Of a stretch of 64,000 nucleotides of DNA, positions 1 to 64,000 are shown one piece after another; position 1 is the stretch's first letter; each line of letters opens with the position of its first letter. The DNA is from Sedimentibacter saalensis (GTDB taxonomy: Bacteria; Bacillota; Clostridia; Tissierellales; Sedimentibacteraceae). The notes under the pieces were generated by a model, which worked only from the letters and a program-made list of their open reading frames with translations, did not search any database and was not told where the DNA came from. Made by a program: the position numbers and the translations under genes. Location of the stretch: the NCBI RefSeq assembly GCF_007830175.1, contig NZ_VLKH01000002.1, forward strand, positions 310,001-374,000, read 5' to 3'.

Positions 1-342
1 AATCAGATTTTCTGTTTTAATGTTATATTTTTCTGATTGATCTTCAGACAATTTGTAGCTGCCGGATGCCGCAATGCTTCCTGTTAAATAGGACACACCA
101 TCAATGGGTTCAGGTTTAATTTTGAAAGTCCCTGAAGGCGAATCCTCATCAGGCTGTATTATTATATCTGCCTCACCTGTCTGCATTTTGATTTGATTTT
201 CATACATGCTGGTGATGGTACCGGATAACCCGCTGCAAGCAAAAAAAAGTGCAGCAGAAATTGCAATAGAAAATACAATAATAAATGCTCTGAATTTTTT
301 CTCAAGGATGCTCTTTACAATGAATCTTACAATAATTCCCAA
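1..342 (-). CDS. ABC transporter permease, N-terminal part (partial, runs off window)
   Basis: The frame is open from a TTG at 340-342 to the window edge, giving 114 codons. The TTG is preceded by GGAGGAATTAA and no ATG start fits better. The protein begins with a basic stretch (RFIVKSILEKKFRA), then one hydrophobic segment at about residues 19-36, and continues into a polar, presumably extracytoplasmic region. This is the usual start of a MacB/FtsX-type ABC permease subunit: an N-terminal membrane helix followed by a large periplasm-like domain. The rest of the gene and any ATPase partner lie outside the window. The family call rests on layout rather than on a diagnostic motif. Confidence 0.6.
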   Translation of the reverse strand, partial: MGIIVRFIVKSILEKKFRAFIIVFSIAISAALFFACSGLSGTITSMYENQIKMQTGEADIIIQPDEDSPSGTFKIKPEPIDGVSYLTGSIAASGSYKLSEDQSEKYNIKTENLI

Positions 343-414
343 TTAATTCCTCCATTTATTTAAGAGTGAAGATTTTATACAATAAATACTACGAAAAGTT
401 GTAAAGCATTCTCT

Positions 415-420
415 ATTATA
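415..420 (-). promoter_or_regulatory. possible -10 element for the permease gene
   Basis: On the minus strand TATAAT lies about 75 bp upstream of the TTG start, in a stretch with no gene. No convincing -35 box at 17 bp spacing is seen (TGGCAT at 16 bp is the best), so this is tentative. Confidence 0.35.
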
Positions 421-486
421 CCATTTTTTATATTAAATGCCACAAAAATCTTTTACTATAAGTAACAAAATAATCCTTTAAATAAA

Positions 487-525
487 ATAAAAAACGAAGT
501 TTGCATAACAAACTTCGTTTTTATT
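487..525 (-). terminator. intrinsic terminator after the AtuA-like operon
   Basis: A perfect 13-bp stem (AAAACGAAGTTTG / CAAACTTCGTTTT) with a 5-nt loop begins 4 bp after the stop codon of the last gene. It is flanked by a T-rich run (TTATTTTATT) on the minus strand. The T-rich plus side means it could work in both directions. Confidence 0.85.
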
Positions 526-825
526 TTATATATCAATATCCAGCAAGTATGAACTTAAGCTTTTTCCATGTTTATCCAAAGCAAGAGATCTGGTAACACC
601 GCCCCCAAGAGCGTCATACATTACGAAATTCATTGCTCCTAACTGAGGCAGTTCATATCTTACAACTTCACCTTTGACAATTTCTTTGAACCATTGTTTT
701 ACTACTTCCGGTGTGACTTTTTCCTTCAATAATTCATAGTCTTTTATATCATATGCTATAAGAGAAACATTTGAAATATTACCTTTATCCCCAGTTCTTG
801 AATGTGCTATCTCCCATAACTTCAT
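526..825 (-). CDS. AtuA-like small partner protein (AtuA ferredoxin-fold domain family)
   Basis: This 99-residue protein starts MKLWEIAHSRTGDKGN. The SRTGDKGN signature and length match the small domain found at the C-terminus of some AtuA proteins or encoded as a separate partner. Its start codon overlaps the stop of the larger AtuA-like gene by one base (TAATG) and has AGGAGG upstream, so the two are translationally coupled and probably form a complex. In Pseudomonas, AtuA belongs to the citronellol/acyclic terpene cluster, but its chemistry is not settled. Here the context is a transporter and sigma-54 control rather than terpene genes. The family is likely; the function is unknown. Confidence 0.8.
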   Translation of the reverse strand: MKLWEIAHSRTGDKGNISNVSLIAYDIKDYELLKEKVTPEVVKQWFKEIVKGEVVRYELPQLGAMNFVMYDALGGGVTRSLALDKHGKSLSSYLLDIDI

Positions 826-2168
826 TATAATACCTCCTTGTATATTACCTTAGCTTCTACATCATTTCTGTTAATCAATATTGAAGCCACCGATACAATT
901 TCACTTACCGTCTTAGTGGCTCCGCCACCGCCTGCAGGTCCGTTTGTATACAATGTTTCAACCTCATTACCTATCTGGACTGCATCATACTTAGACTTAG
1001 TTCTGGCAGCAATTCTCAATCTTATTTCTTCCGGAGTATTATAAACTCTTCCTTGATTTTTATAAATGCTGTTTATTCCTATGAAATCTATTTTTATTTC
1101 GTCGTATTTTACATTTGTCAGCTCAAGTCTTTTTTCAACTATTTCTGCGGCAAGCTTTGCTCTTTCTAAGCATCCGGGTCCACCGTAAGATATTTCTCCT
1201 TCGCCTATGAAGCAATCCTTGTATCCCAGGCTGGCCTTCAATGTTTGAGGTTTTTCTCTGCCAGTTGCGCCCTTAACTTCAACAACATCTTTTGCTATGT
1301 CTTTAAATGTAACATTTGAGAAGTCAGCTATGCAGTCTGGAGTCAAATATTCTTTAGGATTGTGAATTTCATATATCATCTGCTCTATACAAGTGTCCTT
1401 GTTAACTACTCCGCCTGAGCCTTCAACTTTAGTGATGATAAAATCACCGTTCTCGTCTACCTCAACTAATGGAAATCCAAGCTCCCACAGCCTTTCAACA
1501 TTTTTTTTGCCTGGTTCCGCATAGTATCCGCCTGCCGACTGGCCTCCGCATTCAAGCAAATGACCTACCAGTGTACCCTTACCCATCAGATCATAGTTAT
1601 TTATATCCCAGCCGAATTCATATACCAGTGGTGCCAGAAACAATGCAGGGTCTGATACTCTTCCGGTTACAATAATGTCTGCTCCATTTTCAAGAGCTTC
1701 AACTATTCCATCTATGCCCATGTAGACGTTGGCAGAAACAACTTCGCCGTCCAGCTGAGAAAGTGGCCTGCCTGTCTCCCAAACTGTTGCATCCTGATAT
1801 TTATTAAGCTGATTGAAGAAATCATCGCCATAAACTCCTGCAACCTTTAATCCTTTCAGTCCTTTTTCTTCAGCCATTTTGCAGATTACATCAACTGCGC
1901 TCTGAGGATTGGCTGCGCCCATATTTGTAATTACTTTAATTTTATTTTTATATGCCAATGGTAGCACTTTATCCATTCTGTGTTCAAGAAGTCCATTATA
2001 ACCTTTTTTTGGGTCCATTAACTTTTGCTGCTGTGCAATTGCTATTGTTCTTTCAGCCAGACACTCAAAACTAATGTAATCAAGATTTCCCCTTTCCATG
2101 AGCTCTAAGGCTGGTTCAAGCCTATCGCCTGCATATCCGGCTCCGCTTCCTACTCTTATCTTTTTCAT
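825..2168 (-). CDS. acyclic terpene utilisation AtuA family protein (DUF1446)
   Basis: This 447-residue protein starts MKKIRVGSGAGYAGDRLEPA. Typical DUF1446 features are SGAGYAGDR near the N-terminus, the VTGRVSDPALFLAPLVYEFGW block around residues 168-188, the GHLLECGGQSAGGYY block around 200-214, and a Gly-rich tail with TNGPAGGGGATK. The family is about this size. It is followed by the coupled small partner and preceded by a CitMHS transporter 77 bp upstream, so the three form one operon behind a sigma-54 promoter. AtuA proteins are named from citronellol catabolism, but no enzyme activity is firmly assigned. The substrate here is probably a carboxylate imported by the transporter, which is inference. 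Confidence 0.85.
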   Translation of the reverse strand: MKKIRVGSGAGYAGDRLEPALELMERGNLDYISFECLAERTIAIAQQQKLMDPKKGYNGLLEHRMDKVLPLAYKNKIKVITNMGAANPQSAVDVICKMAEEKGLKGLKVAGVYGDDFFNQLNKYQDATVWETGRPLSQLDGEVVSANVYMGIDGIVEALENGADIIVTGRVSDPALFLAPLVYEFGWDINNYDLMGKGTLVGHLLECGGQSAGGYYAEPGKKNVERLWELGFPLVEVDENGDFIITKVEGSGGVVNKDTCIEQMIYEIHNPKEYLTPDCIADFSNVTFKDIAKDVVEVKGATGREKPQTLKASLGYKDCFIGEGEISYGGPGCLERAKLAAEIVEKRLELTNVKYDEIKIDFIGINSIYKNQGRVYNTPEEIRLRIAARTKSKYDAVQIGNEVETLYTNGPAGGGGATKTVSEIVSVASILINRNDVEAKVIYKEVL

Positions 2169-2245
2169 TATTATATCCTTTCTAATTTGCTCAACGCATT
2201 AAGTATTGAAATAAACTGTGAGCATTTTTTGTATTAAATTTAATA

Positions 2246-3562
2246 TTAAAGTGCTATTACTCCGATGGCTATGGATACTATAAGCATTACAATTGTAACC
2301 AACCATGCAAGGGGAATAGTTTTCTTCTGATGATCTCCCAGGTCTACCCCTGTCAATCCTGCCAAAAGGAATGTTGCTGCTGTCAATGGACTTATTGGGA
2401 AACCTGTTGTCATTTGTCCAATTATTGATGCTCTTCCCACCATTAACGGATCTATGCCAAATTGATTTGCTGCACTGGAAAGAACAGGCAATACTCCAAA
2501 ATAAAATGAATCAGGATCAAACAACATACTTAACGGCATTGAGGCAATACCTACTATAAGCGGAATAAATCTGCCCATGGCAGTTGGTATGAGATTAACA
2601 ATGGTTTCTGACATGGCAGTTATCATTTCTGAGCCTTTCATTATTCCTGTAAATGCACCGGCTGCAAATAATACACTTGCCATCATCAATGCTTCCTTTG
2701 CATGAGCATCAATTAATTCTCTTTGTAGCTTTACATTTGGATAATTGATTACTATTGCTATACAAAATGCAAACATGAATGTTACCTGCGGCGGCAATAA
2801 ATTTGATATCATTACAGCAATAGCCGCAACAATTAAAATTATATTTACAATAAATAACTTAGGTCTTTTCAAACTTAATTTTTTCTCATCTACTTCTTTA
2901 TTCATTCCGTTCAAATCAAGATTGTTTACATTGGCTATGTTAATTTCACCGATTCTTTTCTTTTCTCTTTTTCCAAGAAAGACTGCAATAACAAGGACAG
3001 TAATCAAACCTGCCAAAAGAGGCACCAGCATAGGATTAAACAGCTCATTTATTGGAGCATTTAAAGATGTGGCTGCTCTTATGGTAGGACCGCCCCAGGG
3101 CACCATGTTCATTGTACCTGCAGCAAGTGCTACAACAGTTGCCAGCGTAACCCTGCTCATTCCTACAGCGTCATATAAAGGAAGAAGAGCTGGAATTGTT
3201 ATTATAAATGTTACTGCTCCTGAACCGTCAAGATGTACGCACATTGCTAAAATTGCTGTACCTACTGCAATTTTAACCGGATCACTTCCAACTAATTTGA
3301 GTATTTTTTGTATTATTGGATCGAATGTTCCTGCATCACTAAGTATTCCAAAGAATAATATTGCAAATATAAACATGACTCCTGTTGGGGATATCGTCTT
3401 TATTCCATCAGTAATAAACGTTCCAACATCTTTAAATCCAAAACCACCGATAAAAGCCATTATGCTGGGTACAGCAATTAGTGCAACCGTCGGTGATAAC
3501 TTTTTTGTCATTACGACAACAAGTAAAAGTATAACTGATAAAAAACCTAAAACTGCTAACAT
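2246..3562 (-). CDS. CitMHS-family carboxylate transporter
   Basis: This is a very hydrophobic protein of about 438 residues with around 11-12 membrane segments, starting MLAVLGFLSVILLLVVVMTKK. The regions around LDGSGAVTFIITIPALLPLYDAVG and PWGGPTIRAATSL are characteristic of the citrate-metal:H+ symporter (CitMHS) group of the ion transporter superfamily. The ATG at 3562 has GGAGG six bases upstream. A TTG four codons earlier sits inside that Shine-Dalgarno site and is rejected. It is the first gene of the transporter-AtuA operon, 44 bp below a -24/-12 promoter. The family transports citrate with divalent metal or related di/tricarboxylates; the substrate here is not known. Confidence 0.85.
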   Translation of the reverse strand: MLAVLGFLSVILLLVVVMTKKLSPTVALIAVPSIMAFIGGFGFKDVGTFITDGIKTISPTGVMFIFAILFFGILSDAGTFDPIIQKILKLVGSDPVKIAVGTAILAMCVHLDGSGAVTFIITIPALLPLYDAVGMSRVTLATVVALAAGTMNMVPWGGPTIRAATSLNAPINELFNPMLVPLLAGLITVLVIAVFLGKREKKRIGEINIANVNNLDLNGMNKEVDEKKLSLKRPKLFIVNIILIVAAIAVMISNLLPPQVTFMFAFCIAIVINYPNVKLQRELIDAHAKEALMMASVLFAAGAFTGIMKGSEMITAMSETIVNLIPTAMGRFIPLIVGIASMPLSMLFDPDSFYFGVLPVLSSAANQFGIDPLMVGRASIIGQMTTGFPISPLTAATFLLAGLTGVDLGDHQKKTIPLAWLVTIVMLIVSIAIGVIAL

Positions 3563-3605
3563 ATTTTCCTCCAAAAATAATTTATTTTTTTACAATAAAC
3601 ATATA

Positions 3606-3622
3606 TGCAAAACCAATGCCAA
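3606..3622 (-). promoter_or_regulatory. sigma-54 promoter of the CitMHS-AtuA operon
   Basis: The minus strand reads TTGGCATTGGTTTTGCA. The GG (-24) and GC (-12) dinucleotides have the sigma-54 spacing, and one base differs from TTGGCAC-N5-TTGCW. It lies 44 bp upstream of the transporter start, downstream of three palindromic sites and a sigma-54 activator gene. Confidence 0.8.
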
Positions 3623-3679
3623 TAAAATATATAATTTTATATTGAAAATTCAACAATTAAATACTATCATCATTTATCG

Positions 3680-3697
3680 TTTCTAATATTTTAGAAA
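3680..3697. promoter_or_regulatory. palindromic enhancer site 1 (TTTCTA-N6-TAGAAA)
   Basis: A perfect inverted repeat TTTCTA-ATATTT-TAGAAA lies about 60 bp upstream of the -24/-12 promoter. It is one of three copies between the activator gene and its probable target. It is read as an upstream activating sequence for the neighbouring sigma-54 activator. Confidence 0.7.
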
Positions 3698-3759
3698 TTT
3701 ATTAAATCACATTGATAATCTTTTGTCAATAATTGTTAAATAGAAAGCAATTCTATCAA

Positions 3760-3777
3760 TTTCTAATATTTTAGAAA
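3760..3777. promoter_or_regulatory. palindromic enhancer site 2 (TTTCTA-N6-TAGAAA)
   Basis: An identical 18-bp palindrome to site 1, starting 80 bp further upstream of the promoter. A looser inverted repeat, ATAGAA-N5-TTCTAT, sits at 3740-3756 beside it. Confidence 0.7.
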
Positions 3778-3788
3778 TATAATTGTAA

Positions 3789-3806
3789 TTTCTAAAATCC
3801 TAGAAA
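3789..3806. promoter_or_regulatory. palindromic enhancer site 3 (TTTCTA-N6-TAGAAA)
   Basis: The third copy has the same arms and a different spacer (AAATCC). The conserved arms with a varied centre suggest protein binding rather than a copied repeat. It starts 29 bp from site 2, close to three helical turns. Confidence 0.7.
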
Positions 3807-3812
3807 CAAAAA

Positions 3813-3912
3813 AATATTCCTTACCGGAATACTCAGACTATTGACCCGTAGGGGCGGACCTCGTGTCCTTAAATTACTTCGTCTTGAACCTGAATATTCC
3901 TTACGGAATACT
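3813..3912. repeat. dispersed intergenic element flanked by direct repeats
   Basis: Near-identical 20-bp repeats AATATTCCTTA(C)CGGAATACT lie at 3813-3833 and 3893-3912, each able to form a small hairpin. Between them is CAGACTATTGA followed by GTAGGGGCGGA. The same two words in the same order recur at 57999-58035. This looks like a small non-coding repeat just after the activator gene. Confidence 0.55.
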
Positions 3913-3918
3913 TTCAAT

Positions 3919-5256
3919 TTATTTTAATTTATTGTAAAGAGTAGCCAATGATATGCCAAGAGCTTTCGCAGCATTCCTTTTTCCATCAATGTCATTTCCA
4001 AACAATTTTAACGCCTTGTTTATTTCCTGCTTTTCTACTTCTTGTATTTTACTGCTTAATCTATCTATTTTTACTTCAACATCCTTTTGGGAGTACTGTA
4101 TTCTTGTGGGGAGATGATTTACCTTTATTTCATTTCCATCCATCATGTTAACTGCAAACTCTATTGTATTTTTAAGCTCCCTTATATTCCCCGGCCAATC
4201 ATAATTGTATAATAAAAATTCAGTATCTTTACTTAAAATTATGTCCATTTTCAAATCATTTTTGTGACTCATTAAATAATGATTCACAAGAGGCAGTATA
4301 TCTCCTCTTCTTTCTCTCAACGGAGGTATATTGATGGGAAAAACAGATATTCTGTAATATAAATCCTGCCTGAACTTACCTTCATTGATCAGGTCCTCTA
4401 ATTTTTTATTTGTGGCTGCTATGACCCTTGTATTTATATTTATTTCATTTATGCTGCCTATTCGTCTAATTGTGCCTTCCTGCAGCGTTCTTAACAGCCT
4501 AGTCTGAACTTCCATATCCATTTCAGAAATTTCATCTAAAAATATGGTTCCGTTTTTAGCTGCTTCAAACAAACCCATTTTACCTTCTCGTTTTGCTCCT
4601 GTAAATGAGCCCTCATCATATCCAAATAGTTCGCTGTCCAGTAAACTTCCTTGAAAAGAAGCGCAGTTTACTGCTATAAACGGTCCGTCTGATCTGTTTG
4701 ATTCATTATGTATAGCCTGTGCATACAATTCTTTTCCGGTACCGCTCTCCCCATAAATCAAGACTGTAATATCTTTTTTGGCTATTTTTTTAATTGTGCT
4801 TTTAATCTGCAATGAATTTATATCTTGGGAAATTATGCTGCTTAGATTATATTTTGCCTTTTGTATGGCATTAATTTTATTTTCCAGTGTTTTTACTTTT
4901 GTTTTATATTTATCTATATCCTGGTACAATTTATATATATCTTCAAGATTGCTTACAACAGAAACAGCACCTATAATTTCTGAATCTTCAAATATTGGAG
5001 ACATGTTAACAGAATATTGAATTCCAAATTCTTCTCTTATTGCTCCAACAATTTGTTTTTTATCTTTTAATACATTATGAAGCCTTGCTCCGGGCCTTAC
5101 ATCTCTAAGACGCTTACCCACAATGTCATCATAAGCAACACGAGTAATTCTTGTATAGGAAGAATTGATGTATTTCACAATTTCATCAGTATCTATAATT
5201 AAAATGCCATCATACAAATTATCAAACAATGTTTTAATCCAGCTATCTAACAACAT
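3919..5256 (-). CDS. sigma-54 dependent transcriptional activator with PAS domain
   Basis: The layout is an N-terminal PAS domain (about residues 1-110), a short coiled linker, a central AAA+ domain and a C-terminal Fis-type helix-turn-helix. Numbered from the upstream ATG at 5286, the AAA+ domain has Walker A GESGTGKE at 179-186, the sigma-54 contact loop as GSFTGA at 226-231, and Walker B GTIFLDE at 246-252. The helix-turn-helix contains KNAAKALGISLATLYNKL-type residues. The start at 5256 is preferred because GGTGATGAT precedes it, while the ATG at 5286 has no Shine-Dalgarno site. No receiver domain is present, so the PAS domain probably senses a small ligand. The gene lies directly upstream of three palindromes and the sigma-54 promoter of the CitMHS-AtuA operon, its likely target. 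Confidence 0.9.
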   Translation of the reverse strand: MLLDSWIKTLFDNLYDGILIIDTDEIVKYINSSYTRITRVAYDDIVGKRLRDVRPGARLHNVLKDKKQIVGAIREEFGIQYSVNMSPIFEDSEIIGAVSVVSNLEDIYKLYQDIDKYKTKVKTLENKINAIQKAKYNLSSIISQDINSLQIKSTIKKIAKKDITVLIYGESGTGKELYAQAIHNESNRSDGPFIAVNCASFQGSLLDSELFGYDEGSFTGAKREGKMGLFEAAKNGTIFLDEISEMDMEVQTRLLRTLQEGTIRRIGSINEININTRVIAATNKKLEDLINEGKFRQDLYYRISVFPINIPPLRERRGDILPLVNHYLMSHKNDLKMDIILSKDTEFLLYNYDWPGNIRELKNTIEFAVNMMDGNEIKVNHLPTRIQYSQKDVEVKIDRLSSKIQEVEKQEINKALKLFGNDIDGKRNAAKALGISLATLYNKLK

Positions 5257-5366
5257 ATCATCACCATGTAATTTATTATTTTTCATTTATTATAACATAG
5301 GTGTACAACTTTTAAAATATTCTTTTATTATTACAATTACTGCCTTTACAATAAAGTTCACTGCAT

Positions 5367-5393
5367 AAAAAGAACCGTGGCAGAGCCACAGTC
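5367..5393 (-). terminator. intrinsic terminator after the LeuCD-type operon
   Basis: On the minus strand an ACTGTGGC...GCCACGGT hairpin (8 bp, one mismatch, 3-nt loop) is followed by TCTTTTT. It lies about 43 bp after the small-subunit stop codon. Confidence 0.75.
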
Positions 5394-5435
5394 CGATTTA
5401 CTATTCTTAAATTTCTGCTTATCCTTGAACTCAAA

Positions 5436-5948
5436 TCAATTTTTATACATATTTTCTGTTTTCTTTTTGAATAATGGTTTAATTCCGCCGTTTTCTAAAA
5501 TATTCATTGTATAATCTGATATTTTCTGACCCTGCAGAGAAACTCCTGTAGTTTTATTTAGAACTATTCCGGTTTCAAGGTTAATTTCTAATACATCTTC
5601 ATCACTTACATTTTCACTGATTCCTGGAACCACCATTAGCGGAATACCTAAGTTAATAGCATTTCTAAAGAAAATTCTGGCAAATGATTCAGCAAGCACT
5701 ACGCTGACACCGGTGTGCAGCAATGTAATAGCTGCATGCTCACGGCTTGAGCCACATCCAAAATTTGTACCAGCAACTACAATATCTCCTGGAGATACTC
5801 TCTCTACAAAAGTTGGATCTGCACCTTCTAAACAATGCTTTGCAATATCCGCAGGATTTACTAGTTCAACAAATCTTCCGGGATATATTTGGTCTGTATC
5901 AATATTTTTTCCGAAAACAAAAGCTTTCGCAGTTATTTCTTTACGCAT
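5436..5948 (-). CDS. LeuD-type hydro-lyase small subunit (3-isopropylmalate dehydratase family)
   Basis: This 170-residue protein has the swivelling aconitase domain: FGKNIDTDQIYPGRF near the start and the GTNFGCGSSREHA motif around residues 60-72, which contributes substrate-binding residues. It overlaps the large-subunit gene by 8 bp and has GGAGG inside that gene, so the pair is translationally coupled. Family members include isopropylmalate isomerase, homoaconitase, citraconate/methylmalate hydratase and 2,3-dimethylmalate dehydratase. No leuA or leuB lies nearby, and the operon has its own sigma-54 promoter and activator. A catabolic hydroxyacid dehydratase is therefore more likely than leucine synthesis, but this is inferred from context. 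Confidence 0.85.
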   Translation of the reverse strand: MRKEITAKAFVFGKNIDTDQIYPGRFVELVNPADIAKHCLEGADPTFVERVSPGDIVVAGTNFGCGSSREHAAITLLHTGVSVVLAESFARIFFRNAINLGIPLMVVPGISENVSDEDVLEINLETGIVLNKTTGVSLQGQKISDYTMNILENGGIKPLFKKKTENMYKN

Positions 5949-7212
5949 TTTGTTCTGCCTCCTTAATTACTTCTCTGACGTCTGTAATATGACCCTTAAG
6001 TGCCGCAGCTGCTACACTTGCAGGTGATGCAAGATATATTTGTGCTCCTGTACTTCCCATTCGACCAGGAAAGTTACGGTTTGTAGCAGTTATACATACT
6101 TCTTTATCGGCAATAAGACCTGCATGAGTTCCTAAACAAGGTCCGCAGCCTGGTGCAGTAAATGTTGCCCCTGCTTCCATAAGTGACTGAACATAACCAT
6201 GTTTTATGGCATTTTGGTAAACTTCTGTTGATGCAGGTATAACAATCAGCCTTGTATCCGGATGTATTTTTTTACCGTTAAGAATTTTATAAGCTTCTTT
6301 TATATCTTCTAATCTTCCTCCCGTGCAGGATCCGATAAAAGCCTGATCAACCTTAATCTTCTTAACATCTTCTATTTTGTACACGTTGTCAACACTGTGT
6401 GGAACAGCAAGCTGCGGAGATAAATTGCTTACATCAAAAACATGAGTTTCTGAATACTCGAAGTCATCATCTGTTTCGTGAATTTCAAAGTCATGATTAG
6501 TTCTTTCACTCAGATATTTTAACACCTTGTCATTTGGCTTTATATAAGATGTTTTAGCACCCATTTCTACAGCCATATTACAGATTGTCATTCTTTCAGC
6601 TACTCCTAATTCGTCAATGTAGCTTCCTGAGAATTCTATGGCCTTGTAAACTGCTGCATCTGCCTTTAGCTGTCCTAATATATAAAGAATAACATCTTTG
6701 GCATAAACACCATTATGGAGTTTTCCATTTATTTCAATGTTTATTATTTCTGGTACTCTGAACCAAAGCTCACCTGAAATTAAAACTGTTGCCATATCCG
6801 TAGCTCCAAGACCTGTTCCAAAAGCTCCAAAAGCTCCATGAGTAGTGGTATGGGAATCAGTTGCTACAAGAATCATCCCAGGCCATACTACCCCTGCTTC
6901 AGGCATTACCTGATGACATACACCTTTGTTTATATCAAAATGATATTTTAAATTTTGTTCCTTAACAAAAGCCCTCATCTCCTTATGATTTTGAGCTGTC
7001 TGTATAGTTGGAGCCGGAGAGTAATGATCGAAAACAAAGGCAATTTTTTCATTGTCCCAGACTTTCTTGCCTCCCATTTCATAAAATGAGTATATTGTTT
7101 GCAGGTAAAGATCGTTGATTTCAGCAAAATCAATTTTGCAATTAACTACTTCACCTGTTTCTACCTTTGTCTTCCCAGCTGCTTTGGCTAAGATTTTTTC
7201 AATAGCATGCAT
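5941..7212 (-). CDS. LeuC-type aconitase-family hydro-lyase large subunit
   Basis: This 423-residue protein has the aconitase-family [4Fe-4S] cluster residues: IGSCTGGRLEDI (first Cys) and APGCGPCLGTHAG (the CxxC pair). ATDSHTTTHGAFGAFGTGLG and ATNRNFPGRMGS are the substrate and fold signatures. The length matches the short LeuC/homoaconitase (HacA) class rather than full aconitase. The start at 7212 has GGAGGAATATAA upstream. It is the first gene of a two-gene operon behind a near-consensus sigma-54 promoter. The reaction is reversible hydration/dehydration of a 2- or 3-hydroxy di- or tricarboxylate; which one cannot be read from sequence. Confidence 0.88.
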   Translation of the reverse strand: MHAIEKILAKAAGKTKVETGEVVNCKIDFAEINDLYLQTIYSFYEMGGKKVWDNEKIAFVFDHYSPAPTIQTAQNHKEMRAFVKEQNLKYHFDINKGVCHQVMPEAGVVWPGMILVATDSHTTTHGAFGAFGTGLGATDMATVLISGELWFRVPEIINIEINGKLHNGVYAKDVILYILGQLKADAAVYKAIEFSGSYIDELGVAERMTICNMAVEMGAKTSYIKPNDKVLKYLSERTNHDFEIHETDDDFEYSETHVFDVSNLSPQLAVPHSVDNVYKIEDVKKIKVDQAFIGSCTGGRLEDIKEAYKILNGKKIHPDTRLIVIPASTEVYQNAIKHGYVQSLMEAGATFTAPGCGPCLGTHAGLIADKEVCITATNRNFPGRMGSTGAQIYLASPASVAAAALKGHITDVREVIKEAEQNA

Positions 7213-7264
7213 TTATATTCCTCCATGTAATTAAAATAATAATTAAAACATACACTTATTAATA

Positions 7265-7281
7265 AGCAATATGCGTGCCAA
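7265..7281 (-). promoter_or_regulatory. sigma-54 promoter of the LeuCD-type operon
   Basis: The minus strand reads TTGGCACGCATATTGCT, a full match to TTGGCAC-N5-TTGCT with GG at -24 and GC at -12. It is about 53 bp upstream of the large-subunit ATG and downstream of a PrpR-type sigma-54 activator gene. Confidence 0.9.
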
Positions 7282-7332
7282 CTTTTAAAAGGTGAATTTG
7301 CTTGCATTTCAGTTTTTTGATGCAGCTAAAAT

Positions 7333-7382
7333 AAAAAAACTGTTACATAATATAATTTTGGCAATTACATTATGTAACAGTT
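7333..7382 (-). terminator. intrinsic terminator of the PrpR-type activator gene, possibly also its operator
   Basis: A 14-bp inverted repeat (AACTGTTACATAAT / ATTATGTAACAGTT) starts 5 bp after the activator stop and is followed on the minus strand by TTTTTTTATTTT. It also holds a perfect palindrome TTACAT-T-ATGTAA (7365-7377) and a near copy. These lie 85-115 bp upstream of the -24/-12 promoter, where enhancer sites would be expected. Confidence 0.75.
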
Positions 7383-7387
7383 GAAAT

Positions 7388-9283
7388 TTAATTTGAATTA
7401 TCCTGATAATTATTTAAGAGACGCCATAAATGCGTACGGCTTATTCCCAGTATTTCTGCTGCTAAAGTCTGATTGTTGTCACATTGAGATAAAATTTTTA
7501 AAATATATTTCTTTTTTATGTCTTCTAGTGTTTCTGCATTTTCATCAATGAAAAAATTGTTTTGTTCTGTAACATGTTCCTGGTCCATCAATTCTTCAAA
7601 ATCATCTTCTGTAATTGTATCATCACAGAGCACTACAAGATTCTCAATAACATTTTCAAGTTCTCTTATGTTTCCAGGCCAGTCATAGATTTTTAATTTA
7701 TTTATTGCCTTACTTGATAACTTTACATCTTTATTGTATTTTGCTGAGATTTTATTTACAAAATATTTACTCAACAATTCAATATCGCCATTTCTATTTC
7801 TTAATGCAGGAATTTTTAGTTTTAAAATATTTAATCTGTAGTAAAGATCACTCCTGAAAGCCCCCTGTTCCACCTGCTCAAGAAGATTTTTATTTGTAGC
7901 TGCAATAATACGAATATCTATTGGTATTACTTTTGTTGAACCTACAGGCCTTATTTCTCTTTCCTGCAGCACCCTTAACAGCCTTGGCTGCAACTCAATG
8001 TCAATTTCTCCGATTTCATCCAAAAAAATAGTTCCGCCATGTGCTTCAGCAAAAAGGCCACTTTTGCCTGCTCTCCTTGCACCTGTAAACGCACCTTCCT
8101 CATATCCGAAAAGCTCGCTTTCTAAAAGTGTCTTGGGTATGGCAGCACAGTTTACAGCCACAAATGGTCCGTTTTTTCTCGGACTTTCTTTATGTATGCT
8201 CTGTGCGAACATTTCCTTTCCAGTACCGCTTTCTCCTGTAATTAATATGGTACCATTGTTATCGCAATATTTTTTGGCTTTTTCTATAGCTTTTACCATT
8301 GCATCGCTATTACCTATAATATCTGAAAAACTATACTTTGCAACATGACCTTTATCCAGAAACTTAGCCCTGATTCTTTGCTCATATTCCTGTATTTTAG
8401 ATATATCTTGAAAAGTTGCCACAGCTCCAACGGTTTTATCTTTTATAACAATAGGAAGTATGTTGGCAAGAACCTGAGTTTTTCCCATAAGTAAAATCTG
8501 CCCTAAAATAGGTTTATTTTTTTCCATAACATCAATTAGTTTTGTATTGCTTGTTATCTCATTAATGGGTAATCCTATTAAATCTTTACCTGAAATTTTC
8601 ATTATCTTTCTGGCTGCTGAATTAAATGTAGTAATTTTTCCATCGCTGTCAATTGAAATAACACCTTCATTAATATACTGCAAAATTGATTTAAATCGTT
8701 CTGATTTCTCTTTTTCATTACGTGTTGCTTTTAAAATTCTTTTTGCTTCATTAATACTTGTATCAATTGCTGCAGTACTTGTCTCCAGAAAAACAGTAGG
8801 AATATTATATTCTAAAGCTAAATTCTCAGCTAATGTTCCGCCTAAAATGGCATCAACCTTTTCACCTGAACTAACTAAATTCCTTATATATCGCTTACCG
8901 TCTTCTTCGTTTTCCATTTGATAAGCATTTATATTAATGTCTAAAATCGGGCCAAGGAGTTGAACATGGTCTATAACATTTTTAAATCCAATGATATAAA
9001 TATTTTTTCCGTACTTTTTAGCAATATTAATGGCGTTAAATAGATCATATGGTGAAACCTTTATTTCAATTACCGGAATTGAAGGGACAGTCTTTTTAAT
9101 AAGATTTGCAGTACCACCTCTTGATATTATTACTTCTACCTCATTTTTTTCTGCTTCCTTAACTACTTCAATAGCAGAATCCAGCAATGCCAACTTGACC
9201 GTAACATCATCATAATTATCTGCTGCTTTTCTTGCGGTATATTCAATTTTTGTATGAGGTGCAACAATTAGAATTGGTTTCAC
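7388..9283 (-). CDS. PrpR-type sigma-54 dependent activator
   Basis: The order is a PrpR_N sensory domain (about residues 1-170, beginning VKPILIVAPHTKIE), a PAS domain (about 195-300), an AAA+ domain and a Fis-type helix-turn-helix (NNQTLAAEILGISRTHLWRLL). The AAA+ domain has GESGTGKE, GAFTGA, and GTIFLDE as Walker B. The GTG at 9283 is chosen because AAGGAG stands six bases before it. The upstream TTG at 9310 has no ribosome site. PrpR_N domains in propionate regulators sense an organic acid such as 2-methylcitrate; here the ligand is unknown but is probably a substrate of the downstream hydro-lyase. The likely target is the sigma-54 promoter at 7265-7281. Confidence 0.9.
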   Translation of the reverse strand: MKPILIVAPHTKIEYTARKAADNYDDVTVKLALLDSAIEVVKEAEKNEVEVIISRGGTANLIKKTVPSIPVIEIKVSPYDLFNAINIAKKYGKNIYIIGFKNVIDHVQLLGPILDININAYQMENEEDGKRYIRNLVSSGEKVDAILGGTLAENLALEYNIPTVFLETSTAAIDTSINEAKRILKATRNEKEKSERFKSILQYINEGVISIDSDGKITTFNSAARKIMKISGKDLIGLPINEITSNTKLIDVMEKNKPILGQILLMGKTQVLANILPIVIKDKTVGAVATFQDISKIQEYEQRIRAKFLDKGHVAKYSFSDIIGNSDAMVKAIEKAKKYCDNNGTILITGESGTGKEMFAQSIHKESPRKNGPFVAVNCAAIPKTLLESELFGYEEGAFTGARRAGKSGLFAEAHGGTIFLDEIGEIDIELQPRLLRVLQEREIRPVGSTKVIPIDIRIIAATNKNLLEQVEQGAFRSDLYYRLNILKLKIPALRNRNGDIELLSKYFVNKISAKYNKDVKLSSKAINKLKIYDWPGNIRELENVIENLVVLCDDTITEDDFEELMDQEHVTEQNNFFIDENAETLEDIKKKYILKILSQCDNNQTLAAEILGISRTHLWRLLNNYQDNSN

Positions 9284-9380
9284 ATTATGCTCCTTTATTA
9301 ATTTGATCAATCATAAACATATCTTTTTACAAGTCATATTTTTGCAATTTTCAAATCTGCTTTAAGTTCTATAAACTCTA

Positions 9381-10016
9381 TTATACTAAGTTATCATTAT
9401 AATATTTCTCAAGCTTTTCTAAGGAATTAATTGTAATTTTCTTGTTAATCATAGCAATTAATCCTTCATCTATACATTTGGCTATTGAACGATTTAAGCT
9501 TCTGATTGGCACACATATTTCGCTTGATAACTTTTCTTTTGTTAATTGATCTAAATCCCCAATTCTGTAATGAATGTAAATACTATCTAAAACTCGTTCT
9601 TTAACTGTTAATAAAGATAATTTAGAAATTGCATTGGAACTATGTATTAATTTTTCAGCAAATTGTTCTATAAGATATAATGTAAAATTAATATCTTCTT
9701 GAAGCCATTGTATGACCGCATTTTTATTTATGGATATTGTATCACAATTGGTTTTTGCAATGACTCCTAAGGTTTTAAATTTATTATTAAAAATCTCTAT
9801 TTCTCCAAAACAGCTATATGAGTCAAATAAATATAAGGAAATATAGGAACCTGAATAGTTTTGACTATATACCTCAGCTCTTCCATTTATTAAAATATAA
9901 AGATAATTATTTGCTTCGTTGGGTAAAAAAATCGAACTGCCTTTTTCATGTTTTTTATATATAAACTCACTTTTAATATGCTCCGGTGCAGCAGATACAA
10001 TATCCTTTAAATTCAT
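9381..10016 (-). CDS. Crp/Fnr family transcriptional regulator
   Basis: This 211-residue protein has an N-terminal cyclic-nucleotide-binding-like beta-roll (about residues 15-120, with ILINGRAEVYSQNYSG and YSCFGEIEIFNNK) and a C-terminal winged helix (about 145-205). The winged helix includes LTKEKLSSEICVPIRSLNRSIAKCIDEGLI as the recognition region. No N-terminal Cys cluster is present, so it is not an FNR-type oxygen sensor. It has a sigma-A promoter upstream and is divergent from the nucleoside hydrolase gene with 90 bp between them, which makes that gene a candidate target. The effector is unknown. Confidence 0.85.
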   Translation of the reverse strand: MNLKDIVSAAPEHIKSEFIYKKHEKGSSIFLPNEANNYLYILINGRAEVYSQNYSGSYISLYLFDSYSCFGEIEIFNNKFKTLGVIAKTNCDTISINKNAVIQWLQEDINFTLYLIEQFAEKLIHSSNAISKLSLLTVKERVLDSIYIHYRIGDLDQLTKEKLSSEICVPIRSLNRSIAKCIDEGLIAMINKKITINSLEKLEKYYNDNLV

Positions 10017-10055
10017 TATAAACCTACCTTTATTTGGGTCATTTGTCCTATTTTT

Positions 10056-10085
10056 ATTATATCTTTATGATTATAATTTAGTCAA
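10056..10085 (-). promoter_or_regulatory. sigma-A promoter of the Crp/Fnr regulator
   Basis: The minus strand has TTGACT, an 18-bp spacer and TATAAT. The -10 box ends about 40 bp before the regulator start, in the divergent intergenic region. Confidence 0.7.
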
Positions 10086-10106
10086 TAATATTCTTGGAGG
10101 TTTAAC

Positions 10107-11063
10107 ATGAGAAAAATAATCATTGATACGGATACTGGAAGTGATGATGCAGTTGCTTTGATAATGGCATTAAAATCCAAAGATATAAAGGTCGAAGCAG
10201 TAACGACAGTATGCGGAAATGTTCCACTTGATCTTGCAACTAAAAATGCACTTATGACAATTGAAATAACAAATGCCCAAAAACCACCACTTTACATTGG
10301 AGCTGCTAGCCCGCTTATGAGAAAATTGGTAACTGCTGTTAATGTACATGGTGAAGATGGTATGGGTGATTGCAATTTAATTCATCCAACTTTAATTTCA
10401 GAAAAAAAACACGCTGTTGATGCTATAATTGAAATAGTAGAAAAAAATCCAGGAGAAATTGAAATTGTAGCTCTTGGACCTGCTACAAACATTGCACTTG
10501 CAATATTAAAATCACCAGAAACTATGAAAAAGGTAAAACACATATATTCAATGGGTACATCTGGATTTGGTCCTGGAAATACAACTCCTGTTGCAGAATT
10601 CAATGTTTATGTTGATGCAGAGTCATACAGTATTTTGCTTAATTCTAATATACCTCTTACAATTGTAGGATTTGATCTTTGCTGTAAAGATGCAGCATTA
10701 AATAGAAATGATATCGAATCATTGCTTTCGAGTGAAATGAAAGAAGCAGAGTTTTCTGTAAAATGTAATCAAGCACTACTTGAGTTTAATTTAAAAAGAA
10801 ATAATGAATATATAATTGACTTACCAGATGCTGTAGCAATGGGTGTAGTGTTATGGAAGGAAATAGTACTTGAAGATAAATTATGTTATTGCTACACTTG
10901 TACTAAGGAAGAAGCGGCTTATGGTCAAGTTATAATTAATGACGGCAGTAAATTAGCAATTTCAGATGGATATGCTGGTAATATCCCAAATGCAATTGTC
11001 TGTAAAACTATAGATACTAATCTATTTAAAGAAAAACTGCTACATATATTAACTAATAGGTAA
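10107..11063 (+). CDS. inosine-uridine preferring nucleoside hydrolase
   Basis: This 318-residue protein starts MRKIIIDTDTGSDDAVALI. The DTDTGSDDA motif supplies the aspartates that bind the catalytic calcium in IUNH-type hydrolases. VHGEDGMGD around residues 76-84, ALGPATNIALA around 118-128 and a C-terminal DAVAM motif also fit. The enzyme hydrolyses the N-glycosidic bond of nucleosides to base and ribose. It has a strong TTGGAGG ribosome site and stands alone on the plus strand, divergent from a Crp/Fnr regulator. Base preference cannot be read from sequence. Confidence 0.92.
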   Translation: MRKIIIDTDTGSDDAVALIMALKSKDIKVEAVTTVCGNVPLDLATKNALMTIEITNAQKPPLYIGAASPLMRKLVTAVNVHGEDGMGDCNLIHPTLISEKKHAVDAIIEIVEKNPGEIEIVALGPATNIALAILKSPETMKKVKHIYSMGTSGFGPGNTTPVAEFNVYVDAESYSILLNSNIPLTIVGFDLCCKDAALNRNDIESLLSSEMKEAEFSVKCNQALLEFNLKRNNEYIIDLPDAVAMGVVLWKEIVLEDKLCYCYTCTKEEAAYGQVIINDGSKLAISDGYAGNIPNAIVCKTIDTNLFKEKLLHILTNR

Positions 11064-11222
11064 TTCTTATAACATTTTGAAAGTTGCCAGCAATAAGTAG
11101 ACAAAAACAATCATCTTAAGAAGGATCAGGTAACCACAAAGATAAAACCTCACAGTCTTTCGGCTCTTTGTCTTTACATAATAAAAGCAGATAACATTAC
11201 ATTATTGTATATCCACAATCAA
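11064..11222. other. intergenic stretch after the nucleoside hydrolase
   Basis: No ORF, RNA or clear hairpin is seen between the hydrolase stop and the tmRNA terminator. Confidence 0.6.
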
Positions 11223-11246
11223 AAACTCCTCAAAATTGAGGAGTTT
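11223..11246 (-). terminator. intrinsic terminator of tmRNA
   Basis: A stem AAACTCCTCAA / TTGAGGAGTTT with a short loop, followed by TTTTTG on the minus strand, lies about 20 bp after the tmRNA 3' end. Confidence 0.85.
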
Positions 11247-11266
11247 AAATATTTCATGTTTTTGTA

Positions 11267-11619
11267 TGGAGGCGGTGGGTGTCGAACCCACGTCCGAAAA
11301 TATTTCCAAAAGACTTTCTCCGAGTGCAGACCATAATTTAAATTTCGCCTTGTCTACCGCTTATGGTCAAGCTGAAGTTTCGGCTAGCTTCGGTTGTTCA
11401 GCCTAAGGTCGAAGCCCCCTTAAGCAGTTCCCTGATTTAGATGATGCCCCGTTTTAGCCTACAGGTCGGCTAAGCGGAACAAGCAGCTGCAATTAAGCAG
11501 CGAATGCTAAATTATTGTTTTCTTTTGCGTTTATATTTTGTTGCAACTTTTTACGTTGTTTTGCGGCAACGACTCGCTTATCTTCCTTCTATACCCCCGT
11601 CGAAACCAAGTACGCCCCC
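11267..11619 (-). ncRNA. ssrA: transfer-messenger RNA (tmRNA)
   Basis: The 5' end GGGGGCGTACTTGGTTTCGAC and the 3' end ...GGTTCGACACCCACCGCCTCCA form the tRNA-Ala-like acceptor (7 bp, one G-U) and T-arm, with CCA encoded. The mRNA part ends GCA AAA GAA AAC AAT AAT TTA GCA TTC GCT GCT TAA, giving a degradation tag ending AKENNNLAFAA. The exact resume codon upstream of this is not certain. The RNA rescues stalled ribosomes together with SmpB, whose gene is not in the window. It lies just downstream of rnr; RNase R is the nuclease that works with tmRNA in many bacteria. Confidence 0.97.
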
Positions 11620-11632
11620 TAAATGGGATAAG

Positions 11633-11663
11633 AAAAATCTCTAGTTATATTCTAGAGATTTTT
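11633..11663 (-). terminator. intrinsic terminator of rnr
   Basis: A 12-bp perfect stem (AAAAATCTCTAG / CTAGAGATTTTT) with a 7-nt loop lies about 70 bp after the rnr stop and only 13 bp before the tmRNA 5' end. The tmRNA promoter must overlap or precede it. TTGTTT and ATATAA at 17 bp spacing straddle the stem and could be that promoter. Confidence 0.7.
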
Positions 11664-11731
11664 GCTTAAACAAAACTTAAATTTTATTTTATTTAACTTA
11701 ATATTATTATGCTTAAATTTGCCAATTATGT

Positions 11732-13852
11732 TTAAATCAGCACAAAATCTATTTCAGCTTTTGCAATGCTTACACTGACCAGTTTTACTCTTACTGCATC
11801 ACCTATTTTAAACACTTTTCTGCTTCCCTGTCCGAAGAGTTCCTTCTTTTCATTGTCATAAACATAGTAGTCATCCACCATATTTGATATGTGCACAAGG
11901 CCTTCAACGGTGTTTTCAAGTTCCACAAATATTCCGAAGCTTGTTACACCTGAAATCACTCCTTCATATTCTTCTCCGATTTTATCGGACATGAATTCGG
12001 CAATTTTTATTTTGTCTGTGTCTCTTTCGATTTCATCTGCAATTCTCTCCATCTTTGAAGACTGTTCTGCAACAGCAACTGTTCTTTCAGCCAGCTTGTT
12101 TAGTGCAGCTTCTGAAAATTTGCCATTTATCTGACCTTTTATGATGCGGTGTATCTGCAGGTCAGGGTATCTTCTGATAGGTGAAGTGAAATGGCAGTAA
12201 TACTGAGCAGCCAGACCAAAGTGTGTGGAGCTTTCAGGTGAATAAATTGCCTTTCTCAAAGAACGAAGCATCATGTTGTTTATGAGGGTTTCTTCTTTTG
12301 TTCCTTTAATTTTTAAAAGAAGCTGTTGAAGTTCCCTTGGGTGGACGTCATTGTTTCCCTTGAGCGTGTATCCTAGGTTGTGTATGAATTTTGAAAACTC
12401 ATACATTTTCTCATCTTCAGGGTCCTCGTGTATTCTGTAAACAAAAGGCATGTTCAACCAGTAGTAGTGTTCTGCAACAGTTTCATTACAAACAAGCATG
12501 AATTCTTCGATTATTTTATTTGATACTCTTCTTTCGTACTTTGTTACGTCAATTGCCTTTCCTTTTTCATCGGTTATGATTTTTGTTTCAGGGAACTCAA
12601 AATCTATGGCTCCTCTAACTTCCCTTTTTCGTCTCAAAAGCAGGCTTAATTCTTCCATAACTTTGAGCATTGGCAGGATTTCCTTGTATTTATCAAGAAG
12701 TTCCTGGTTTTCATCGGGAAATTCCAGAATATTTGAAACATCCGTATATGTCATGCGGTAGTGGTTTCTTATTATGCTTTCAAATATTGTATAGTCAGTA
12801 ACCTTGCCGTCAGCAGTTATTGTCATATCAACAGACAATGTCAGCTTATCTTCGTTTGGATTCAAGCTGCACACGCCGTTTGAAAGTTCCTTAGGAAGCA
12901 TTGGAATAACTCTGTCGCTTATGTATATACTTGTTGCACGCTTCAGAGCTTCCTTGTCAAGTTTTCTGTCTTCTTTCACATAATGGGTTACATCTGCTAT
13001 ATGAACGCTTAACTTATATTCATTGTCATTAATTTTTTCTGCATAAACAGCATCATCCAGATCCTTTGCATCTTCACCGTCAATTGTAATGATAGGAAGT
13101 TCTCTTAAATCCTTCCTTCTCTTATACTCTTGTTCGTGAATTCCTTCAGCTGATACCTTTATTGCTTCCTTAATAACATCTTCAGGGAAAAACTGTCTTA
13201 CTTTTTTCGCAAGAAGCACTGCTTCTATATGTGTCTTTGTGTCTTCAATATCTCCTATAACTTCAACAATTCTTCCTTCAGGATTCTTTCTCTTTTCAGG
13301 CCATTCTGTTATTTTTACGGTTACCTTGCTGTTTGATTTTGCATTGTTGATATATTCCTGTGGTACGAAAATATCAGTGGCGATTCTTTTATCGTCAGGC
13401 ACAACAAATCCAAAGTGCTTGCTTTTTTGAAATGTTCCTATAACAAATGTATTAGCCCTTTCAATTATTCTTATTACTTTTCCTTCTGGGCTTTTCACTT
13501 CTTCGGATATTTTCATTGGACGCACTATTACCTTGTCTCCGTGCATGGCACCGTTCATGTCCACAGGGGATATGAATATGTCATTGATTTCCTTGTCGTC
13601 AGGTCTTAAAAAAGCATAACCTTTCTGATGACCTTCCAATGTACCAATAACAAGATTCATTTTTTCAGGAATACCGTATCTTTCAGTCCTTGTAAATATG
13701 ATTTTTCCTTCGTTTTCCAGCTCATTCAAAATTTTAAGAATTTCCTTTTTCATGCTTTGCTCAATTTCAAGAGCCTGCATGAGCTCATTAATCGTCAAAG
13801 GTTTGTAAGCTTCATCTTTCATGAATAATAATATTTTTTCTTTAATGTTCAT
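11732..13852 (-). CDS. rnr: ribonuclease R
   Basis: This 706-residue protein has an N-terminal winged helix (about residues 1-60), cold-shock domains (about 65-220), the RNB catalytic domain with DGEDAKDLDDAVYAEK around 255-270 (Asp residues that bind Mg), and a C-terminal S1 domain (EGVISGVTSFGIFVELENTVEGLVHISNM). It is a 3'-5' exoribonuclease that degrades structured RNA. Length and order match Firmicute RNase R. The basic C-terminal tail seen in some homologues is absent. The start has GGGAGAAATAT upstream. The gene follows ddl and precedes tmRNA; secG, its common neighbour, is about 6 kb away. Confidence 0.96.
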   Translation of the reverse strand: MNIKEKILLFMKDEAYKPLTINELMQALEIEQSMKKEILKILNELENEGKIIFTRTERYGIPEKMNLVIGTLEGHQKGYAFLRPDDKEINDIFISPVDMNGAMHGDKVIVRPMKISEEVKSPEGKVIRIIERANTFVIGTFQKSKHFGFVVPDDKRIATDIFVPQEYINNAKSNSKVTVKITEWPEKRKNPEGRIVEVIGDIEDTKTHIEAVLLAKKVRQFFPEDVIKEAIKVSAEGIHEQEYKRRKDLRELPIITIDGEDAKDLDDAVYAEKINDNEYKLSVHIADVTHYVKEDRKLDKEALKRATSIYISDRVIPMLPKELSNGVCSLNPNEDKLTLSVDMTITADGKVTDYTIFESIIRNHYRMTYTDVSNILEFPDENQELLDKYKEILPMLKVMEELSLLLRRKREVRGAIDFEFPETKIITDEKGKAIDVTKYERRVSNKIIEEFMLVCNETVAEHYYWLNMPFVYRIHEDPEDEKMYEFSKFIHNLGYTLKGNNDVHPRELQQLLLKIKGTKEETLINNMMLRSLRKAIYSPESSTHFGLAAQYYCHFTSPIRRYPDLQIHRIIKGQINGKFSEAALNKLAERTVAVAEQSSKMERIADEIERDTDKIKIAEFMSDKIGEEYEGVISGVTSFGIFVELENTVEGLVHISNMVDDYYVYDNEKKELFGQGSRKVFKIGDAVRVKLVSVSIAKAEIDFVLI

Positions 13853-13875
13853 ATATTTCTCCCAGGTATTGTAAC

Positions 13876-15033
13876 CTACTTGTGTTTGCTGCCTCCGCCC
13901 ATCTTGTTCAACAAATCAATGTCATAGGAAACAATGTTAATTTTTCTTTGATCCTTTTGTACTTCAGCAAACTCGATTATTTTAGTAATTAAGTCAGTAA
14001 AATTAATTCCCATACCTTCCCACAGATAAAATGCTATGGAACCGGGAATGGTATTTATTTCATTGACATAAATATTATTGCCATCATAAAGGAAATCTAT
14101 TCTTGCGTTTCCGCAGCAATCCACTGATTTAAAGGATTCCTTAGCATACTTTTTAATAGATTCCGTAATTTCATCAGGAATATCCGCAGGAATTCTTCTC
14201 TTTGATTCTGAAGCATCCTTTTTCTTGTTCACATATTTGTCTTCATATGTAAGGAATTCCTTCCATCCCACAGGTTCTTCGCAAAGAGAAGCTGTCAGGT
14301 CATTTTCATAGCCCATTACTGCACAGTTGATCTCTCTTACATTTTCTATGCATTTTTCAACAATTATCTTTCTGTCATAAGCCATTGCCACTTCAACTGA
14401 AACCAAAAGTTCTTCCTTGTTCTTAGCCTTGCTTATTCCAATGCTTGAGCCAAGGTTGGCTGGTTTAACAATCAAAGGATATCCTATTTTTTCAATTCTT
14501 TCTATAATTTCTTCCTTTTCGCCTTCGTAGCTGCTTCTGTAGAACCATGTGTAGTCTACTACAGGAAGATTGTTGCTCTGGAACACCTGCTTCATTACAA
14601 CTTTATCCATTCCAACAGATGAACTTAAAACAGAACCAAATGCACATGCAACGTTGTTCATTTGAAACATTCCGTGTAGGGCTCCATCTTCAACATTTGT
14701 TCCGTGAACTGCAGGAAATACAACTTCAACCTCAGCGGTTTCATACTTCTTGCCAAACAATCCCTGCTTAAGTTCCGGATGTGGATATAAAACTAGTTTT
14801 CCATCCTTAAAACCTGGAAGCACCTCATATGCACCTTCAAATTTCTTAGCCTTGTAATTGCTGATGTCATGGAGGCTCTTGCCAATATACCACTTCCCAT
14901 CCTTTTGGATGTAAATTATCATAGGTTCATAAATGTCTTTATCAATGTTGTCTAAAACCTGCAGGCCGGATATGATAGATACTTCATGCTCAACAGATTT
15001 TCCGCCGATTATAATTCCAATAGATTTTTTCAT
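13876..15033 (-). CDS. ddl: D-alanine--D-alanine ligase
   Basis: This ATP-grasp enzyme of 385 residues starts MKKSIGIIIGGKSVEHEVS; the GGKSxEHEVS motif is typical of Ddl. Further motifs are PAVHGTNVEDGALHGMF, KPANLGSSIGISKA (ATP binding), and DFLYDGNNIYVNEINTIPGSIAF (metal and D-Ala binding). The ATG at 15033 has GGAGGTATT directly upstream. A longer reading from 15096 would overlap murF and adds 21 residues unlike the family. It makes the D-Ala-D-Ala dipeptide used by the preceding gene product, MurF. The two genes are 10 bp apart, so they are co-transcribed. Confidence 0.95.
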   Translation of the reverse strand: MKKSIGIIIGGKSVEHEVSIISGLQVLDNIDKDIYEPMIIYIQKDGKWYIGKSLHDISNYKAKKFEGAYEVLPGFKDGKLVLYPHPELKQGLFGKKYETAEVEVVFPAVHGTNVEDGALHGMFQMNNVACAFGSVLSSSVGMDKVVMKQVFQSNNLPVVDYTWFYRSSYEGEKEEIIERIEKIGYPLIVKPANLGSSIGISKAKNKEELLVSVEVAMAYDRKIIVEKCIENVREINCAVMGYENDLTASLCEEPVGWKEFLTYEDKYVNKKKDASESKRRIPADIPDEITESIKKYAKESFKSVDCCGNARIDFLYDGNNIYVNEINTIPGSIAFYLWEGMGINFTDLITKIIEFAEVQKDQRKINIVSYDIDLLNKMGGGSKHK

Positions 15034-15043
15034 AATACCTCCA

Positions 15044-16684
15044 TTATTTTTCATTATATGTGTCGGGCAAATCATTTTCAAACAACACAACATCACCGAC
15101 CTTAGTCAGTGTCTTCATAAGTTCGCTTGCTTCATCCAAAGAATTAACCACATACAAATTATCTTCATTGAATGTCTTTCTTTTTAATCCGTTGTATATA
15201 GGAGTTGTTCTTTTCTTTCCAACGAGAATTGCTATGTCGCATACTTTTGCTATATTTTCACCAAACTTCTCGTTTTCTTCTTCTTCTATTTCACCAAGCT
15301 CCACCATTCCTGGAGTAACTATTATCTTTCTGTTGTCCTTGAACGAATCCAGCACATCCAAAGCAGCCTTGGCTCCGTCAGGATTTGAATTAAACGCATC
15401 ATCTATTACTATTACACCAGTTCCGGGATTTATTAGCTGAAGTCTGTGTTCCACGCTTTCAATTTTTGATATTCCCATTTTGATCTCTTGAAGTGTGAGT
15501 CCCATGACCTTTGCAATTGCTGCTCCTGCAAGTATGTTATGTATGTTGTGGGCTCCTAAAAGCCTTGTTTCACATTCAATTGTTCCAAGACCGTTTATAC
15601 AAAGTGAAAATGTGCTTCCCTTGCTGCTGACTTTAATGTCAGTTGCAAAGACGTCAGTGTCTTCAATATTTTCAATTCCATAGAGAATTTTTTCCTTAAA
15701 CGTCTTGTCAGCAAGTTTCTTTACATATTCATTGTCATAGTTAAATATTGCAACACCATCATCAGGAAGATTTTCAATGAGTTCATACTTTGTTCTCATA
15801 ATGTTGTCAATGGACTTGAATGTTTCAAGATGACATGGCCCTATGGAAGTGATTATGCCTATTTCAGGGTTTGTGAGTTTTGCAACTTCATCAATGTCTC
15901 CAACCTTTGTGGCTCCCAGCTCAGCTATAAAAATATCAAAATTTTCATCTAAATCGTTGTTTATAATTTTACTTATTCCCATTGGGGTGTTGTAGCTTTC
16001 AGGAGTGTTCAGAACTTTGTATTTTTCGCTCAAAATTGTTGCAGAAAAAAACTTTGTGCTTGTTTTCCCGTAGCTTCCTGTTATTCCTATGGACTTCACA
16101 TTTTTCATATTTTTAATTTTGTTTGAAGCAACAGTGTAGTATTTTTGATTTATATTTTTTTCTATGGGATTAGCAATGTAAATTGCACCTGCCATGTAAT
16201 AAGAGCAAAAATAATAAACAACTGAAAGTATGCCTGCCCAAAGCGGAAAATAATCTGTCACATCCTTAAGAAACACTTTGACAAGCAATAATACAATTAA
16301 AAAATCAGCTGCAACAAGACCCATGGAAATTCCATACAACCTTTTTGCCCTTGAAGTAAAAACAAGTGGCTTTTTAGATTCATACTTGGTCCTGTTTCCC
16401 AAGTACAAAAACAATGATGTGAAAATGGAACTTGCTATGGAATAGGAATAAAGATTGTTATCGCCTTTTATGGAAGCTATGACAAAAAACACCCCGTTTA
16501 CTGCAGAAATCAAGGCATATGCTTTATCCTTTATTGTATATATTTTGTCTTTGTGACTATTCATCCACTCAGTGTACTTATATAAATCATAACCTTCAAT
16601 TTGAACCATATGTAGTGAAAATTTCAGTTTTAAAGCACACAATAAAAACCAACAAGCTGTAAACAATAAAATTAATGACTGCAT
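15044..16684 (-). CDS. murF: MurF-like UDP-MurNAc-tripeptide--D-Ala-D-Ala ligase with N-terminal membrane domain
   Basis: The C-terminal 370 residues form a Mur ligase: GITGSYGKTSTKFF around 199-212 (ATP-binding loop), the central domain with AELGATKVGDIDEVAKL, and the ligase end with VIDDAFNSNPDGAKAALDVL. The first 180 residues contain several hydrophobic segments, which classical cytosolic MurF lacks but a clostridial subgroup of Mur ligase-like proteins shares. Adjacent ddl supports D-Ala-D-Ala as the added unit. The membrane part may dock the enzyme near MraY; that is inference. A specialised MurF paralogue elsewhere in the genome cannot be excluded. Confidence 0.85.
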   Translation of the reverse strand: MQSLILLFTACWFLLCALKLKFSLHMVQIEGYDLYKYTEWMNSHKDKIYTIKDKAYALISAVNGVFFVIASIKGDNNLYSYSIASSIFTSLFLYLGNRTKYESKKPLVFTSRAKRLYGISMGLVAADFLIVLLLVKVFLKDVTDYFPLWAGILSVVYYFCSYYMAGAIYIANPIEKNINQKYYTVASNKIKNMKNVKSIGITGSYGKTSTKFFSATILSEKYKVLNTPESYNTPMGISKIINNDLDENFDIFIAELGATKVGDIDEVAKLTNPEIGIITSIGPCHLETFKSIDNIMRTKYELIENLPDDGVAIFNYDNEYVKKLADKTFKEKILYGIENIEDTDVFATDIKVSSKGSTFSLCINGLGTIECETRLLGAHNIHNILAGAAIAKVMGLTLQEIKMGISKIESVEHRLQLINPGTGVIVIDDAFNSNPDGAKAALDVLDSFKDNRKIIVTPGMVELGEIEEEENEKFGENIAKVCDIAILVGKKRTTPIYNGLKRKTFNEDNLYVVNSLDEASELMKTLTKVGDVVLFENDLPDTYNEK

Positions 16685-16694
16685 TTTCTCTCTC

Positions 16695-17465
16695 CTATCT
16701 TATGAAATCATCTTTCAAAAAAGAATTAATGACTGCTTTAAACTGGTCATAGCAATCAATGTACGAATAATGTCCAGCTCCTTTTAATACAACAAGTCCG
16801 CTGTCGGGGATTTTTTCTTCCATGATTTTGCCCATGTACAATGGAGTATCCTGGTCGTTTTCACCCCATATAAGCAGTGTGGGATTTTTGATTTTTGGAA
16901 TCAAAGGCTCTAAATTGTCATTTACCACCTTAACCATAGTCTGGCGCATGATTCCGTGAGACTCTTTATAATCTGTTGATCCATATTTTTCATAAAATTT
17001 TTCAAGTTTTTCTTCTTTTGATTTTCCAAATGAAAAAGTTGTGTATAATTTTTTAAGAAATTTGAAAGAATACACCTTGAAATAATATTTTGTGCTTCTT
17101 TTTGGTATCAATCCGGCACTGTCAATAAGAATAAGCTTGTTAACCATGTTGTATTTTCCAGACAAAATAATTGAAATTCTGCCCCCATGAGAATGTCCAA
17201 ACAATATTATACTCTTAAGTCCGGTTTTATCAATAAATTTTTTAATGCATTCTGCATAATCGTATGAATTCCATGGTCTCCCCGGAACATCACTTTCACC
17301 AAAGCCCGGAAGATCCAATGCCACAACTCTGCATTTATCTTTTAATATATTAAATATTGGCATCATGGTCTGAATACTTCCGCCCCAACCGTGAAGAAGC
17401 AGCACATCTCTTCCTGTACCTTCAATTATGTAATTTATTTTAAGTCCATCTACATCAATATGCAT
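16695..17465 (-). CDS. alpha/beta hydrolase
   Basis: This 256-residue alpha/beta-fold hydrolase has the oxyanion motif LLHGWGGS near residue 25, the nucleophile elbow GHSHGG around 92-97 (Ser), an acid in WGENDQDTPL and the catalytic His in GAGHYSYID. Substrate unknown; it resembles general esterases or haloperoxidase-like hydrolases. It lies 10 bp upstream of the MurF-like gene, so it is probably the first gene of a hydrolase-murF-ddl-rnr run. Confidence 0.88.
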   Translation of the reverse strand: MHIDVDGLKINYIIEGTGRDVLLLHGWGGSIQTMMPIFNILKDKCRVVALDLPGFGESDVPGRPWNSYDYAECIKKFIDKTGLKSIILFGHSHGGRISIILSGKYNMVNKLILIDSAGLIPKRSTKYYFKVYSFKFLKKLYTTFSFGKSKEEKLEKFYEKYGSTDYKESHGIMRQTMVKVVNDNLEPLIPKIKNPTLLIWGENDQDTPLYMGKIMEEKIPDSGLVVLKGAGHYSYIDCYDQFKAVINSFLKDDFIR

Positions 17466-17694
17466 TATAACCTCTCTTTGTTACTAAATAATAATAAAAC
17501 TTCAAATTATTTTCTTATGTAGAATAACTTATCACATTTTAATCAAGTATAACATTCCATGGTATTGTTATGAATTTATTTTTATACTTAATCATTCAAT
17601 TAATTATTCATCTTTGGTTATTAATAAAATATCCTATTATCATTATATGTAAATTTTCAAAAATGATTATACCATACTATTCCATAATACTGCA
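17466..17694. other. AT-rich intergenic region upstream of the hydrolase
   Basis: This stretch holds the presumed promoter of the hydrolase-murF-ddl operon, but no -35/-10 pair stands out. TATAAT words at several places are not paired with a good -35. No gene is seen. Confidence 0.4.
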
Positions 17695-17724
17695 AGAAAA
17701 AAGACTTCTCCTGAGAGAAGCCTT
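17695..17724 (-). terminator. intrinsic terminator of hppA
   Basis: A stem AAGGCTTCTC / GAGAAGTCTT (one mismatch) followed by TTTTCTT on the minus strand, about 18 bp after the hppA stop. Confidence 0.8.
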
Positions 17725-17742
17725 TAAGATTTCTGATTTATT

Positions 17743-19770
17743 TTATTGGAATAATTTCATCAATATTCCGCCGTACTGTGCAAGCATTGGTCCGAATACC
17801 AGTGAAACAACTGTCATAAGCTTTATAAGGATGTTTATTGAAGGTCCTGAAGTATCTTTGAATGGGTCTCCAACTGTATCTCCAACAACTGCTGCCTTGT
17901 GAGCTGCGCTTCCTTTTCCGCCGTGAGTTCCTGATTCAATGTATTTTTTTGCATTGTCCCAAGCTCCGCCGGCATTTGACATCATGATTGCCATAAGAAC
18001 ACCTGATACAAGTGCTCCTGCTTGTAATCCGCCTAAAGCTTCAGTTCCTAAAAGGAATCCAACAAGCAATGGAACTACAACTGCTAAAAGACCTGGTACA
18101 ATCATTTCTCTTAAAGCTGCTGCTGTAGAAATATCAACACATCTTCTGTAATCTGGCTTATCTTTTCCTTCCATAATACCAGGCATTTCTTTAAACTGTC
18201 TTCTTACTTCTTCAATCATTGAGAATGCTGCTTTACCAACTGCGCTCATTGTAATAGCTGAGAACAGGAATGGAAGCATACCGCCTATGAACAAGCCTGC
18301 TATAACTGTAGGCTCTGTCAAGCTGATTGATGTGATTCCAACAGCCTGAGTATAAGAAGCAAACAGTGCCAAAGCTGTTAAAGCTGCTGAACCGATTGCA
18401 AATCCTTTACCGATTGCTGCTGTAGTATTTCCAACTGAGTCAAGTTTATCAGTGATTTCTCTTACTTCGTGAGGCAATTCACACATTTCAGCAATACCGC
18501 CGGCATTATCTGCTATTGGTCCGTAAGCATCAACTGCAACTGTCATACCTGTTGTAGAAAGCATACCTACAGCTGCAAGAGCTATACCATACAATCCTTT
18601 AACTGCGTTAAGTCCATCTGCAGAATAACCAGCTATGAAATAAGCTCCGATTATACCAACAGCCAAAACAACTATAGGATAACCTGTTGATCTCATACCA
18701 ACTGACAAACCGCTGATGATTGTTGTTGCTGCTCCAGTTTCAGACTGATCAGCAATTTCCTGTACATATTTATAATCACCTGAAGTGTAGATTTCAGTAA
18801 TTTTTGCAATAATTAAACCAACTGCCAAACCGAATACGATTGATCCAAATGGCTGTAAGCTTCCAAGTATAGACTGGCTCAGGAAGAAAGCTGCAACAAC
18901 AACTACCAATGAGCTCATGTATGTACCCATGTTTAAAGCTTTTTGTGGGTTAGATCCTTCTTTTCCTCTTACAAACAATGTTCCTATTATTGAAGCCAAT
19001 ATACCTACTGCTGAAATCAGAAGAGGGAACATAACACCGTTTCCGCCTTCGTAAGCAATAACTCCCAATGTAATTGATGATACAATTGCTCCAACATATG
19101 ATTCAAATAAGTCAGCTCCCATACCAGCAACGTCACCAACATTGTCACCAACGTTGTCTGCTATAACTGCTGGGTTTCTTGGGTCGTCTTCAGGTATACC
19201 TGCTTCTACTTTACCAACAAGGTCTGCTCCAACGTCTGCTGCTTTAGTATAGATACCGCCGCCAACACGTGCAAACAATGCTACTGAAGAAGCACCAAGA
19301 CTGAATCCTGTTATAATACTTGCATCTTTGAATATAAGCCAGAATATGCCTGTTCCTAAAAGTCCAAGACCAACAACAACCATACCCATTACTGAACCGC
19401 CTGAGAATGCAACATCAAGTGCCTTGTTCATTCCTGAAGTTCTAGCAGCATTAGCTGTTCTTACATTTGCTTTAGTAGCAACTGTCATTCCGAAATATCC
19501 TGCTAATATAGAAAATCCTGATCCTACTGCATATGCCAATGCAGTTGTCCAGCCGATTCCGAGTCCAAGAATAACGAACAAAATAATAGCAAAAAGTCCA
19601 ACTGATTTGTATTCTCTTGCAAGGAACGCCATTGCACCTTCATGAATGAATGAAGAAATTTCTTTCATTCTGTCTGTACCAGGATCAACCTTATTGATGC
19701 CTGATGCTTTATAAAAAGCAAAAAGCAAAGCCAAAACCCCAACTATAGGGGCTATTATTAAAGTACCCAT
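17743..19770 (-). CDS. hppA: K+-dependent membrane pyrophosphatase (Na+ or H+ pump)
   Basis: This 675-residue protein is very hydrophobic, with about 15-16 membrane segments. It carries the pyrophosphatase signatures: [43 protein letters not shown], and a matching C-terminal [15 protein letters not shown]. In [10 protein letters not shown] the residue after GNTTA is Ala, as in the K+-dependent class; the K+-independent class has Lys there. The enzyme couples pyrophosphate hydrolysis to ion export and so saves energy in anaerobes. Whether it pumps Na+ or H+ is not decided here. Start GGAGGAAAGAAACAAATG. It follows secG but has its own leader. Confidence 0.95.
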
Positions 19771-19877
19771 TTGTTTCTTTCCTCCGTAGTTTAATTAAAT
19801 TTTTCATAAGAATTTTACACAAAAATATTGCTTATTATTTAGTGATAAGCCACAATTATGTATCGTTTTCTTATGCA

Positions 19878-19902
19878 CACAAAAGTGCACGACACTTTTG
19901 TG
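19878..19902. repeat. inverted repeat between secG and hppA
   Basis: CACAAAAGTG / CACTTTTGTG with a 5-nt loop in the 205-bp gap. No T-run follows on either side, so it is either a weak terminator or a binding site; function unknown. Confidence 0.4.
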
Positions 19903-19975
19903 CCGGTCACTGTTATACAACATTTTAAATTCTAAGTAGAATTTATAAATATTATTACCAAAAAATTACAAAATA

Positions 19976-20206
19976 TTACTGAATTGCTACTAAAATTAAT
20001 GAAGCAATAACGAAAATAATTGCTGAAATTGTTGTAGCCTTTTCAAGTTTTCCTTCAAAGCTTCTGCCTTTGTTTCTACCCCAGATAGATTCAGCGCCTC
20101 CGGCAATTTCTCCAGACAAACCTGCTGATTTACCTGATTGCAGTAAAATACTTGCTATTAATATTAAACTTGCTATTATCAAAAATATTCTTACTACTAT
20201 TTCCAC
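19976..20206 (-). CDS. secG: preprotein translocase subunit SecG
   Basis: A short protein of about 76 residues with two membrane segments (about residues 4-22 and 55-73) separated by a loop carrying LLQSGKSAGLSGEIAGGAESIWGRN, the typical SecG loop. The GTG at 20206 is chosen because AGGAGG stands about 8 bases before it; the GTG at 20215 overlaps that site. SecG is part of the SecYEG export channel. Its place just after eno is a common Firmicute arrangement. Confidence 0.9.
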   Translation of the reverse strand: MEIVVRIFLIIASLILIASILLQSGKSAGLSGEIAGGAESIWGRNKGRSFEGKLEKATTISAIIFVIASLILVAIQ

Positions 20207-20289
20207 TATACACACCTCCTGTTACTGTCTTCTCTTAAATAACAGTAGAATTATAACATTAATAATGTCTTAAATCAACATTTTTTCAA

Positions 20290-20345
20290 TAATAATTAAA
20301 AATTATGGGAAAGAATTTAGGCTAAGCCCGAACTTCCCCACAATT
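20290..20345 (-). terminator. possible weak terminator between eno and secG
   Basis: The minus strand can pair GGGGAAGTTC...TCTTTCCC with interior mismatches, followed by ATAATTTTTAATT. The stem is imperfect and may only attenuate. Confidence 0.35.
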
Positions 20346-20358
20346 TGTATTATATAAA

Positions 20359-23197
<2,839 letters not shown>

Positions 23198-23210
23198 ACT
23201 ACGACCTTCC

Positions 23211-23969
23211 TTATTTTGCATAATTAATTATATCTAGAAAAGATTCAGCTTTAAGACTTGCGCCGCCTACTAAAGCTCCGTCAATATCTGACTGGCTTAG
23301 GATTTCACTGGCATTGTCTTTATTTACGCTTCCGCCGTACTGAATTATTATTTTTTCAGATAATTCCAAATCATAAATGTCTTTTACACACATTCTGATA
23401 AATGAAGCCATTTCATTGGCCTGAGCGCTGCTGGCAGTCTTTCCGGTTCCTATGGCCCATATTGGTTCATATGCCACAACAATATTTTCTGCTTCACATT
23501 TTTCTATACCGGCAAAGTCATTTGTAATTTGATTTTTTACAGTTTCCTTTTCTACGCCGCATTCTCTCTGCTCCAATGTTTCGCCTACACAAAGTATTGG
23601 TCTTATGTTATGTTTTAATGCAGCTTTAAGCTTTTTATTTACAGTTTCATCTGTTTCATTGAAATATTGTCTTCTTTCAGAATGACCTATAATAACATAT
23701 TCAATTCCCATGTTTTTAAGCATCACAGGAGATATTTCGCCAGTATATGCACCCTTGTCTTCAAAGTGCATGTTCTGAGCACCGATATTAATGTTTGTTC
23801 CCTTCAAAGCTTCTTTTACTGAATAAAGAGAAGTAAACGCAGGACATATTAAGACATCTACATTGCTATCAAAGTCTTTGGACAATGATTTAAGACTTTC
23901 CACAAGCTTTAAACTTGCCTCAACATCATTGTTCATTTTCCAGTTGCCTGCTATCAAAGTTTTTCTCAT
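23211..23969 (-). CDS. tpiA: triosephosphate isomerase
   Basis: 252 residues starting [13 protein letters not shown], with the catalytic Lys in GNWKMN, His in IGHSERR and Glu in [14 protein letters not shown]. Two adjacent ATG codons exist; the second (23969) gives the family-standard start and better spacing from AAGGAG. Interconverts dihydroxyacetone phosphate and glyceraldehyde 3-phosphate. It sits between pgk and gpmI. Confidence 0.97.
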
Positions 23970-23980
23970 CATATACTCCT

Positions 23981-25174
23981 TTATTTGTCGTTAACTGCAT
24001 CAATGCCCGGCAGAATTTTTCCTTCCAGAAATTCCAGTGAAGCTCCACCGCCGGTGGATATATGAGTTATTTTGTCAGCAAGGCCTATTTTTTCAACTGC
24101 TGCAGCACTGTCTCCGCCGCCAATTATAGAAACTGCTTCTTTGTTTTGGGCAATTGCTTTTGCAATAGAATTTGTTCCCTTTGCAAAGTTTTCCATTTCA
24201 AAAACCCCAAGAGGTCCGTTCCATATTATTGTCCTTGATTGTTTGATTATATTTTCAAAATCCGCGATTGTTTTTTCGCCTATGTCCAGCCCCATGAAAT
24301 CATTTGGTATTTTATCTGAATCAGTCTGGAAAAATTCCGTATCATTTTTAAATTCTTTTGCAACAACAGTATCTTTCGGAAGGATCAAACGCACATTTTT
24401 TTCTTTGGCTTTTTTGATGAGTTCCTTTGCAAGATCAACCTTATCTTCCTCAAGAAGAGATGAGCCTGTATTGAATCCTTCAGCCTTAAGGAATGTATAC
24501 ATCATTCCTCCGCCTATTAAAATATTGTCTGCAATGTTAAGTAAATTTTCAATAACCGCAATTTTGTCTGAAACCTTTGCTCCTCCTAAAATTGCAGTAA
24601 GCGGTCTTTTAGGATTTTCAAGAGCTGAACCCATTATATCAATTTCACGTTCAACCAAAATACCGACTGCCGAAGGAAGGTAGCCACATATTCCAACATT
24701 TGATGAATGTGCTCTGTGAGCTGTTCCAAAGGCATCATTTACAAACATATCTCCAAGAGAGGCCAGGTCACGAGCTAAATCACCTGCGTTCTTTTCTTCT
24801 TCTTTTCTGAATCTTGTATTTTGAAGAAGCATTACATCTCCTGGCTGAAGCTTTTTTGCATCTTCTTTTACTCTGTCATCAACTACAGTGTCGCAGTCTT
24901 CAAACAAAACGTTCTTACCTAATATTTCGCTTAACCTTTTTGCAACAGGAAGCAGTGAGAATTCCTTTGAAGGCTGTCCTTTTGGTCTTCCAAGGTGCGA
25001 CATCAAAATTACTGCTGCATTGTTTTCCAACAGATAATCTATGGTTGGCATGGAACTTGTGATCCTTATATCATCAGTAATATTGCCTTCCTTATCCAAT
25101 GGAACGTTGAAATCGCATCTAACAAGAACTTTTTTGCCCTGCACATCTATGTCTTTCAATGTTTTCTTATTCAT
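23981..25174 (-). CDS. pgk: phosphoglycerate kinase
   Basis: 397 residues: [17 protein letters not shown] near the start, SHLGRPKG, the hinge [14 protein letters not shown] and the nucleotide-binding end [11 protein letters not shown] and [14 protein letters not shown]. Makes ATP from 1,3-bisphosphoglycerate. Second structural gene of the glycolytic operon, 78 bp after gap. Confidence 0.98.
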
Positions 25175-25252
25175 AATTTCCTCCCAAACAACATGAGCAA
25201 TAGCAACTACTCATAAAGTTTATGAATAGTTGCTCTCAATTGTTCTTATAAT

Positions 25253-26260
25253 CTATTTCATTGAACCCCAGTATTTTACAACTCTTACTAACTGTGATGT
25301 AAATGACATTTCATTGTCATACCACGCAATAAGTTTAACCATCTGCTTACCGTCAACTTCCATGATTTGTGTTGACAAAGCATCAAATATGCATGCATAG
25401 CTGCTTCCTATAACATCGCTTGAAACAATAGGATCTTCTGTGTAAGCAAGAGTTTCATTTGCAGCTTTCTTAACAGCAGCGTTTATTTCTTCAACTGTTG
25501 TGTTTCTTGAAAGTTCTACAGTAAGGTCCACTACAGAACCTGTAATTGTAGGAACACGAAGAGCTATTCCATCAAGTTTCCCTTTCAGTTCAGGAAGTAC
25601 AACACCTACTGTCTTAGCTGCTCCAGTTGATGCAGGAACTATATTTGCGGCTGCAGCACGGCCTCTTCTTGATTTTATACCGCTCTTGTGTGAATTGTCA
25701 TGAATGTTCTGGTCATTTGTATATGCATGAACAGTAGTCATAAGTCCTTTTACTATTCCGAATTCATCATTTAAAACTTTTGCCAAAGGTGCCAGGCAGT
25801 TTGTTGTGCAAGATGCTGCTGAAATTACTGTTTCTGTTCCATCAAGAATATTGTGGTTTACGTTGTAAACAACAGTCTTCACATCTCCTTTTGCAGGTGC
25901 AGAAAGAAGAACTTTCTTAGCTCCTGCTTTTATGTGAGCTTCTGCTTTTTCTCTTTCATTGAATTTTCCTGTGCAGTCGATAACCAAGTCGATGTCAAGC
26001 TCTTTCCAATTGCAATTTTCAGGCTCTTTTACTCTTGATGTTGCAATTTCCTTGCCGTTTACAATCAAAACATTGCCATTGTAAGTAATTTTATCAGTCA
26101 TGAAATTTCCGTGAGCTGTGTCATATTTCAGCAAGTATGCCAGTGTTTCAGCATCAGAATTTGTGTTGATTGCAACAACCTGAAATTCTTCATCCTGTGC
26201 CATAAGCCTCAAAGCCAATCTTCCTATTCTTCCAAAACCATTAATTGCTACTCTAACCAT
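25253..26260 (-). CDS. gap: glyceraldehyde-3-phosphate dehydrogenase (phosphorylating)
   Basis: 335 residues with N-terminal Rossmann motif INGFGRIGRLALRL, catalytic Cys in SAASCTTNCLAPLAK (about residue 152) and His in the TTVHAYTNDQ block. VAINTNSDAETLAYLLKYD includes an acidic-side residue consistent with NAD use. First catalytic gene after cggR, as in many Firmicutes, with AGGAGGATAACATG as start. Confidence 0.97.
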   Translation of the reverse strand: MVRVAINGFGRIGRLALRLMAQDEEFQVVAINTNSDAETLAYLLKYDTAHGNFMTDKITYNGNVLIVNGKEIATSRVKEPENCNWKELDIDLVIDCTGKFNEREKAEAHIKAGAKKVLLSAPAKGDVKTVVYNVNHNILDGTETVISAASCTTNCLAPLAKVLNDEFGIVKGLMTTVHAYTNDQNIHDNSHKSGIKSRRGRAAAANIVPASTGAAKTVGVVLPELKGKLDGIALRVPTITGSVVDLTVELSRNTTVEEINAAVKKAANETLAYTEDPIVSSDVIGSSYACIFDALSTQIMEVDGKQMVKLIAWYDNEMSFTSQLVRVVKYWGSMK

Positions 26261-26305
26261 GTTATCCTCCTATAATTTTATATCATATATTATAATTATT
26301 TAAAT

Positions 26306-27331
26306 TTATAATTCTAATATCCTTCTTGCAGCAGCTTCGTCTGTAACAAGGATAAAATTATTATTGAATTTTGATATTGCATAAATTGCTTCAGCTTTAG
26401 ACTTGCCTGCAGCAACTCCTATTGAATTTTTAATTTCCTTAAAATTGTCCAGTGATATTCCAACTGAATTTGTCTGCATTTTTACATTTCCTTCTTTGTC
26501 AAAGAAATACCCGAATGCTTCTGCTGTAAGATTATCCTTGACTATTTTGTCCAGAACATCTTTGTTTGCTTTTCTTCTGGCAGCCATTTCCTTTGCATTT
26601 CCAAGACCGAACACAAGAAGATTAATCCTTTTTATATCCTGCAAAACATCGTTTATGAGTTTATTGTTCTTTAGTACGCCAAGTTCTGTTTCATCAAGAT
26701 TGTCAGGTATGTGCAGCAGCTTGTATGGAGCATCAATTTTTTCAGCCAAATTTGCAGCAATTGTATTAGCTTGAATTTCAAGCTCCTCGCTCAACCCTCC
26801 TCTTGCAGGTAACACTAAAAGATTTTTTATTCCTTTTTTTCTTTTCATTTGCCTCACAACACAAGCCATTGTTGTGCCACCGGTGATACCAAGCACAGTG
26901 TCATTTTTTATGAGTTCCAGAACAATTTCAGCTGCCTTTTTTCCAAGGTCGTTGAAAACAAAACTGTCTTTTTCAGCATCCCCGGAAACAACTGCAACCT
27001 TCTTTAGCTTTAGCTTTTCCATAAGCTTTAATTCCAAATCTGATAAGTTTTTTATGTAATAAAAGCTGCCGTGAATTTCCGAAAGCACATCAATTCCATC
27101 TTTTGTGAGTTCAACTCCCGCAGATTTGATGTCAATGAGGTTCATTTCCTTAAGTTTGTCTATTTCCGTACGCATGGTTCTTTCAGTTATGCCAAGTTTC
27201 ACAGAAAGGGATCTCCTTCCAATGGGTTGCATAGAACTTATAACCTTTAGTATCTCGTATCTTTTCATAAACAATTCAACAGTTTCAGGAACTATTTTGT
27301 TTTGAATTTCCAGAATTTTATTGTTTTCCAT
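26306..27331 (-). CDS. cggR: central glycolytic genes regulator (SorC/CggR family)
   Basis: 341 residues: an N-terminal winged helix (RRSLSVKLGITERTMRTEIDKLKEM, about 40-65) and a C-terminal SorC sugar-phosphate sensing domain (about 90-335, with LGITGGTTMACVVRQM and LVLPARGGLSEELEIQANTIA). In Bacillus, CggR represses its own operon and is released by fructose-1,6-bisphosphate. It leads the operon cggR-gap-pgk-tpiA-gpmI-eno, and two GGGAC direct repeats follow its promoter. The family call is firm; the effector is taken from homologues. Confidence 0.93.
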   Translation of the reverse strand: MENNKILEIQNKIVPETVELFMKRYEILKVISSMQPIGRRSLSVKLGITERTMRTEIDKLKEMNLIDIKSAGVELTKDGIDVLSEIHGSFYYIKNLSDLELKLMEKLKLKKVAVVSGDAEKDSFVFNDLGKKAAEIVLELIKNDTVLGITGGTTMACVVRQMKRKKGIKNLLVLPARGGLSEELEIQANTIAANLAEKIDAPYKLLHIPDNLDETELGVLKNNKLINDVLQDIKRINLLVFGLGNAKEMAARRKANKDVLDKIVKDNLTAEAFGYFFDKEGNVKMQTNSVGISLDNFKEIKNSIGVAAGKSKAEAIYAISKFNNNFILVTDEAAARRILEL

Positions 27332-27353
27332 ACATCCCTCCGGGATATCTAAT

Positions 27354-27379
27354 GTCCCTGTTGTTCGTTTTACGTCCCT
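27354..27379 (-). promoter_or_regulatory. candidate CggR operator
   Basis: Two AGGGAC hexamers on the minus strand lie exactly 20 bp apart (27374-27379 and 27354-27359), between the -10 box and the cggR ribosome site. Bacillus CggR operators also use GGGAC direct repeats placed downstream of the start point, where the repressor blocks elongation. Confidence 0.65.
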
Positions 27380-27385
27380 AGGTTT

Positions 27386-27413
27386 ATTCTACCATATTTA
27401 TATTATATTGCAA
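27386..27413 (-). promoter_or_regulatory. sigma-A promoter of the glycolytic operon
   Basis: TTGCAA, 16-bp spacer, TAGAAT preceded by TGG, about 55-80 bp upstream of the cggR start and immediately upstream of the GGGAC repeats. Confidence 0.6.
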
Positions 27414-27601
27414 TAGTATTTTTAAATTTTGGAATATTATTTTTGATTGGTATCAGACATGATTTGAGATATGTGTTATACTATTTATTAATAGTGTCAC
27501 ATTTATATTTTGATTATATCACAGCACCATTATGCTGTACAGCAAAAAAAGCAAAAATAAACCAGTAATTTTTGATAAAATTCCTTCGTTTATTATGTGA
27601 A

Positions 27602-27637
27602 ATAAAAAAGAATATCCAACCGTCATTGAATATTCTT
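27602..27637 (-). terminator. intrinsic terminator of rpoN
   Basis: A 12-bp stem AAGAATATTCAA / TTGGATATTCTT (one T-G pair) followed by TTTTTA on the minus strand, about 50 bp after the rpoN stop. Confidence 0.8.
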
Positions 27638-27687
27638 TACTGATTTAGATTTTAAATTCTTCATTCTTAACTCTTAATTCTTAATTG

Positions 27688-29106
27688 CTAGAACCTTCTT
27701 CTCATTGATGAAGATGGTATCCTCATTTCATCCCTGTATTTTGCTACAGTCCTTCTTGATATGTTGATTCCTTCAGAGCTGAGCATTTCAGCTATTTTTT
27801 GATCACTTAACGGCTTTTGTGTGTTTTCTTCATTAATTAATTTTTGAATCTGAGACTTAACGCTGGTGGATGAAATTCCTTCGCCGTCACTTTCACTCAA
27901 GCTGCTTGCAAAAAAGTACTTAAGTTCAAACAACCCTATAGGAGTTTGCACGTATTTTCCGTTTGTAGCCCTGCTGACAGTTGACTCATGCACGCCTATG
28001 TCTTCAGCAACATCCTTGAGAACCAAAGGCTTCAAAGCAGTCTTACCTTCGTCAAAGAATTTTCTCTGGAACTTGAGTATGGATTCAACAACCTTGTACA
28101 GTGTCATCCTTCTTTGCTCTATACTCTTTATAAGCCACATAGATGAATTCAGTTTGTCGCTTAAAAACTTGTTTGCTTCTTTGTCATCAAGATTTTTTAT
28201 CATATTTTGATAATAGCCGCTTATAGTTAGAACAGGCAGGTTGTTGTCGTTTACTATAATTATATATTCACCGTTTATTTTTTCAATAGTCACATCAGGA
28301 ACAATATACCTTATGTTGTCGCTGTCTACTATGAATCCTCTAGATGGTTTTGGCTCAAGCATCTTGATTATATCGCAAATGCTTTGTACCCTTGAAACTG
28401 TAATACGAAGATCTTTTGCTATTTTTTGAATTTTGTTGGTAGCAATTTCCTCAAGATATTGTTCTGCTATTATATATGCATTTTTATCTTGAATTCCCTT
28501 TTCCTTAAGTTGAATCATAAGGCATTCACTTAAATTTCTTGCTCCAACTCCCACAGGGTCAAAAGTTTGTATAAGTCTTAAAACTCTTTCCACTTCAACC
28601 ACATCTTCATTAAGCAAAAGACTTATATCTTGAATTGAACACCCAAGGTATCCCTTGTTGTCAAGCGATTCAATAATAAATTCGCCTATTCTTTTTTCCT
28701 TATTAGTTTTTACGGAAACTCCTAATTGAACCATGAGATGGTCCTTAAGAGACATTTTTTTGGAAGTGTAGCTTTCAAATGTTTGCTTTTCATCAGAATC
28801 TGCAGTTTTTTCATAAGCCTTGTAGCTTAGGTCATCATATTTTTCTGTAATTTCCTTCCAATCGATTTCATCTTTGTTGTCAGATTTGTCAAAATCAGAT
28901 TTTTCATATTCAGCACGTTCATCTGATGATGATTCCTGGACTTTATTGTCAACTGATTCGAGAAAAGGATTAACCTCAAGCTGTTTGTATATAAACTCCA
29001 TTAATTCAACATTATTAAATTGCAAAATTTGTATAGCCTGTCTTAATTCAGGTGTCATAATAAGCTTTTGAGTCTGAGACAGATTCAATTCAAAGCCCAT
29101 TTTCAT
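27688..29106 (-). CDS. rpoN: RNA polymerase sigma-54 factor
   Basis: 472 residues: the N-terminal activator-interacting region with LNLSQTQKLIMTPELRQAIQILQ, an acidic region II (about 55-110), the core-binding domain, a helix-turn-helix with LVLKDVAEDIGVHESTVSRATNGKY, and the C-terminal RpoN box ISRRTVAKYRDEM (ARRTVAKYR consensus). The start at 29106 has AGGAGTGATATT upstream and lies after the promoter; the ATG at 29127 lies almost at the predicted transcript start. It serves the -24/-12 promoters and the three activators found in this window. It precedes cggR but has its own terminator. Confidence 0.96.
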   Translation of the reverse strand: MKMGFELNLSQTQKLIMTPELRQAIQILQFNNVELMEFIYKQLEVNPFLESVDNKVQESSSDERAEYEKSDFDKSDNKDEIDWKEITEKYDDLSYKAYEKTADSDEKQTFESYTSKKMSLKDHLMVQLGVSVKTNKEKRIGEFIIESLDNKGYLGCSIQDISLLLNEDVVEVERVLRLIQTFDPVGVGARNLSECLMIQLKEKGIQDKNAYIIAEQYLEEIATNKIQKIAKDLRITVSRVQSICDIIKMLEPKPSRGFIVDSDNIRYIVPDVTIEKINGEYIIIVNDNNLPVLTISGYYQNMIKNLDDKEANKFLSDKLNSSMWLIKSIEQRRMTLYKVVESILKFQRKFFDEGKTALKPLVLKDVAEDIGVHESTVSRATNGKYVQTPIGLFELKYFFASSLSESDGEGISSTSVKSQIQKLINEENTQKPLSDQKIAEMLSSEGINISRRTVAKYRDEMRIPSSSMRRRF

Positions 29107-29129
29107 AATATCACTCCTTGCTACCATAT

Positions 29130-29157
29130 ATTATAACAAAATTTATTATATTTTCAA
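29130..29157 (-). promoter_or_regulatory. sigma-A promoter of rpoN
   Basis: TTGAAA, 16-bp spacer, TATAAT; the transcript would start around 29123, leaving a short leader before the ATG at 29106. Confidence 0.65.
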
Positions 29158-29300
29158 CATGATATTATTTTGTACTGCTTTATCAATATTAACAATAAAA
29201 ACGAGTAAATGTTGTCATTATTTTATTATATCAAAAAACTATCGAAAATGCCAAAGTATTTTGTTAAAAAAAGAAAATTTTATGAATTTAAATATTATGC

Positions 29301-29329
29301 TTGATTTTTAATACAAGACGGTATATACT
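29301..29329 (+). promoter_or_regulatory. sigma-A promoter of the riboswitch-ACT-UPF0210 operon
   Basis: TTGATT (29301-29306), 17-bp spacer and TATACT (29324-29329), ending about 60 bp before the glycine aptamer. Confidence 0.7.
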
Positions 29330-29385
29330 AACCCCTAATAAAATATTTTGGATGAAACTGGCAGAAGGCAGTCGACCGTCAGCGG

Positions 29386-29472
29386 ACATAACTCTGGAGA
29401 GACTCTTTAAGAGCACCGAAGGGGAAAGTTGATATCAATGAAACTCTCAGGTAAAAGAACAGAGCTGTAAAG
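29386..29472 (+). ncRNA. glycine riboswitch, single aptamer
   Basis: The conserved glycine aptamer words appear in order: CTCTGGAGAGACTC, GCACCGAAGGGGAAAG and AAACTCTCAGGTAAAAG-A-ACAGAG. CTCTG and CAGAG close the P1 stem. Only one full aptamer is present, unlike the tandem copy upstream of grdX. A terminator hairpin follows, so control is probably by transcription termination, with glycine favouring read-through as in other glycine riboswitches. Confidence 0.9.
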
Positions 29473-29496
29473 AAAACACATATGTGTTTTTGTTGT

Positions 29497-29525
29497 ACAG
29501 AGAGACGCCAGTCTCTCTGTATTTT
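29497..29525 (+). terminator. riboswitch expression-platform terminator
   Basis: ACAGAGAGAC / GTCTCTCTGT with a 4-nt loop, followed by ATTTTAT. The left arm resembles the P1 strand of the aptamer, so the two structures may compete. A second palindrome, AAAACACATATGTGTTTT, lies just before it. Confidence 0.7.
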
Positions 29526-29584
29526 ATATAACACCATTTTCCTTAAAGGCTGCATACATACTAACATTATAAACGGAGGATAAC

Positions 29585-29854
29585 ATGAAAGGCATACTGA
29601 CAATTATCGGAAAGGACCGTGTTGGAATAATAGCACATGTTTCAACACTTCTAGCAAGCTACAACGCAAATATCCTGGATATCAACCAGACAGTAATGAG
29701 AGATTACTTCACAATGATAATGCTTGTGGACCTTGATGGCATTACAACTGATTTTACAACACTTCAGCAGGAACTAGACAAAAAAGCCAAAGAAATCAAT
29801 ATGGAAATCAAAATTCAACGGGAAGATATTTTTGACAAAATGTACGAGGTATAG
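29585..29854 (+). CDS. ACT domain-containing protein (UPF0237 family)
   Basis: A single ACT domain of 89 residues starting [31 protein letters not shown] is the usual ligand-loop motif. ACT domains bind amino acids and regulate partner enzymes. It has a GGAGGATAAC ribosome site and ends 5 bp before the UPF0210 gene, a pairing widespread in bacteria. With a glycine riboswitch upstream, glycine or serine is a sensible ligand guess, but this is not shown. Confidence 0.9.
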
Positions 29855-29859
29855 ACGAA

Positions 29860-31218
29860 ATGATTAAATCTAAAAACATACTGGAAACAGTCAAAATGGT
29901 TGATGAGCTCAAATTTGACATAAGAACAATTACTATGGGCATTTCACTTCTTGACTGTGCAGATTCAGACGGTGAAAAATCAAGAATAAAAATATACGAT
30001 AAAATTGCAAGGTTATCCGAGCATTTTGTTGAAACTGTTGAAGCAACAGAAAAAGAATTCGGAATACCCATAATAAATAAAAGAATTTCAGTCACTCCAA
30101 TATCCATAATTGCAGGTTCAAGCAATGATGTTGACTATATCAAGTATGCCGAAATTTTAGACAAGGCTGCTGATGTGGCAGGAGTAAACTTTTTAGGAGG
30201 CTTTTCAGCCCTTGTTCACAAAGGATTTACCAAAGGCGATGAAATACTCATCCGTTCCATTCCTCAGGCTCTTGCTGTAACAAACAAAGTATGCGCATCA
30301 GTTAACGTTGCAACCACAAAGGCAGGCATTAACATGGATGCAGTAAGAATCATGGGTGAAGTTATTAAAGAAGCAGCATATCTTACAAGAGACAAGGACA
30401 GCATCGGATGTGCAAAATTAGTTGTGTTTGCTAATGCTGTTGAAGACAATCCTTTCATGGCAGGAGCATTTCACGGCACAGGAGAATCAGAAACATGCCT
30501 TAGCGTTGGAGTGAGCGGTCCAGGAGTAGTGAAAAATGCTTTGGAACAAGTAAGAGGTCAGGATTTCACAACCGTATGCGAGACAATCAAAAAGACTGCA
30601 TTTAAGATTACAAGAGCAGGTGAAGTAGTGGCAAAGGAAGTTTCAAGAAGACTTGACATTCCTTTCGGCATAATGGACTTATCACTTGCACCCACTCCGG
30701 AAGTCGGTGACAGTGTAGCAAGAATATTGGAAGAAATAGGTATAGAAGCTTGCGGAGCCCATGGAACCACAGCTGCTCTGGCATTATTAAACGATGCTGT
30801 TAAAAAAGGCGGCATCATGGCTTCTTCAAATGTAGGTGGATTAAGCGGAGCATTTATACCTGTAAGCGAGGATGAAGGAATGATTGAAGCTGTTAACAGA
30901 GGTTCATTAAACATCGAAAAGCTTGAAGCCATGACTTGTGTTTGTTCTGTAGGTCTTGACATGATTGCCATACCCGGAGACACAAAAGCAAGCACAATTT
31001 CAGCAATTATTGCCGATGAATGCGCTATAGGCGTTATAAACCAAAAATCAACAGCAGTTAGACTCATTCCTGTTTATGGCAAAACATTAGGAGATACAGC
31101 TGAATTTGGAGGACTTTTAGGAAGGGCTCCCATAATGAAGGTAAGCAGTTTTTCCAGTGATGACTTTATAGCAAGAGGCGGCAGAATTCCGGCACCAATT
31201 CATAGCTTTAAAAACTGA
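29860..31218 (+). CDS. PFL family protein, UPF0210 (DUF711)
   Basis: 452 residues. It contains [18 protein letters not shown] near the start, [41 protein letters not shown], and the C-terminal [21 protein letters not shown]. These match UPF0210/DUF711, which has a pyruvate-formate-lyase-like fold but lacks the glycyl-radical signature. Function is unknown. It forms an operon with the ACT protein behind a glycine riboswitch, suggesting a role in glycine- or one-carbon-linked metabolism. It converges with grdD through a shared terminator. Confidence 0.92.
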
Positions 31219-31253
31219 CAATAAAAAAAGCGGCTATTCCGCTTTTTTTATTG
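31219..31253. terminator. bidirectional terminator between the UPF0210 gene and grdD
   Basis: A 15-bp perfect stem CAATAAAAAAAGCGG / CCGCTTTTTTTATTG with a 5-nt loop. A-runs and T-runs on both sides allow use from either strand, ending the plus-strand operon and the grd operon. Confidence 0.9.
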
Positions 31254-31281
31254 TCATCCTGAGTGTAACGAAGGATCTCAT
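31253..31281. repeat. short REP-like element
   Basis: GTCATCCTGAG...CGAAGGATCTCA can fold into a hairpin. It shares GATCCTTCG and CTCAGGAT words with the duplicated element at 36183-36321. It is a common type of dispersed intergenic palindrome. Confidence 0.5.
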
Positions 31282-31293
31282 ATTTATATCCTG

Positions 31294-32463
31294 CTAGCAG
31301 CAGGTTTTTTCTTTTGCTATGAACTCATTGTCCTGAAGAACTTTAATTGCAGTTTCAGTGTTTGCTTCATTTACAAGAATTATTGGTCCTGTGCAGCCCA
31401 TTCCGCTTTCTGCATAAACATTGTTTTTCCAAAGAAGTTTTACAGCATCTTCAAGGTCCATTATTTCAATTCCTGAAATCTGGGAAGTCACAACTTCTTT
31501 CTTTGGAGCTTTCACTTCGTCCTCAGAAGATTTTTTTACCAATTTAGTTCCCTTCAGTATTTCAGTAAGATTTGCTTTGTGTGCCTTTTCAAATTCTTCT
31601 TTTGCAATGGCTTTTAAATTTCCTTTTACCAGTTCTCCGGCAAATTTCATGGCTCCTTCAACTAATGGGGCTCCTGAAGCTCTTGATATTATAAGTATGA
31701 GCTTGTCAAATCCTTCGCCGATTCCAGGACCGTATCCGTAGCCTAGTGACTCATAGTTTCCGCCAGCTGTGTAAGAAGAAAATATTTTAATCATAAGGTT
31801 TCCTGTTAAAGAATCCATTACCATAACATCAGCCGAACCCATGAGAAGGTCATTGCCTCTCATGACAGCACCGCCGTCTGCTCTTTGAGAAGCTGCAAAA
31901 TTTATGTCATATCCCTGTTCTTTTAATTTTGTCAGAGCTATTTCAGTTTGTCTTGCACCATCAACATTCAAAATACCAACAGTAGGATTTTTAATGCCGC
32001 ATGCTTTGGCAGTTATTATGCCATAAATGGCGTTCTTAACCATTCCTTCAACCTTGTCTGTAGAAGAAGTTCCTGTTGTTGTTGCAATGAACATTTCCTT
32101 TCCTTTTCCAGGTGTTACAATTCTTCCCACTGTTGATACTCCGATTGGGAATGGGTAATGCATTGTTACGCATGCATCTATTTCACCTTTGTCAAGAAGC
32201 TCTTCCATTTTTTTATGAGCCTGATCTTCATTTTCAACAAATGCAGTGGTTACGCCTTCAATTGTCTTGCTTCCTATGACTGTTGCATCGATACCGCCTT
32301 TAGCAGCCTTTGCTGCAGCTTGAAATATTGTTTGTTCGCCGTGCTCGCTTCCCATGGCAGTAACAGCAACGCGTGGTTTCTGTCCATATTCGCCACTTAT
32401 TAAAGTATCAGCCAGCTGGTTGAACACTTTGCCGATTATTTGATTTACTTGTTTTTCAGACAT
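31294..32463 (-). CDS. grdD: glycine/sarcosine/betaine reductase component C, alpha subunit
   Basis: 389 residues with a PlsX/phosphotransacetylase-like fold (TAMGSEHGEQTIFQAA, TTTGTSSTDKVEGMV, GYGYGPGIGEGFDKLILI). The C-terminal Cys in ESGMGCTGPIILV (about residue 357) corresponds to the Cys that carries the acetyl thioester in characterised GrdD. Component C turns the Se-carboxymethyl group on GrdA into acetyl phosphate. It ends the grd operon, 8 bp after grdC. The protein ends KTCC. Confidence 0.95.
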   Translation of the reverse strand: MSEKQVNQIIGKVFNQLADTLISGEYGQKPRVAVTAMGSEHGEQTIFQAAAKAAKGGIDATVIGSKTIEGVTTAFVENEDQAHKKMEELLDKGEIDACVTMHYPFPIGVSTVGRIVTPGKGKEMFIATTTGTSSTDKVEGMVKNAIYGIITAKACGIKNPTVGILNVDGARQTEIALTKLKEQGYDINFAASQRADGGAVMRGNDLLMGSADVMVMDSLTGNLMIKIFSSYTAGGNYESLGYGYGPGIGEGFDKLILIISRASGAPLVEGAMKFAGELVKGNLKAIAKEEFEKAHKANLTEILKGTKLVKKSSEDEVKAPKKEVVTSQISGIEIMDLEDAVKLLWKNNVYAESGMGCTGPIILVNEANTETAIKVLQDNEFIAKEKTCC

Positions 32464-32471
32464 ATGTCCTC

Positions 32472-34004
32472 CTATTCTGCCAGCAGATTTGAAGCAAAGC
32501 TTTTGAGTGCCTGAGCTATCAATTCTTTTACTTTGTCCTCAGAAACAGCGGATTTTTCTTCTTCCTTGCCTTTGTTAGCTTCAACGATAAATGATACTCC
32601 ATCAAACAGGTTTGTCATTCTTCCAAGGAACAAACTTCCCTTTCCAACTATCATGGCATTTTTGATTTTGCCGTCAAGAATGTCCTGTCTGCAGAATCCG
32701 ATGTATGGAACTCCTGATGGAATATGTCCTTGTGTTGGTGCCCAGCCTATCATACCATGCTTTTCAGTAAAGTCCTGGAGATCCTTCTTTTCTATGTCTC
32801 CCCTTTTAACTGCAAGAGCACCTATCATTTTGTAGTTTGCCAATGGAACATCTCCTGCTCCGGCAGGTTTAGTAACATCTGGATTTTGCATTTCAACAGA
32901 ATATTTATCAACATCTGTTATTTTCATTCCAGCCTTATCAAGAGAAGAAACAAGTGATGTTATAACAGCCTGTGGTGAAGAACCTGTTCCAACTGTATGT
33001 CTTCCTATAAGATCAAGATTTATTTCAGGATTTATTCCGTCATTTTCACTTACTAATACAGCAAATCCTCCAAGAACGTCTTCAAGAATAGGAAGACCCT
33101 TCTTTATATGGTCCTTGCCGTTCATTCCAAGTTTTGCAGTACTTCCGCCTGCAGACACAACAACATTTTTATAAACTCCTGCTTTTACTAATGCAGCAGC
33201 TTCAATTAATGCATGAGTAGGCCCTGCGCAGAACCCTCTTGTGTCTGAACCTGTGGCATTTACAAAGCCTGCCACTTCAGCACAAGCCTTTGCAAAATTA
33301 CCGCCGCCTCTTTGGTTCATATCTCCGCATGCTTCTTCGCAACAGTCAATAACGTAGTCAATTTCTTCCTTGTTAATATTGTTTTTTGCAACAAGGTTTA
33401 ATAATGCTAAAACGTTAGAAGCTTTTGAAACAAGATTTTCAAGCATTACATGAGCACTTAGGTTAATGTCAATATCATGGGCTCTTTTAACACAACCGAT
33501 TAATTCTCCGTTGTTGTATAAAGGTTCAGCATGTTCTTCATCAACATATTTTTTAACAACCTGAGCTTCTTCACCTTCGCTTATTCTGCTCATGAGACTT
33601 TCATCGAACAATGGATGTGAGGCAAGTTTTTCTTTAGTTGTTCCCAGGAAGTTTTTTTCAAGCTTAACTAGGTCAAACACATCGCACATCTGCATGAGTA
33701 CTATAAACTCATCCTGAGGCATTATTTCGCCGTATTTTCCGAATCTTCCAAAACCTTCAGCTTCCTTGTCATTCCAAGGTTGTTCATATTTTGCAAGCTC
33801 TTCGGGATGAATATTTCCTATATATGTCTGGTTAGGCAGGTATTTTACAACCTGTTCAAAAGTTCTCAAATGGTCTTTTATTTGTTTTAAATATTCTGAA
33901 TTGGGATTTACTGTTCTTTCTGTTGTCTGGGTAGTTCCGTTATGAATTACCATATCAGGCGCAAACGCAAGAATGTAACTTGCACCTCTTATTACACTGT
34001 TCAT
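32472..34004 (-). CDS. grdC: glycine/sarcosine/betaine reductase component C, beta subunit
   Basis: 510 residues resembling ketoacyl synthase III/thiolase-like proteins. The start MNSVIRGASYILAFAPDMVIHNGTTQ, the middle CCEEACGDMNQRGGGNFAKACAEVAGF and DTRGFCAGPTHALIEAAALVKAGV, and the end block QGHIPSGVPYIGFCRQDIL are typical of GrdC. It works with GrdD to release acetyl phosphate. A 189-bp gap with two hairpins separates it from grdA. Confidence 0.96.
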   Translation of the reverse strand: MNSVIRGASYILAFAPDMVIHNGTTQTTERTVNPNSEYLKQIKDHLRTFEQVVKYLPNQTYIGNIHPEELAKYEQPWNDKEAEGFGRFGKYGEIMPQDEFIVLMQMCDVFDLVKLEKNFLGTTKEKLASHPLFDESLMSRISEGEEAQVVKKYVDEEHAEPLYNNGELIGCVKRAHDIDINLSAHVMLENLVSKASNVLALLNLVAKNNINKEEIDYVIDCCEEACGDMNQRGGGNFAKACAEVAGFVNATGSDTRGFCAGPTHALIEAAALVKAGVYKNVVVSAGGSTAKLGMNGKDHIKKGLPILEDVLGGFAVLVSENDGINPEINLDLIGRHTVGTGSSPQAVITSLVSSLDKAGMKITDVDKYSVEMQNPDVTKPAGAGDVPLANYKMIGALAVKRGDIEKKDLQDFTEKHGMIGWAPTQGHIPSGVPYIGFCRQDILDGKIKNAMIVGKGSLFLGRMTNLFDGVSFIVEANKGKEEEKSAVSEDKVKELIAQALKSFASNLLAE

Positions 34005-34049
34005 ATATTACCTCCGCAATTTTTTTAAATTTAAAATACAAGGTATAAA

Positions 34050-34082
34050 GTTTAACTAGGAATTTAAACCCTAGACTTTATA
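34050..34082 (-). promoter_or_regulatory. hairpin in the grdA-grdC gap
   Basis: Imperfect inverted repeat with arms ATAAAGT and CTAGG/CCTAG between grdA and grdC. It could protect the upstream mRNA or form part of a grdC leader. Confidence 0.4.
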
Positions 34083-34106
34083 CTTCAAATTATGTGTAAA
34101 AAGTTT

Positions 34107-34140
34107 AAAATTTGCTTCGCATTTCTGCGAAGCAAATTTT
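34107..34140 (-). terminator. strong hairpin after grdA (partial terminator or mRNA stabiliser)
   Basis: A perfect 15-bp stem AAAATTTGCTTCGCA / TGCGAAGCAAATTTT with a 4-nt loop, followed on the minus strand by AAACTTTTTACAC. The T-run is short and displaced, so read-through into grdC is likely. Confidence 0.6.
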
Positions 34141-34193
34141 CATGATAAATTAATATTCTATATAATAGAAATTAACAAATCAACTATAATCGA

Positions 34194-34667
34194 CTACAGA
34201 TATTTGCAAAAATCTTCTCTGATAGGAGTCATTTCGCTGATGATGTCATCAACATCTAATACCATTTCCATCATGCTTATTTGTTCGTCATAAACTGATT
34301 CGTCAACTTCGTTTTTAATTTCTGGTTCACATACATGAAATACACTGAGTCCTAACTGAACTCCTGTCAATGGACCGGCAAATGTAGGGTCTCCGTTTGT
34401 TACAGTTTCTGCAGCAAGACCTGCTGCTTCACCTTCAGCTGCTCCAAGCACTACTACTAAATTTTCAGCACCGTACTTTTCAGCAAATTCTTTAACCCTT
34501 TTTTGATTTTCCAAATCCATTGCGCCTGCGGAAGTTCAGACGAAGCATTCAGTTGATGAAAATACAACTTCAGCTCCGGCAGTTTTAACACATTCTTCAA
34601 TTGCCGGTCCTGGTATTCCATCCCTGTCGCCTATTATAATAACTTTCTTACCATTCAATAAGCTCAT
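34194..34667 (-). CDS. grdA: glycine reductase component A, selenoprotein GrdA
   Basis: 157 residues if the in-frame TGA at 34536-34538 is read as selenocysteine. The N-terminal part [20 protein letters not shown] joins the C-terminal part through ...[29 protein letters not shown] is the GrdA signature, with Sec at residue 44. Simple ORF calling stops at the TGA and finds only the last 108 residues from an internal ATG. The start has AGGAGGAATTAAA upstream. GrdA carries the carboxymethyl-selenoether intermediate between components B and C and is re-reduced by thioredoxin, whose gene lies 35 bp upstream. Confidence 0.97.
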
Positions 34668-34702
34668 TTTAATTCCTCCTTTGTTATTTTTTATGTTTGA
34701 CC

Positions 34703-35020
34703 TTATATATATTTTTGAATCATTGCTTCTATATTTTCAGGAGTGGCATCTTCTTTAATAAGTTCTTCCACTTTTTCTCCGTCCTTATACATTGCAATGA
34801 CAGGCAAACCCAATACTTTTTGTCCAATGGCAACTCTTCTTGCCTTTGTAGTGTTTAATTTTGTAAATTTCAGCTTGTCGCCGTATTTTTCTGACAATTC
34901 CATTACATGCGGCATCAAAGCTTCGCATGGTGCACAACCGTCTCCGAAGAAATCAACCAGTATGTATCCTTGTCCTTGAAGAACTTCTTCATCAAAATTT
35001 GTTTTATCCAGTACTAACAT
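34703..35020 (-). CDS. trxA: thioredoxin with atypical active site
   Basis: 105 residues of thioredoxin fold. The active site is [12 protein letters not shown]: the two Cys are kept, but the usual WCGPC becomes GCAPC. A similar change (GCVPC) is known for the thioredoxin linked to glycine reductase in Eubacterium acidaminophilum. The cis-Pro region [18 protein letters not shown] is present. It transfers electrons from TrxB to GrdA. It is placed between trxB and grdA with a TATAGGAGGC ribosome site. Confidence 0.96.
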
Positions 35021-35029
35021 GAAAGCCTC

Positions 35030-35965
35030 CTATAAAGTTTCAATATATTTTTCTGCCTGAACAGCTGCAATGGCACCATCTGCTGCTGCAGTAACCACTT
35101 GTCTCAGACTTTTAACTCTGATATCTCCGGCTGCATAAACGCCTTCAATATTTGTCTTCATATTTTCATCAGTCACTATGTAACCCTTATCGATATTTAA
35201 AATACCTTCATACAGTTTAGTCTTAGGTTCATAACCTATGAATACGAAAATTCCAAATGTTCCGTCATCTTCGTCGGCTACTACTTCTGTAATCTCTCCT
35301 GTTTTAACATTTTCCAATACCATGGAGTTTACAATACCATCACCTTTAATTTCCTTAACAACAGAATCCCATATGAAATTCATTTTAGGATTAGCCATGG
35401 CTTTTTCTCTTATTGACTTAGCTGCTCTTAATTCATCTCTTCTGTGAATGATGGATACTTTTCTTGCAAACTTTGTCAAATACATTGCTTCTTCAACTGC
35501 AGTATCTCCGCCGCCAACTACAAACACTTCGAAGTCTTCAAAGAAAGCTCCGTCACATGTGGCACAGTATGAAACTCCCTTGCCTGTGAAAGTTTTTTCT
35601 CCAGGGCAGCCGATTGGTTTTGAGGAGGCTCCGCCGGCTATTATAACTGTCTTGCCTGTATACTCGCCTTTTTTGCCTACCAGCACCTTTTCCTTGCCTT
35701 CAAGTTTTACTTCAACTATTTCATCATATACTTTTTCAGCTCCAAAATGCTTTGCCTGTTCAGCCATACGATCTACCAATGTAGGACCTGATTCACCTTC
35801 CAAGCATCCAGGGTAATTTTCAACTTCAGATGTGAGAACTATTTGTCCACCGTCTTTTTCTTTTTCAATAATCAAAGTACTAAGTCTGGCTCTTCCGGCA
35901 TAAACACCTGCTGACAAACCAGCTGGTCCTGCGCCGATTATTATAACATCATATACTTTGCCCAT
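35030..35965 (-). CDS. trxB: thioredoxin reductase
   Basis: 311 residues: N-terminal FAD motif IIGAGPAGLSAGVYAGRA, the redox motif CATCDGAFF (about 135-143), a second nucleotide motif VVGGGDTAVEEAMYL, and the C-terminal FAD motif GVYAAGDIRVKSLRQVVTA. The ATG at 35965 has AGAGGTGTAAA upstream; the longer reading from 36043 adds 26 residues with no ribosome site. It reduces the adjacent thioredoxin for the glycine reductase system. Confidence 0.96.
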   Translation of the reverse strand: MGKVYDVIIIGAGPAGLSAGVYAGRARLSTLIIEKEKDGGQIVLTSEVENYPGCLEGESGPTLVDRMAEQAKHFGAEKVYDEIVEVKLEGKEKVLVGKKGEYTGKTVIIAGGASSKPIGCPGEKTFTGKGVSYCATCDGAFFEDFEVFVVGGGDTAVEEAMYLTKFARKVSIIHRRDELRAAKSIREKAMANPKMNFIWDSVVKEIKGDGIVNSMVLENVKTGEITEVVADEDDGTFGIFVFIGYEPKTKLYEGILNIDKGYIVTDENMKTNIEGVYAAGDIRVKSLRQVVTAAADGAIAAVQAEKYIETL

Positions 35966-35991
35966 TTTACACCTCTTTCCTATAGTCACTG

Positions 35992-36019
35992 ATATCATAT
36001 TTAATAAAAAATATGATAT
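35992..36019. promoter_or_regulatory. palindrome upstream of trxB
   Basis: Perfect 11-bp inverted repeat ATATCATATTT / AAATATGATAT with a 6-nt centre, 27 bp upstream of the trxB start. Possible operator or leader hairpin for the second half of the grd operon. Confidence 0.45.
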
Positions 36020-36061
36020 ATAATTATTGAAAATTGTTTCCAATATTCAATAATTATATTT

Positions 36062-36086
36062 GTTCGCGGCAATTGCTGCCGCGAAC
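36062..36086. repeat. GC-rich hairpin between grdB and trxB
   Basis: GTTCGCGGC / GCCGCGAAC with a 7-nt loop, in an otherwise AT-rich gap. It lacks a T-run on either side and resembles an intergenic palindromic repeat. Confidence 0.5.
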
Positions 36087-36182
36087 TAAAACTGAAATAT
36101 TTACTAATCTGTCGCCAGTACGGGACACAGATTATGATACCCAAAAAACACTGCCTAAAAACTATCATTTTTGAAACAATTC

Positions 36183-36321
36183 GAGATCCTTCGCTGCCGC
36201 TCAGGATAAGCGACTGACACCAAATCGAAGATTTGGGTCATCTGCTTTTCAAACATGAGATCCTTCGCTGCCGCTCAGGATAAGCGACTGACACCAAATC
36301 GAAGATTTGGGTCATCTGCTT
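36183..36321. repeat. two 65-bp direct repeats between grdB and trxB
   Basis: Two copies (36183-36247 and 36257-36321) start GAGATCCTTCGCTGCC, continue CTCAGGATAAGCGACTGACA and end TTTGGGTCATCTGCTT, with 9 bp between. I see no difference between the copies. Each contains hairpins (GATCCT/AGGAT and CAAATC/GATTTG). The second copy reaches into the grdB stop codon. This is a dispersed palindromic element inserted inside the grd operon and duplicated. Confidence 0.85.
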
Positions 36322-37624
36322 ACTTTTCGAATACTGTTTGTTCTGTAACTTCAGTTTCTAATGCTCTTAATGCTCTTCCTACTAAGTTTCTTCTGATGTC
36401 TCTTTCTTCTTCAAGAGTCAATGAAGGATTTCCAAGAGGGTGAGGAATTGCTATAGTAGGAACTATTCTGTTAGCTCCAACTGTCAAAGATATAGGAACT
36501 ATTGTGCACATATGTACAACAGGAATTCCTGCTCTTTCTATTTCTTTTACCATCGTTGCGCCGCAACGAGTGCAGGTGCCTCAGGTTGATGTCAGTATAA
36601 CTGCGTCAACTCCGTCAGCTTTAAGTTCCTGTGCGAATTTTGCAGCAAAAGCTTTTGCACTCTTAACAGCTGTACCGTTACCAACTGTAGTATAGAAATA
36701 TCTGTGCAAACTTCCGATTTTACCTTGTTTTTCAAATTCTCGAAGGATGTCAACAGGGAGTACTCTGTCAGGATCTAAATTTGCATATACAGGGTCATAT
36801 CCTCCGTGAGCAGTTTCATATGTTGCTTCTGTTAAATCCATTACACCATCAATGTCGTATTTTCCGTATTTTGAAGCACTTGATGATTCAATGTGATCAG
36901 GGTTTCCTTTAGGAACAATACCGCCGGAAGTAACCAAAGCAATTTTTGCTTTTGTAATGTCTTTTACAGCAGGATTAGGTGCTACTCTGTCAAAGTCAGG
37001 CATTGGGAATTCTGTTTCAAATTCTTTGTCTGCTAATTTGTTCAAAAGCATCTTAACTGCTCTTTTTGATCCTCTTTCAGTATCAAAGAAGTTCTTTCTG
37101 ATTCCGTTTGGCATGTAGCCTTCTTCAGAAGAAGCTCCTATTTTTTCACCTTTTGCAAGCTTTAATGCAAGAGGAGCCATTTTCTTAACTGCATCACGCA
37201 TACCTGCTGCTGAATTCTTTGTGGAAACAACATACAGACTTGTTTTGAACATGTCAGCTCCAGGATTTTCTTTGTACATACCTGTTAAAACAGGAATGTT
37301 CAATTGATCTTTAACTGCTTTTGCAATAGTACCGCATGCAACGCCATATCTTCCTGCATTAAATGCCGGACCTGCAATAAATAAATCTGGTTGTAATTCT
37401 TTAACCATGTTTATGATAGTTTTTTGTGCTTCTTCCATGTTTTCGTTGAAATAAGAGTCTCCACACACAATTGTAGCAACAATTTGTGCTTCATCTCCGA
37501 ATGCCTGCTGGAAAGCTAATCCAGGTCCTACATTGCCTTCTCTTAATTCAGCTGGAATGTGAGCCATTTCTTCTCCGCCTACATTGGCAAAGAATTGGTT
37601 TATATAATGAACAACTTTTAGCAT
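36320..37624 (-). CDS. grdB: glycine reductase component B, selenoprotein GrdB
   Basis: 434 residues when the in-frame TGA at 36581-36583 is read as selenocysteine (residue 348). The region reads ...VDAVILTSTU followed by GTCTRCGATMVKEIERAG, the UxxCxxC motif of GrdB. The frame stays open on both sides and the C-terminal part IPVVHMCTIVPISLTVGANRIVP is intact, so it is not a broken gene. The ATG at 37624 has GGAGGAGATAATT upstream. GrdB is the 47-kDa substrate-specific subunit; with the pyruvoyl GrdE fragments it binds glycine as a Schiff base and passes the carboxymethyl group to GrdA. Confidence 0.97.
36554..36568 (-). promoter_or_regulatory. candidate SECIS hairpin in grdB
   Basis: On the minus strand CGTTGC-GGC-GCAACG forms a 6-bp stem 12 nt downstream of the UGA. 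Bacterial SECIS elements lie within the coding region just after the UGA and present a short apical loop with G residues to SelB, so position and shape fit. Confidence 0.55.
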
Positions 37625-37640
37625 AATTATCTCCTCCTTC

Positions 37641-38921
37641 CTATCTCGCACTCAATTTGTTGAAGCCCATTTCATTTGTAGCTCCTGTAATAACCTGCAG
37701 CTCAGCAGTTATGCTTCCGTCAGCATGGAGACTGCCGTCAAAACCACCGGCAATTACATCAGCAACTTCAACGTGGCCAATTATTTTGTCCATAGGTGGA
37801 AGTTCAATTACCTCATTGGCATTTCCGCCTGTTACAACTGCATTTGCTCTTACGTCAGCATCTGCAAGAGATTGTGATGTGCCGTCTCTTCCTGCATACT
37901 CATCTGTAATAAGAACAGTCTTAATGCCTTTGTTTTCAATTTTCTTGCAGTTCATTATAAGGTCAGTGTCAGGATTTCCGAAACCTTCTTCTGATACTAT
38001 AACACCATCTACTCCAAGATACTCAGCAAGCTTAGCACTCCAGTTTGATGATCTTTCTTTGTCTGCAAGGTATACATTTTCATTTGTGATTATAACACCA
38101 ACAAAGTTCAATGTTTTTCCATGCTCAGCAAATAAGTCATGAACAACAGGATTGTTCAAGTGGTGATAAGTAGTGTTTTTATCGCATGCAGATACGCAGT
38201 TACCGCTTACTATAGCGCCGTCCATCATTTCTGTAGGATAAATCAATGTAGATATAGTCTGCTTAGCATCAACGCCATATACATATGTGTCATGCATCAA
38301 GCCCTGGCTTTGAAGCATGCATACATAAGCAACTCTTGGCAATTCAGGATACATTTTAATTCCTTCTACCAGTGTAGGAGTTTCAAATGTATCAACCTGA
38401 TCAGGAGTCATGTTCTTAGCAAGTTCTCCAAGATACATAGCTACTTTGTATCCTGCAAATCTTAAAGCTTTTTCATGTTCGTGCTGTTTCAGTGATTCGA
38501 TTGGTTCGCAAACCAATACTAAATTATTTGTTTGTGAAAATGGTGTGTACTCAGCGCCAGGACCAGTCATATCGATAATACCTTCCTGGAACCCAACGAT
38601 CTTACCTGTTGTTATAACAGCAGCACCCTTTAAAACGTTTGTTTTGCCTGAACCAACAGTTTCAACTTTGCTTACCATACCTGGGAATATTCCTCCAGGT
38701 CCTTCAACCTTTACTCTCGGTTCAATAACGTCTTTAACAGGCATTATACGAACGCTTTCTCCTGGTTTTGCAAGCTCAACATCAGCTGACTTGAAATTCT
38801 GATCTTCTAGAATTATCGCTTTAACTTCTTCTTTGTTAACATACAATGTGCCGTTTTCTACTTTGGATTTTTCAGCAAACTGAATATCCTTAATAAAAAT
38901 GTAGCCTAATTCTAACTTCAA
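37641..38921 (-). CDS. grdE: glycine reductase component B proprotein GrdE
   Basis: 426 residues if started at the TTG at 38921, which has GGAGGTGAA upstream. The ATG at 38936 used by naive calling contains that Shine-Dalgarno site and is unlikely. With the TTG start, the conserved cleavage Cys in SGNCVSACDKNTTYHHLNNP falls at residue 242, as reported for characterised GrdE. The proprotein is cut before this Cys to give two subunits, the larger carrying a pyruvoyl cofactor. It lies 16 bp upstream of grdB. Confidence 0.95.
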   Translation of the reverse strand: MKLELGYIFIKDIQFAEKSKVENGTLYVNKEEVKAIILEDQNFKSADVELAKPGESVRIMPVKDVIEPRVKVEGPGGIFPGMVSKVETVGSGKTNVLKGAAVITTGKIVGFQEGIIDMTGPGAEYTPFSQTNNLVLVCEPIESLKQHEHEKALRFAGYKVAMYLGELAKNMTPDQVDTFETPTLVEGIKMYPELPRVAYVCMLQSQGLMHDTYVYGVDAKQTISTLIYPTEMMDGAIVSGNCVSACDKNTTYHHLNNPVVHDLFAEHGKTLNFVGVIITNENVYLADKERSSNWSAKLAEYLGVDGVIVSEEGFGNPDTDLIMNCKKIENKGIKTVLITDEYAGRDGTSQSLADADVRANAVVTGGNANEVIELPPMDKIIGHVEVADVIAGGFDGSLHADGSITAELQVITGATNEMGFNKLSAR

Positions 38922-38952
38922 ACCGTTCACCTCCATAAATTTTTGCTCGTGT

Positions 38953-39312
38953 TTATATATTTAACGCGCTTTCAAGCACTGTTAAATCAATTAATTTAAA
39001 ATCTTCTGTTATCTGATCTGTCATCATGCCAAATTTGTGTTTGCTGAAATTATCATAGGTCATTATGGAATTTTCTATTATGTACAGCGAATCTAAATTC
39101 AAGCTTCTTTTATCGTCGGAAATCATAACAGATTTAAATGGTGTTTCATTTGGTTTTACACTGCTGGACAGAGGATGTGTCAGAAGCTCATGACCCTCAT
39201 GAATCTTGTCCCTGGTTTTAACCAATACATCCTTGAAACCGCCTTGAACAAATATGATGTTTGTTTTATCCTTGTACTTGTCATAAACCTTTTCATTGTT
39301 TGTAATAATCAT
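38953..39312 (-). CDS. grdX: GrdX family protein
   Basis: 119 residues from the ATG at 39312 (AGGTGG upstream), starting MIITNNEKVYDKYKDK. A GTG three codons earlier overlaps the ribosome site. The block LVKTRDKIHEGHELLTHPLSSSVKPNETPFKSV is typical of GrdX, a small protein at the head of glycine reductase operons with no assigned function. First gene after the tandem glycine riboswitch. Confidence 0.9.
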   Translation of the reverse strand: MIITNNEKVYDKYKDKTNIIFVQGGFKDVLVKTRDKIHEGHELLTHPLSSSVKPNETPFKSVMISDDKRSLNLDSLYIIENSIMTYDNFSKHKFGMMTDQITEDFKLIDLTVLESALNI

Positions 39313-39425
39313 TATTCCCACCTGTTATTTACTTATACTTTTTTTATAAGAAACTAATCGTATGTATTTTGTGCACTAAAAATAAAAATAAACGTTATTT
39401 CACAGATTAATTAAAATTTAAAATT

Positions 39426-39466
39426 AAAAAAGCAGAAAGCATGTAAAAAAATATTATGCCTTCTGC
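39426..39466 (-). terminator. grd leader terminator (riboswitch expression platform)
   Basis: An 11-bp stem GCAGAAGGCAT / ATGCTTTCTGC (one G-T pair) followed by TTTTTTAATTTT lies directly after aptamer II. Its left arm starts right after the P1 3' strand (CAGAG), so aptamer folding may block it. Confidence 0.85.
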
Positions 39467-39640
39467 TCTGTTTTATAACCTGAGAGTTTCCCCTTACGAG
39501 TTGCCCCTTCGGTGCCTGCGCTTTTCAGAGTTTTGTCAGCTTACGGTCCTTCTGCCTGAGATCATCATCAATAATATGGCTAATATTAATTTACTTACTC
39601 CTTCGGCGCTGTTAATAACATAACAGTCTCTCCCGCAAAC
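39465..39640 (-). ncRNA. tandem glycine riboswitch of the grd operon
   Basis: Two glycine aptamers follow each other on the minus strand. Aptamer I has GCGGGAGAGACTG, GCGCCGAAGGAG and TCTCAGGCAGAAGGACCG. Aptamer II has ACTCTGAAAAGCGC, GGCACCGAAGGGGCAA and AAACTCTCAGGTTATAAAACAGAG. Both carry the GCxCCGAAGG and CTCAGG cores. The tandem sits between a sigma-A promoter and a terminator, upstream of grdX, and should switch on glycine reductase when glycine is plentiful. Confidence 0.96.
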
Positions 39641-39665
39641 GTCATTCAATTATTCACTTAGATTT

Positions 39666-39694
39666 ATTATATATAATTATATTTAATAAATCAA
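39666..39694 (-). promoter_or_regulatory. sigma-A promoter of the grd operon
   Basis: TTGATT, 17-bp spacer and TATAAT on the minus strand, about 25 bp before aptamer I and just after the stop of the Na/Pi transporter gene. Confidence 0.8.
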
Positions 39695-39704
39695 GTAATA
39701 TTTA

Positions 39705-41327
39705 TTATTTTTTTTCATCCTTGCCGGAAATTACTTCAACTATTGATTCTGCAATATTTGAAGAGTGATCTCCAATTCTTTCAAGGTTTCCGATTATATC
39801 CAAAAATATTATTCCCGCACTTGGCTCACAAATGTAGTTATTTAACCTCTCAATGTGATTTTTCCTTAGAGTTTTATATGCTTTATCGATTCTTGAGTCT
39901 ATTTCCGAAACTTTGTCACAATCATCACAATTTATTGTTTTTAATGCCAGGAGCGCTGCCTTGAAAACTGCCATTGTATCTTCGAACATAGCTCTGATTT
40001 CTTCTACTGCCTGTTCAGAAAAATTAACCTTGTTTTCTATTTTATAAAGAACAAACTCCCCTACATTGTCTGCATGGTCACCTACACGTTCTATGTCGTT
40101 GATGCTGTTCATGAGTACAACCAATTTATCCTTTTCAGCATCTGTCATAGATTCCTTATCAAGCTTGACTAAATATTCAAGAGCTTCCTTGCTCACTTCA
40201 TTTACTTTCTTTTCAAGATCAAAGACTTTGTATACAAGTTCCTCGTCGTTATTAAAGAAAGCCGTAACAGCTGTTTCAAACTGTTCGTAAGCTAAATTTC
40301 CAAGATGAAGCACTTCCTTTGCAGCTTGAACCAATGCAATTGAAGGGGTAACAAGAAGTCTCTCGTCAATATATTTTGTTGCATGTTCTGAATCTTCACC
40401 ATCAGTCTTAACAAGAAGTTCTGAGGCTTTAACAAGAAGACCTGAAAACGGAAACATGATAACAACGTTAATAATATTAAAAAATATGTGTCCTGCTGCA
40501 ATTTGCTGAGGAACATTTACAGGAACCAGTTTTAATACCAGCCACTCAACCGGCATTTTCATGAAAATCATAAACAAGAGCGTCCCTGTAACATTGAACA
40601 AAAGATGTATTACAGCTGCTCTTTTTGCAGTCTTACTTGCTCCTATGCTTGCAAGTAGAGCTGTTACGCATGTTCCAATGTTCTGTCCGAAAATTATGGG
40701 ATATGCAGACTCAAATGAAATAACTCCCGTAGCTGCCACTGCAATCAATATACCTGTTGTTGCGCTGCTTGACTGAAGCAATGCTGTCATAACAAATCCC
40801 ACAAGTATTCCTATAAAAGGATTGCTGAACTTTGTCATTAAACCTATAAAGGCTGGATTTGACTCAAGAGGCTCCATGGCATCCTTCATAATATCCATTC
40901 CTATAAACAATATACCAAAACCAATTATTACTTCCGCTATGTTTTTAACTTTTTTCTTTTTTGATGAAAGATATAATATTACACCTATGCCTGCCATAAA
41001 TGTGGCAAGCTTTGTTATGTTCAATGAAACTAAAAATGCTGTAACTGTTGTTCCTATGTTGGCTCCCATTATTATTCCAACAGCTTGATGCAAATTCATC
41101 AGCCCTGCATTTACAAAACCAACAACCATTACGGTTGTGGCACTGCTGCTTTGTATAACTCCTGTAACAAGAGTTCCCACAAGAACTCCCATGAGCTTGT
41201 TTTTAGTAAGTGCAGCCAATATATCCTTCATTTTGCTGCCTGCTGCTTTTTGAAGGCCGTCACCCATGTAATTCATTCCAAACAAAAATAGTCCTAGTCC
41301 GCCTATTAAACTGATTGCTATATCCAT
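39705..41327 (-). CDS. Na/Pi cotransporter family protein with PhoU-like domain
   Basis: 540 residues. The N-terminal half (about 1-310) has about 8-9 membrane segments and two inverted repeats of the Na+/Pi family: GVIQSSSATTVMVVGFVNAGLM and ALLQSSSATTGILIAVAATGVI, each with the QSSSATT motif. The C-terminal 200 residues are helical and PhoU-like (MNSINDIERVGDHADNVGEF and IIGNLERIGDHSSNIAE, both with the ExxxD/RVGDH pattern). It probably imports phosphate with Na+. It lies 8 bp after trmL. Confidence 0.92.
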   Translation of the reverse strand: MDIAISLIGGLGLFLFGMNYMGDGLQKAAGSKMKDILAALTKNKLMGVLVGTLVTGVIQSSSATTVMVVGFVNAGLMNLHQAVGIIMGANIGTTVTAFLVSLNITKLATFMAGIGVILYLSSKKKKVKNIAEVIIGFGILFIGMDIMKDAMEPLESNPAFIGLMTKFSNPFIGILVGFVMTALLQSSSATTGILIAVAATGVISFESAYPIIFGQNIGTCVTALLASIGASKTAKRAAVIHLLFNVTGTLLFMIFMKMPVEWLVLKLVPVNVPQQIAAGHIFFNIINVVIMFPFSGLLVKASELLVKTDGEDSEHATKYIDERLLVTPSIALVQAAKEVLHLGNLAYEQFETAVTAFFNNDEELVYKVFDLEKKVNEVSKEALEYLVKLDKESMTDAEKDKLVVLMNSINDIERVGDHADNVGEFVLYKIENKVNFSEQAVEEIRAMFEDTMAVFKAALLALKTINCDDCDKVSEIDSRIDKAYKTLRKNHIERLNNYICEPSAGIIFLDIIGNLERIGDHSSNIAESIVEVISGKDEKK

Positions 41328-41335
41328 ATTTCCTC

Positions 41336-41806
41336 CTACACCAAGTTCTTAAAGCCCAACTGACGCAAAGCTTCGTACATTACTATATTTACAGAATTTG
41401 CAAGATTTAAACTTCTTGCATCGACATTGTCAATCATGGGTATTTTAATTCTGCTGTTTTTGTATTCCTGGTGAATACGATCAGGCAGTCCTGCTGTTTC
41501 TTTACCAAACATTATGAAACAATCATCTGTATAAGTAACATCAGTGTAAAATCTGCTTTCCTTGGTTGTTGCAATGAATACATCCCTACCTTTCACATTG
41601 GACAGGAATTCTTCAAAATTTTCATAATAAGTTATGTTAACCAAATTCCAATAGTCAAGGCCTGCTCTTTTCAAATACTTGTCCGCTAGGGAAAATCCAA
41701 GAGGCTTAATCAAATGCAAGTTTGAGCCTGTAGCTGCGCAGGTCCTGGCAATGTTGCCTGTATTCTGCGGAATTTCAGGTTCAAATAGTACTATGTTTAA
41801 TGACAT
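41336..41806 (-). CDS. trmL: tRNA (cytidine(34)-2'-O)-methyltransferase
   Basis: 156 residues of the SPOUT class. Motifs: PEIPQNTGNIARTCAATG near the start, FGKETAGLPDRI and RIPMIDNVDARSLNLANSVNIVMYEALRQ, forming the trefoil-knot SAM site. It methylates the wobble 2'-O of certain tRNA-Leu. The length matches TrmL/YibK. Co-transcribed with the Na/Pi transporter, probably without functional link. Confidence 0.93.
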   Translation of the reverse strand: MSLNIVLFEPEIPQNTGNIARTCAATGSNLHLIKPLGFSLADKYLKRAGLDYWNLVNITYYENFEEFLSNVKGRDVFIATTKESRFYTDVTYTDDCFIMFGKETAGLPDRIHQEYKNSRIKIPMIDNVDARSLNLANSVNIVMYEALRQLGFKNLV

Positions 41807-41896
41807 TTTTCTCTCCTAAATTGAATATAATGTTGAACGCTCAGTAATTATATCATTGTTTGACGATATAATAAAGGAATTATTTTTTTCCATATA

Positions 41897-42544
41897 TTAC
41901 AAATTGTTTAAACTATTTATGTGCACTTTCTTATAATAATCGCAAACATCTCGGACACTGCAGTCAGGACACTTTGGTTTTTTTGCAGTACATGTAGCTC
42001 GTCCATGAGTTATGAGCAGGTGATGCAGCAGATGCCACTTGTATTTTGGAAACTTTTTCATCATATCATCAGATACCTTGTCAGCAGTGGTGCTTTTAGA
42101 AAGTCCCAGACGCCTAGAAATTCTGAAAACATGGGTATCCACAGGAAAGGCCGGAATATGGAATGCTTCTACCAAAACAACAGATGCAGTCTTTCTTCCT
42201 ACTCCCGGAAGCTTCATCAGATCTTCCATATTTTGTGGAACTACTCCATTATACTTACATTTAAGTTCCCTGCACATAAGATAAATGTTTTTTGCCTTAT
42301 TTTTGTACAACCCTATTTTTCTTATCTTTTCTTCTATTTCGTCTTGAGATAATTTAAGAAAACTATCAAGATCCGGATATTGCATGTACAATTCTTCTGT
42401 TACTTTGTTTACGCTTTTGTCCGTTGCCTGAGCGCTGAGCATGGTTGAAACAAGTAGCTGAAATGGAGTTGTATAGTCAAGGCCGCACTTTGCATCAGGA
42501 TAAGTATCCTTCAAAAGTTCGTAAATTTTTTCTGTTTTCGTCAT
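41897..42544 (-). CDS. nth: endonuclease III
   Basis: 215 residues: helix-hairpin-helix with LPGVGRKTASVVL (catalytic Lys in GRKTA) and catalytic Asp in FPVDTHVFRISRRLG. The C-terminal [4Fe-4S] site is C-x6-C-x2-C-x5-C in ATCTAKKPKCPDCSVRDVC. It removes oxidised pyrimidines and nicks the abasic site. The ATG at 42544 overlaps the stop of the DUF503 gene (TGATG), and GGAGATTTATTG precedes it; the TTG at 42547 is rejected. Confidence 0.96.
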   Translation of the reverse strand: MTKTEKIYELLKDTYPDAKCGLDYTTPFQLLVSTMLSAQATDKSVNKVTEELYMQYPDLDSFLKLSQDEIEEKIRKIGLYKNKAKNIYLMCRELKCKYNGVVPQNMEDLMKLPGVGRKTASVVLVEAFHIPAFPVDTHVFRISRRLGLSKSTTADKVSDDMMKKFPKYKWHLLHHLLITHGRATCTAKKPKCPDCSVRDVCDYYKKVHINSLNNL

Positions 42545-42825
42545 CAATAAATCTCCTTAACAAAATTAATTATTTCAACTCTTTCATCATTGTCAATAAA
42601 ATCAATAACTTTTGTTATGGCTGATTCACAGATATTTTTGCTGTTCGAAACTGCTGCAATGCCTATAACTGACTTATTCCATATGTCATTGAAATCAACT
42701 TCAGCCACGGAAACATTAAATCTTGACTTTATCCTTTCTATTATGCTTTTAAGCACATGCCTTTTTTCTTTTAATGAATATGATTCATAAATTAAAATTT
42801 CAATTTCACATGTTCCCACTGTCAT
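42544..42825 (-). CDS. DUF503 family protein (YlxP-like)
   Basis: 93 residues starting MTVGTCEIEILIYESYSLKEKRHVLKSI, the typical DUF503 opening; RFNVSVAEVDFNDIWNKSVIGIAAVSN is the second conserved block. YlxP-type proteins are often encoded near infB/rbfA and have been linked to ribosome assembly, but a role is not proven. Here it overlaps queG by 20 bp and nth by 1 bp, so the three form one transcription unit. Confidence 0.88.
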   Translation of the reverse strand: MTVGTCEIEILIYESYSLKEKRHVLKSIIERIKSRFNVSVAEVDFNDIWNKSVIGIAAVSNSKNICESAITKVIDFIDNDERVEIINFVKEIY

Positions 42826-43909
42826 GATAAACCTCCAGCAATTTTAAAATCTCACATTTAATTATATCATTTTCATAATCATATCTCTTATTCAAAATAT
42901 CTGATGCTTTTTTACTGTCAAGCTCCATCAATGCCCAATAAGCATACGTTTTAATCATGTCTGAAGTATTATCAAGCTCATTCTCAACATCCTCAAACAA
43001 TGAAACAAGCTTTAGATTGGCAATGGAAATCAGTGCATTTCTTTTCCACACATTTTTTCCTCTCCAGCTGCCTGACATACTGCTGTACTTTTGTTCAAAT
43101 TCTGCATTTGAAATTTTAAGCAGTTCTTCAAGGTTAAGTTCCAGAATTTTGTAATCCTCATTTGTTTTTTTCTCCAGTATTTTTTTGTTTTTCGGACAAA
43201 CCAACTGGCACACATCACATCCATAAATTTGATTTTTCATATTCTTTCTGTAATCTAAAGGAATGTATTTTTTAGTCTGTGTGAGTCCCGATATACACCT
43301 GGTGGCATCTATTGTTCCGCCTTTGAGTATTGCGCTGTTTGGGCAGCTTTTAATGCATATGGTGCAATCATTGCATATGTCAACAGATTGGCTGTTAACA
43401 CACTTTATTTCAAGATCAGTAAGCAGATAACCTAAATTTATGAACGAACCAAAATTTTCATTTATTAATAAACTGTTTTTACCGTAATGGCCTATTCCAG
43501 CATTTTTGCATATTTCTCTGTCAACCAGAGGAGTAGTGTCAACACAGGCTGCATATTCAAAACTAAAAAAGTTTTTCATTTCAAAAGCAAGACTTTCAAG
43601 GAGTTTTTTTACATTTCTGTGATAGTCCTCTTTATATGACACAACGCTTAAAAGCCCCTTGTTTGGGGCTTGAGATTTTTTATATCCCTCTGCATAAGGC
43701 ACAGCAATTGCTATGATGCTTTTGCATCCGGGCAAAATGTTCCTTGCATCAAGTCTTTTTTTAATATTCTGTTCTTCAAATTCACTGTTCAACCCATTGT
43801 TTTTTCTTGAAACTAATAGTTCCTGCAAATAGCTGTAATCTACAACATCAGTGAACCCAATGACATCTATTCCGATTTTTTTTGCAATATCAGCAATTAT
43901 ATTTTTCAT
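42806..43909 (-). CDS. queG: epoxyqueuosine reductase
   Basis: 367 residues. N-terminal cobalamin-binding domain with SIIAIAVPYAEGYK, the catalytic Asp in CVDTTPLVDREICKNAGIGHYGKNSLLI, and two [4Fe-4S] clusters from CNDCTICIKSCPNSAILKGG and YGCDVCQLVCPKNK. A C-terminal HEAT-like region (about 290-365) follows, as in the longer QueG form. It reduces epoxyqueuosine to queuosine in tRNA. Confidence 0.94.
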   Translation of the reverse strand: MKNIIADIAKKIGIDVIGFTDVVDYSYLQELLVSRKNNGLNSEFEEQNIKKRLDARNILPGCKSIIAIAVPYAEGYKKSQAPNKGLLSVVSYKEDYHRNVKKLLESLAFEMKNFFSFEYAACVDTTPLVDREICKNAGIGHYGKNSLLINENFGSFINLGYLLTDLEIKCVNSQSVDICNDCTICIKSCPNSAILKGGTIDATRCISGLTQTKKYIPLDYRKNMKNQIYGCDVCQLVCPKNKKILEKKTNEDYKILELNLEELLKISNAEFEQKYSSMSGSWRGKNVWKRNALISIANLKLVSLFEDVENELDNTSDMIKTYAYWALMELDSKKASDILNKRYDYENDIIKCEILKLLEVYHDSGNM

Positions 43910-43993
43910 ATCATTTCCTCACCTTAATATACAATATAACATATTGCAAAATAATTCAAGGCAAAAAAATTACAGCTTAAATCATGAAACACT

Positions 43994-44029
43994 AAAAAAA
44001 TAAAAGCTGCCAAATTTTCATTTGGCAGC
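43994..44029 (-). terminator. intrinsic terminator of the ptb-buk-oxidoreductase operon
   Basis: GCTGCCAAAT / ATTTGGCAGC, 4-nt loop, followed by TTTTATTTTTTTA on the minus strand, directly after the gamma-subunit stop. Confidence 0.92.
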
Positions 44030-44035
44030 CCATTA

Positions 44036-44584
44036 TTAAGCTCTAACTTTAACTGCTTCAGCACCTTTTAACAAAGCGTCTTTGTTTAAAGGAACAAGAT
44101 GAGTTTTGTTTTCTCCGAAAACTTTAAGGAATGCATGTAGAACTGAATCTATTTCAACTATTTTAGTAAGTTCTACATAAGCACCAAGCATAATCATATT
44201 AGCTACTTTTGGGTTTCCAAGTTCAGCTGCAAGTTCATTTGCTGAAACGTAGTAAACTTCAATATCTTTTCTCTTTGGTTCAACATCAATCAATGATTTG
44301 TTGATTATAAGTTTTCCACCTGGAACAAGTTCATTTTCAAACTTTGAAAGAGAAGGGAGATTCATTACTATGGCTGCAGTACCGTCCTTCGAAATAAGCG
44401 GAGAACCTACTGCCTCATCAGAAACTATTACTGCACAGTTTGCAGTACCGCCTCTCATTTCAGGACCATAAGATGGAAGCCACGAAACCTGTTTGTCTTC
44501 AAGCATTCCGGCATATGCCAGAAGCTTTCCTATAGCCATTATACCTTGACCGCCAAATCCGGCCATTATTACTTTTTCTTCCAT
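44036..44584 (-). CDS. 2-oxoacid:ferredoxin oxidoreductase, gamma subunit
   Basis: 182 residues starting MEEKVIMAGFGGQGIMAIGKLLA; the GFGGQGI motif is typical of the gamma domain. WLPSYGPEMRGGTANCAVIVSD is the second signature. It joins the alpha, beta and ferredoxin-like subunits encoded just upstream. Shared operon with ptb and buk points to branched-chain 2-oxoacids, such as 2-oxoisovalerate (VOR type), as substrates. Confidence 0.92.
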   Translation of the reverse strand: MEEKVIMAGFGGQGIMAIGKLLAYAGMLEDKQVSWLPSYGPEMRGGTANCAVIVSDEAVGSPLISKDGTAAIVMNLPSLSKFENELVPGGKLIINKSLIDVEPKRKDIEVYYVSANELAAELGNPKVANMIMLGAYVELTKIVEIDSVLHAFLKVFGENKTHLVPLNKDALLKGAEAVKVRA

Positions 44585-45331
44585 TTATTTGTCCTCCTCA
44601 AAATCTCTGAAATTTCCTAAAGGATAATATGGTATCATATTTTCCTGAAGCCATCCCAATGCTTTTACAGGAGTATAACCCCAGTTTGTAGGACATGTGG
44701 ACAACACTTCAACTATTGCAAATCCCTTGCCTTGAATCTGGCATTCAAAAGCTCTTTTTATTGCTTTTTTTGCTTTTCTTATGTTTGCAGGAGTGTCAAC
44801 AGATACTCTTTCAACAAACTTTGCTCCGTCTATTGTAGCAAGCATTTCAGACATACGAATTGGCATTCCGCTGTGCTCTACTGTTCTTCCCAGTGGAGAA
44901 GTAGTAGTTTTTTGTCCTATCAATGTTGTAGGAGCCATCTGGCCGCCTGTCATTCCATATATTGCGTTGTTTACGAATATTGTAGTAAACTTTTCTCCTC
45001 TGTGAGCTGCATGAACTATTTCAGCAGTTCCTATGGAAGCCAAGTCTCCGTCTCCCTGATAAGTGAACACTACATTTTCAGGGTGAACTCTTTTTATACC
45101 TGTTGCAACAGCCGGAGCTCTTCCGTGAGCAGCTTCCTGCATGTCGCAGTTGAAATATTTATATGCAAGAACTGAACATCCAACAGGAGCAACTCCTATT
45201 GCATCTTCCAATACTCCAAGTTCCACTAAAGTTTCAGCTACAAGTTTATGAATTACTCCATGAGTACATCCTGGACAGTAATGAAAAGGAACATCTGTCA
45301 ATCCTTTTGATTTTTCGTATACCATTGTCAT
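44585..45331 (-). CDS. 2-oxoacid:ferredoxin oxidoreductase, beta (TPP-binding) subunit
   Basis: 248 residues. [15 protein letters not shown] near the start, the TPP/Mg motif [46 protein letters not shown] and the end block [12 protein letters not shown]. The start overlaps the alpha-subunit stop (TAATG), so they are coupled. It binds thiamine diphosphate and part of the iron-sulphur chain. Confidence 0.93.
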
Positions 45332-46392
45332 TATTTAGTACCTCCTGCGATTTTTTCAATTTCAGCCAATATTCCTGCAGGTGTAGGAACCATTCCTCCG
45401 GTTCTTCCGTGGAAATATACAGGCATTCTTCCTTCAATTCCTATTTTAATGTCATCAATTAACTGTCCCTGACTCATTTCTACTCCAAGAATTCCCTTGC
45501 AGTTTGGATTGATGTCTTTATAAATTGCATATGGGTATGGCCATAATGTAATAGGTCTGATTATTCCAACTTTAATACCTTTTGTTGCAGCTAATTTGAT
45601 AGCTGTTTTTACTATTCTTGAAGTTGTTCCGTATGCTACGCACACTACATCAGCATCTTCCAATCCGAATGCTTCGTAAAGAACTTCATTTTCTTCCATT
45701 AATTTATATTTCTTTTCAAGTCTTATGTTGTGATCTTCGCATAATTCTGCTTCCAGGAACAGCGAGTTTACAATATTTTTCTCTCTTTTTCCCTTAGTTC
45801 CTGTTGTAGCCCAGTCTTTTGCAGGCAAATTTTCATTAAAGTTTTCTTTGAACTCAACTGCTTCCATCATTTGTCCAATCATACCATCTGCACAAACAAG
45901 CACTGGGTTTCTGTATTCATCAGCTTTGTCAAAAGCAAGCATAACATAATCAACAGTTTCCTGAATACTTGCTGGTGCATAACAAAGAGTTCTGTAGTCT
46001 CCGTTTCCGCCGCCTCTTGTTGACTGATAATAATCAGCCTGTCCAGGCTGAATACTTCCCAGTCCTGGGCCGCCTCTCATCATGTTAACAATAACACATG
46101 GAATTTCAGCACCTGCAGCATATGTAATGCCTTCTTGTTTCAAAGATATTCCAGGGCTTGAAGAACCAGTCATAACTCTTGCTCCTGCTCCGCCTGCTCC
46201 ATATACCATGTTTATTGCTGCAACTTCGCTTTCAGCCTGAAGGAATACTCCTCCTACTTCCGGCAATGCTTTTGACATATATTCTGGAATTTCACTTGAA
46301 GGAGTTATTGGATATCCAAAAAAATATCTGCAGCCTGCTTTTATAGCTGCTGCTCCAACAGCTTCATTACCTTTCATCAATACTTTAGACAT
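45331..46392 (-). CDS. vorB: 2-oxoacid:ferredoxin oxidoreductase, alpha subunit (VorB type)
   Basis: 353 residues. [31 protein letters not shown] at the N-terminus, [47 protein letters not shown] in the pyrimidine domain, and [17 protein letters not shown] at the start of the C-terminal domain. The length matches VorB/KorA alpha subunits. The product CoA ester is the input of Ptb, encoded in the same operon. 2-Oxoglutarate or other oxoacids cannot be excluded. Confidence 0.92.
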
Positions 46393-46407
46393 AATCTACC
46401 TCCGATA

Positions 46408-46623
46408 TTATAATCTTTCTACTGTTATTACTGAATCTGGACACATAATTGCGCAATTTCCGCATGCAATACATTCTTCAATGTTTATTACATGAGCAGG
46501 GCTGTATCCTTTGCTGTTTATTTTTTCTTTGTTTAATTTTATAATTTGTTTTGGACAAACAGTTACACACAATTCGCATCCTTTGCATGCATCATCATTA
46601 AATGTTACCTTTCCTTTTGCCAT
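46408..46623 (-). CDS. 4Fe-4S ferredoxin-type delta subunit
   Basis: 71 residues with two CxxCxxCxxxCP clusters: CKGCELCVTVCPKQ and CIACGNCAIMCPDS. The ATG at 46623 has GGAGGTTCAGT upstream; the longer reading from 46650 overlaps the ATPase gene. It carries electrons within the four-subunit oxidoreductase. Confidence 0.93.
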   Translation of the reverse strand: MAKGKVTFNDDACKGCELCVTVCPKQIIKLNKEKINSKGYSPAHVINIEECIACGNCAIMCPDSVITVERL

Positions 46624-46637
46624 ACTGAACCTCCATT

Positions 46638-47312
46638 CTAACTCATCCAATCTTCCCGCATATATAGATTTATGGGGAAAATTTTTTCTAATATTTCTTT
46701 ATTTGTAATTTTTAAAGCTGTCTCTTTTAAAGCAGCTTCATATCGTATTGGTATATCTGTTTCCCAGGATACTTTTTTTGTGAGCTCATGACCAAACTCT
46801 ACATCTTCAACAGTTGTATCCTTAAGCAGATGTGTGTTGTTAATAAGTCCTGTAACCTTCAAGCCTGATGTTTGTTCTATCAGTCTCAAAAGTTTCACTG
46901 TATCTTCGGCTGTCCTTGTTTCTGGACGATTGCCGTTAATAACATAAAACATGTCATATTCAACGTTTTTGATTTGCTCTGCATATCTTGCAAGAACTCT
47001 TGCTCCCACAGGATCTCCTCCTACATCTATGACTGATTTCTCATTTTGATTCATGATAACACCTGTCATTTCAGCAGGCAGGGCAGGGATGTCAACAGCA
47101 GTATTTCTTATGCTGCTGTCATATACCTTGATGCCGATTTTTTCGAAAAATTCTCTTTTTTCCCTAGACCTGAAATAAGGATTAACAATATCCAAGTCAG
47201 CAATGCTGACATTATCATAATGCTCCTTAAGTTTTACGGCGTAGTTTACTGAAAATTCAGTTTTTCCGCTGCCGTAATGTCCAATTACAATAACCAACCT
47301 CTTGTCATGCAT
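46638..47312 (-). CDS. P-loop ATP-binding protein of the ptb-buk operon
   Basis: 224 residues from the ATG at 47312 (AGGAGGGGCAAAT upstream). It begins MHDKRLVIVIGHYGSGKTEFSVNYA, a Walker A motif in a MinD/SIMIBI-like context; IADLDIVNPYFRSREKREFF and VIDVGGDPVGARVLARY resemble switch regions of that class. Close relatives occur beside ferredoxin oxidoreductase genes in clostridia. The role is unknown; a cofactor or cluster assembly helper for the oxidoreductase would suit its place between buk and the ferredoxin subunit. Confidence 0.8.
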   Translation of the reverse strand: MHDKRLVIVIGHYGSGKTEFSVNYAVKLKEHYDNVSIADLDIVNPYFRSREKREFFEKIGIKVYDSSIRNTAVDIPALPAEMTGVIMNQNEKSVIDVGGDPVGARVLARYAEQIKNVEYDMFYVINGNRPETRTAEDTVKLLRLIEQTSGLKVTGLINNTHLLKDTTVEDVEFGHELTKKVSWETDIPIRYEAALKETALKITNKEILEKIFPINLYMREDWMS

Positions 47313-47341
47313 ATTTGCCCCTCCTTTCAAGCCTGTGCTCA

Positions 47342-48409
47342 TTATTTGTATTCCTTTGCTGACTCAGTGTTGTTTAACACTCTGAGACCACCCTGAGCTA
47401 AGGCTAAAAGTTCATCTTCTCCAGGATAAGCTATTACATCTGCAATAAACTTAACCTTATTTTCAATCATTTGAACAAAGTTTTTATCATAAGCAATGCC
47501 TCCTGTAATAAGGATTGCATCAACTTCACCGTCAAGAACTACTGCGTATTCACCAACAGCCTTTGCTACCTGGTATGCCATAGCGCTGTAGATCAATTTT
47601 GCTTTTTCATCGCCAGATTGTGCTCTTTCGCTTACTTCTTTTGCATTGTTTGTTCCAAGGTAAGCAGTTATGCCGCCCTTACCAACAATCATTTTCTTAA
47701 TTTCAGCTTCAGTGTACTTGCCTGAAAAGCATAGTCTTACAAGTTCATCAGCTGGAAGAGATCCTGATCTTTCAGGTGAAAATGGTCCTTCACCGTTCAG
47801 TGCGTTATTAACGTCAATTACTCTTCCTTTTTTGTGTGCTCCCACGGAAATTCCTCCGCCTAAGTGAACAACAACAAAATTCATTTCATTGTAATCTTTT
47901 CCAAATTTTTCTTTAGCAGCTCTTCTTGCAACTGCTTTTTGATTTAATGCGTGCCAAATACTTATTCTTTCAAACAGCGGATGGCCGCTTATTCTTGCCA
48001 CATCATCCAATTCGTCAACCACAACCGGATCAACTATGAATGATGGTATGTTTACTTCATCAGCTATGCTGCGTGCAATTAGTCCGCCAAGATTTGAAGC
48101 ATGCTCACCTTTTACGTTTGTTTTCAAATCTTCAATTAGTCTGTCATTTACAGCGTATGTTCCGCCTTCTATAGGCATCAGCAGTCCTCCGCGGCCCACA
48201 ACTGCATTTAATGATTCTACCTTGATGTCATTTTCTTTCAACGCTTCAAGTATAAGCTGTTTTCTAAATTCAAACTGATCAGCCACATTGTGGTATGGGC
48301 TAAGTTCTTCATTTGAGTGTCTTAAAGTTTTTTCAAACACCAGGCTTTCATCTTCGAAAACAGCAATTTTTGTTGATGTTGAACCTGGATTGATTATTAA
48401 TTGTTTCAT
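47342..48409 (-). CDS. buk: butyrate kinase (branched-chain acyl kinase)
   Basis: 355 residues of the acetokinase family. [16 protein letters not shown] at the start, [57 protein letters not shown] and [12 protein letters not shown] are typical of Buk. It makes ATP from acyl phosphate plus ADP. In this operon the natural substrates are probably isobutyryl, isovaleryl or 2-methylbutyryl phosphate. Confidence 0.95.
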
Positions 48410-48423
48410 GTTATCTCCTTATA

Positions 48424-49317
48424 TTATGAGCACAAAACTGCCAAAGCTATTGAATTTAACTTGGCAACGTCTGAATCGGCTCTGGATGTAAGTACTATTG
48501 GTGCTTTTGCACCCAAAATAATTCCTGCATTTTCTGAGTCAGAAAAATATGTCAAAGCCTTGTACAGCACATTTCCTGCTTCAATGTTAGGCATAAGCAA
48601 TATATCAGCATCTCCGGCAACTGCACCATGGACTCCCTTTAGCTCTGCTGCTTCTTTAGAAATAGCATTGTCAAGTCCAAAAGGACCTTCAACTATGCAG
48701 CCTGTTATTTTGCCGTCTTTTTGCATTTGTACAAGTTCCTGAGCATCAACTGTTGCCTGCATCTTTGAACTTACTTTTTCCTTGGCACAAACAACTGCTA
48801 CTTTTGGGTTTTCAATTCCCAAAGAACGGGTAACTCTCAATGAGTTTTCAAGTATTTGTCTTTTTTCTTCTGCATCCGGTGCAATATTCATGGCTGCATC
48901 AGTAATTAACAACAGTTTGTGATATTTTTCAATTGCGAACACAGCAGCATGGCTAAGTGTATTTCCTGTTCTAAGTCCAATTTCTTTGTCAAGAACGGCT
49001 TTTAAAATTATAGATGTGTCAATAAGACCTTTCATTACAACATCAGCTTTACCGCTGCTGACAAGTTCCACGGCTTTTCTGGCAGCCAGGTTGCCGTCTT
49101 TTTCGTCAATAATTTCAATGTCCTCTAAGACAAAATCAACTTCTTTTGATATTTCTTCAATTTTTTCTTTGTCTCCAACTAATATAGGAACGCATATACC
49201 CGCATTAACAGCTGCTTTTATTGCCTTTAACACATCTTCATCCTGGGCAAATGCAACAGCTATTTTTTTAAGGCCTTTGTTCTTAGCTGAAACTAATATA
49301 TCTTCAAACTTTTTCAC
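48424..49317 (-). CDS. ptb: phosphate butyryltransferase
   Basis: 297 residues from a GTG at 49317 with GAGGTGAGACA before it. The longer reading to 49407 runs through the sigma-54 promoter and is rejected. Motifs of the phosphotransacylase fold are VVMKGLIDTSIILKAVLD, LSHAAVFAIEKYHKLLLITDAAMNI and VHGAVAGDADILLMPNIEAGNVLYK. It turns acyl-CoA into acyl phosphate for Buk. First gene of the operon; length matches clostridial Ptb (about 300). Confidence 0.95.
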   Translation of the reverse strand: MKKFEDILVSAKNKGLKKIAVAFAQDEDVLKAIKAAVNAGICVPILVGDKEKIEEISKEVDFVLEDIEIIDEKDGNLAARKAVELVSSGKADVVMKGLIDTSIILKAVLDKEIGLRTGNTLSHAAVFAIEKYHKLLLITDAAMNIAPDAEEKRQILENSLRVTRSLGIENPKVAVVCAKEKVSSKMQATVDAQELVQMQKDGKITGCIVEGPFGLDNAISKEAAELKGVHGAVAGDADILLMPNIEAGNVLYKALTYFSDSENAGIILGAKAPIVLTSRADSDVAKLNSIALAVLCS

Positions 49318-49341
49318 TGTCTCACCTCGACTAAATATATA

Positions 49342-49358
49342 AGCAATTATTGTGCCAA
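49342..49358 (-). promoter_or_regulatory. sigma-54 promoter of the ptb operon
   Basis: The minus strand reads TTGGCACAATAATTGCT, a full match to TTGGCAC-N5-TTGCT, 25 bp upstream of the GTG start of ptb. It is the same element as at 7265-7281 with a different spacer. Confidence 0.92.
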
Positions 49359-49464
49359 CTTTTTTCGACAAAATAAAATAAAAAGTTAAACATTGAAAAT
49401 TCAACATCTAACTTTTTTAAAATTATTTTATATATTTTTATAAATTTCTAACATTTTTTTGATT

Positions 49465-49519
49465 TGCAAATTTTTGCGTGCAAATTTTTGCACAGTAGTA
49501 GTATTTGCAATTTTTTGCA
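49465..49519. promoter_or_regulatory. three palindromic enhancer sites (TGCAA-N4-TTGCR) for the ptb operon
   Basis: Three 14-bp near-palindromes lie at 49465-49478 (TGCAAATTTTTGCG), 49479-49492 (TGCAAATTTTTGCA) and 49506-49519 (TGCAATTTTTTGCA). They stand about 107-177 bp upstream of the -24/-12 promoter and just after the activator gene. Position and repetition fit upstream activating sequences of that activator. Confidence 0.8.
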
Positions 49520-49522
49520 CAA

Positions 49523-50914
49523 CTATTCTATTCCGTACTTTTCCATTTTGTAGTAAAGGCTTCTAATGGAAATTCCGAGAAGTCTTGCAGTTTCAGTTTT
49601 GTTATTTTCAAGTTTGAAATATGCATTTCTGATATATTCTGCTTCGGCCTTTTCCAGAACATTGTTTAAACTTGTCAATTCCTCATCTTTGTACACAACA
49701 CAGTTCATTGTCTGAGTTTTTTTATTTGAATATAAATGAGGCAGATGAACGGCCTGTATCATCTTTTCATTGATGTTCATGTTTATTATGGATCTTCCTA
49801 TGACATTTTCAAGCTCTCTTACGTTGCCTGGCCAGTCATGGCTCATCAGAATATTTAGCGCTTCTTCAGATATGTCCACAATGTTTCTTCCATATTCGTC
49901 ATTAAACTTTACTATGAAGCTTTTCACAAGAAGGGGGATGTCTTCTTTTCTTTCTCTTAAAGGCGGAATAAAAATCGGCAATATGCTAAGTCTGTAGAAC
50001 AGGTCTTCCCTGAATTTCCCTTCCTCCACAGATTTTATTAAGTCTGCATTTGTTGCAGCAATTACTCGCACATCCACGGAAATTGTCTTGTTGCTTCCAA
50101 CCCTCATTATTTCCTTTTCCTGCAGAACCCTCAGCAGCTTAGCCTGTGTGTTCATGCTTATTTCAGATATTTCATCAAGAAATATTGTACCCTTGTCTGC
50201 TTCTTCAAAAAGACCTTTTCTTCCTCCCTTTAGGGCTCCCGTAAAAGATCCTTCCTCATAACCGAACAACTCACTTTCTAAAAGCGAATCAGAAAGAGCA
50301 GCGCAGTTAACCCTGATAAAATTATTGTATTTTCTGCTGCTTTGTGCATGAATGGAATTAGCAAATAGCTCTTTTCCTGTTCCGCTTTCTCCTCTTAATA
50401 AAACCGTGGCAGGAACCTTGGCAGCTTTTTCAATCATGTTTTTTACTTCTTTAATGGAAGCAGATTGTCCTATTATGTCTTCAGGCTTGTACTTGTATGT
50501 CAAGGCTCTTAATTTTTTTTCTGCTTCTTCAAGCTTGTCTGTAAGATCTTTAATTCCTGACATGTCGTGAAGAACAGCAACACTGCCCTTCATAACTCCG
50601 TTTACGATTATGGGGGCTGCCTGGGCAACAACTGTCTTTCCGCTTGGTCTGATTTTCAGCTTTGTGTTCTCAACAGGTTTTTTAGTAGAAAGAACCTTCA
50701 TGTGAAGGCTTTCTCCTTCCTCAATGTCATAAAGGGCATTTTTTCCAAGAACATCATCATACTCAAGTCCCGTAATTTTGGTATATGCAGGATTTACAAG
50801 TATATGCACGCCTTTTTCATTTACAACACTGATTGCATCCTGTGTTGCCAGAAAAACAGCCTGTAACATTCCCTGATAATCCAAGCTGTTTATTTCAACA
50901 TCTGGTTTTCCCAT
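49523..50914 (-). CDS. sigma-54 dependent activator with PAS domain, probable regulator of ptb-buk-oxidoreductase
   Basis: 463 residues: PAS domain (about 15-125, PAYTKITGLEYDDVLGKN), AAA+ domain with GESGTGKE (175-182), GSFTGA (222-227) and GTIFLDE, and a Fis-type helix-turn-helix at the end (NNKTETARLLGISIRSLYYKMEKY). The plan resembles BkdR-like regulators of branched-chain oxoacid use. The gene ends beside three palindromes and is followed by the sigma-54 promoter of ptb. The ligand of the PAS domain is unknown; a branched-chain amino acid or oxoacid would make sense. Confidence 0.92.
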   Translation of the reverse strand: MGKPDVEINSLDYQGMLQAVFLATQDAISVVNEKGVHILVNPAYTKITGLEYDDVLGKNALYDIEEGESLHMKVLSTKKPVENTKLKIRPSGKTVVAQAAPIIVNGVMKGSVAVLHDMSGIKDLTDKLEEAEKKLRALTYKYKPEDIIGQSASIKEVKNMIEKAAKVPATVLLRGESGTGKELFANSIHAQSSRKYNNFIRVNCAALSDSLLESELFGYEEGSFTGALKGGRKGLFEEADKGTIFLDEISEISMNTQAKLLRVLQEKEIMRVGSNKTISVDVRVIAATNADLIKSVEEGKFREDLFYRLSILPIFIPPLRERKEDIPLLVKSFIVKFNDEYGRNIVDISEEALNILMSHDWPGNVRELENVIGRSIINMNINEKMIQAVHLPHLYSNKKTQTMNCVVYKDEELTSLNNVLEKAEAEYIRNAYFKLENNKTETARLLGISIRSLYYKMEKYGIE

Positions 50915-50928
50915 ATTATCCTCTTTAT

Positions 50929-52173
50929 TTACTCTTCATCTGCAGCATCTGTTGCTGCAACAGGTGCGGTAACAGTTACATCAACTGTATTCTGGCTGAG
51001 AGATATACTGTTTAATTTTATATCGGTAACGCATTCTACATTGACTGTTATGTTTCCGGCAACAGCTTCAGTCATGTCTGAAGACAATATTAAATCACTT
51101 TTTTTCAACGAATTTACAATAGATGAAGTACCAACAACCTTAACAATGATATCCTGATCTGTGTTTGCAGGCGTTGCATTACTTCCTTCCTTCAGATTTA
51201 CAAACTGTATGTCTGATGTCTTGTAAACAAATTCTTTTTCCACTACTTCCTCAATTACTGCATTCACAACAGGTGTTGTGGTAAGGTCCATGAGTATGAG
51301 CCCATCGGTGTTCAATATGTCCTTCGATGAAAGTATATTGTTATATGCTCCCGAAATATCCAGCTCTGCCAAAGAGAGCTCCTTGATTGTATCAAGAATG
51401 TCCTGTCTTGCAGCTATCCTTACTTTCCCGGGATTAACTGTCACATCCACAAGCTGGTAACCTGCTTCAGGATTTCCTGTAACCACCGGAACCAAGTTCA
51501 CATATTTTGTAGGATACACAGGAACTGTAACTTCCACATTGCCAACCGGCGAAGACATGAATATTTCCGTGTCGGTTCCGTCATAAATTCTTACTGGTAC
51601 GGTCTTTACAAGGTCATTTTTAACACCTTCAATGTTGACTGTAGCAATAGCATGGTTTGCTGAATTCACTACGCTTCTTGGTCCTGTTATCTTCACTGAC
51701 GATGGATTTGAAAGAGCCAGTGACTTGTAATAACCATCAGCCTGGTTTCCTTCATACTGAACTGTTACATCCATTACTCTTGAAATAATTCTTTCTATGT
51801 TGCATGCTATCTGAGAAGGGTAGGTGTTTACAATTTCAACACCGCTTGGGCCTGAAATTTCCACTTTGGCATTTGTTATTCCTTCTCCATAGCCGTATAC
51901 ATCTATATATGCCGTAAAGTCGCCCTTTTTTATGTTATTTAGCTGTTCGCCATAACCTTCAACCTTAACGCTTACAGTCAGGTTGTCCTTGTCTGTGTTC
52001 ATCATAACAAGGTTTGAATTTTCAAGTGCAGATAGATTTTTAATTGTAACAGGAATATTTGTGTAGGTAGTGTTAAGCAGAGGGCTAGTTTCAACCATTA
52101 TAATAATCCATAGGATTACAGAAACTACTAGACAAGTAACTTGGATGACTAATTTATCGTTTTTTATCTTCAT
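50929..52173 (-). CDS. cdaR: YbbR-domain protein, regulator of diadenylate cyclase
   Basis: About 414 residues from the ATG at 52173 (GGAGAAACCGAA upstream). One N-terminal membrane segment (about 10-28) is followed by repeated YbbR domains on the outer face; patterns such as VKVEGYGEQLNNIKKGDFTAYIDVYGYGEG and VRIAARQDILDTIKELSLAELDISG recur. CdaR partners the membrane cyclase CdaA. It overlaps cdaA by 20 bp. GlmM, the usual third gene, does not follow; a sigma-54 activator does. Confidence 0.9.
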   Translation of the reverse strand: MKIKNDKLVIQVTCLVVSVILWIIIMVETSPLLNTTYTNIPVTIKNLSALENSNLVMMNTDKDNLTVSVKVEGYGEQLNNIKKGDFTAYIDVYGYGEGITNAKVEISGPSGVEIVNTYPSQIACNIERIISRVMDVTVQYEGNQADGYYKSLALSNPSSVKITGPRSVVNSANHAIATVNIEGVKNDLVKTVPVRIYDGTDTEIFMSSPVGNVEVTVPVYPTKYVNLVPVVTGNPEAGYQLVDVTVNPGKVRIAARQDILDTIKELSLAELDISGAYNNILSSKDILNTDGLILMDLTTTPVVNAVIEEVVEKEFVYKTSDIQFVNLKEGSNATPANTDQDIIVKVVGTSSIVNSLKKSDLILSSDMTEAVAGNITVNVECVTDIKLNSISLSQNTVDVTVTAPVAATDAADEE

Positions 52174-52981
52174 TTCGGTTTCTCCATTTATCAATTAAAT
52201 TTCCCTTGTCGCTTTCAGTATAAATACCGGCTAACAAATCCTGCAGCTCTTCAATTTGAATGTTTCTATAAAGCCTTCCCTCCACAGCATATGAAATATA
52301 TCCTGTTTCCTCTGAAACAATAAGTGCAATGGCATCGGATTTTTCCGTCATTCCTATGGCTGCCCTGTGTCTTGTACCTATGTCCTTGCTCAATAAATTG
52401 TTTTCTGTAAGAGGAAGGAAACATCCTGCTGCTCTAATGGAATAATCCTTGATAACCACAGCTCCGTCATGAAGAGGAGTGTTCGGTATGAATATGTTTA
52501 TTAATAGTCCGCTTGATATGTTTGCATTAAGTTTTGTTCCGCTGTCAGTAATGTCTGTGAGACCTATTTTCTGCTCAAATATCATCAATGCTCCGATTTT
52601 CTGTCTTGCAAGTGAAGATGTTGCAGAAACAATTTCTTTTATAACCTGTTCAGAAGTTTGAGCATTTTTTTCATAGCTTGAAAGAGTAAATGATGTTCTT
52701 CCCAGATACTCCAGTGCTTTTCTTATTTCCGGCTGGAAAACCACAACCAGTGCAATCACGCCAACCTGAAATGTGTGGTCCAGAATGTATTTAACCATAT
52801 GAAGCTGAAATATCTGCGATATTGGAATCAATGCAACCAAAAGCACAATTCCTTTCACCAGCTGTTTAGCCCTCATGTCACGAATGAGTAAGTATCCGTG
52901 ATACAGAACATAGTAAACAAGACCTATGTCCACTATGCTGTTTAGTTTGATATTTGAAATAATTAATTTTATCTGTTCCAT
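52154..52981 (-). CDS. cdaA: diadenylate cyclase CdaA
   Basis: 275 residues. Three N-terminal membrane segments (about 15-95) precede a DAC domain with the catalytic motifs DGAVVIKDYSI and GTRHRAAIGMTEKSDA (DGA and RHR). It makes cyclic di-AMP from two ATP at the membrane and is involved in potassium and cell-wall control. The C-terminal helix ends in basic residues. Co-transcribed with cdaR. Confidence 0.95.
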   Translation of the reverse strand: MEQIKLIISNIKLNSIVDIGLVYYVLYHGYLLIRDMRAKQLVKGIVLLVALIPISQIFQLHMVKYILDHTFQVGVIALVVVFQPEIRKALEYLGRTSFTLSSYEKNAQTSEQVIKEIVSATSSLARQKIGALMIFEQKIGLTDITDSGTKLNANISSGLLINIFIPNTPLHDGAVVIKDYSIRAAGCFLPLTENNLLSKDIGTRHRAAIGMTEKSDAIALIVSEETGYISYAVEGRLYRNIQIEELQDLLAGIYTESDKGNLIDKWRNRNEDKKR

Positions 52982-53016
52982 TCCACCACTTCCCCAATTT
53001 AATTCTGACCTATTTG

Positions 53017-54291
53017 TTACTCTGCTTTCATTTGCGCCATTGTATCACTATAGGACCTGTTCATTCTTGTCTTTGAATTTGCATCTACTTCACTGCTTTC
53101 AATATATTCCATTATTGGATATACCACATGTTCTGTTCCGCCATCAGCAGTCTTTCCCTTATAAACCCAAAGAGGGATGTATTCTATCTTTTTAATAGAA
53201 ACTTCTCCTGTTTTACCTTTTTTTTCTATTTCAATATCAATAACAACGCCGTCTTCCGTGTATTTTGAAATTTCTTCACTCATTCCGTAGGGAACAAGAG
53301 TTTCAACTCTTTGATTTGATAAAAAATTACCCATGGAATATGCCACAAATTTTGTCTTTCCGTCATACTCCAATGTCTTGGCAGGTTGTATAACGTGAGG
53401 ATGACTTCCAAGTATTATGTCAACACCTTCTTTTAACAGCATGTCTGCAACTGCTTCCTGAGTCGCTGTCTGAACCCTCGCATATTCATTTCCCCAATGT
53501 AGAACCGCAACTATTACATCGGCTTTTTGCTGTTTTGCATATGCAATGTCTTCTTTCATTTTTGTTTCATCAATAATGTTGATCAATGTATCCAAATCTT
53601 GTGGTGACATTACAGAATCAAGGCCGTTTAACATTTCCGTATAAGAAAGGAATGCAATTTTTATACCTTGAACATCTTTTATGAGCACTCTTGTTGCTGG
53701 TTTCTCCACATAAGTCCCTATGCTGTCCATGCCTCTTGATTGTATTTGCTGCACTGTTCTTATGAGGCCTGCTTTTCTTGTGTCGAGGCTGTGGTTGTTA
53801 GCAGTTGACAAAACATCAAATCCTGCATCCTTTATTGCATCCAGAACTTCGTCAGGAGCATTGAACAATGGATAGCCCTGGTAACTGTACGTTTCATTTC
53901 CTGCAGTTGTTCCTTCAAAGTTTGCTATTGCTAAATCTGCATCGCTTAAAATGTCTTTTACTGCTTTGAAGCTGTTGTGAAAATCGTATGTCTTTGTTGC
54001 TGCATCATATGCTCCGTCAATTTGGGACGGATGAAACATTATGTCACCTGTTGCTTTTATATTTATTGTAATGTCAGGAATAACGTCCGGCTTTGGTTCT
54101 TCTTTTATAGGTTCTTCTTTTATAGGTTCTTCTTGAGGCGGTTGTTCTGTCGAAGGCTTTTCTTCGTTGTTTTTATTTTCACTTCCCAATCCTCTCACTG
54201 CAAATGAAGCTGCTGTTATTCCTATTATAACTATCAAACCCAGCAAAGAAGCTCTGAGCCTTTTTTTTCTAAGTCTTTTTTTTCTGTTCAT
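53017..54291 (-). CDS. CapA family protein (poly-gamma-glutamate synthesis type)
   Basis: 424 residues. A basic N-terminus and one membrane segment (about 14-32) lead to a low-complexity linker with repeated EEPIKEEPIK, then a metallophosphatase-like CapA domain: IKATGDIMFHPSQ, DLAIANFEGTT, STANNHSLDTRKAG, ILGSHPHVIQPAK and AYSMGNFLSNQ. The domain is therefore outside the membrane. CapA proteins act in polyglutamate capsule attachment, but no capB/capC is nearby, so the role here is open. Confidence 0.9.
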   Translation of the reverse strand: MNRKKRLRKKRLRASLLGLIVIIGITAASFAVRGLGSENKNNEEKPSTEQPPQEEPIKEEPIKEEPKPDVIPDITINIKATGDIMFHPSQIDGAYDAATKTYDFHNSFKAVKDILSDADLAIANFEGTTAGNETYSYQGYPLFNAPDEVLDAIKDAGFDVLSTANNHSLDTRKAGLIRTVQQIQSRGMDSIGTYVEKPATRVLIKDVQGIKIAFLSYTEMLNGLDSVMSPQDLDTLINIIDETKMKEDIAYAKQQKADVIVAVLHWGNEYARVQTATQEAVADMLLKEGVDIILGSHPHVIQPAKTLEYDGKTKFVAYSMGNFLSNQRVETLVPYGMSEEISKYTEDGVVIDIEIEKKGKTGEVSIKKIEYIPLWVYKGKTADGGTEHVVYPIMEYIESSEVDANSKTRMNRSYSDTMAQMKAE

Positions 54292-54439
54292 TTATACCCC
54301 TTGATTTATATAAATTATTAATTATCTTTTAATATGCTTTTGATTTACGTTATTTGTTCATATTATAATATTAACTTAATGCAAAGAAATTTGCAACAAA
54401 CTAATTATTAAAAAACGCTTAAATATTTCCAATGTTTTC

Positions 54440-56233
54440 TTAATTTTTTCGCGGTTTTATTAAGGCCTTAGGTCCATAGCCTATTAGATCGTACCTGTTT
54501 TCCTTCATAAGAGCCTTCAGCACAATGTCGTAATTTTCCTTTTTGTTGTATTGCAATAGGGCACGCTGCATCCGTCTTTCTTCTTTATCTTTAGGAACAT
54601 GCACTTTTTCTTTAGTCAAAGGATTTATACCAGTGTAGTACATACATGTTGACATTGTTCCTGGCGTTGGATAAAAATCCTGCACCTGTTCCGGAATATG
54701 ACCCATATCTCTTATATATTCGGCAAGTTCTATGGCATCTTTAAGAGTTGAGCCAGGATGTGAAGAAATAAAGTACGGAACTATATACTGTTCCTTGTTT
54801 ATTTTCTTGCTGGTGTCGTTGAATTTTTTAACGAATTTGTTGTACGTGGAAATTGAAGGTTTGCCCATGAGCTTCAAAACCGAATCTGAAACATGTTCAG
54901 GAGCTGTTCTTAATTGCCCGCTCACATGGTACTTGCAAAGTTCATCCATGAATTCATCACTATTATCATATATTGCATAGTCATATCTTATGCCAGATCT
55001 TACGAAAACTTTTTTTATTCCTTCTACTTTTCGGATTTTTCGAAGAAGATTGACATAATCGCTGTGGTCAACCTGAAGATTCTTGCATTTAACAGGTGTC
55101 ATACACTCCCTGTCCTTGCATGCTCCGAACTTTTCCTGCTTTTTACAGGCCTTAATTCTAAAGTTGGCTGTAGGTCCTCCCACATCATGAATGTAACCCT
55201 TGAATTCTTTGTCATTCTTCATTGTTTCCACTTCTTTGAGTATTGAATCATGACTTCTTGCCTGTACGATTCTTCCCTGATGAAAATTAAGAGCGCAGAA
55301 ATTACATCCTCCGAAACACCCTCTTACGCTTGTTATACTGAATTTGATTTCTTTTAGAGCAGGTATTCCGCCGTCTTTTTTGTAACTGGGATGGCAATCC
55401 ATCATGTATTCCAGGTCATATACATCATCAAGCTCATCCATGGTCAGAGTTTCCATTGGAGGATTTTGAACCACATATACCGTACCATATTGTTCCACAA
55501 GAGTTTTGCCGGATATGGCATCAGTATTTTCATATTGAATTTTAAAACTTTCAGCATATTTTTCCTTTGAAGATGACACCTCATCAAATGTGGGCAAAAA
55601 AAGCGGTTCAAATGGTCGTTCTCTGTCCTTTGTCTTGTATACGGTTCCATTTATGAATGTAATTTCTCCTGCAGGAATTCCCGAATCAAGGGCTTCAGCT
55701 ATTTGAATAAGAGATTTTTCTCCCATTCCATAAACAAGGATATCTGCTCCGGAATCAAGCAAGACGCTTCTTTTTATGCTGTCGCTCCAATAATCGTAAT
55801 GATTAAGCCTTCTTAAAGACGCTTCAATTCCACCTATTATAATAGGAATATGCTTGTATGCTTCTCTTATTTTGTTTGAGTAAACCGTAACAGCCCTATC
55901 AGGCCTCAAGTTTGGTTTTCCTCCGGGAGAATAAGCATCCGTGTTTCTTTTTTTTCTGAATGTTGTGTAATGATTGACCATTGAATCTATATTCCCGGAA
56001 TTCACCAGAAATCCAAGCCTCGGTTCTCCAAGAACTTTGAAAGACTCAATGTTCTTCCAGTCCGGTTGCGCTATTATTCCCACTTTATAGCCGTATCTCT
56101 CAAGAAGCCTCGACAATATTGCCGCACCAAAAGATGAATGGTCAACATAAGCATCTCCTGTAACAAAGATGAAATCGCACTGATTCCACCCTCTTTTCTT
56201 CATATCATCTATATTAATTGGTAAAAAATCCAT
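54440..56233 (-). CDS. YgiQ family radical SAM protein
   Basis: 597 residues. N-terminal YgiQ/B12-like domain ([32 protein letters not shown]), the radical SAM motif [16 protein letters not shown] (CxxxCxxC) around residue 310, extra Cys ([21 protein letters not shown]) that may bind a second cluster, and the C-terminal [14 protein letters not shown] block. Function unknown in spite of wide distribution. Single-gene unit with GGAGGATAC ribosome site. Confidence 0.92.
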
Positions 56234-56321
56234 GTATCCTCCGATAATTTTTTTATAATTTAATTATACCATTAAAACATTAATTAAAACAATATAAATA
56301 TGGAGGCTACTTATTTCAGGA

Positions 56322-56354
56322 ACAAAAAAATAAACGGAAGATTATCTTCCGTTT
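56322..56354 (-). terminator. intrinsic terminator of pduL
   Basis: AAACGGAAGAT / ATCTTCCGTTT followed by ATTTTTTTG on the minus strand, just after the pduL stop. Confidence 0.9.
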
Positions 56355-56360
56355 TATGTA

Positions 56361-56936
56361 TTACATTATTACTTCAACAGCATCTCCGTTTACAAGTCCT
56401 GCTGCGTTTCCTTCTTCTACATCAAGGTGCATGTCTAAAGCATATTCGTCATGAACTCTTATAAGCACGTTGTCAAAAGTTAAACCTCTTGGTCCGCCGA
56501 CTTTAACCTGTACTATGTCTTTGTCTTTAAGACCGTACTTTGCTGCATCAGATGTGTGCATGTGAATGTGTCTAGAAGCTGCTATAACACCTTTTTCAAG
56601 TTCAACTTCTCCGCATGGTCCAACAAGCTTAACTCCCGGTGTACCTTCAGTCTTTCCTGAATCTCTTACAGGAACTTCTTTCAATCCAAGTGTAAATCCA
56701 TCTGACAATGAAATTTCAACCTGTGTTTCTTTTCTTGCCGGTCCTAATATTCTCACACCTTTAATTGTTCTTTTAGGACCTACCAGGTCAACTTTTTCAT
56801 CACATGCAAATTGTCCAGGCTGGCTTAAATCTTTGATAGGTGTCAGTTCATGTCCTTCACCGAATAGTATATTTATATGTTCTTTGCTTAAATGAACATG
56901 TTTGTTTGATAAACCCACTGTTACTTGAAAACTCAT
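56361..56936 (-). CDS. pduL: phosphate propanoyltransferase (PduL-type phosphotransacylase)
   Basis: 191 residues with two PduL domains. Zn-binding His are visible in VGLSNKHVHLSKEH and IAASRHIHMHTSDAAKYG; GPCGEVELEKGVIAASRH and HLDVEEGNAAGLVNGD complete the family pattern. It exchanges CoA and phosphate on short acyl groups. There is no microcompartment gene nearby and no encapsulation peptide at the N-terminus, so it is probably the free housekeeping form. In a glycine reducer it could link acetyl phosphate to acetyl-CoA. Confidence 0.94.
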   Translation of the reverse strand: MSFQVTVGLSNKHVHLSKEHINILFGEGHELTPIKDLSQPGQFACDEKVDLVGPKRTIKGVRILGPARKETQVEISLSDGFTLGLKEVPVRDSGKTEGTPGVKLVGPCGEVELEKGVIAASRHIHMHTSDAAKYGLKDKDIVQVKVGGPRGLTFDNVLIRVHDEYALDMHLDVEEGNAAGLVNGDAVEVIM

Positions 56937-57030
56937 GTTTTTCCTCCGTTAATTTAATTTTTCTAGAAAAATTATAATATACTGAAGAAATAATATCAAC
57001 TCTAAATTTCATAATTTTTAATTATATTGA

Positions 57031-57924
57031 TTATTTAACTTTTTTTACCTCTATCTCCGGAACAATTCTATAAAATATGCTCAGCAAAGACAAAATTATA
57101 AAGTAATAAAAAATGTATCTTGAAACTATGCTGTTTGGAATGAGTTTTGACGAAAAATAAAAAAACACTGCTGCAGCCACATAAAGAATTGTTTTTTTAC
57201 TGTCGAAAACATTATTTTTTACTTCTTCTTTTTCTGCAATTTTCTTTTCGTTGCATATTTGCTCTATAAAACATTCATCTTCAGGAAGCATATTTTGTTT
57301 TTCAACTCTATCATAAAGTTCATCAATATCAAGAATTTTTATGTCAAGCTTTTGGTTGAATTTTTCGAGAAGTTCGAAAGCCCCCTGGCTAATGGAGCCC
57401 GTTACTGCCAGATAACCTGTTCGTATGCCGTTTTGTCCCATAAATTCAATCATGCTGCGCACATCAGTTTTTTCAACTTCATTTTCTTCAAGGAGTTTAA
57501 ATATTTTAATGCAATGAATAATTCCTTCTTTTTCAGCCAAATACATATGATGTCCTTTTTTTATGTAATTTCTCCATCCTTCTTTTTCAAGCAAATATCC
57601 TATGAAAAGTTCAAAATCGGCTGTATTGATTTCTGAAAGCTTTCTTTTGAAGTGGTCTTTCTTTATTCTTGTAAAAAGCTTGTTTTTTCCTTCCTTTTTC
57701 ATGCGTTCCACGTTCATTTTATTTATGAGCGTAAATATAAGAAAAACCTCAGCACAAAAAAGAACAGATAAAAAAATGTCGCTTGTCATGAAAAACATAA
57801 CTGTAAGTACAAAAATGCTTAATAATATTTTATATAAAACCAAATCTGTCCTGTAGCTGAAGTATTTTCTGCTTCCCAGTGCTTCTTTTACAAAAATTCT
57901 TTTCATGTTTTTGTCGTTAATCAT
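57031..57924 (-). CDS. membrane protein with a degenerate Mrr-like restriction endonuclease fold
   Basis: 297 residues. Two membrane segments at about 30-68, a soluble middle and two at about 245-290. Residues 95-205 follow the Mrr-like plan: ADFELFIGYLLEKEGW, then a strand pair and HCIKIFKLLEENEVEKTDVRSMIEF, LAVTGSISQGAFELLEKF and IKILDIDEL. The usual catalytic D...(E/Q)xK pattern is only partly kept (HCIK retains Lys, while the preceding GiD is GHHMYLAE). It may bind rather than cut DNA. I do not know its function; it stands alone. Confidence 0.6.
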   Translation of the reverse strand: MINDKNMKRIFVKEALGSRKYFSYRTDLVLYKILLSIFVLTVMFFMTSDIFLSVLFCAEVFLIFTLINKMNVERMKKEGKNKLFTRIKKDHFKRKLSEINTADFELFIGYLLEKEGWRNYIKKGHHMYLAEKEGIIHCIKIFKLLEENEVEKTDVRSMIEFMGQNGIRTGYLAVTGSISQGAFELLEKFNQKLDIKILDIDELYDRVEKQNMLPEDECFIEQICNEKKIAEKEEVKNNVFDSKKTILYVAAAVFFYFSSKLIPNSIVSRYIFYYFIILSLLSIFYRIVPEIEVKKVK

Positions 57925-57974
57925 AAAATCACCTCTTTGTAATTATTTCCAATATACCTTGTTTTATACAGCAA

Positions 57975-57998
57975 TAAAAAAACTGTCCTAAGACAGTT
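57975..57998 (-). terminator. intrinsic terminator after the XRE-cupin operon
   Basis: AACTGTC / GACAGTT with a 4-nt loop followed by TTTTTATTGC on the minus strand, about 110 bp after the small-protein stop. Confidence 0.75.
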
Positions 57999-58051
57999 AG
58001 ACTATTGAAACCTAATTTTCATCGTAGGGGCGGATCTTGTGTCCGCCCGTG
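57999..58051. repeat. dispersed GTAGGGGCGGA element
   Basis: AGACTATTGA (57999-58008) is followed by GTAGGGGCGGATCTTGTGTCC and a hairpin GGGCGGA / TCCGCCC (58029-58049). The same words occur at 3835-3868. The GC content stands out against the AT-rich gap. Confidence 0.6.
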
Positions 58052-58106
58052 GTTCTAATACAATAATTTAGTTATCTTCGGGAAAATTTCTCCCTTGTAC
58101 AGTTTT

Positions 58107-58280
58107 TTAAATTCCGTTTACAGCCTGCTCAAGCTTATCAAGATACTTGATTGGGAAATATGCAAGCAGTTCCTTGAACTGTTCAACTGTAAGCCCTTGA
58201 GCAGAAGTATATAATTTAATTTTTTCATCCAGACTGGCATTTATGAATTCTTCTTTGATTTCTTCAAATTTCTTTTCCAT
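58107..58280 (-). CDS. small hypothetical protein after the XRE-cupin regulator
   Basis: 57 residues from an ATG at 58280 with AGAGGAGAAA upstream, starting MEKKFEEIKEEFINASLDEK. The longer reading to 58379 overlaps the regulator and lacks a ribosome site. It is rich in charged residues and predicted all-helical, with no membrane segment. I do not recognise it. It lies 14 bp after the regulator stop and so shares its transcript. Confidence 0.65.
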   Translation of the reverse strand: MEKKFEEIKEEFINASLDEKIKLYTSAQGLTVEQFKELLAYFPIKYLDKLEQAVNGI

Positions 58281-58294
58281 TTTCTCCTCTTTCT

Positions 58295-58843
58295 TTAATA
58301 TATTCCCGGCGATGCAATGCACATAATTTCTGTTGTTTCTTCTGATGGATTGAACAATTTGTGCGGGATGTTCGAGCATATGTAAATGCTGTCGCCTTCT
58401 TCGATTATTTCATTGTAATCCGCAAAATTAACTATCAATTTTCCTTTTATTATTATTACACATTTATCAGAATCTATTATTAAAAAATTTTCACTATCCC
58501 ATTTTCCCGGTTCAATAGAGCTTTTGAATATTGAAAATTTCATATTGTTTTTTTGCTCATTTCCTATGGGAAGCAAAAATTCAAGCTCCTGATTCTTTTC
58601 CGGATAAATTAGTCTTTGTCTGTCTTCTTTCCTTGTAACAGTTACGCTTACTGTTTCGTCCAGAAAATAATAGGGCGAGATTCCAAATACTCTGCAAATC
58701 TTAGTAAGAGCAGTCAAAGAAGGCTCAATGAGGTTTCTTTCCACCTGAGATATGTAGCTTGAAGTAAATCCTGACTTCTCAGCAAGTTCATCTATTGTCA
58801 TTTCATTGTGCTTTCTTAATTTTCTAACCTTATTGCCGTCCAT
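58295..58843 (-). CDS. XRE-family regulator with C-terminal cupin domain
   Basis: 182 residues. Helix-turn-helix at about 5-60 (VRKLRKHNEMTIDELAEKSGFTSSYISQVERNLIEPSLTAL) and a cupin_2 domain at about 110-180 (SDKCVIIIKGKLIVNFADYNEIIEEGDSIYICSNIPHKLFNPS). The plan matches PuuR/SutR-like regulators that sense small metabolites through the cupin. No obvious target gene lies nearby except the small protein that follows. Confidence 0.9.
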   Translation of the reverse strand: MDGNKVRKLRKHNEMTIDELAEKSGFTSSYISQVERNLIEPSLTALTKICRVFGISPYYFLDETVSVTVTRKEDRQRLIYPEKNQELEFLLPIGNEQKNNMKFSIFKSSIEPGKWDSENFLIIDSDKCVIIIKGKLIVNFADYNEIIEEGDSIYICSNIPHKLFNPSEETTEIMCIASPGIY

Positions 58844-58960
58844 TTTTTACTCCGATTTGAATTTGTAAAATGATATTACTCTAATAAGGCCAATTAGTCA
58901 ATATATTTCAACATAAATGAGAACTTTTATTATTATAATTATTATTCATTTTAAATAAAC

Positions 58961-58990
58961 ACACCTGTTAAGCTGTAGCTTAACAGGTGT
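58961..58990 (-). terminator. terminator after the small 57-residue gene
   Basis: A 14-bp perfect stem ACACCTGTTAAGCT / AGCTTAACAGGTGT with a 2-nt centre starts 4 bp after the stop; the minus strand continues GTTTATTTAAAA. Confidence 0.75.
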
Positions 58991-58993
58991 TTG

Positions 58994-59167
58994 TTACTCT
59001 TTGTTTTTCTTTTCTCGTGAATCATAAAAATTTTGAAAATTGTCATCCTTAAGGCCAAATACAGCTCTTGCACTTTCAGCCTGTGGATCATGTTTTATAT
59101 GTCTTGAATGGAATTTTCCGTCTTCTTTTTTGTTATTGCTCGTACTTTTCATTTTATTATCTGTCAT
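58994..59167 (-). CDS. small conserved clostridial protein (57 residues)
   Basis: The ATG at 59167 has AGGAGAAATTT upstream and the frame runs to TAA at 58994. The protein starts MTDNKMKSTSNNKKEDG and contains KFHSRHIKHDPQAESARAVF, then GLKDDNFQNFYDSREKKNKE. The HDPQAESARAVFGL block looks like that of small conserved clostridial proteins I recall as the CPC_1213 family; this is from memory. It is highly charged, with no membrane segment. It has its own terminator. Confidence 0.75.
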   Translation of the reverse strand: MTDNKMKSTSNNKKEDGKFHSRHIKHDPQAESARAVFGLKDDNFQNFYDSREKKNKE

Positions 59168-59232
59168 AAATTTCTCCTATAAGGTTTTTATTATTATGTC
59201 AGATTTTTATTTCAATATGCGTTTTTCAATAT

Positions 59233-59499
59233 TTAAATTTCATCATCAAGATGGTCATTTAAATCTCTTGATTCCAGCAGTTCCCTTGCAACTTCAAGAA
59301 CATGTGCAGGAACGTACAAATCAATTCCGTAAAAATTTACTCCTGTGTAGATTTCCATGAGTGCTCCTGCACCCTTTTCTTTTTTAAGCACAGGTATTCC
59401 GTATGATTTAAGTTTCGAAATTATTATTTCTGCTTCAACATTGTCCAAATTTGTCAGCAAAAGCGCTTCATCATCGCCGTTTATATATTCGTCAGCCAT
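59233..59499 (-). CDS. DUF2007-like putative signal-transducing protein
   Basis: 88 residues: ALLLTNLDNVEAEIIISKLKSYGIPVLKKEKGAGALMEIYTG...GIDLYVPAHVLEVARELLE. This is the DUF2007 plan: an alpha-beta PII-like fold with a helix that would select between two strands. Function unknown. GGAGGAATGT precedes the start, and a sigma-A-like promoter lies upstream. Confidence 0.85.
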   Translation of the reverse strand: MADEYINGDDEALLLTNLDNVEAEIIISKLKSYGIPVLKKEKGAGALMEIYTGVNFYGIDLYVPAHVLEVARELLESRDLNDHLDDEI

Positions 59500-59527
59500 A
59501 CATTCCTCCTGAAATATTTGTTAATTC

Positions 59528-59556
59528 ATTATACAACATTATTACTTTGTTTTCCA
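59528..59556 (-). promoter_or_regulatory. sigma-A promoter of the DUF2007 gene
   Basis: TGGAAA, 17-bp spacer ending TTG, and TATAAT on the minus strand, about 30 bp before the start codon. Confidence 0.55.
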
Positions 59557-59563
59557 TATAAAA

Positions 59564-59618
59564 GTTGCTCCGCAACTCCGCTAGGGGGAATTATGTCCCC
59601 CGACCGCGCAAAAAACTT
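59564..59618. repeat. GC-rich intergenic palindrome
   Basis: AGTTGCTCCGCAACT and GGGGGAATTATGTCCCCC hairpins stand next to each other in an AT-rich gap. They resemble the other GC-rich dispersed elements in the window but are not the same sequence. Confidence 0.45.
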
Positions 59619-59626
59619 TAGTATAT

Positions 59627-59653
59627 AAAAAAAGACTGAACAATCAGTCTTTT
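59627..59653 (-). terminator. intrinsic terminator of niaX
   Basis: AAAAGACTGA / TCAGTCTTTT with a 4-nt loop followed by TTTATATAC on the minus strand, about 75 bp after the niaX stop. A second inverted repeat, AAGGATCTC / GAGATCCTT (59676-59697), lies between and may be a REP-like hairpin. Confidence 0.75.
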
Positions 59654-59727
59654 AATTAACATACTGGAGACTTTCAAGGATCTCTTTCGAGATCCTTTCA
59701 TCTCAAAATATAAGAGGGAATAAATAC

Positions 59728-60294
59728 TTAATTGACACTTGCTTCTTTTTGAAACTTTACTGTCTTCGTAACCGGCTTCCATATTGCCTGTGCCAGGTAA
59801 AAATCAATCATGCTGTGGACAACCGTTCCAACTCCCACAAGAAGTATTACGCTTGTTACAAATCCTTTTGCATAGTATCCGGAACTCATGCTGTTTCCGA
59901 AATAAAACGGAACAACAACCGCCACTTCAGAAAGCCCATGTATCAAGCCAATTCCCAGAGAAAAAAGCTGTGACGATTTAAATGACTTTAGCATACCGGG
60001 ATATTTCTTAAGAAGAAGCGACCCTGCTGCTGCAAATATAATGTGGGAAGCCGCTCGAAACACAATTACTATGGGAAAACCTGCAAGCAAGAACCCAACT
60101 GCTGTTCCAACAGAAACAAATACTGCTGTTGAAGGCGAAATAAACATTGCTATAAAAATCGCCACATGGCTTGCAAGAGTAAACGATGCAGGTTCCATAG
60201 TTATTTTTATTGGGGATATAATTGGTATTATTATTCCTATTGCGCAAAGAAGCGCTGATACAACCATTGAATAGATATTTGAAGTTTTTTTCAT
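59728..60294 (-). CDS. niaX: niacin ECF transporter S component (NiaX-like)
   Basis: 188 residues from the ATG at 60294 (AAAGGATATAAA upstream), with about five to six membrane segments. MVVSALLCAIGIIIPIISPIKITMEPASFTLASHVAIFIAMFISP is the typical opening of this S-component family; the GLIHGLSEVAVVVPFYFG block follows. It binds vitamin substrate and docks to the shared EcfAAT module, encoded elsewhere. The upstream NiaR gene and a palindromic operator in the gap support niacin. Confidence 0.85.
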   Translation of the reverse strand: MKKTSNIYSMVVSALLCAIGIIIPIISPIKITMEPASFTLASHVAIFIAMFISPSTAVFVSVGTAVGFLLAGFPIVIVFRAASHIIFAAAGSLLLKKYPGMLKSFKSSQLFSLGIGLIHGLSEVAVVVPFYFGNSMSSGYYAKGFVTSVILLVGVGTVVHSMIDFYLAQAIWKPVTKTVKFQKEASVN

Positions 60295-60320
60295 TTTATA
60301 TCCTTTCCAAAACATATGTT

Positions 60321-60352
60321 ATGTGTCTTGTTAGGTGTCTTGACACATGTTT
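60321..60352. promoter_or_regulatory. candidate NiaR operator
   Basis: A perfect palindrome GTGTC-TT-GACAC (60335-60346), extended by an upstream direct copy of GTGTCTTG (60323-60330), lies between niaR and niaX, 27-58 bp before the niaX start. Known NiaR sites are palindromes of this kind with TGTC/GACA arms. Confidence 0.65.
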
Positions 60353-60389
60353 ACACAATTATAAATAATGTTTATTGTTTTGTCAATAC

Positions 60390-60905
60390 TTACTCCAAAA
60401 TAATGCTCTGTTTTCTCAGCGCTTCCTTAATTCTTTTTAATGCTTCTTCGTCCCTGCACCTTATGGTGTGAAGGTGAATGCCGCCTGTTAAATTGCTTAA
60501 AGGCAACGCCTGGTTGCTTTTTATCTTTTCCATGAACAAATCAACATCGTAGCGAGAAGAAATACGAAGTTCACCCACTATTTGTCCGTACACGGGATGT
60601 TCAACAGTAACATCTACCACTGTTCCTCCGTTATCAACCACTGCATACAGTTCTTCTGCCATATTTTTGTCATCATGACTGCAAGCTATGGTGTATGAGT
60701 TGTCACTTTTTTCTGCTTCTGAATTTATGACATAGCCTCTTGGAGTAGCAGATATTTTTATTCCTGCAGCACGCATGAGAGCAATGTCTCCAACTATGAC
60801 TTGACGGCTTACGGAAAAAGTCTTTGCAAGAGCAGTTGCGCTCACCGGCTCAGTGTTGTTTCTCAATGTATTTTCTATTTTTTTTCTTCTTTCTTCTGAA
60901 GGCAT
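60390..60905 (-). CDS. niaR: niacin-responsive repressor NiaR
   Basis: 171 residues from the ATG at 60905 (AAAGGAGGAAAT upstream). Winged helix at about 5-60 (KIENTLRNNTEPVSATALAKTFSVSRQVIVGDIALMRAAG) and the 3H domain at about 75-170 with conserved His in ACSHDDKNMAEELY, TVEHPVYGQIVGEL and GGIHLHTIRC. NiaR represses niacin uptake and NAD synthesis genes when niacin is present. The longer reading to 60995 would extend into the tRNA gene. Confidence 0.93.
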   Translation of the reverse strand: MPSEERRKKIENTLRNNTEPVSATALAKTFSVSRQVIVGDIALMRAAGIKISATPRGYVINSEAEKSDNSYTIACSHDDKNMAEELYAVVDNGGTVVDVTVEHPVYGQIVGELRISSRYDVDLFMEKIKSNQALPLSNLTGGIHLHTIRCRDEEALKRIKEALRKQSIILE

Positions 60906-60934
60906 ATTTCCTCCTTTAAAAAAGGGTATAAAAA

Positions 60935-61011
60935 TGGTCGGAGTGAAAGGATTTGAACCTTCGGCCTCTTGGTCCCGAACCAAGCGCGATACCAAGCTTC
61001 GCTACACCCCG
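60935..61011 (-). tRNA. tRNA-Pro (anticodon CGG)
   Basis: 77 nt including an encoded CCA. The acceptor CGGGGTG / CACTCCG pairs with one G-U. The D arm is TAGCGAAGCTTGGTATCGC, the anticodon stem CTTGG / CCAAG with loop TTCGGGA gives anticodon CGG (codon CCG), and the T loop is TTCAAAT. It lies between niaR and the glycosylase gene on the same strand. Confidence 0.97.
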
Positions 61012-61047
61012 ACAACATTTATATTATAATAACATAATAGCTGTTTG

Positions 61048-61920
61048 TCAATCCTTTCCTACATTTAATTCCCTTGCATAATAGAACAAATACTGCTGTG
61101 CATAGCCTGAAAAATCTCCGAATTTTTCTTCTGCAAATCGTCTTATTTCCTTGTCGCTTGTATCCTTGTCCACATATAAAGTCTGCATAACTCTTCTCAC
61201 CCATACATCAACCGGAAACGTGTCAAACTGCTTCATTGAAAACAAAAGTATGCAGTTAGCAACCTTGTCCCCTATTCCGCTATATGTCTTCAAATAATCA
61301 AGGCCTTCCTGGTAACTTTTATTCTTTAAATCGTATATTGTGTCTCTTTCATTAAGAAACCTTTCTGCGGCATCCTTGATTCTTGGAGCCCTAAATCCTG
61401 CCTTGCATTCTATGATTTTATCAACAGGTGCTTCTGCAAGCTGTTCTGGAGTTGGAAAAGAATAATAATCTCTTCCCCTGTAGCTGGTTATGAAATTTCC
61501 AAATTTGCAGCTTAAGTTTTCTATAACTTTTTTAATCATTGGAATTCTGTTGTTGGCAGAAATCATGAACGATATCATGGTTTCCCATTCATCTTGATTT
61601 AATATTCTTATTCCACAGCCGAAATCTATTGCTTTTTTCATTATGTCATCTGTACTAACCTTTTCTTTAATTTTTTCGTAGTCAGTATCAAGGTCAAAAT
61701 AATCTTTGACAATATGGTAATCATCTAAAGTTAAATTATCAAAAATAACTTTTGTTCCTAGTTGTGACACATTTATTACTTTTCCTGAGACAACTCCCGT
61801 ATAGGAACCGTCCTCTTCTTTGTTCCACCTGAAGCACTGTCCGCAATCAAAAATATGTGTTGTATTGAAGTCCTTTATATCTTCAATGATAAGCATGTTG
61901 TCTTTTTCTATAATTTTCAT
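61048..61920 (-). CDS. ogg: 8-oxoguanine DNA glycosylase (OGG type)
   Basis: 290 residues. N-terminal OGG_N domain (FNTTHIFDCGQCFRWNKEEDGSYTGVV), then HhH-GPD: SFMISANNRIPMIKKVIENL, the hairpin YSGIGDKVANCILLF with catalytic Lys, and the Asp in FDTFPVDVWVRRVM. It removes 8-oxoguanine and cuts the abasic site. The C-terminus FGDFSGYAQQYLFYYAREL is also typical. Start AGAGGTGAAAA. Confidence 0.94.
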   Translation of the reverse strand: MKIIEKDNMLIIEDIKDFNTTHIFDCGQCFRWNKEEDGSYTGVVSGKVINVSQLGTKVIFDNLTLDDYHIVKDYFDLDTDYEKIKEKVSTDDIMKKAIDFGCGIRILNQDEWETMISFMISANNRIPMIKKVIENLSCKFGNFITSYRGRDYYSFPTPEQLAEAPVDKIIECKAGFRAPRIKDAAERFLNERDTIYDLKNKSYQEGLDYLKTYSGIGDKVANCILLFSMKQFDTFPVDVWVRRVMQTLYVDKDTSDKEIRRFAEEKFGDFSGYAQQYLFYYARELNVGKD

Positions 61921-61929
61921 TTTTCACCT

Positions 61930-62565
61930 CTATAAATGCTCAATAAAGCTTCCTTGTCCGAAAATTCTAGCCTTATCCATATATTCTTCACTTTCATCAA
62001 TTCTTTGTTCTTCTTCATAGATTTTGCTTAAAAAGTAATGGCTCAGAGCAATTCTGTAATCATTGGCTGCACTTTTAGTTATATTGACAAAATATTCATC
62101 TCTGCTCTTTCCTTTTCCATTGAAGAAATCTGCAGCAGCATATATAAATTCAACAGATGTCTTATTGACATTTTTCTTTAGATAAATGTCAATTGCTTCC
62201 TTTGCTTCATTCAAAACATCATTGGCTCTATCTGTTCTGCCTGAGAAAAACAAGCTTAATATAAGGTTGTGATAATATAATGCTTGCCAGTTTGAAGGAA
62301 TTTTTTCAACTTTTTGTTCAAGAATATTTATTGCCTCATCAAACATCCCGGAGTAAAACAATCCTGTTGACTTTTGTATGAGATTTATGTTTCTTTCTCT
62401 TTCTGATTGTATTTTCAAAAGCAATTCATCAGTTTCATCAACATATCTTTCAGGATTTTTGTCAATATAAAGAAGCTTGTTAAAAAATTCTGCCTGTTTG
62501 TACAATACATGCCTTTTATATGCAAAATACAAAATTATAACAATTATGATCAGTGGAAAATACAT
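61930..62565 (-). CDS. membrane-anchored TPR-like protein, paralogue A
   Basis: 211 residues. One N-terminal membrane segment (about 2-14) is followed by helical repeats of TPR type: STGLFYSGMFDEAINILEQKVEKIPSNWQALYYHNLILSLFFSGRTDRANDVLNEA and SHYFLSKIYEEEQRIDESEEYMDKARIFGQGSFIEHL. The next gene encodes a protein of the same plan. Function unknown; helical-repeat proteins mediate protein contacts. Confidence 0.8.
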   Translation of the reverse strand: MYFPLIIIVIILYFAYKRHVLYKQAEFFNKLLYIDKNPERYVDETDELLLKIQSERERNINLIQKSTGLFYSGMFDEAINILEQKVEKIPSNWQALYYHNLILSLFFSGRTDRANDVLNEAKEAIDIYLKKNVNKTSVEFIYAAADFFNGKGKSRDEYFVNITKSAANDYRIALSHYFLSKIYEEEQRIDESEEYMDKARIFGQGSFIEHL

Positions 62566-62578
62566 TTTTTTCTCCTTA

Positions 62579-63226
62579 TTAACTATTTTTTCTTGAAAGC
62601 TCTTCTAAGAAGCTACCCTTGCCTAATTCAGCTGTTAAATTAAACTGTGCAACCGATTCACCCTTGTTGTTCTCTGATTTGAATATGAGGCCCAGAAAAT
62701 AATGTCCCATGGCTTTTCTGTAGTCATTTGCTCCATTTTTACAAAGCTCCGAAAAATAGTCTTTGTTCTTCTTACCGTTGAAATAATCAGAAACAGCATA
62801 TACAATTTCAATCATTTCAGTGTAATAATTATTATTTTTAAACTCTTCAAACATTGATTTAGCTTTTTTCATATTTTCATGGGCTTTCTGATTTTCACCC
62901 TTAAAATATAAACTTAAAATCAAATTCTGATAGTAAATGGGTTCCCAGTTTTTAGGCACATTTTTCAAATCATTTGTAAGAATATTTATAACTTCATCAA
63001 ATTTACCCATATAGAACAAACCCGTTGTTTTCTGCAGTACATTGATAATTATGTTTTTAGGGCTTTGTTTTCTTTCCAATATTTTGTCAAGGGCCTTAAC
63101 ATAGCTTCCCGGGTCTTTTTTTATAAACAGCAGATTGTTTAATTTATTTATCTGATCAATTTGCTTTTTTGATTTTAAAAATATTGCCGATAAAAACAAT
63201 ATCATAAAAAAAACTACATATTCCAT
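62579..63226 (-). CDS. membrane-anchored TPR-like protein, paralogue B
   Basis: 215 residues, one N-terminal membrane segment (about 3-18). It shares with paralogue A the order KTTGLFYMGKFDEVINIL, P(K/S)NW, YYQNLILSLYFKGENQKAHENMKKA, DYFNGK, ANDYRKAMGHYFL and the end GSFLEEL. The two genes are 13 bp apart and clearly arose by tandem duplication. Function unknown. Confidence 0.8.
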   Translation of the reverse strand: MEYVVFFMILFLSAIFLKSKKQIDQINKLNNLLFIKKDPGSYVKALDKILERKQSPKNIIINVLQKTTGLFYMGKFDEVINILTNDLKNVPKNWEPIYYQNLILSLYFKGENQKAHENMKKAKSMFEEFKNNNYYTEMIEIVYAVSDYFNGKKNKDYFSELCKNGANDYRKAMGHYFLGLIFKSENNKGESVAQFNLTAELGKGSFLEELSRKNS

Positions 63227-63249
63227 GGTATCTCCTTAAATTTTATATT

Positions 63250-64000
63250 CTAAAGCTTTAATTTAGCTAAGGCATCAGCTAATGCAGTGTTGATATTTTC
63301 TTCCTTCTTGTTATCCTGTCTTGACAAAAATTTTGAAGCTTCTTTTTTTGATATGGCTGTTGTTTCAGTTTCCTTTCTTTTGTTCCAGGCTGACAGTTTT
63401 TCTCTGTATCCGCATTTGCACACAAAAATCTTGCCTTCCCCTTCACCTCTTAATTCAAGTTTCTTATGGCAGTTTGGACATCTTGCGTTTGTTGTCTGTG
63501 CAATACCTTTTTTGTAGCCACATTCCCGGTTCTGACATACAAGCATTGTGCCTTTTTTACCGTTAACTTCAAGAAGGTAGCTGCCGCAGTCAGGACACTT
63601 TGATTTTGTTTCATTGTCATGTACATACTTTTTATCGCTTGTTTTGATTTCCTTAATTATAGTGCGTGTGTATTCCTTCATGTCGTTAAGAAAATTATCT
63701 TTTTTAAGCTGTCCCTGAGCAATTTCATTTAATCTTTGTTCCCACTTTGCCGTTAATACAGGAGATTTCAAATCTGCAGGAGACAATTCAAGAAGCTGTC
63801 TTCCCTTTGATGTGGTGTATATGAATTTATCTTTTTTTTCAATAACGAAACTGTTAAACAGCTTGTCAATAATGTCTGCTCTTGTTGCAACTGTTCCAAG
63901 TCCTCCGGTTTCACCGATGGTTTTTTTAAGATCCTTGTCGGCATTTTTCATGAACTTCACAGGATTTTCCATGGCAGACAAAAGACTTGCTTCCGTAAAT
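63250..64000 (-). CDS. topB: DNA topoisomerase III, C-terminal part (partial)
   Basis: The frame is open to the window edge: FTEASLLSAMENP then ETGGLGTVATRADIIDKLFNSFVIE, as at the end of the topoisomerase IA core (domain IV/II return). Two zinc-ribbon-like repeats follow (KCPDCGSYLLEVNGKKGTMLVCQNRECGYK and RCPNCHKKLELRGEGEGKIFVCKCGY). The catalytic Tyr and Toprim domain lie outside the window. The length of the tail fits Firmicute TopB. It relaxes and decatenates DNA. Confidence 0.92.
   Translation of the reverse strand, partial: FTEASLLSAMENPVKFMKNADKDLKKTIGETGGLGTVATRADIIDKLFNSFVIEKKDKFIYTTSKGRQLLELSPADLKSPVLTAKWEQRLNEIAQGQLKKDNFLNDMKEYTRTIIKEIKTSDKKYVHDNETKSKCPDCGSYLLEVNGKKGTMLVCQNRECGYKKGIAQTTNARCPNCHKKLELRGEGEGKIFVCKCGYREKLSAWNKRKETETTAISKKEASKFLSRQDNKKEENINTALADALAKLKL

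Follow-up and report, generated by a model that had tools for sequence, protein, structure and literature searches.

The window analysed here is a 64,000 nt stretch of the Sedimentibacter saalensis genome (assembly GCF_007830175.1, contig NZ_VLKH01000002.1, positions 310,001–374,000, forward strand). The region 29301–31218 encodes an ACT-domain protein (UPF0237) and a UPF0210 protein, and the initial annotation had placed a promoter, a glycine aptamer and a terminator directly before this pair. Pattern scanning, RF00504 and the protein family models confirmed that arrangement (Table 1), and the UPF0210 protein also matches PF05167 (643.1 bits, cut-off 25). The TATACT −10 element is invariant across 11 aligned leaders, including that of the window. 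The aptamer had been described as single, which holds in part: one ligand-binding aptamer is predicted, but a remnant of a first aptamer precedes it.

Table 1. Features of the ACT–UPF0210 locus and the convergent glycine reductase operon (window coordinates).
Feature	Position	Strand	Basis
Sigma-70-type promoter-like sequence (TTGATT-17-TATACT)	29301–29329	+	Pattern scan, 9/12 consensus matches
5′ ghost of a first aptamer, starting GGAUGAA (29350–29356)	29350–29383	+	Kept in relatives
Glycine riboswitch aptamer, RF00504	29384–29472	+	70.0 bits, gathering score 32
AT-rich hairpin between aptamer and terminator	29473–29490	+	Sequence; predicted in minimum-free-energy folds
Terminator-like hairpin of the leader (putative intrinsic terminator)	29495–29522	+	Hairpin scan, arm complementarities
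ACT-domain protein (UPF0237), 89 aa	29585–29854	+	NF001220, 119.3 bits, cut-off 74
UPF0210/DUF711 protein, 452 aa, homologue of SP0239 (PDB 2HA9)	29860–31218	+	NF003700, 749.1 bits, cut-off 440
Terminator-like, near-palindromic hairpin between convergent operons	31216–31256	found on −
Glycine reductase operon, grdX to GrdD	31294–39321	−	Models; thioredoxin genes named by eye from translations
Glycine riboswitch of the grd operon	39534–39645	−	57.5 bits

The last grd gene ends at 31294 on the minus strand, so that the grd and ACT–UPF0210 units lie tail-to-tail, as had been annotated. The hairpin between them is near-palindromic and may therefore serve both strands. GrdA (34194–34520, minus strand) and GrdB (36320–37651, minus strand) are each split by an in-frame TGA in table 11, and a SECIS_4 match at 36543–36580 (62.9 bits) marks the selenocysteine of GrdB. 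On the other side, a sigma-54 gene (27688–29127, minus strand) is divergent from the ACT–UPF0210 operon, with a glycolytic operon next on the same strand. The AT-rich hairpin that follows the aptamer carries a short T run and could act as a site of pausing or as an initial, weak terminator; relatives (L001, L099–L111) are AT-rich at the equivalent position.

The association of the glycine aptamer with UPF0210 extends well beyond this strain. In the GTDB family of S. saalensis, UPF0210 is found in 12 of 27 genomes, and all twelve have a same-strand aptamer no more than about 700 nt ahead of the gene. The genome of S. saalensis itself carries only five glycine-aptamer matches in 3.83 Mb, representing four leaders (those of ACT–UPF0210, grd and gcvT, and a tandem preceding agcS), so a linkage in 12/12 genomes is more than would be expected by chance. 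Across the order, UPF0210 scored over the cut-off in 93 of 249 genomes. Outside one large family (f12), the aptamer is directly upstream in 24 of the 27 UPF0210 genomes. Two of the exceptions (G029 and G230) have no aptamer upstream of UPF0210, and in the third (G033) the gene and an aptamer are on two contigs, apparently at contig edges. Within f12, 66 genomes have UPF0210 but any glycine aptamer was found in only three of them, the order-wide search having been run with stricter filters that can miss weak aptamers. Neither glycine RNA was present in ten of ten UPF0210 leaders sampled from f12, two of which come from the three aptamer-bearing genomes.

More distant loci give lower frequencies. 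Among the matches listed at class level, an aptamer was found in 5 of 67 hand-picked UPF0210 loci and neither RNA in the other 62 leaders. The best 80 named loci by closeness of protein sequence include seven with an aptamer. In Clostridiaceae, where 80 loci were hand-picked for genus spread among the 136 positive genomes listed, 18 leaders have the aptamer, ten have a T-box in its place and 52 have neither. The counts from the named-locus, class and Clostridiaceae samples overlap and are not to be summed (apparently identical loci: L286/L009, L267/L028, L313/L011, L292/L010 and L131/L007). The expectation that the linkage would recur in other Clostridia is thus borne out, both in the order outside f12 and in Clostridiaceae. 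Glycine control of the pair, as first proposed, is upheld by two RNA classes in several clades, but not by the 52 Clostridiaceae leaders and the f12 leaders that have neither. The glycine link is general in several clades but is not universal.

The gene pair itself is far more constant than its leader. An ACT gene match was present in the 0.7–1.5 kb piece upstream of UPF0210 at 160 of 160 loci; where the spacing was read, some 50 nt separate the two genes. No other conserved neighbour stood out in the 80 named loci, where the ACT cluster occurred in 60 and the next-largest cluster in only 12, at scattered positions; UPF0210 was not returned by ORF calling in nine of these loci, making neighbour positions there unreliable. 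In two Clostridiaceae genomes (G659, contig C32; G661, contig C89) the UPF0210 match is broken up by in-frame stops, and the gene therefore seems to be decaying. Genome G295 has two UPF0210 loci, and in one of them (L135) a TwoAYGGAY RNA (53.9 bits, threshold 43) was found at positions 545–701, on the minus strand and opposite to the nearby UPF0210 gene.

The T-boxes that take the place of the aptamer in Clostridiaceae are of the glycine type. Two of the ten T-box leaders carry them in tandem, giving 12 T-boxes by a regular expression for the core; three of these were also scored by Rfam, via the named loci L009 and L028 of the same genomes, and the other nine were identified by the expression only. 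The specifier is GGA, GGG or GGC in ten by pattern, and GGA by eye in L262 (where the pattern gave ATG instead of the specifier) and L311 (no pattern match). Further matches lay off the specifier position: TTT in L285, L286 and L310, and GTA in L267. The acceptor bulge is TGGA in 12/12. Weak matches to the expression in L068, L078, L177, L180 and L194 were discarded, being supported by neither Rfam nor the model.

The decoding was compared with the 29 T-boxes of S. saalensis. In eight of them a codon could be read where expected, and in the other 21 none was; seven of the eight agree with the gene that follows (ileS, valS, acetolactate synthase, glyS, tyrS, metS and thrS), while the eighth is AAC, before an aspartate–tRNA ligase. 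A pheST T-box in L068, itself named by eye, was missed by the pattern and reads UUC by eye. Bulges in S. saalensis are TGGA only before cysK, glyS and thrS and TGGC before serS; another 21 have TGGT, and 4/29 gave no core match. This distribution is as expected from tRNA discriminator bases. A GGN specifier and a TGGA bulge, read together, identify glycine as the amino acid of the T-boxes before ACT–UPF0210.

T-boxes turn their genes on when the amino acid is scarce. They are described as antiterminating on uncharged tRNA (excerpts of PMC11477304), so the T-box species should express ACT–UPF0210 under glycine shortage. Genus g303 combines two T-box leaders with a single aptamer leader, so the glycine sensor has been swapped at one site. 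Clostridioides difficile CD1564 likewise has a T-box before an ACT-domain gene (PMC11477304), a parallel drawn at the level of the ACT domain only; the excerpts of that paper list three glycine riboswitches for C. difficile, none of them before UPF0210.

The sign of the riboswitch was judged from the architecture of the linked leaders. These number 40, reduced to 38 for the ghost motif (L131 and L292 repeat L007 and L010), to 37 for pairing of the aptamer core (L105 is near-identical to L104) and to 32 for P1 pairing and structure sampling (L101 and L290 had terminators that looked wrong; L032, L278 and L280 closely resemble leaders that were retained); none of these comparisons includes L279 or L313. 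A GGANGAR motif occurs no more than 75 nt upstream of the aptamer in 24/38 UPF0210-linked leaders, compared to 1/11 grd leaders, and the motif as searched is absent from the other 14. The GGAUGAA element also precedes the intact agcS tandem of S. saalensis. In the sections of PMC6944388 bearing on this point, type-2 singletons resemble the second aptamer of transport-type glycine riboswitches, and the transport type represses while the cleavage type activates.

In the UPF0210-linked leaders the terminator lies beyond P1, and since the sequence of the P1 3′ strand recurs in the terminator 5′ arm, the P1 5′ strand can pair with either. A Watson–Crick run of at least 5 between the P1 5′ strand and the terminator 5′ arm is found in 18/32 leaders, and the observed mean complementarity was reached in 1 of 5000 arm swaps and 0 of 5000 letter shuffles, the leaders being related and not independent. 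The two elements vary together: CTCTGG occurs with CCAGAG, CCCTTG with CAAGGG in genus g300, and GCCTCTGG with CCAGAGGC in L010. A 9-nt run (G-U allowed) between the aptamer core and the terminator 3′ arm is present in 18/37 linked leaders and in 0/12 grd-type, 0/2 gcvT and 0/3 agcS leaders. In the agcS controls, which are expected to be OFF switches, the P1/5′-arm runs are just 2–3 and the core/3′-arm runs just 5–8 nt. The leader terminator of ACT–UPF0210 in the window has both complementarities, with 9 nt between its 3′ arm and the aptamer core and 5 nt between its 5′ arm and the P1 5′ strand.

Boltzmann sampling of the 32 leaders gave a clear switching contrast only in L276 and L011; a few others differed slightly in the same direction, and P1 was never sampled in 13/32. 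In the leader of the window the terminator forms with or without P1.

The leaders of grd operons are built differently. In those of L125 and L117, read by eye, a degenerate second aptamer continues into the terminator, as expected for an ON switch, and by analogy with these two relatives the grd riboswitch of the window is likely of the ON type. The UPF0210-linked riboswitch, on the evidence of its architecture, is very probably an importer-like (OFF) switch and not one of the grd or gcvT kind. That glycine instead induces the pair through an ON switch, aiding glycine catabolism or detoxification with the convergent grd operon, is quite unlikely. Such a role would fit the adjoining operons of the window, the occurrence of both aptamers about 10 kb apart on opposite strands in five of the twelve UPF0210 genomes of the family (G000, G002, G009, G010 and G024), and the description of gcvT and grd glycine riboswitches as ON (excerpts of PMC11477304). 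However, the glycine T-boxes at the same site in relatives imply expression at low glycine, and the terminator of the linked leaders is separate from P1 yet complementary to it, unlike those of L125 and L117. The role shared with grd that the neighbourhood had suggested is therefore not supported; leader architecture and T-boxes together suggest that ACT–UPF0210 would be on when glycine is scarce, opposite in sign to grd.

Considered by itself, the riboswitch is ordinary in kind. It has the RF00504 score over the gathering threshold and the ghost that define its likeness to type-2 singletons with a 5′ ghost, and its aptamer resembles the second aptamer of the agcS tandem in the same genome. 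The singletons and tandems covered in the excerpts of PMC6944388 belong to glycine-cleavage and transport contexts, while the singleton of the window precedes ACT–UPF0210 instead. The glycine-GGAnGA class (RF03166) likewise has GGAUGAA before a single aptamer, and one linked leader (L193) matches it at 53 bits, but this is below its gathering score of 110, and the best match of the window is RF00504. The grd, gcvT and agcS riboswitches of S. saalensis belong to the same aptamer family, and it is the degenerate second aptamer running into the terminator that sets grd leaders apart from the ACT–UPF0210 leader. COG4198 is named behind single-aptamer glycine riboswitches of Firmicutes in the relevant part of PMC2211319. 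ACT–UPF0210 as a member of the glycine regulon, with a sign, was not found in the literature searched, and an earlier listing in a supplementary regulon table is possible.

The pair had been called widespread but without an assigned role. Of 393 genomes sampled from the class, 269 have a UPF0210 match, and the literature searched names no function for it. UPF0210 (COG2848) also matched in 5 of 14 control genomes, including those of Corynebacterium glutamicum, Lactococcus lactis and three archaea. The two proteins are related in sequence and fold to SP0239 (PDB 2HA9, structure released 2006) and to the SP0238-type ACT protein (PDB 1ZPV), neither of which has a function in the literature searched. 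The predicted model of UPF0210 (pLDDT 88.3) has 2HA9 as its best structural match (Z 54.5), followed by ribonucleotide reductase chains (Z 13–16 over 319–364 residues), and its predicted fold is a ten-stranded beta/alpha barrel of the ribonucleotide reductase/PFL superfamily. The pertinent section of PMC4390871 describes this relation to ribonucleotide reductase, and its authors found that SP0239 lacks a candidate radical glycine. Across 81 aligned UPF0210 sequences, many polar residues reach at least 97.5% conservation, and the near-invariant ones include D20, R22, K186, D196, H205, E209, R252, D273, C362, R401 and R439, suggesting that UPF0210 is an enzyme. Against the PurU and GcvR models the ACT protein scores weakly, from which we infer glycine or serine to be its likeliest ligand.

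It could be that glycine merely signals the amino-acid state of the cell and that the job of the pair is unrelated to the glycine pool. The fold shared with ribonucleotide reductase would agree with this, and with ACT as the sole conserved neighbour a pathway context is absent, but a glycine-centred role is the simpler account of a site occupied by two independent RNA sensors, both specific for glycine, and a signal-only function is considered unlikely.

The distribution of serine hydroxymethyltransferase (SHMT) bears on what a glycine-centred role might be. An SHMT match at 1e-50 is absent from 61 of 249 genomes of the order, 59 of them in f12, where the gene seems to have been lost repeatedly. 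UPF0210 is present in 42/61 order genomes without SHMT, compared to 51/188 with it. This association is tied to phylogeny (genus-stratified p 0.016) and is carried by one genus, g20, in which UPF0210 occurs in 17/19 SHMT-lacking and 5/12 SHMT-bearing genomes (p 0.012). All 42 SHMT-lacking UPF0210 genomes belong to f12, the family whose sampled UPF0210 leaders are without a glycine RNA. UPF0210 does not need SHMT, and this independence fits a separate way to supply or spare glycine, although, with f12 leaders lacking a glycine RNA, it supports that role only indirectly.

It also bears on a one-carbon role like that of PurU, in which the pair, off with glycine, would free tetrahydrofolate so that SHMT makes more glycine. 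The weak PurU scores of the ACT protein point that way, as might the lack of a PurU match over the cut-off in all 249 genomes of the order, except that PurU is absent both with and without UPF0210; its absence is thus not discriminating, and its co-occurrence was set aside as a functional clue. SHMT gave no match at 1e-50 in 42 of the order's 93 UPF0210-bearing genomes, so the pair cannot act there purely in support of SHMT, and the PurU-like role appears very unlikely. Threonine aldolase co-occurrence by PF01212 was also rejected, the family being too broad (matches in 249/249 genomes).

The explanation we prefer is that the leader is a glycine-binding OFF riboswitch that would act through transcription attenuation. 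At low glycine, the P1 5′ strand and the aptamer core would be free to bind the two arms of the hairpin that follows, giving antitermination, and ACT–UPF0210 would be made; with glycine bound, P1 would close, the hairpin would be freed as a terminator and the operon would be off. ACT–UPF0210 would then take part, as a glycine importer does, in the response to glycine shortage, whereas the adjoining grd operon serves glycine catabolism. The ACT protein would most likely sense glycine (or serine) and tune UPF0210, which would be an enzyme adding to the glycine pool or sparing it. Taken as a whole, from OFF switch to an ACT sensor tuning a UPF0210 enzyme, this explanation is probable. A bolder version is possible but doubtful: that ACT–UPF0210 is an unrecognised, SHMT-independent system for supplying or sparing glycine, built on a non-glycyl-radical enzyme of the ribonucleotide reductase/PFL-barrel type, with feedback through a glycine-binding ACT protein and control by two unrelated glycine-sensing RNAs.

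An amino-acid-specific regulatory link that comes with a sign, and in two RNA classes, leads to the testable claim that the pair is needed when glycine is short, and so a widespread protein pair gains a specific, testable physiological condition. The two glycine riboswitches of the window, apparently opposite in sign and placed on convergent operons, form a natural pair for studying how one ligand may give two outputs.
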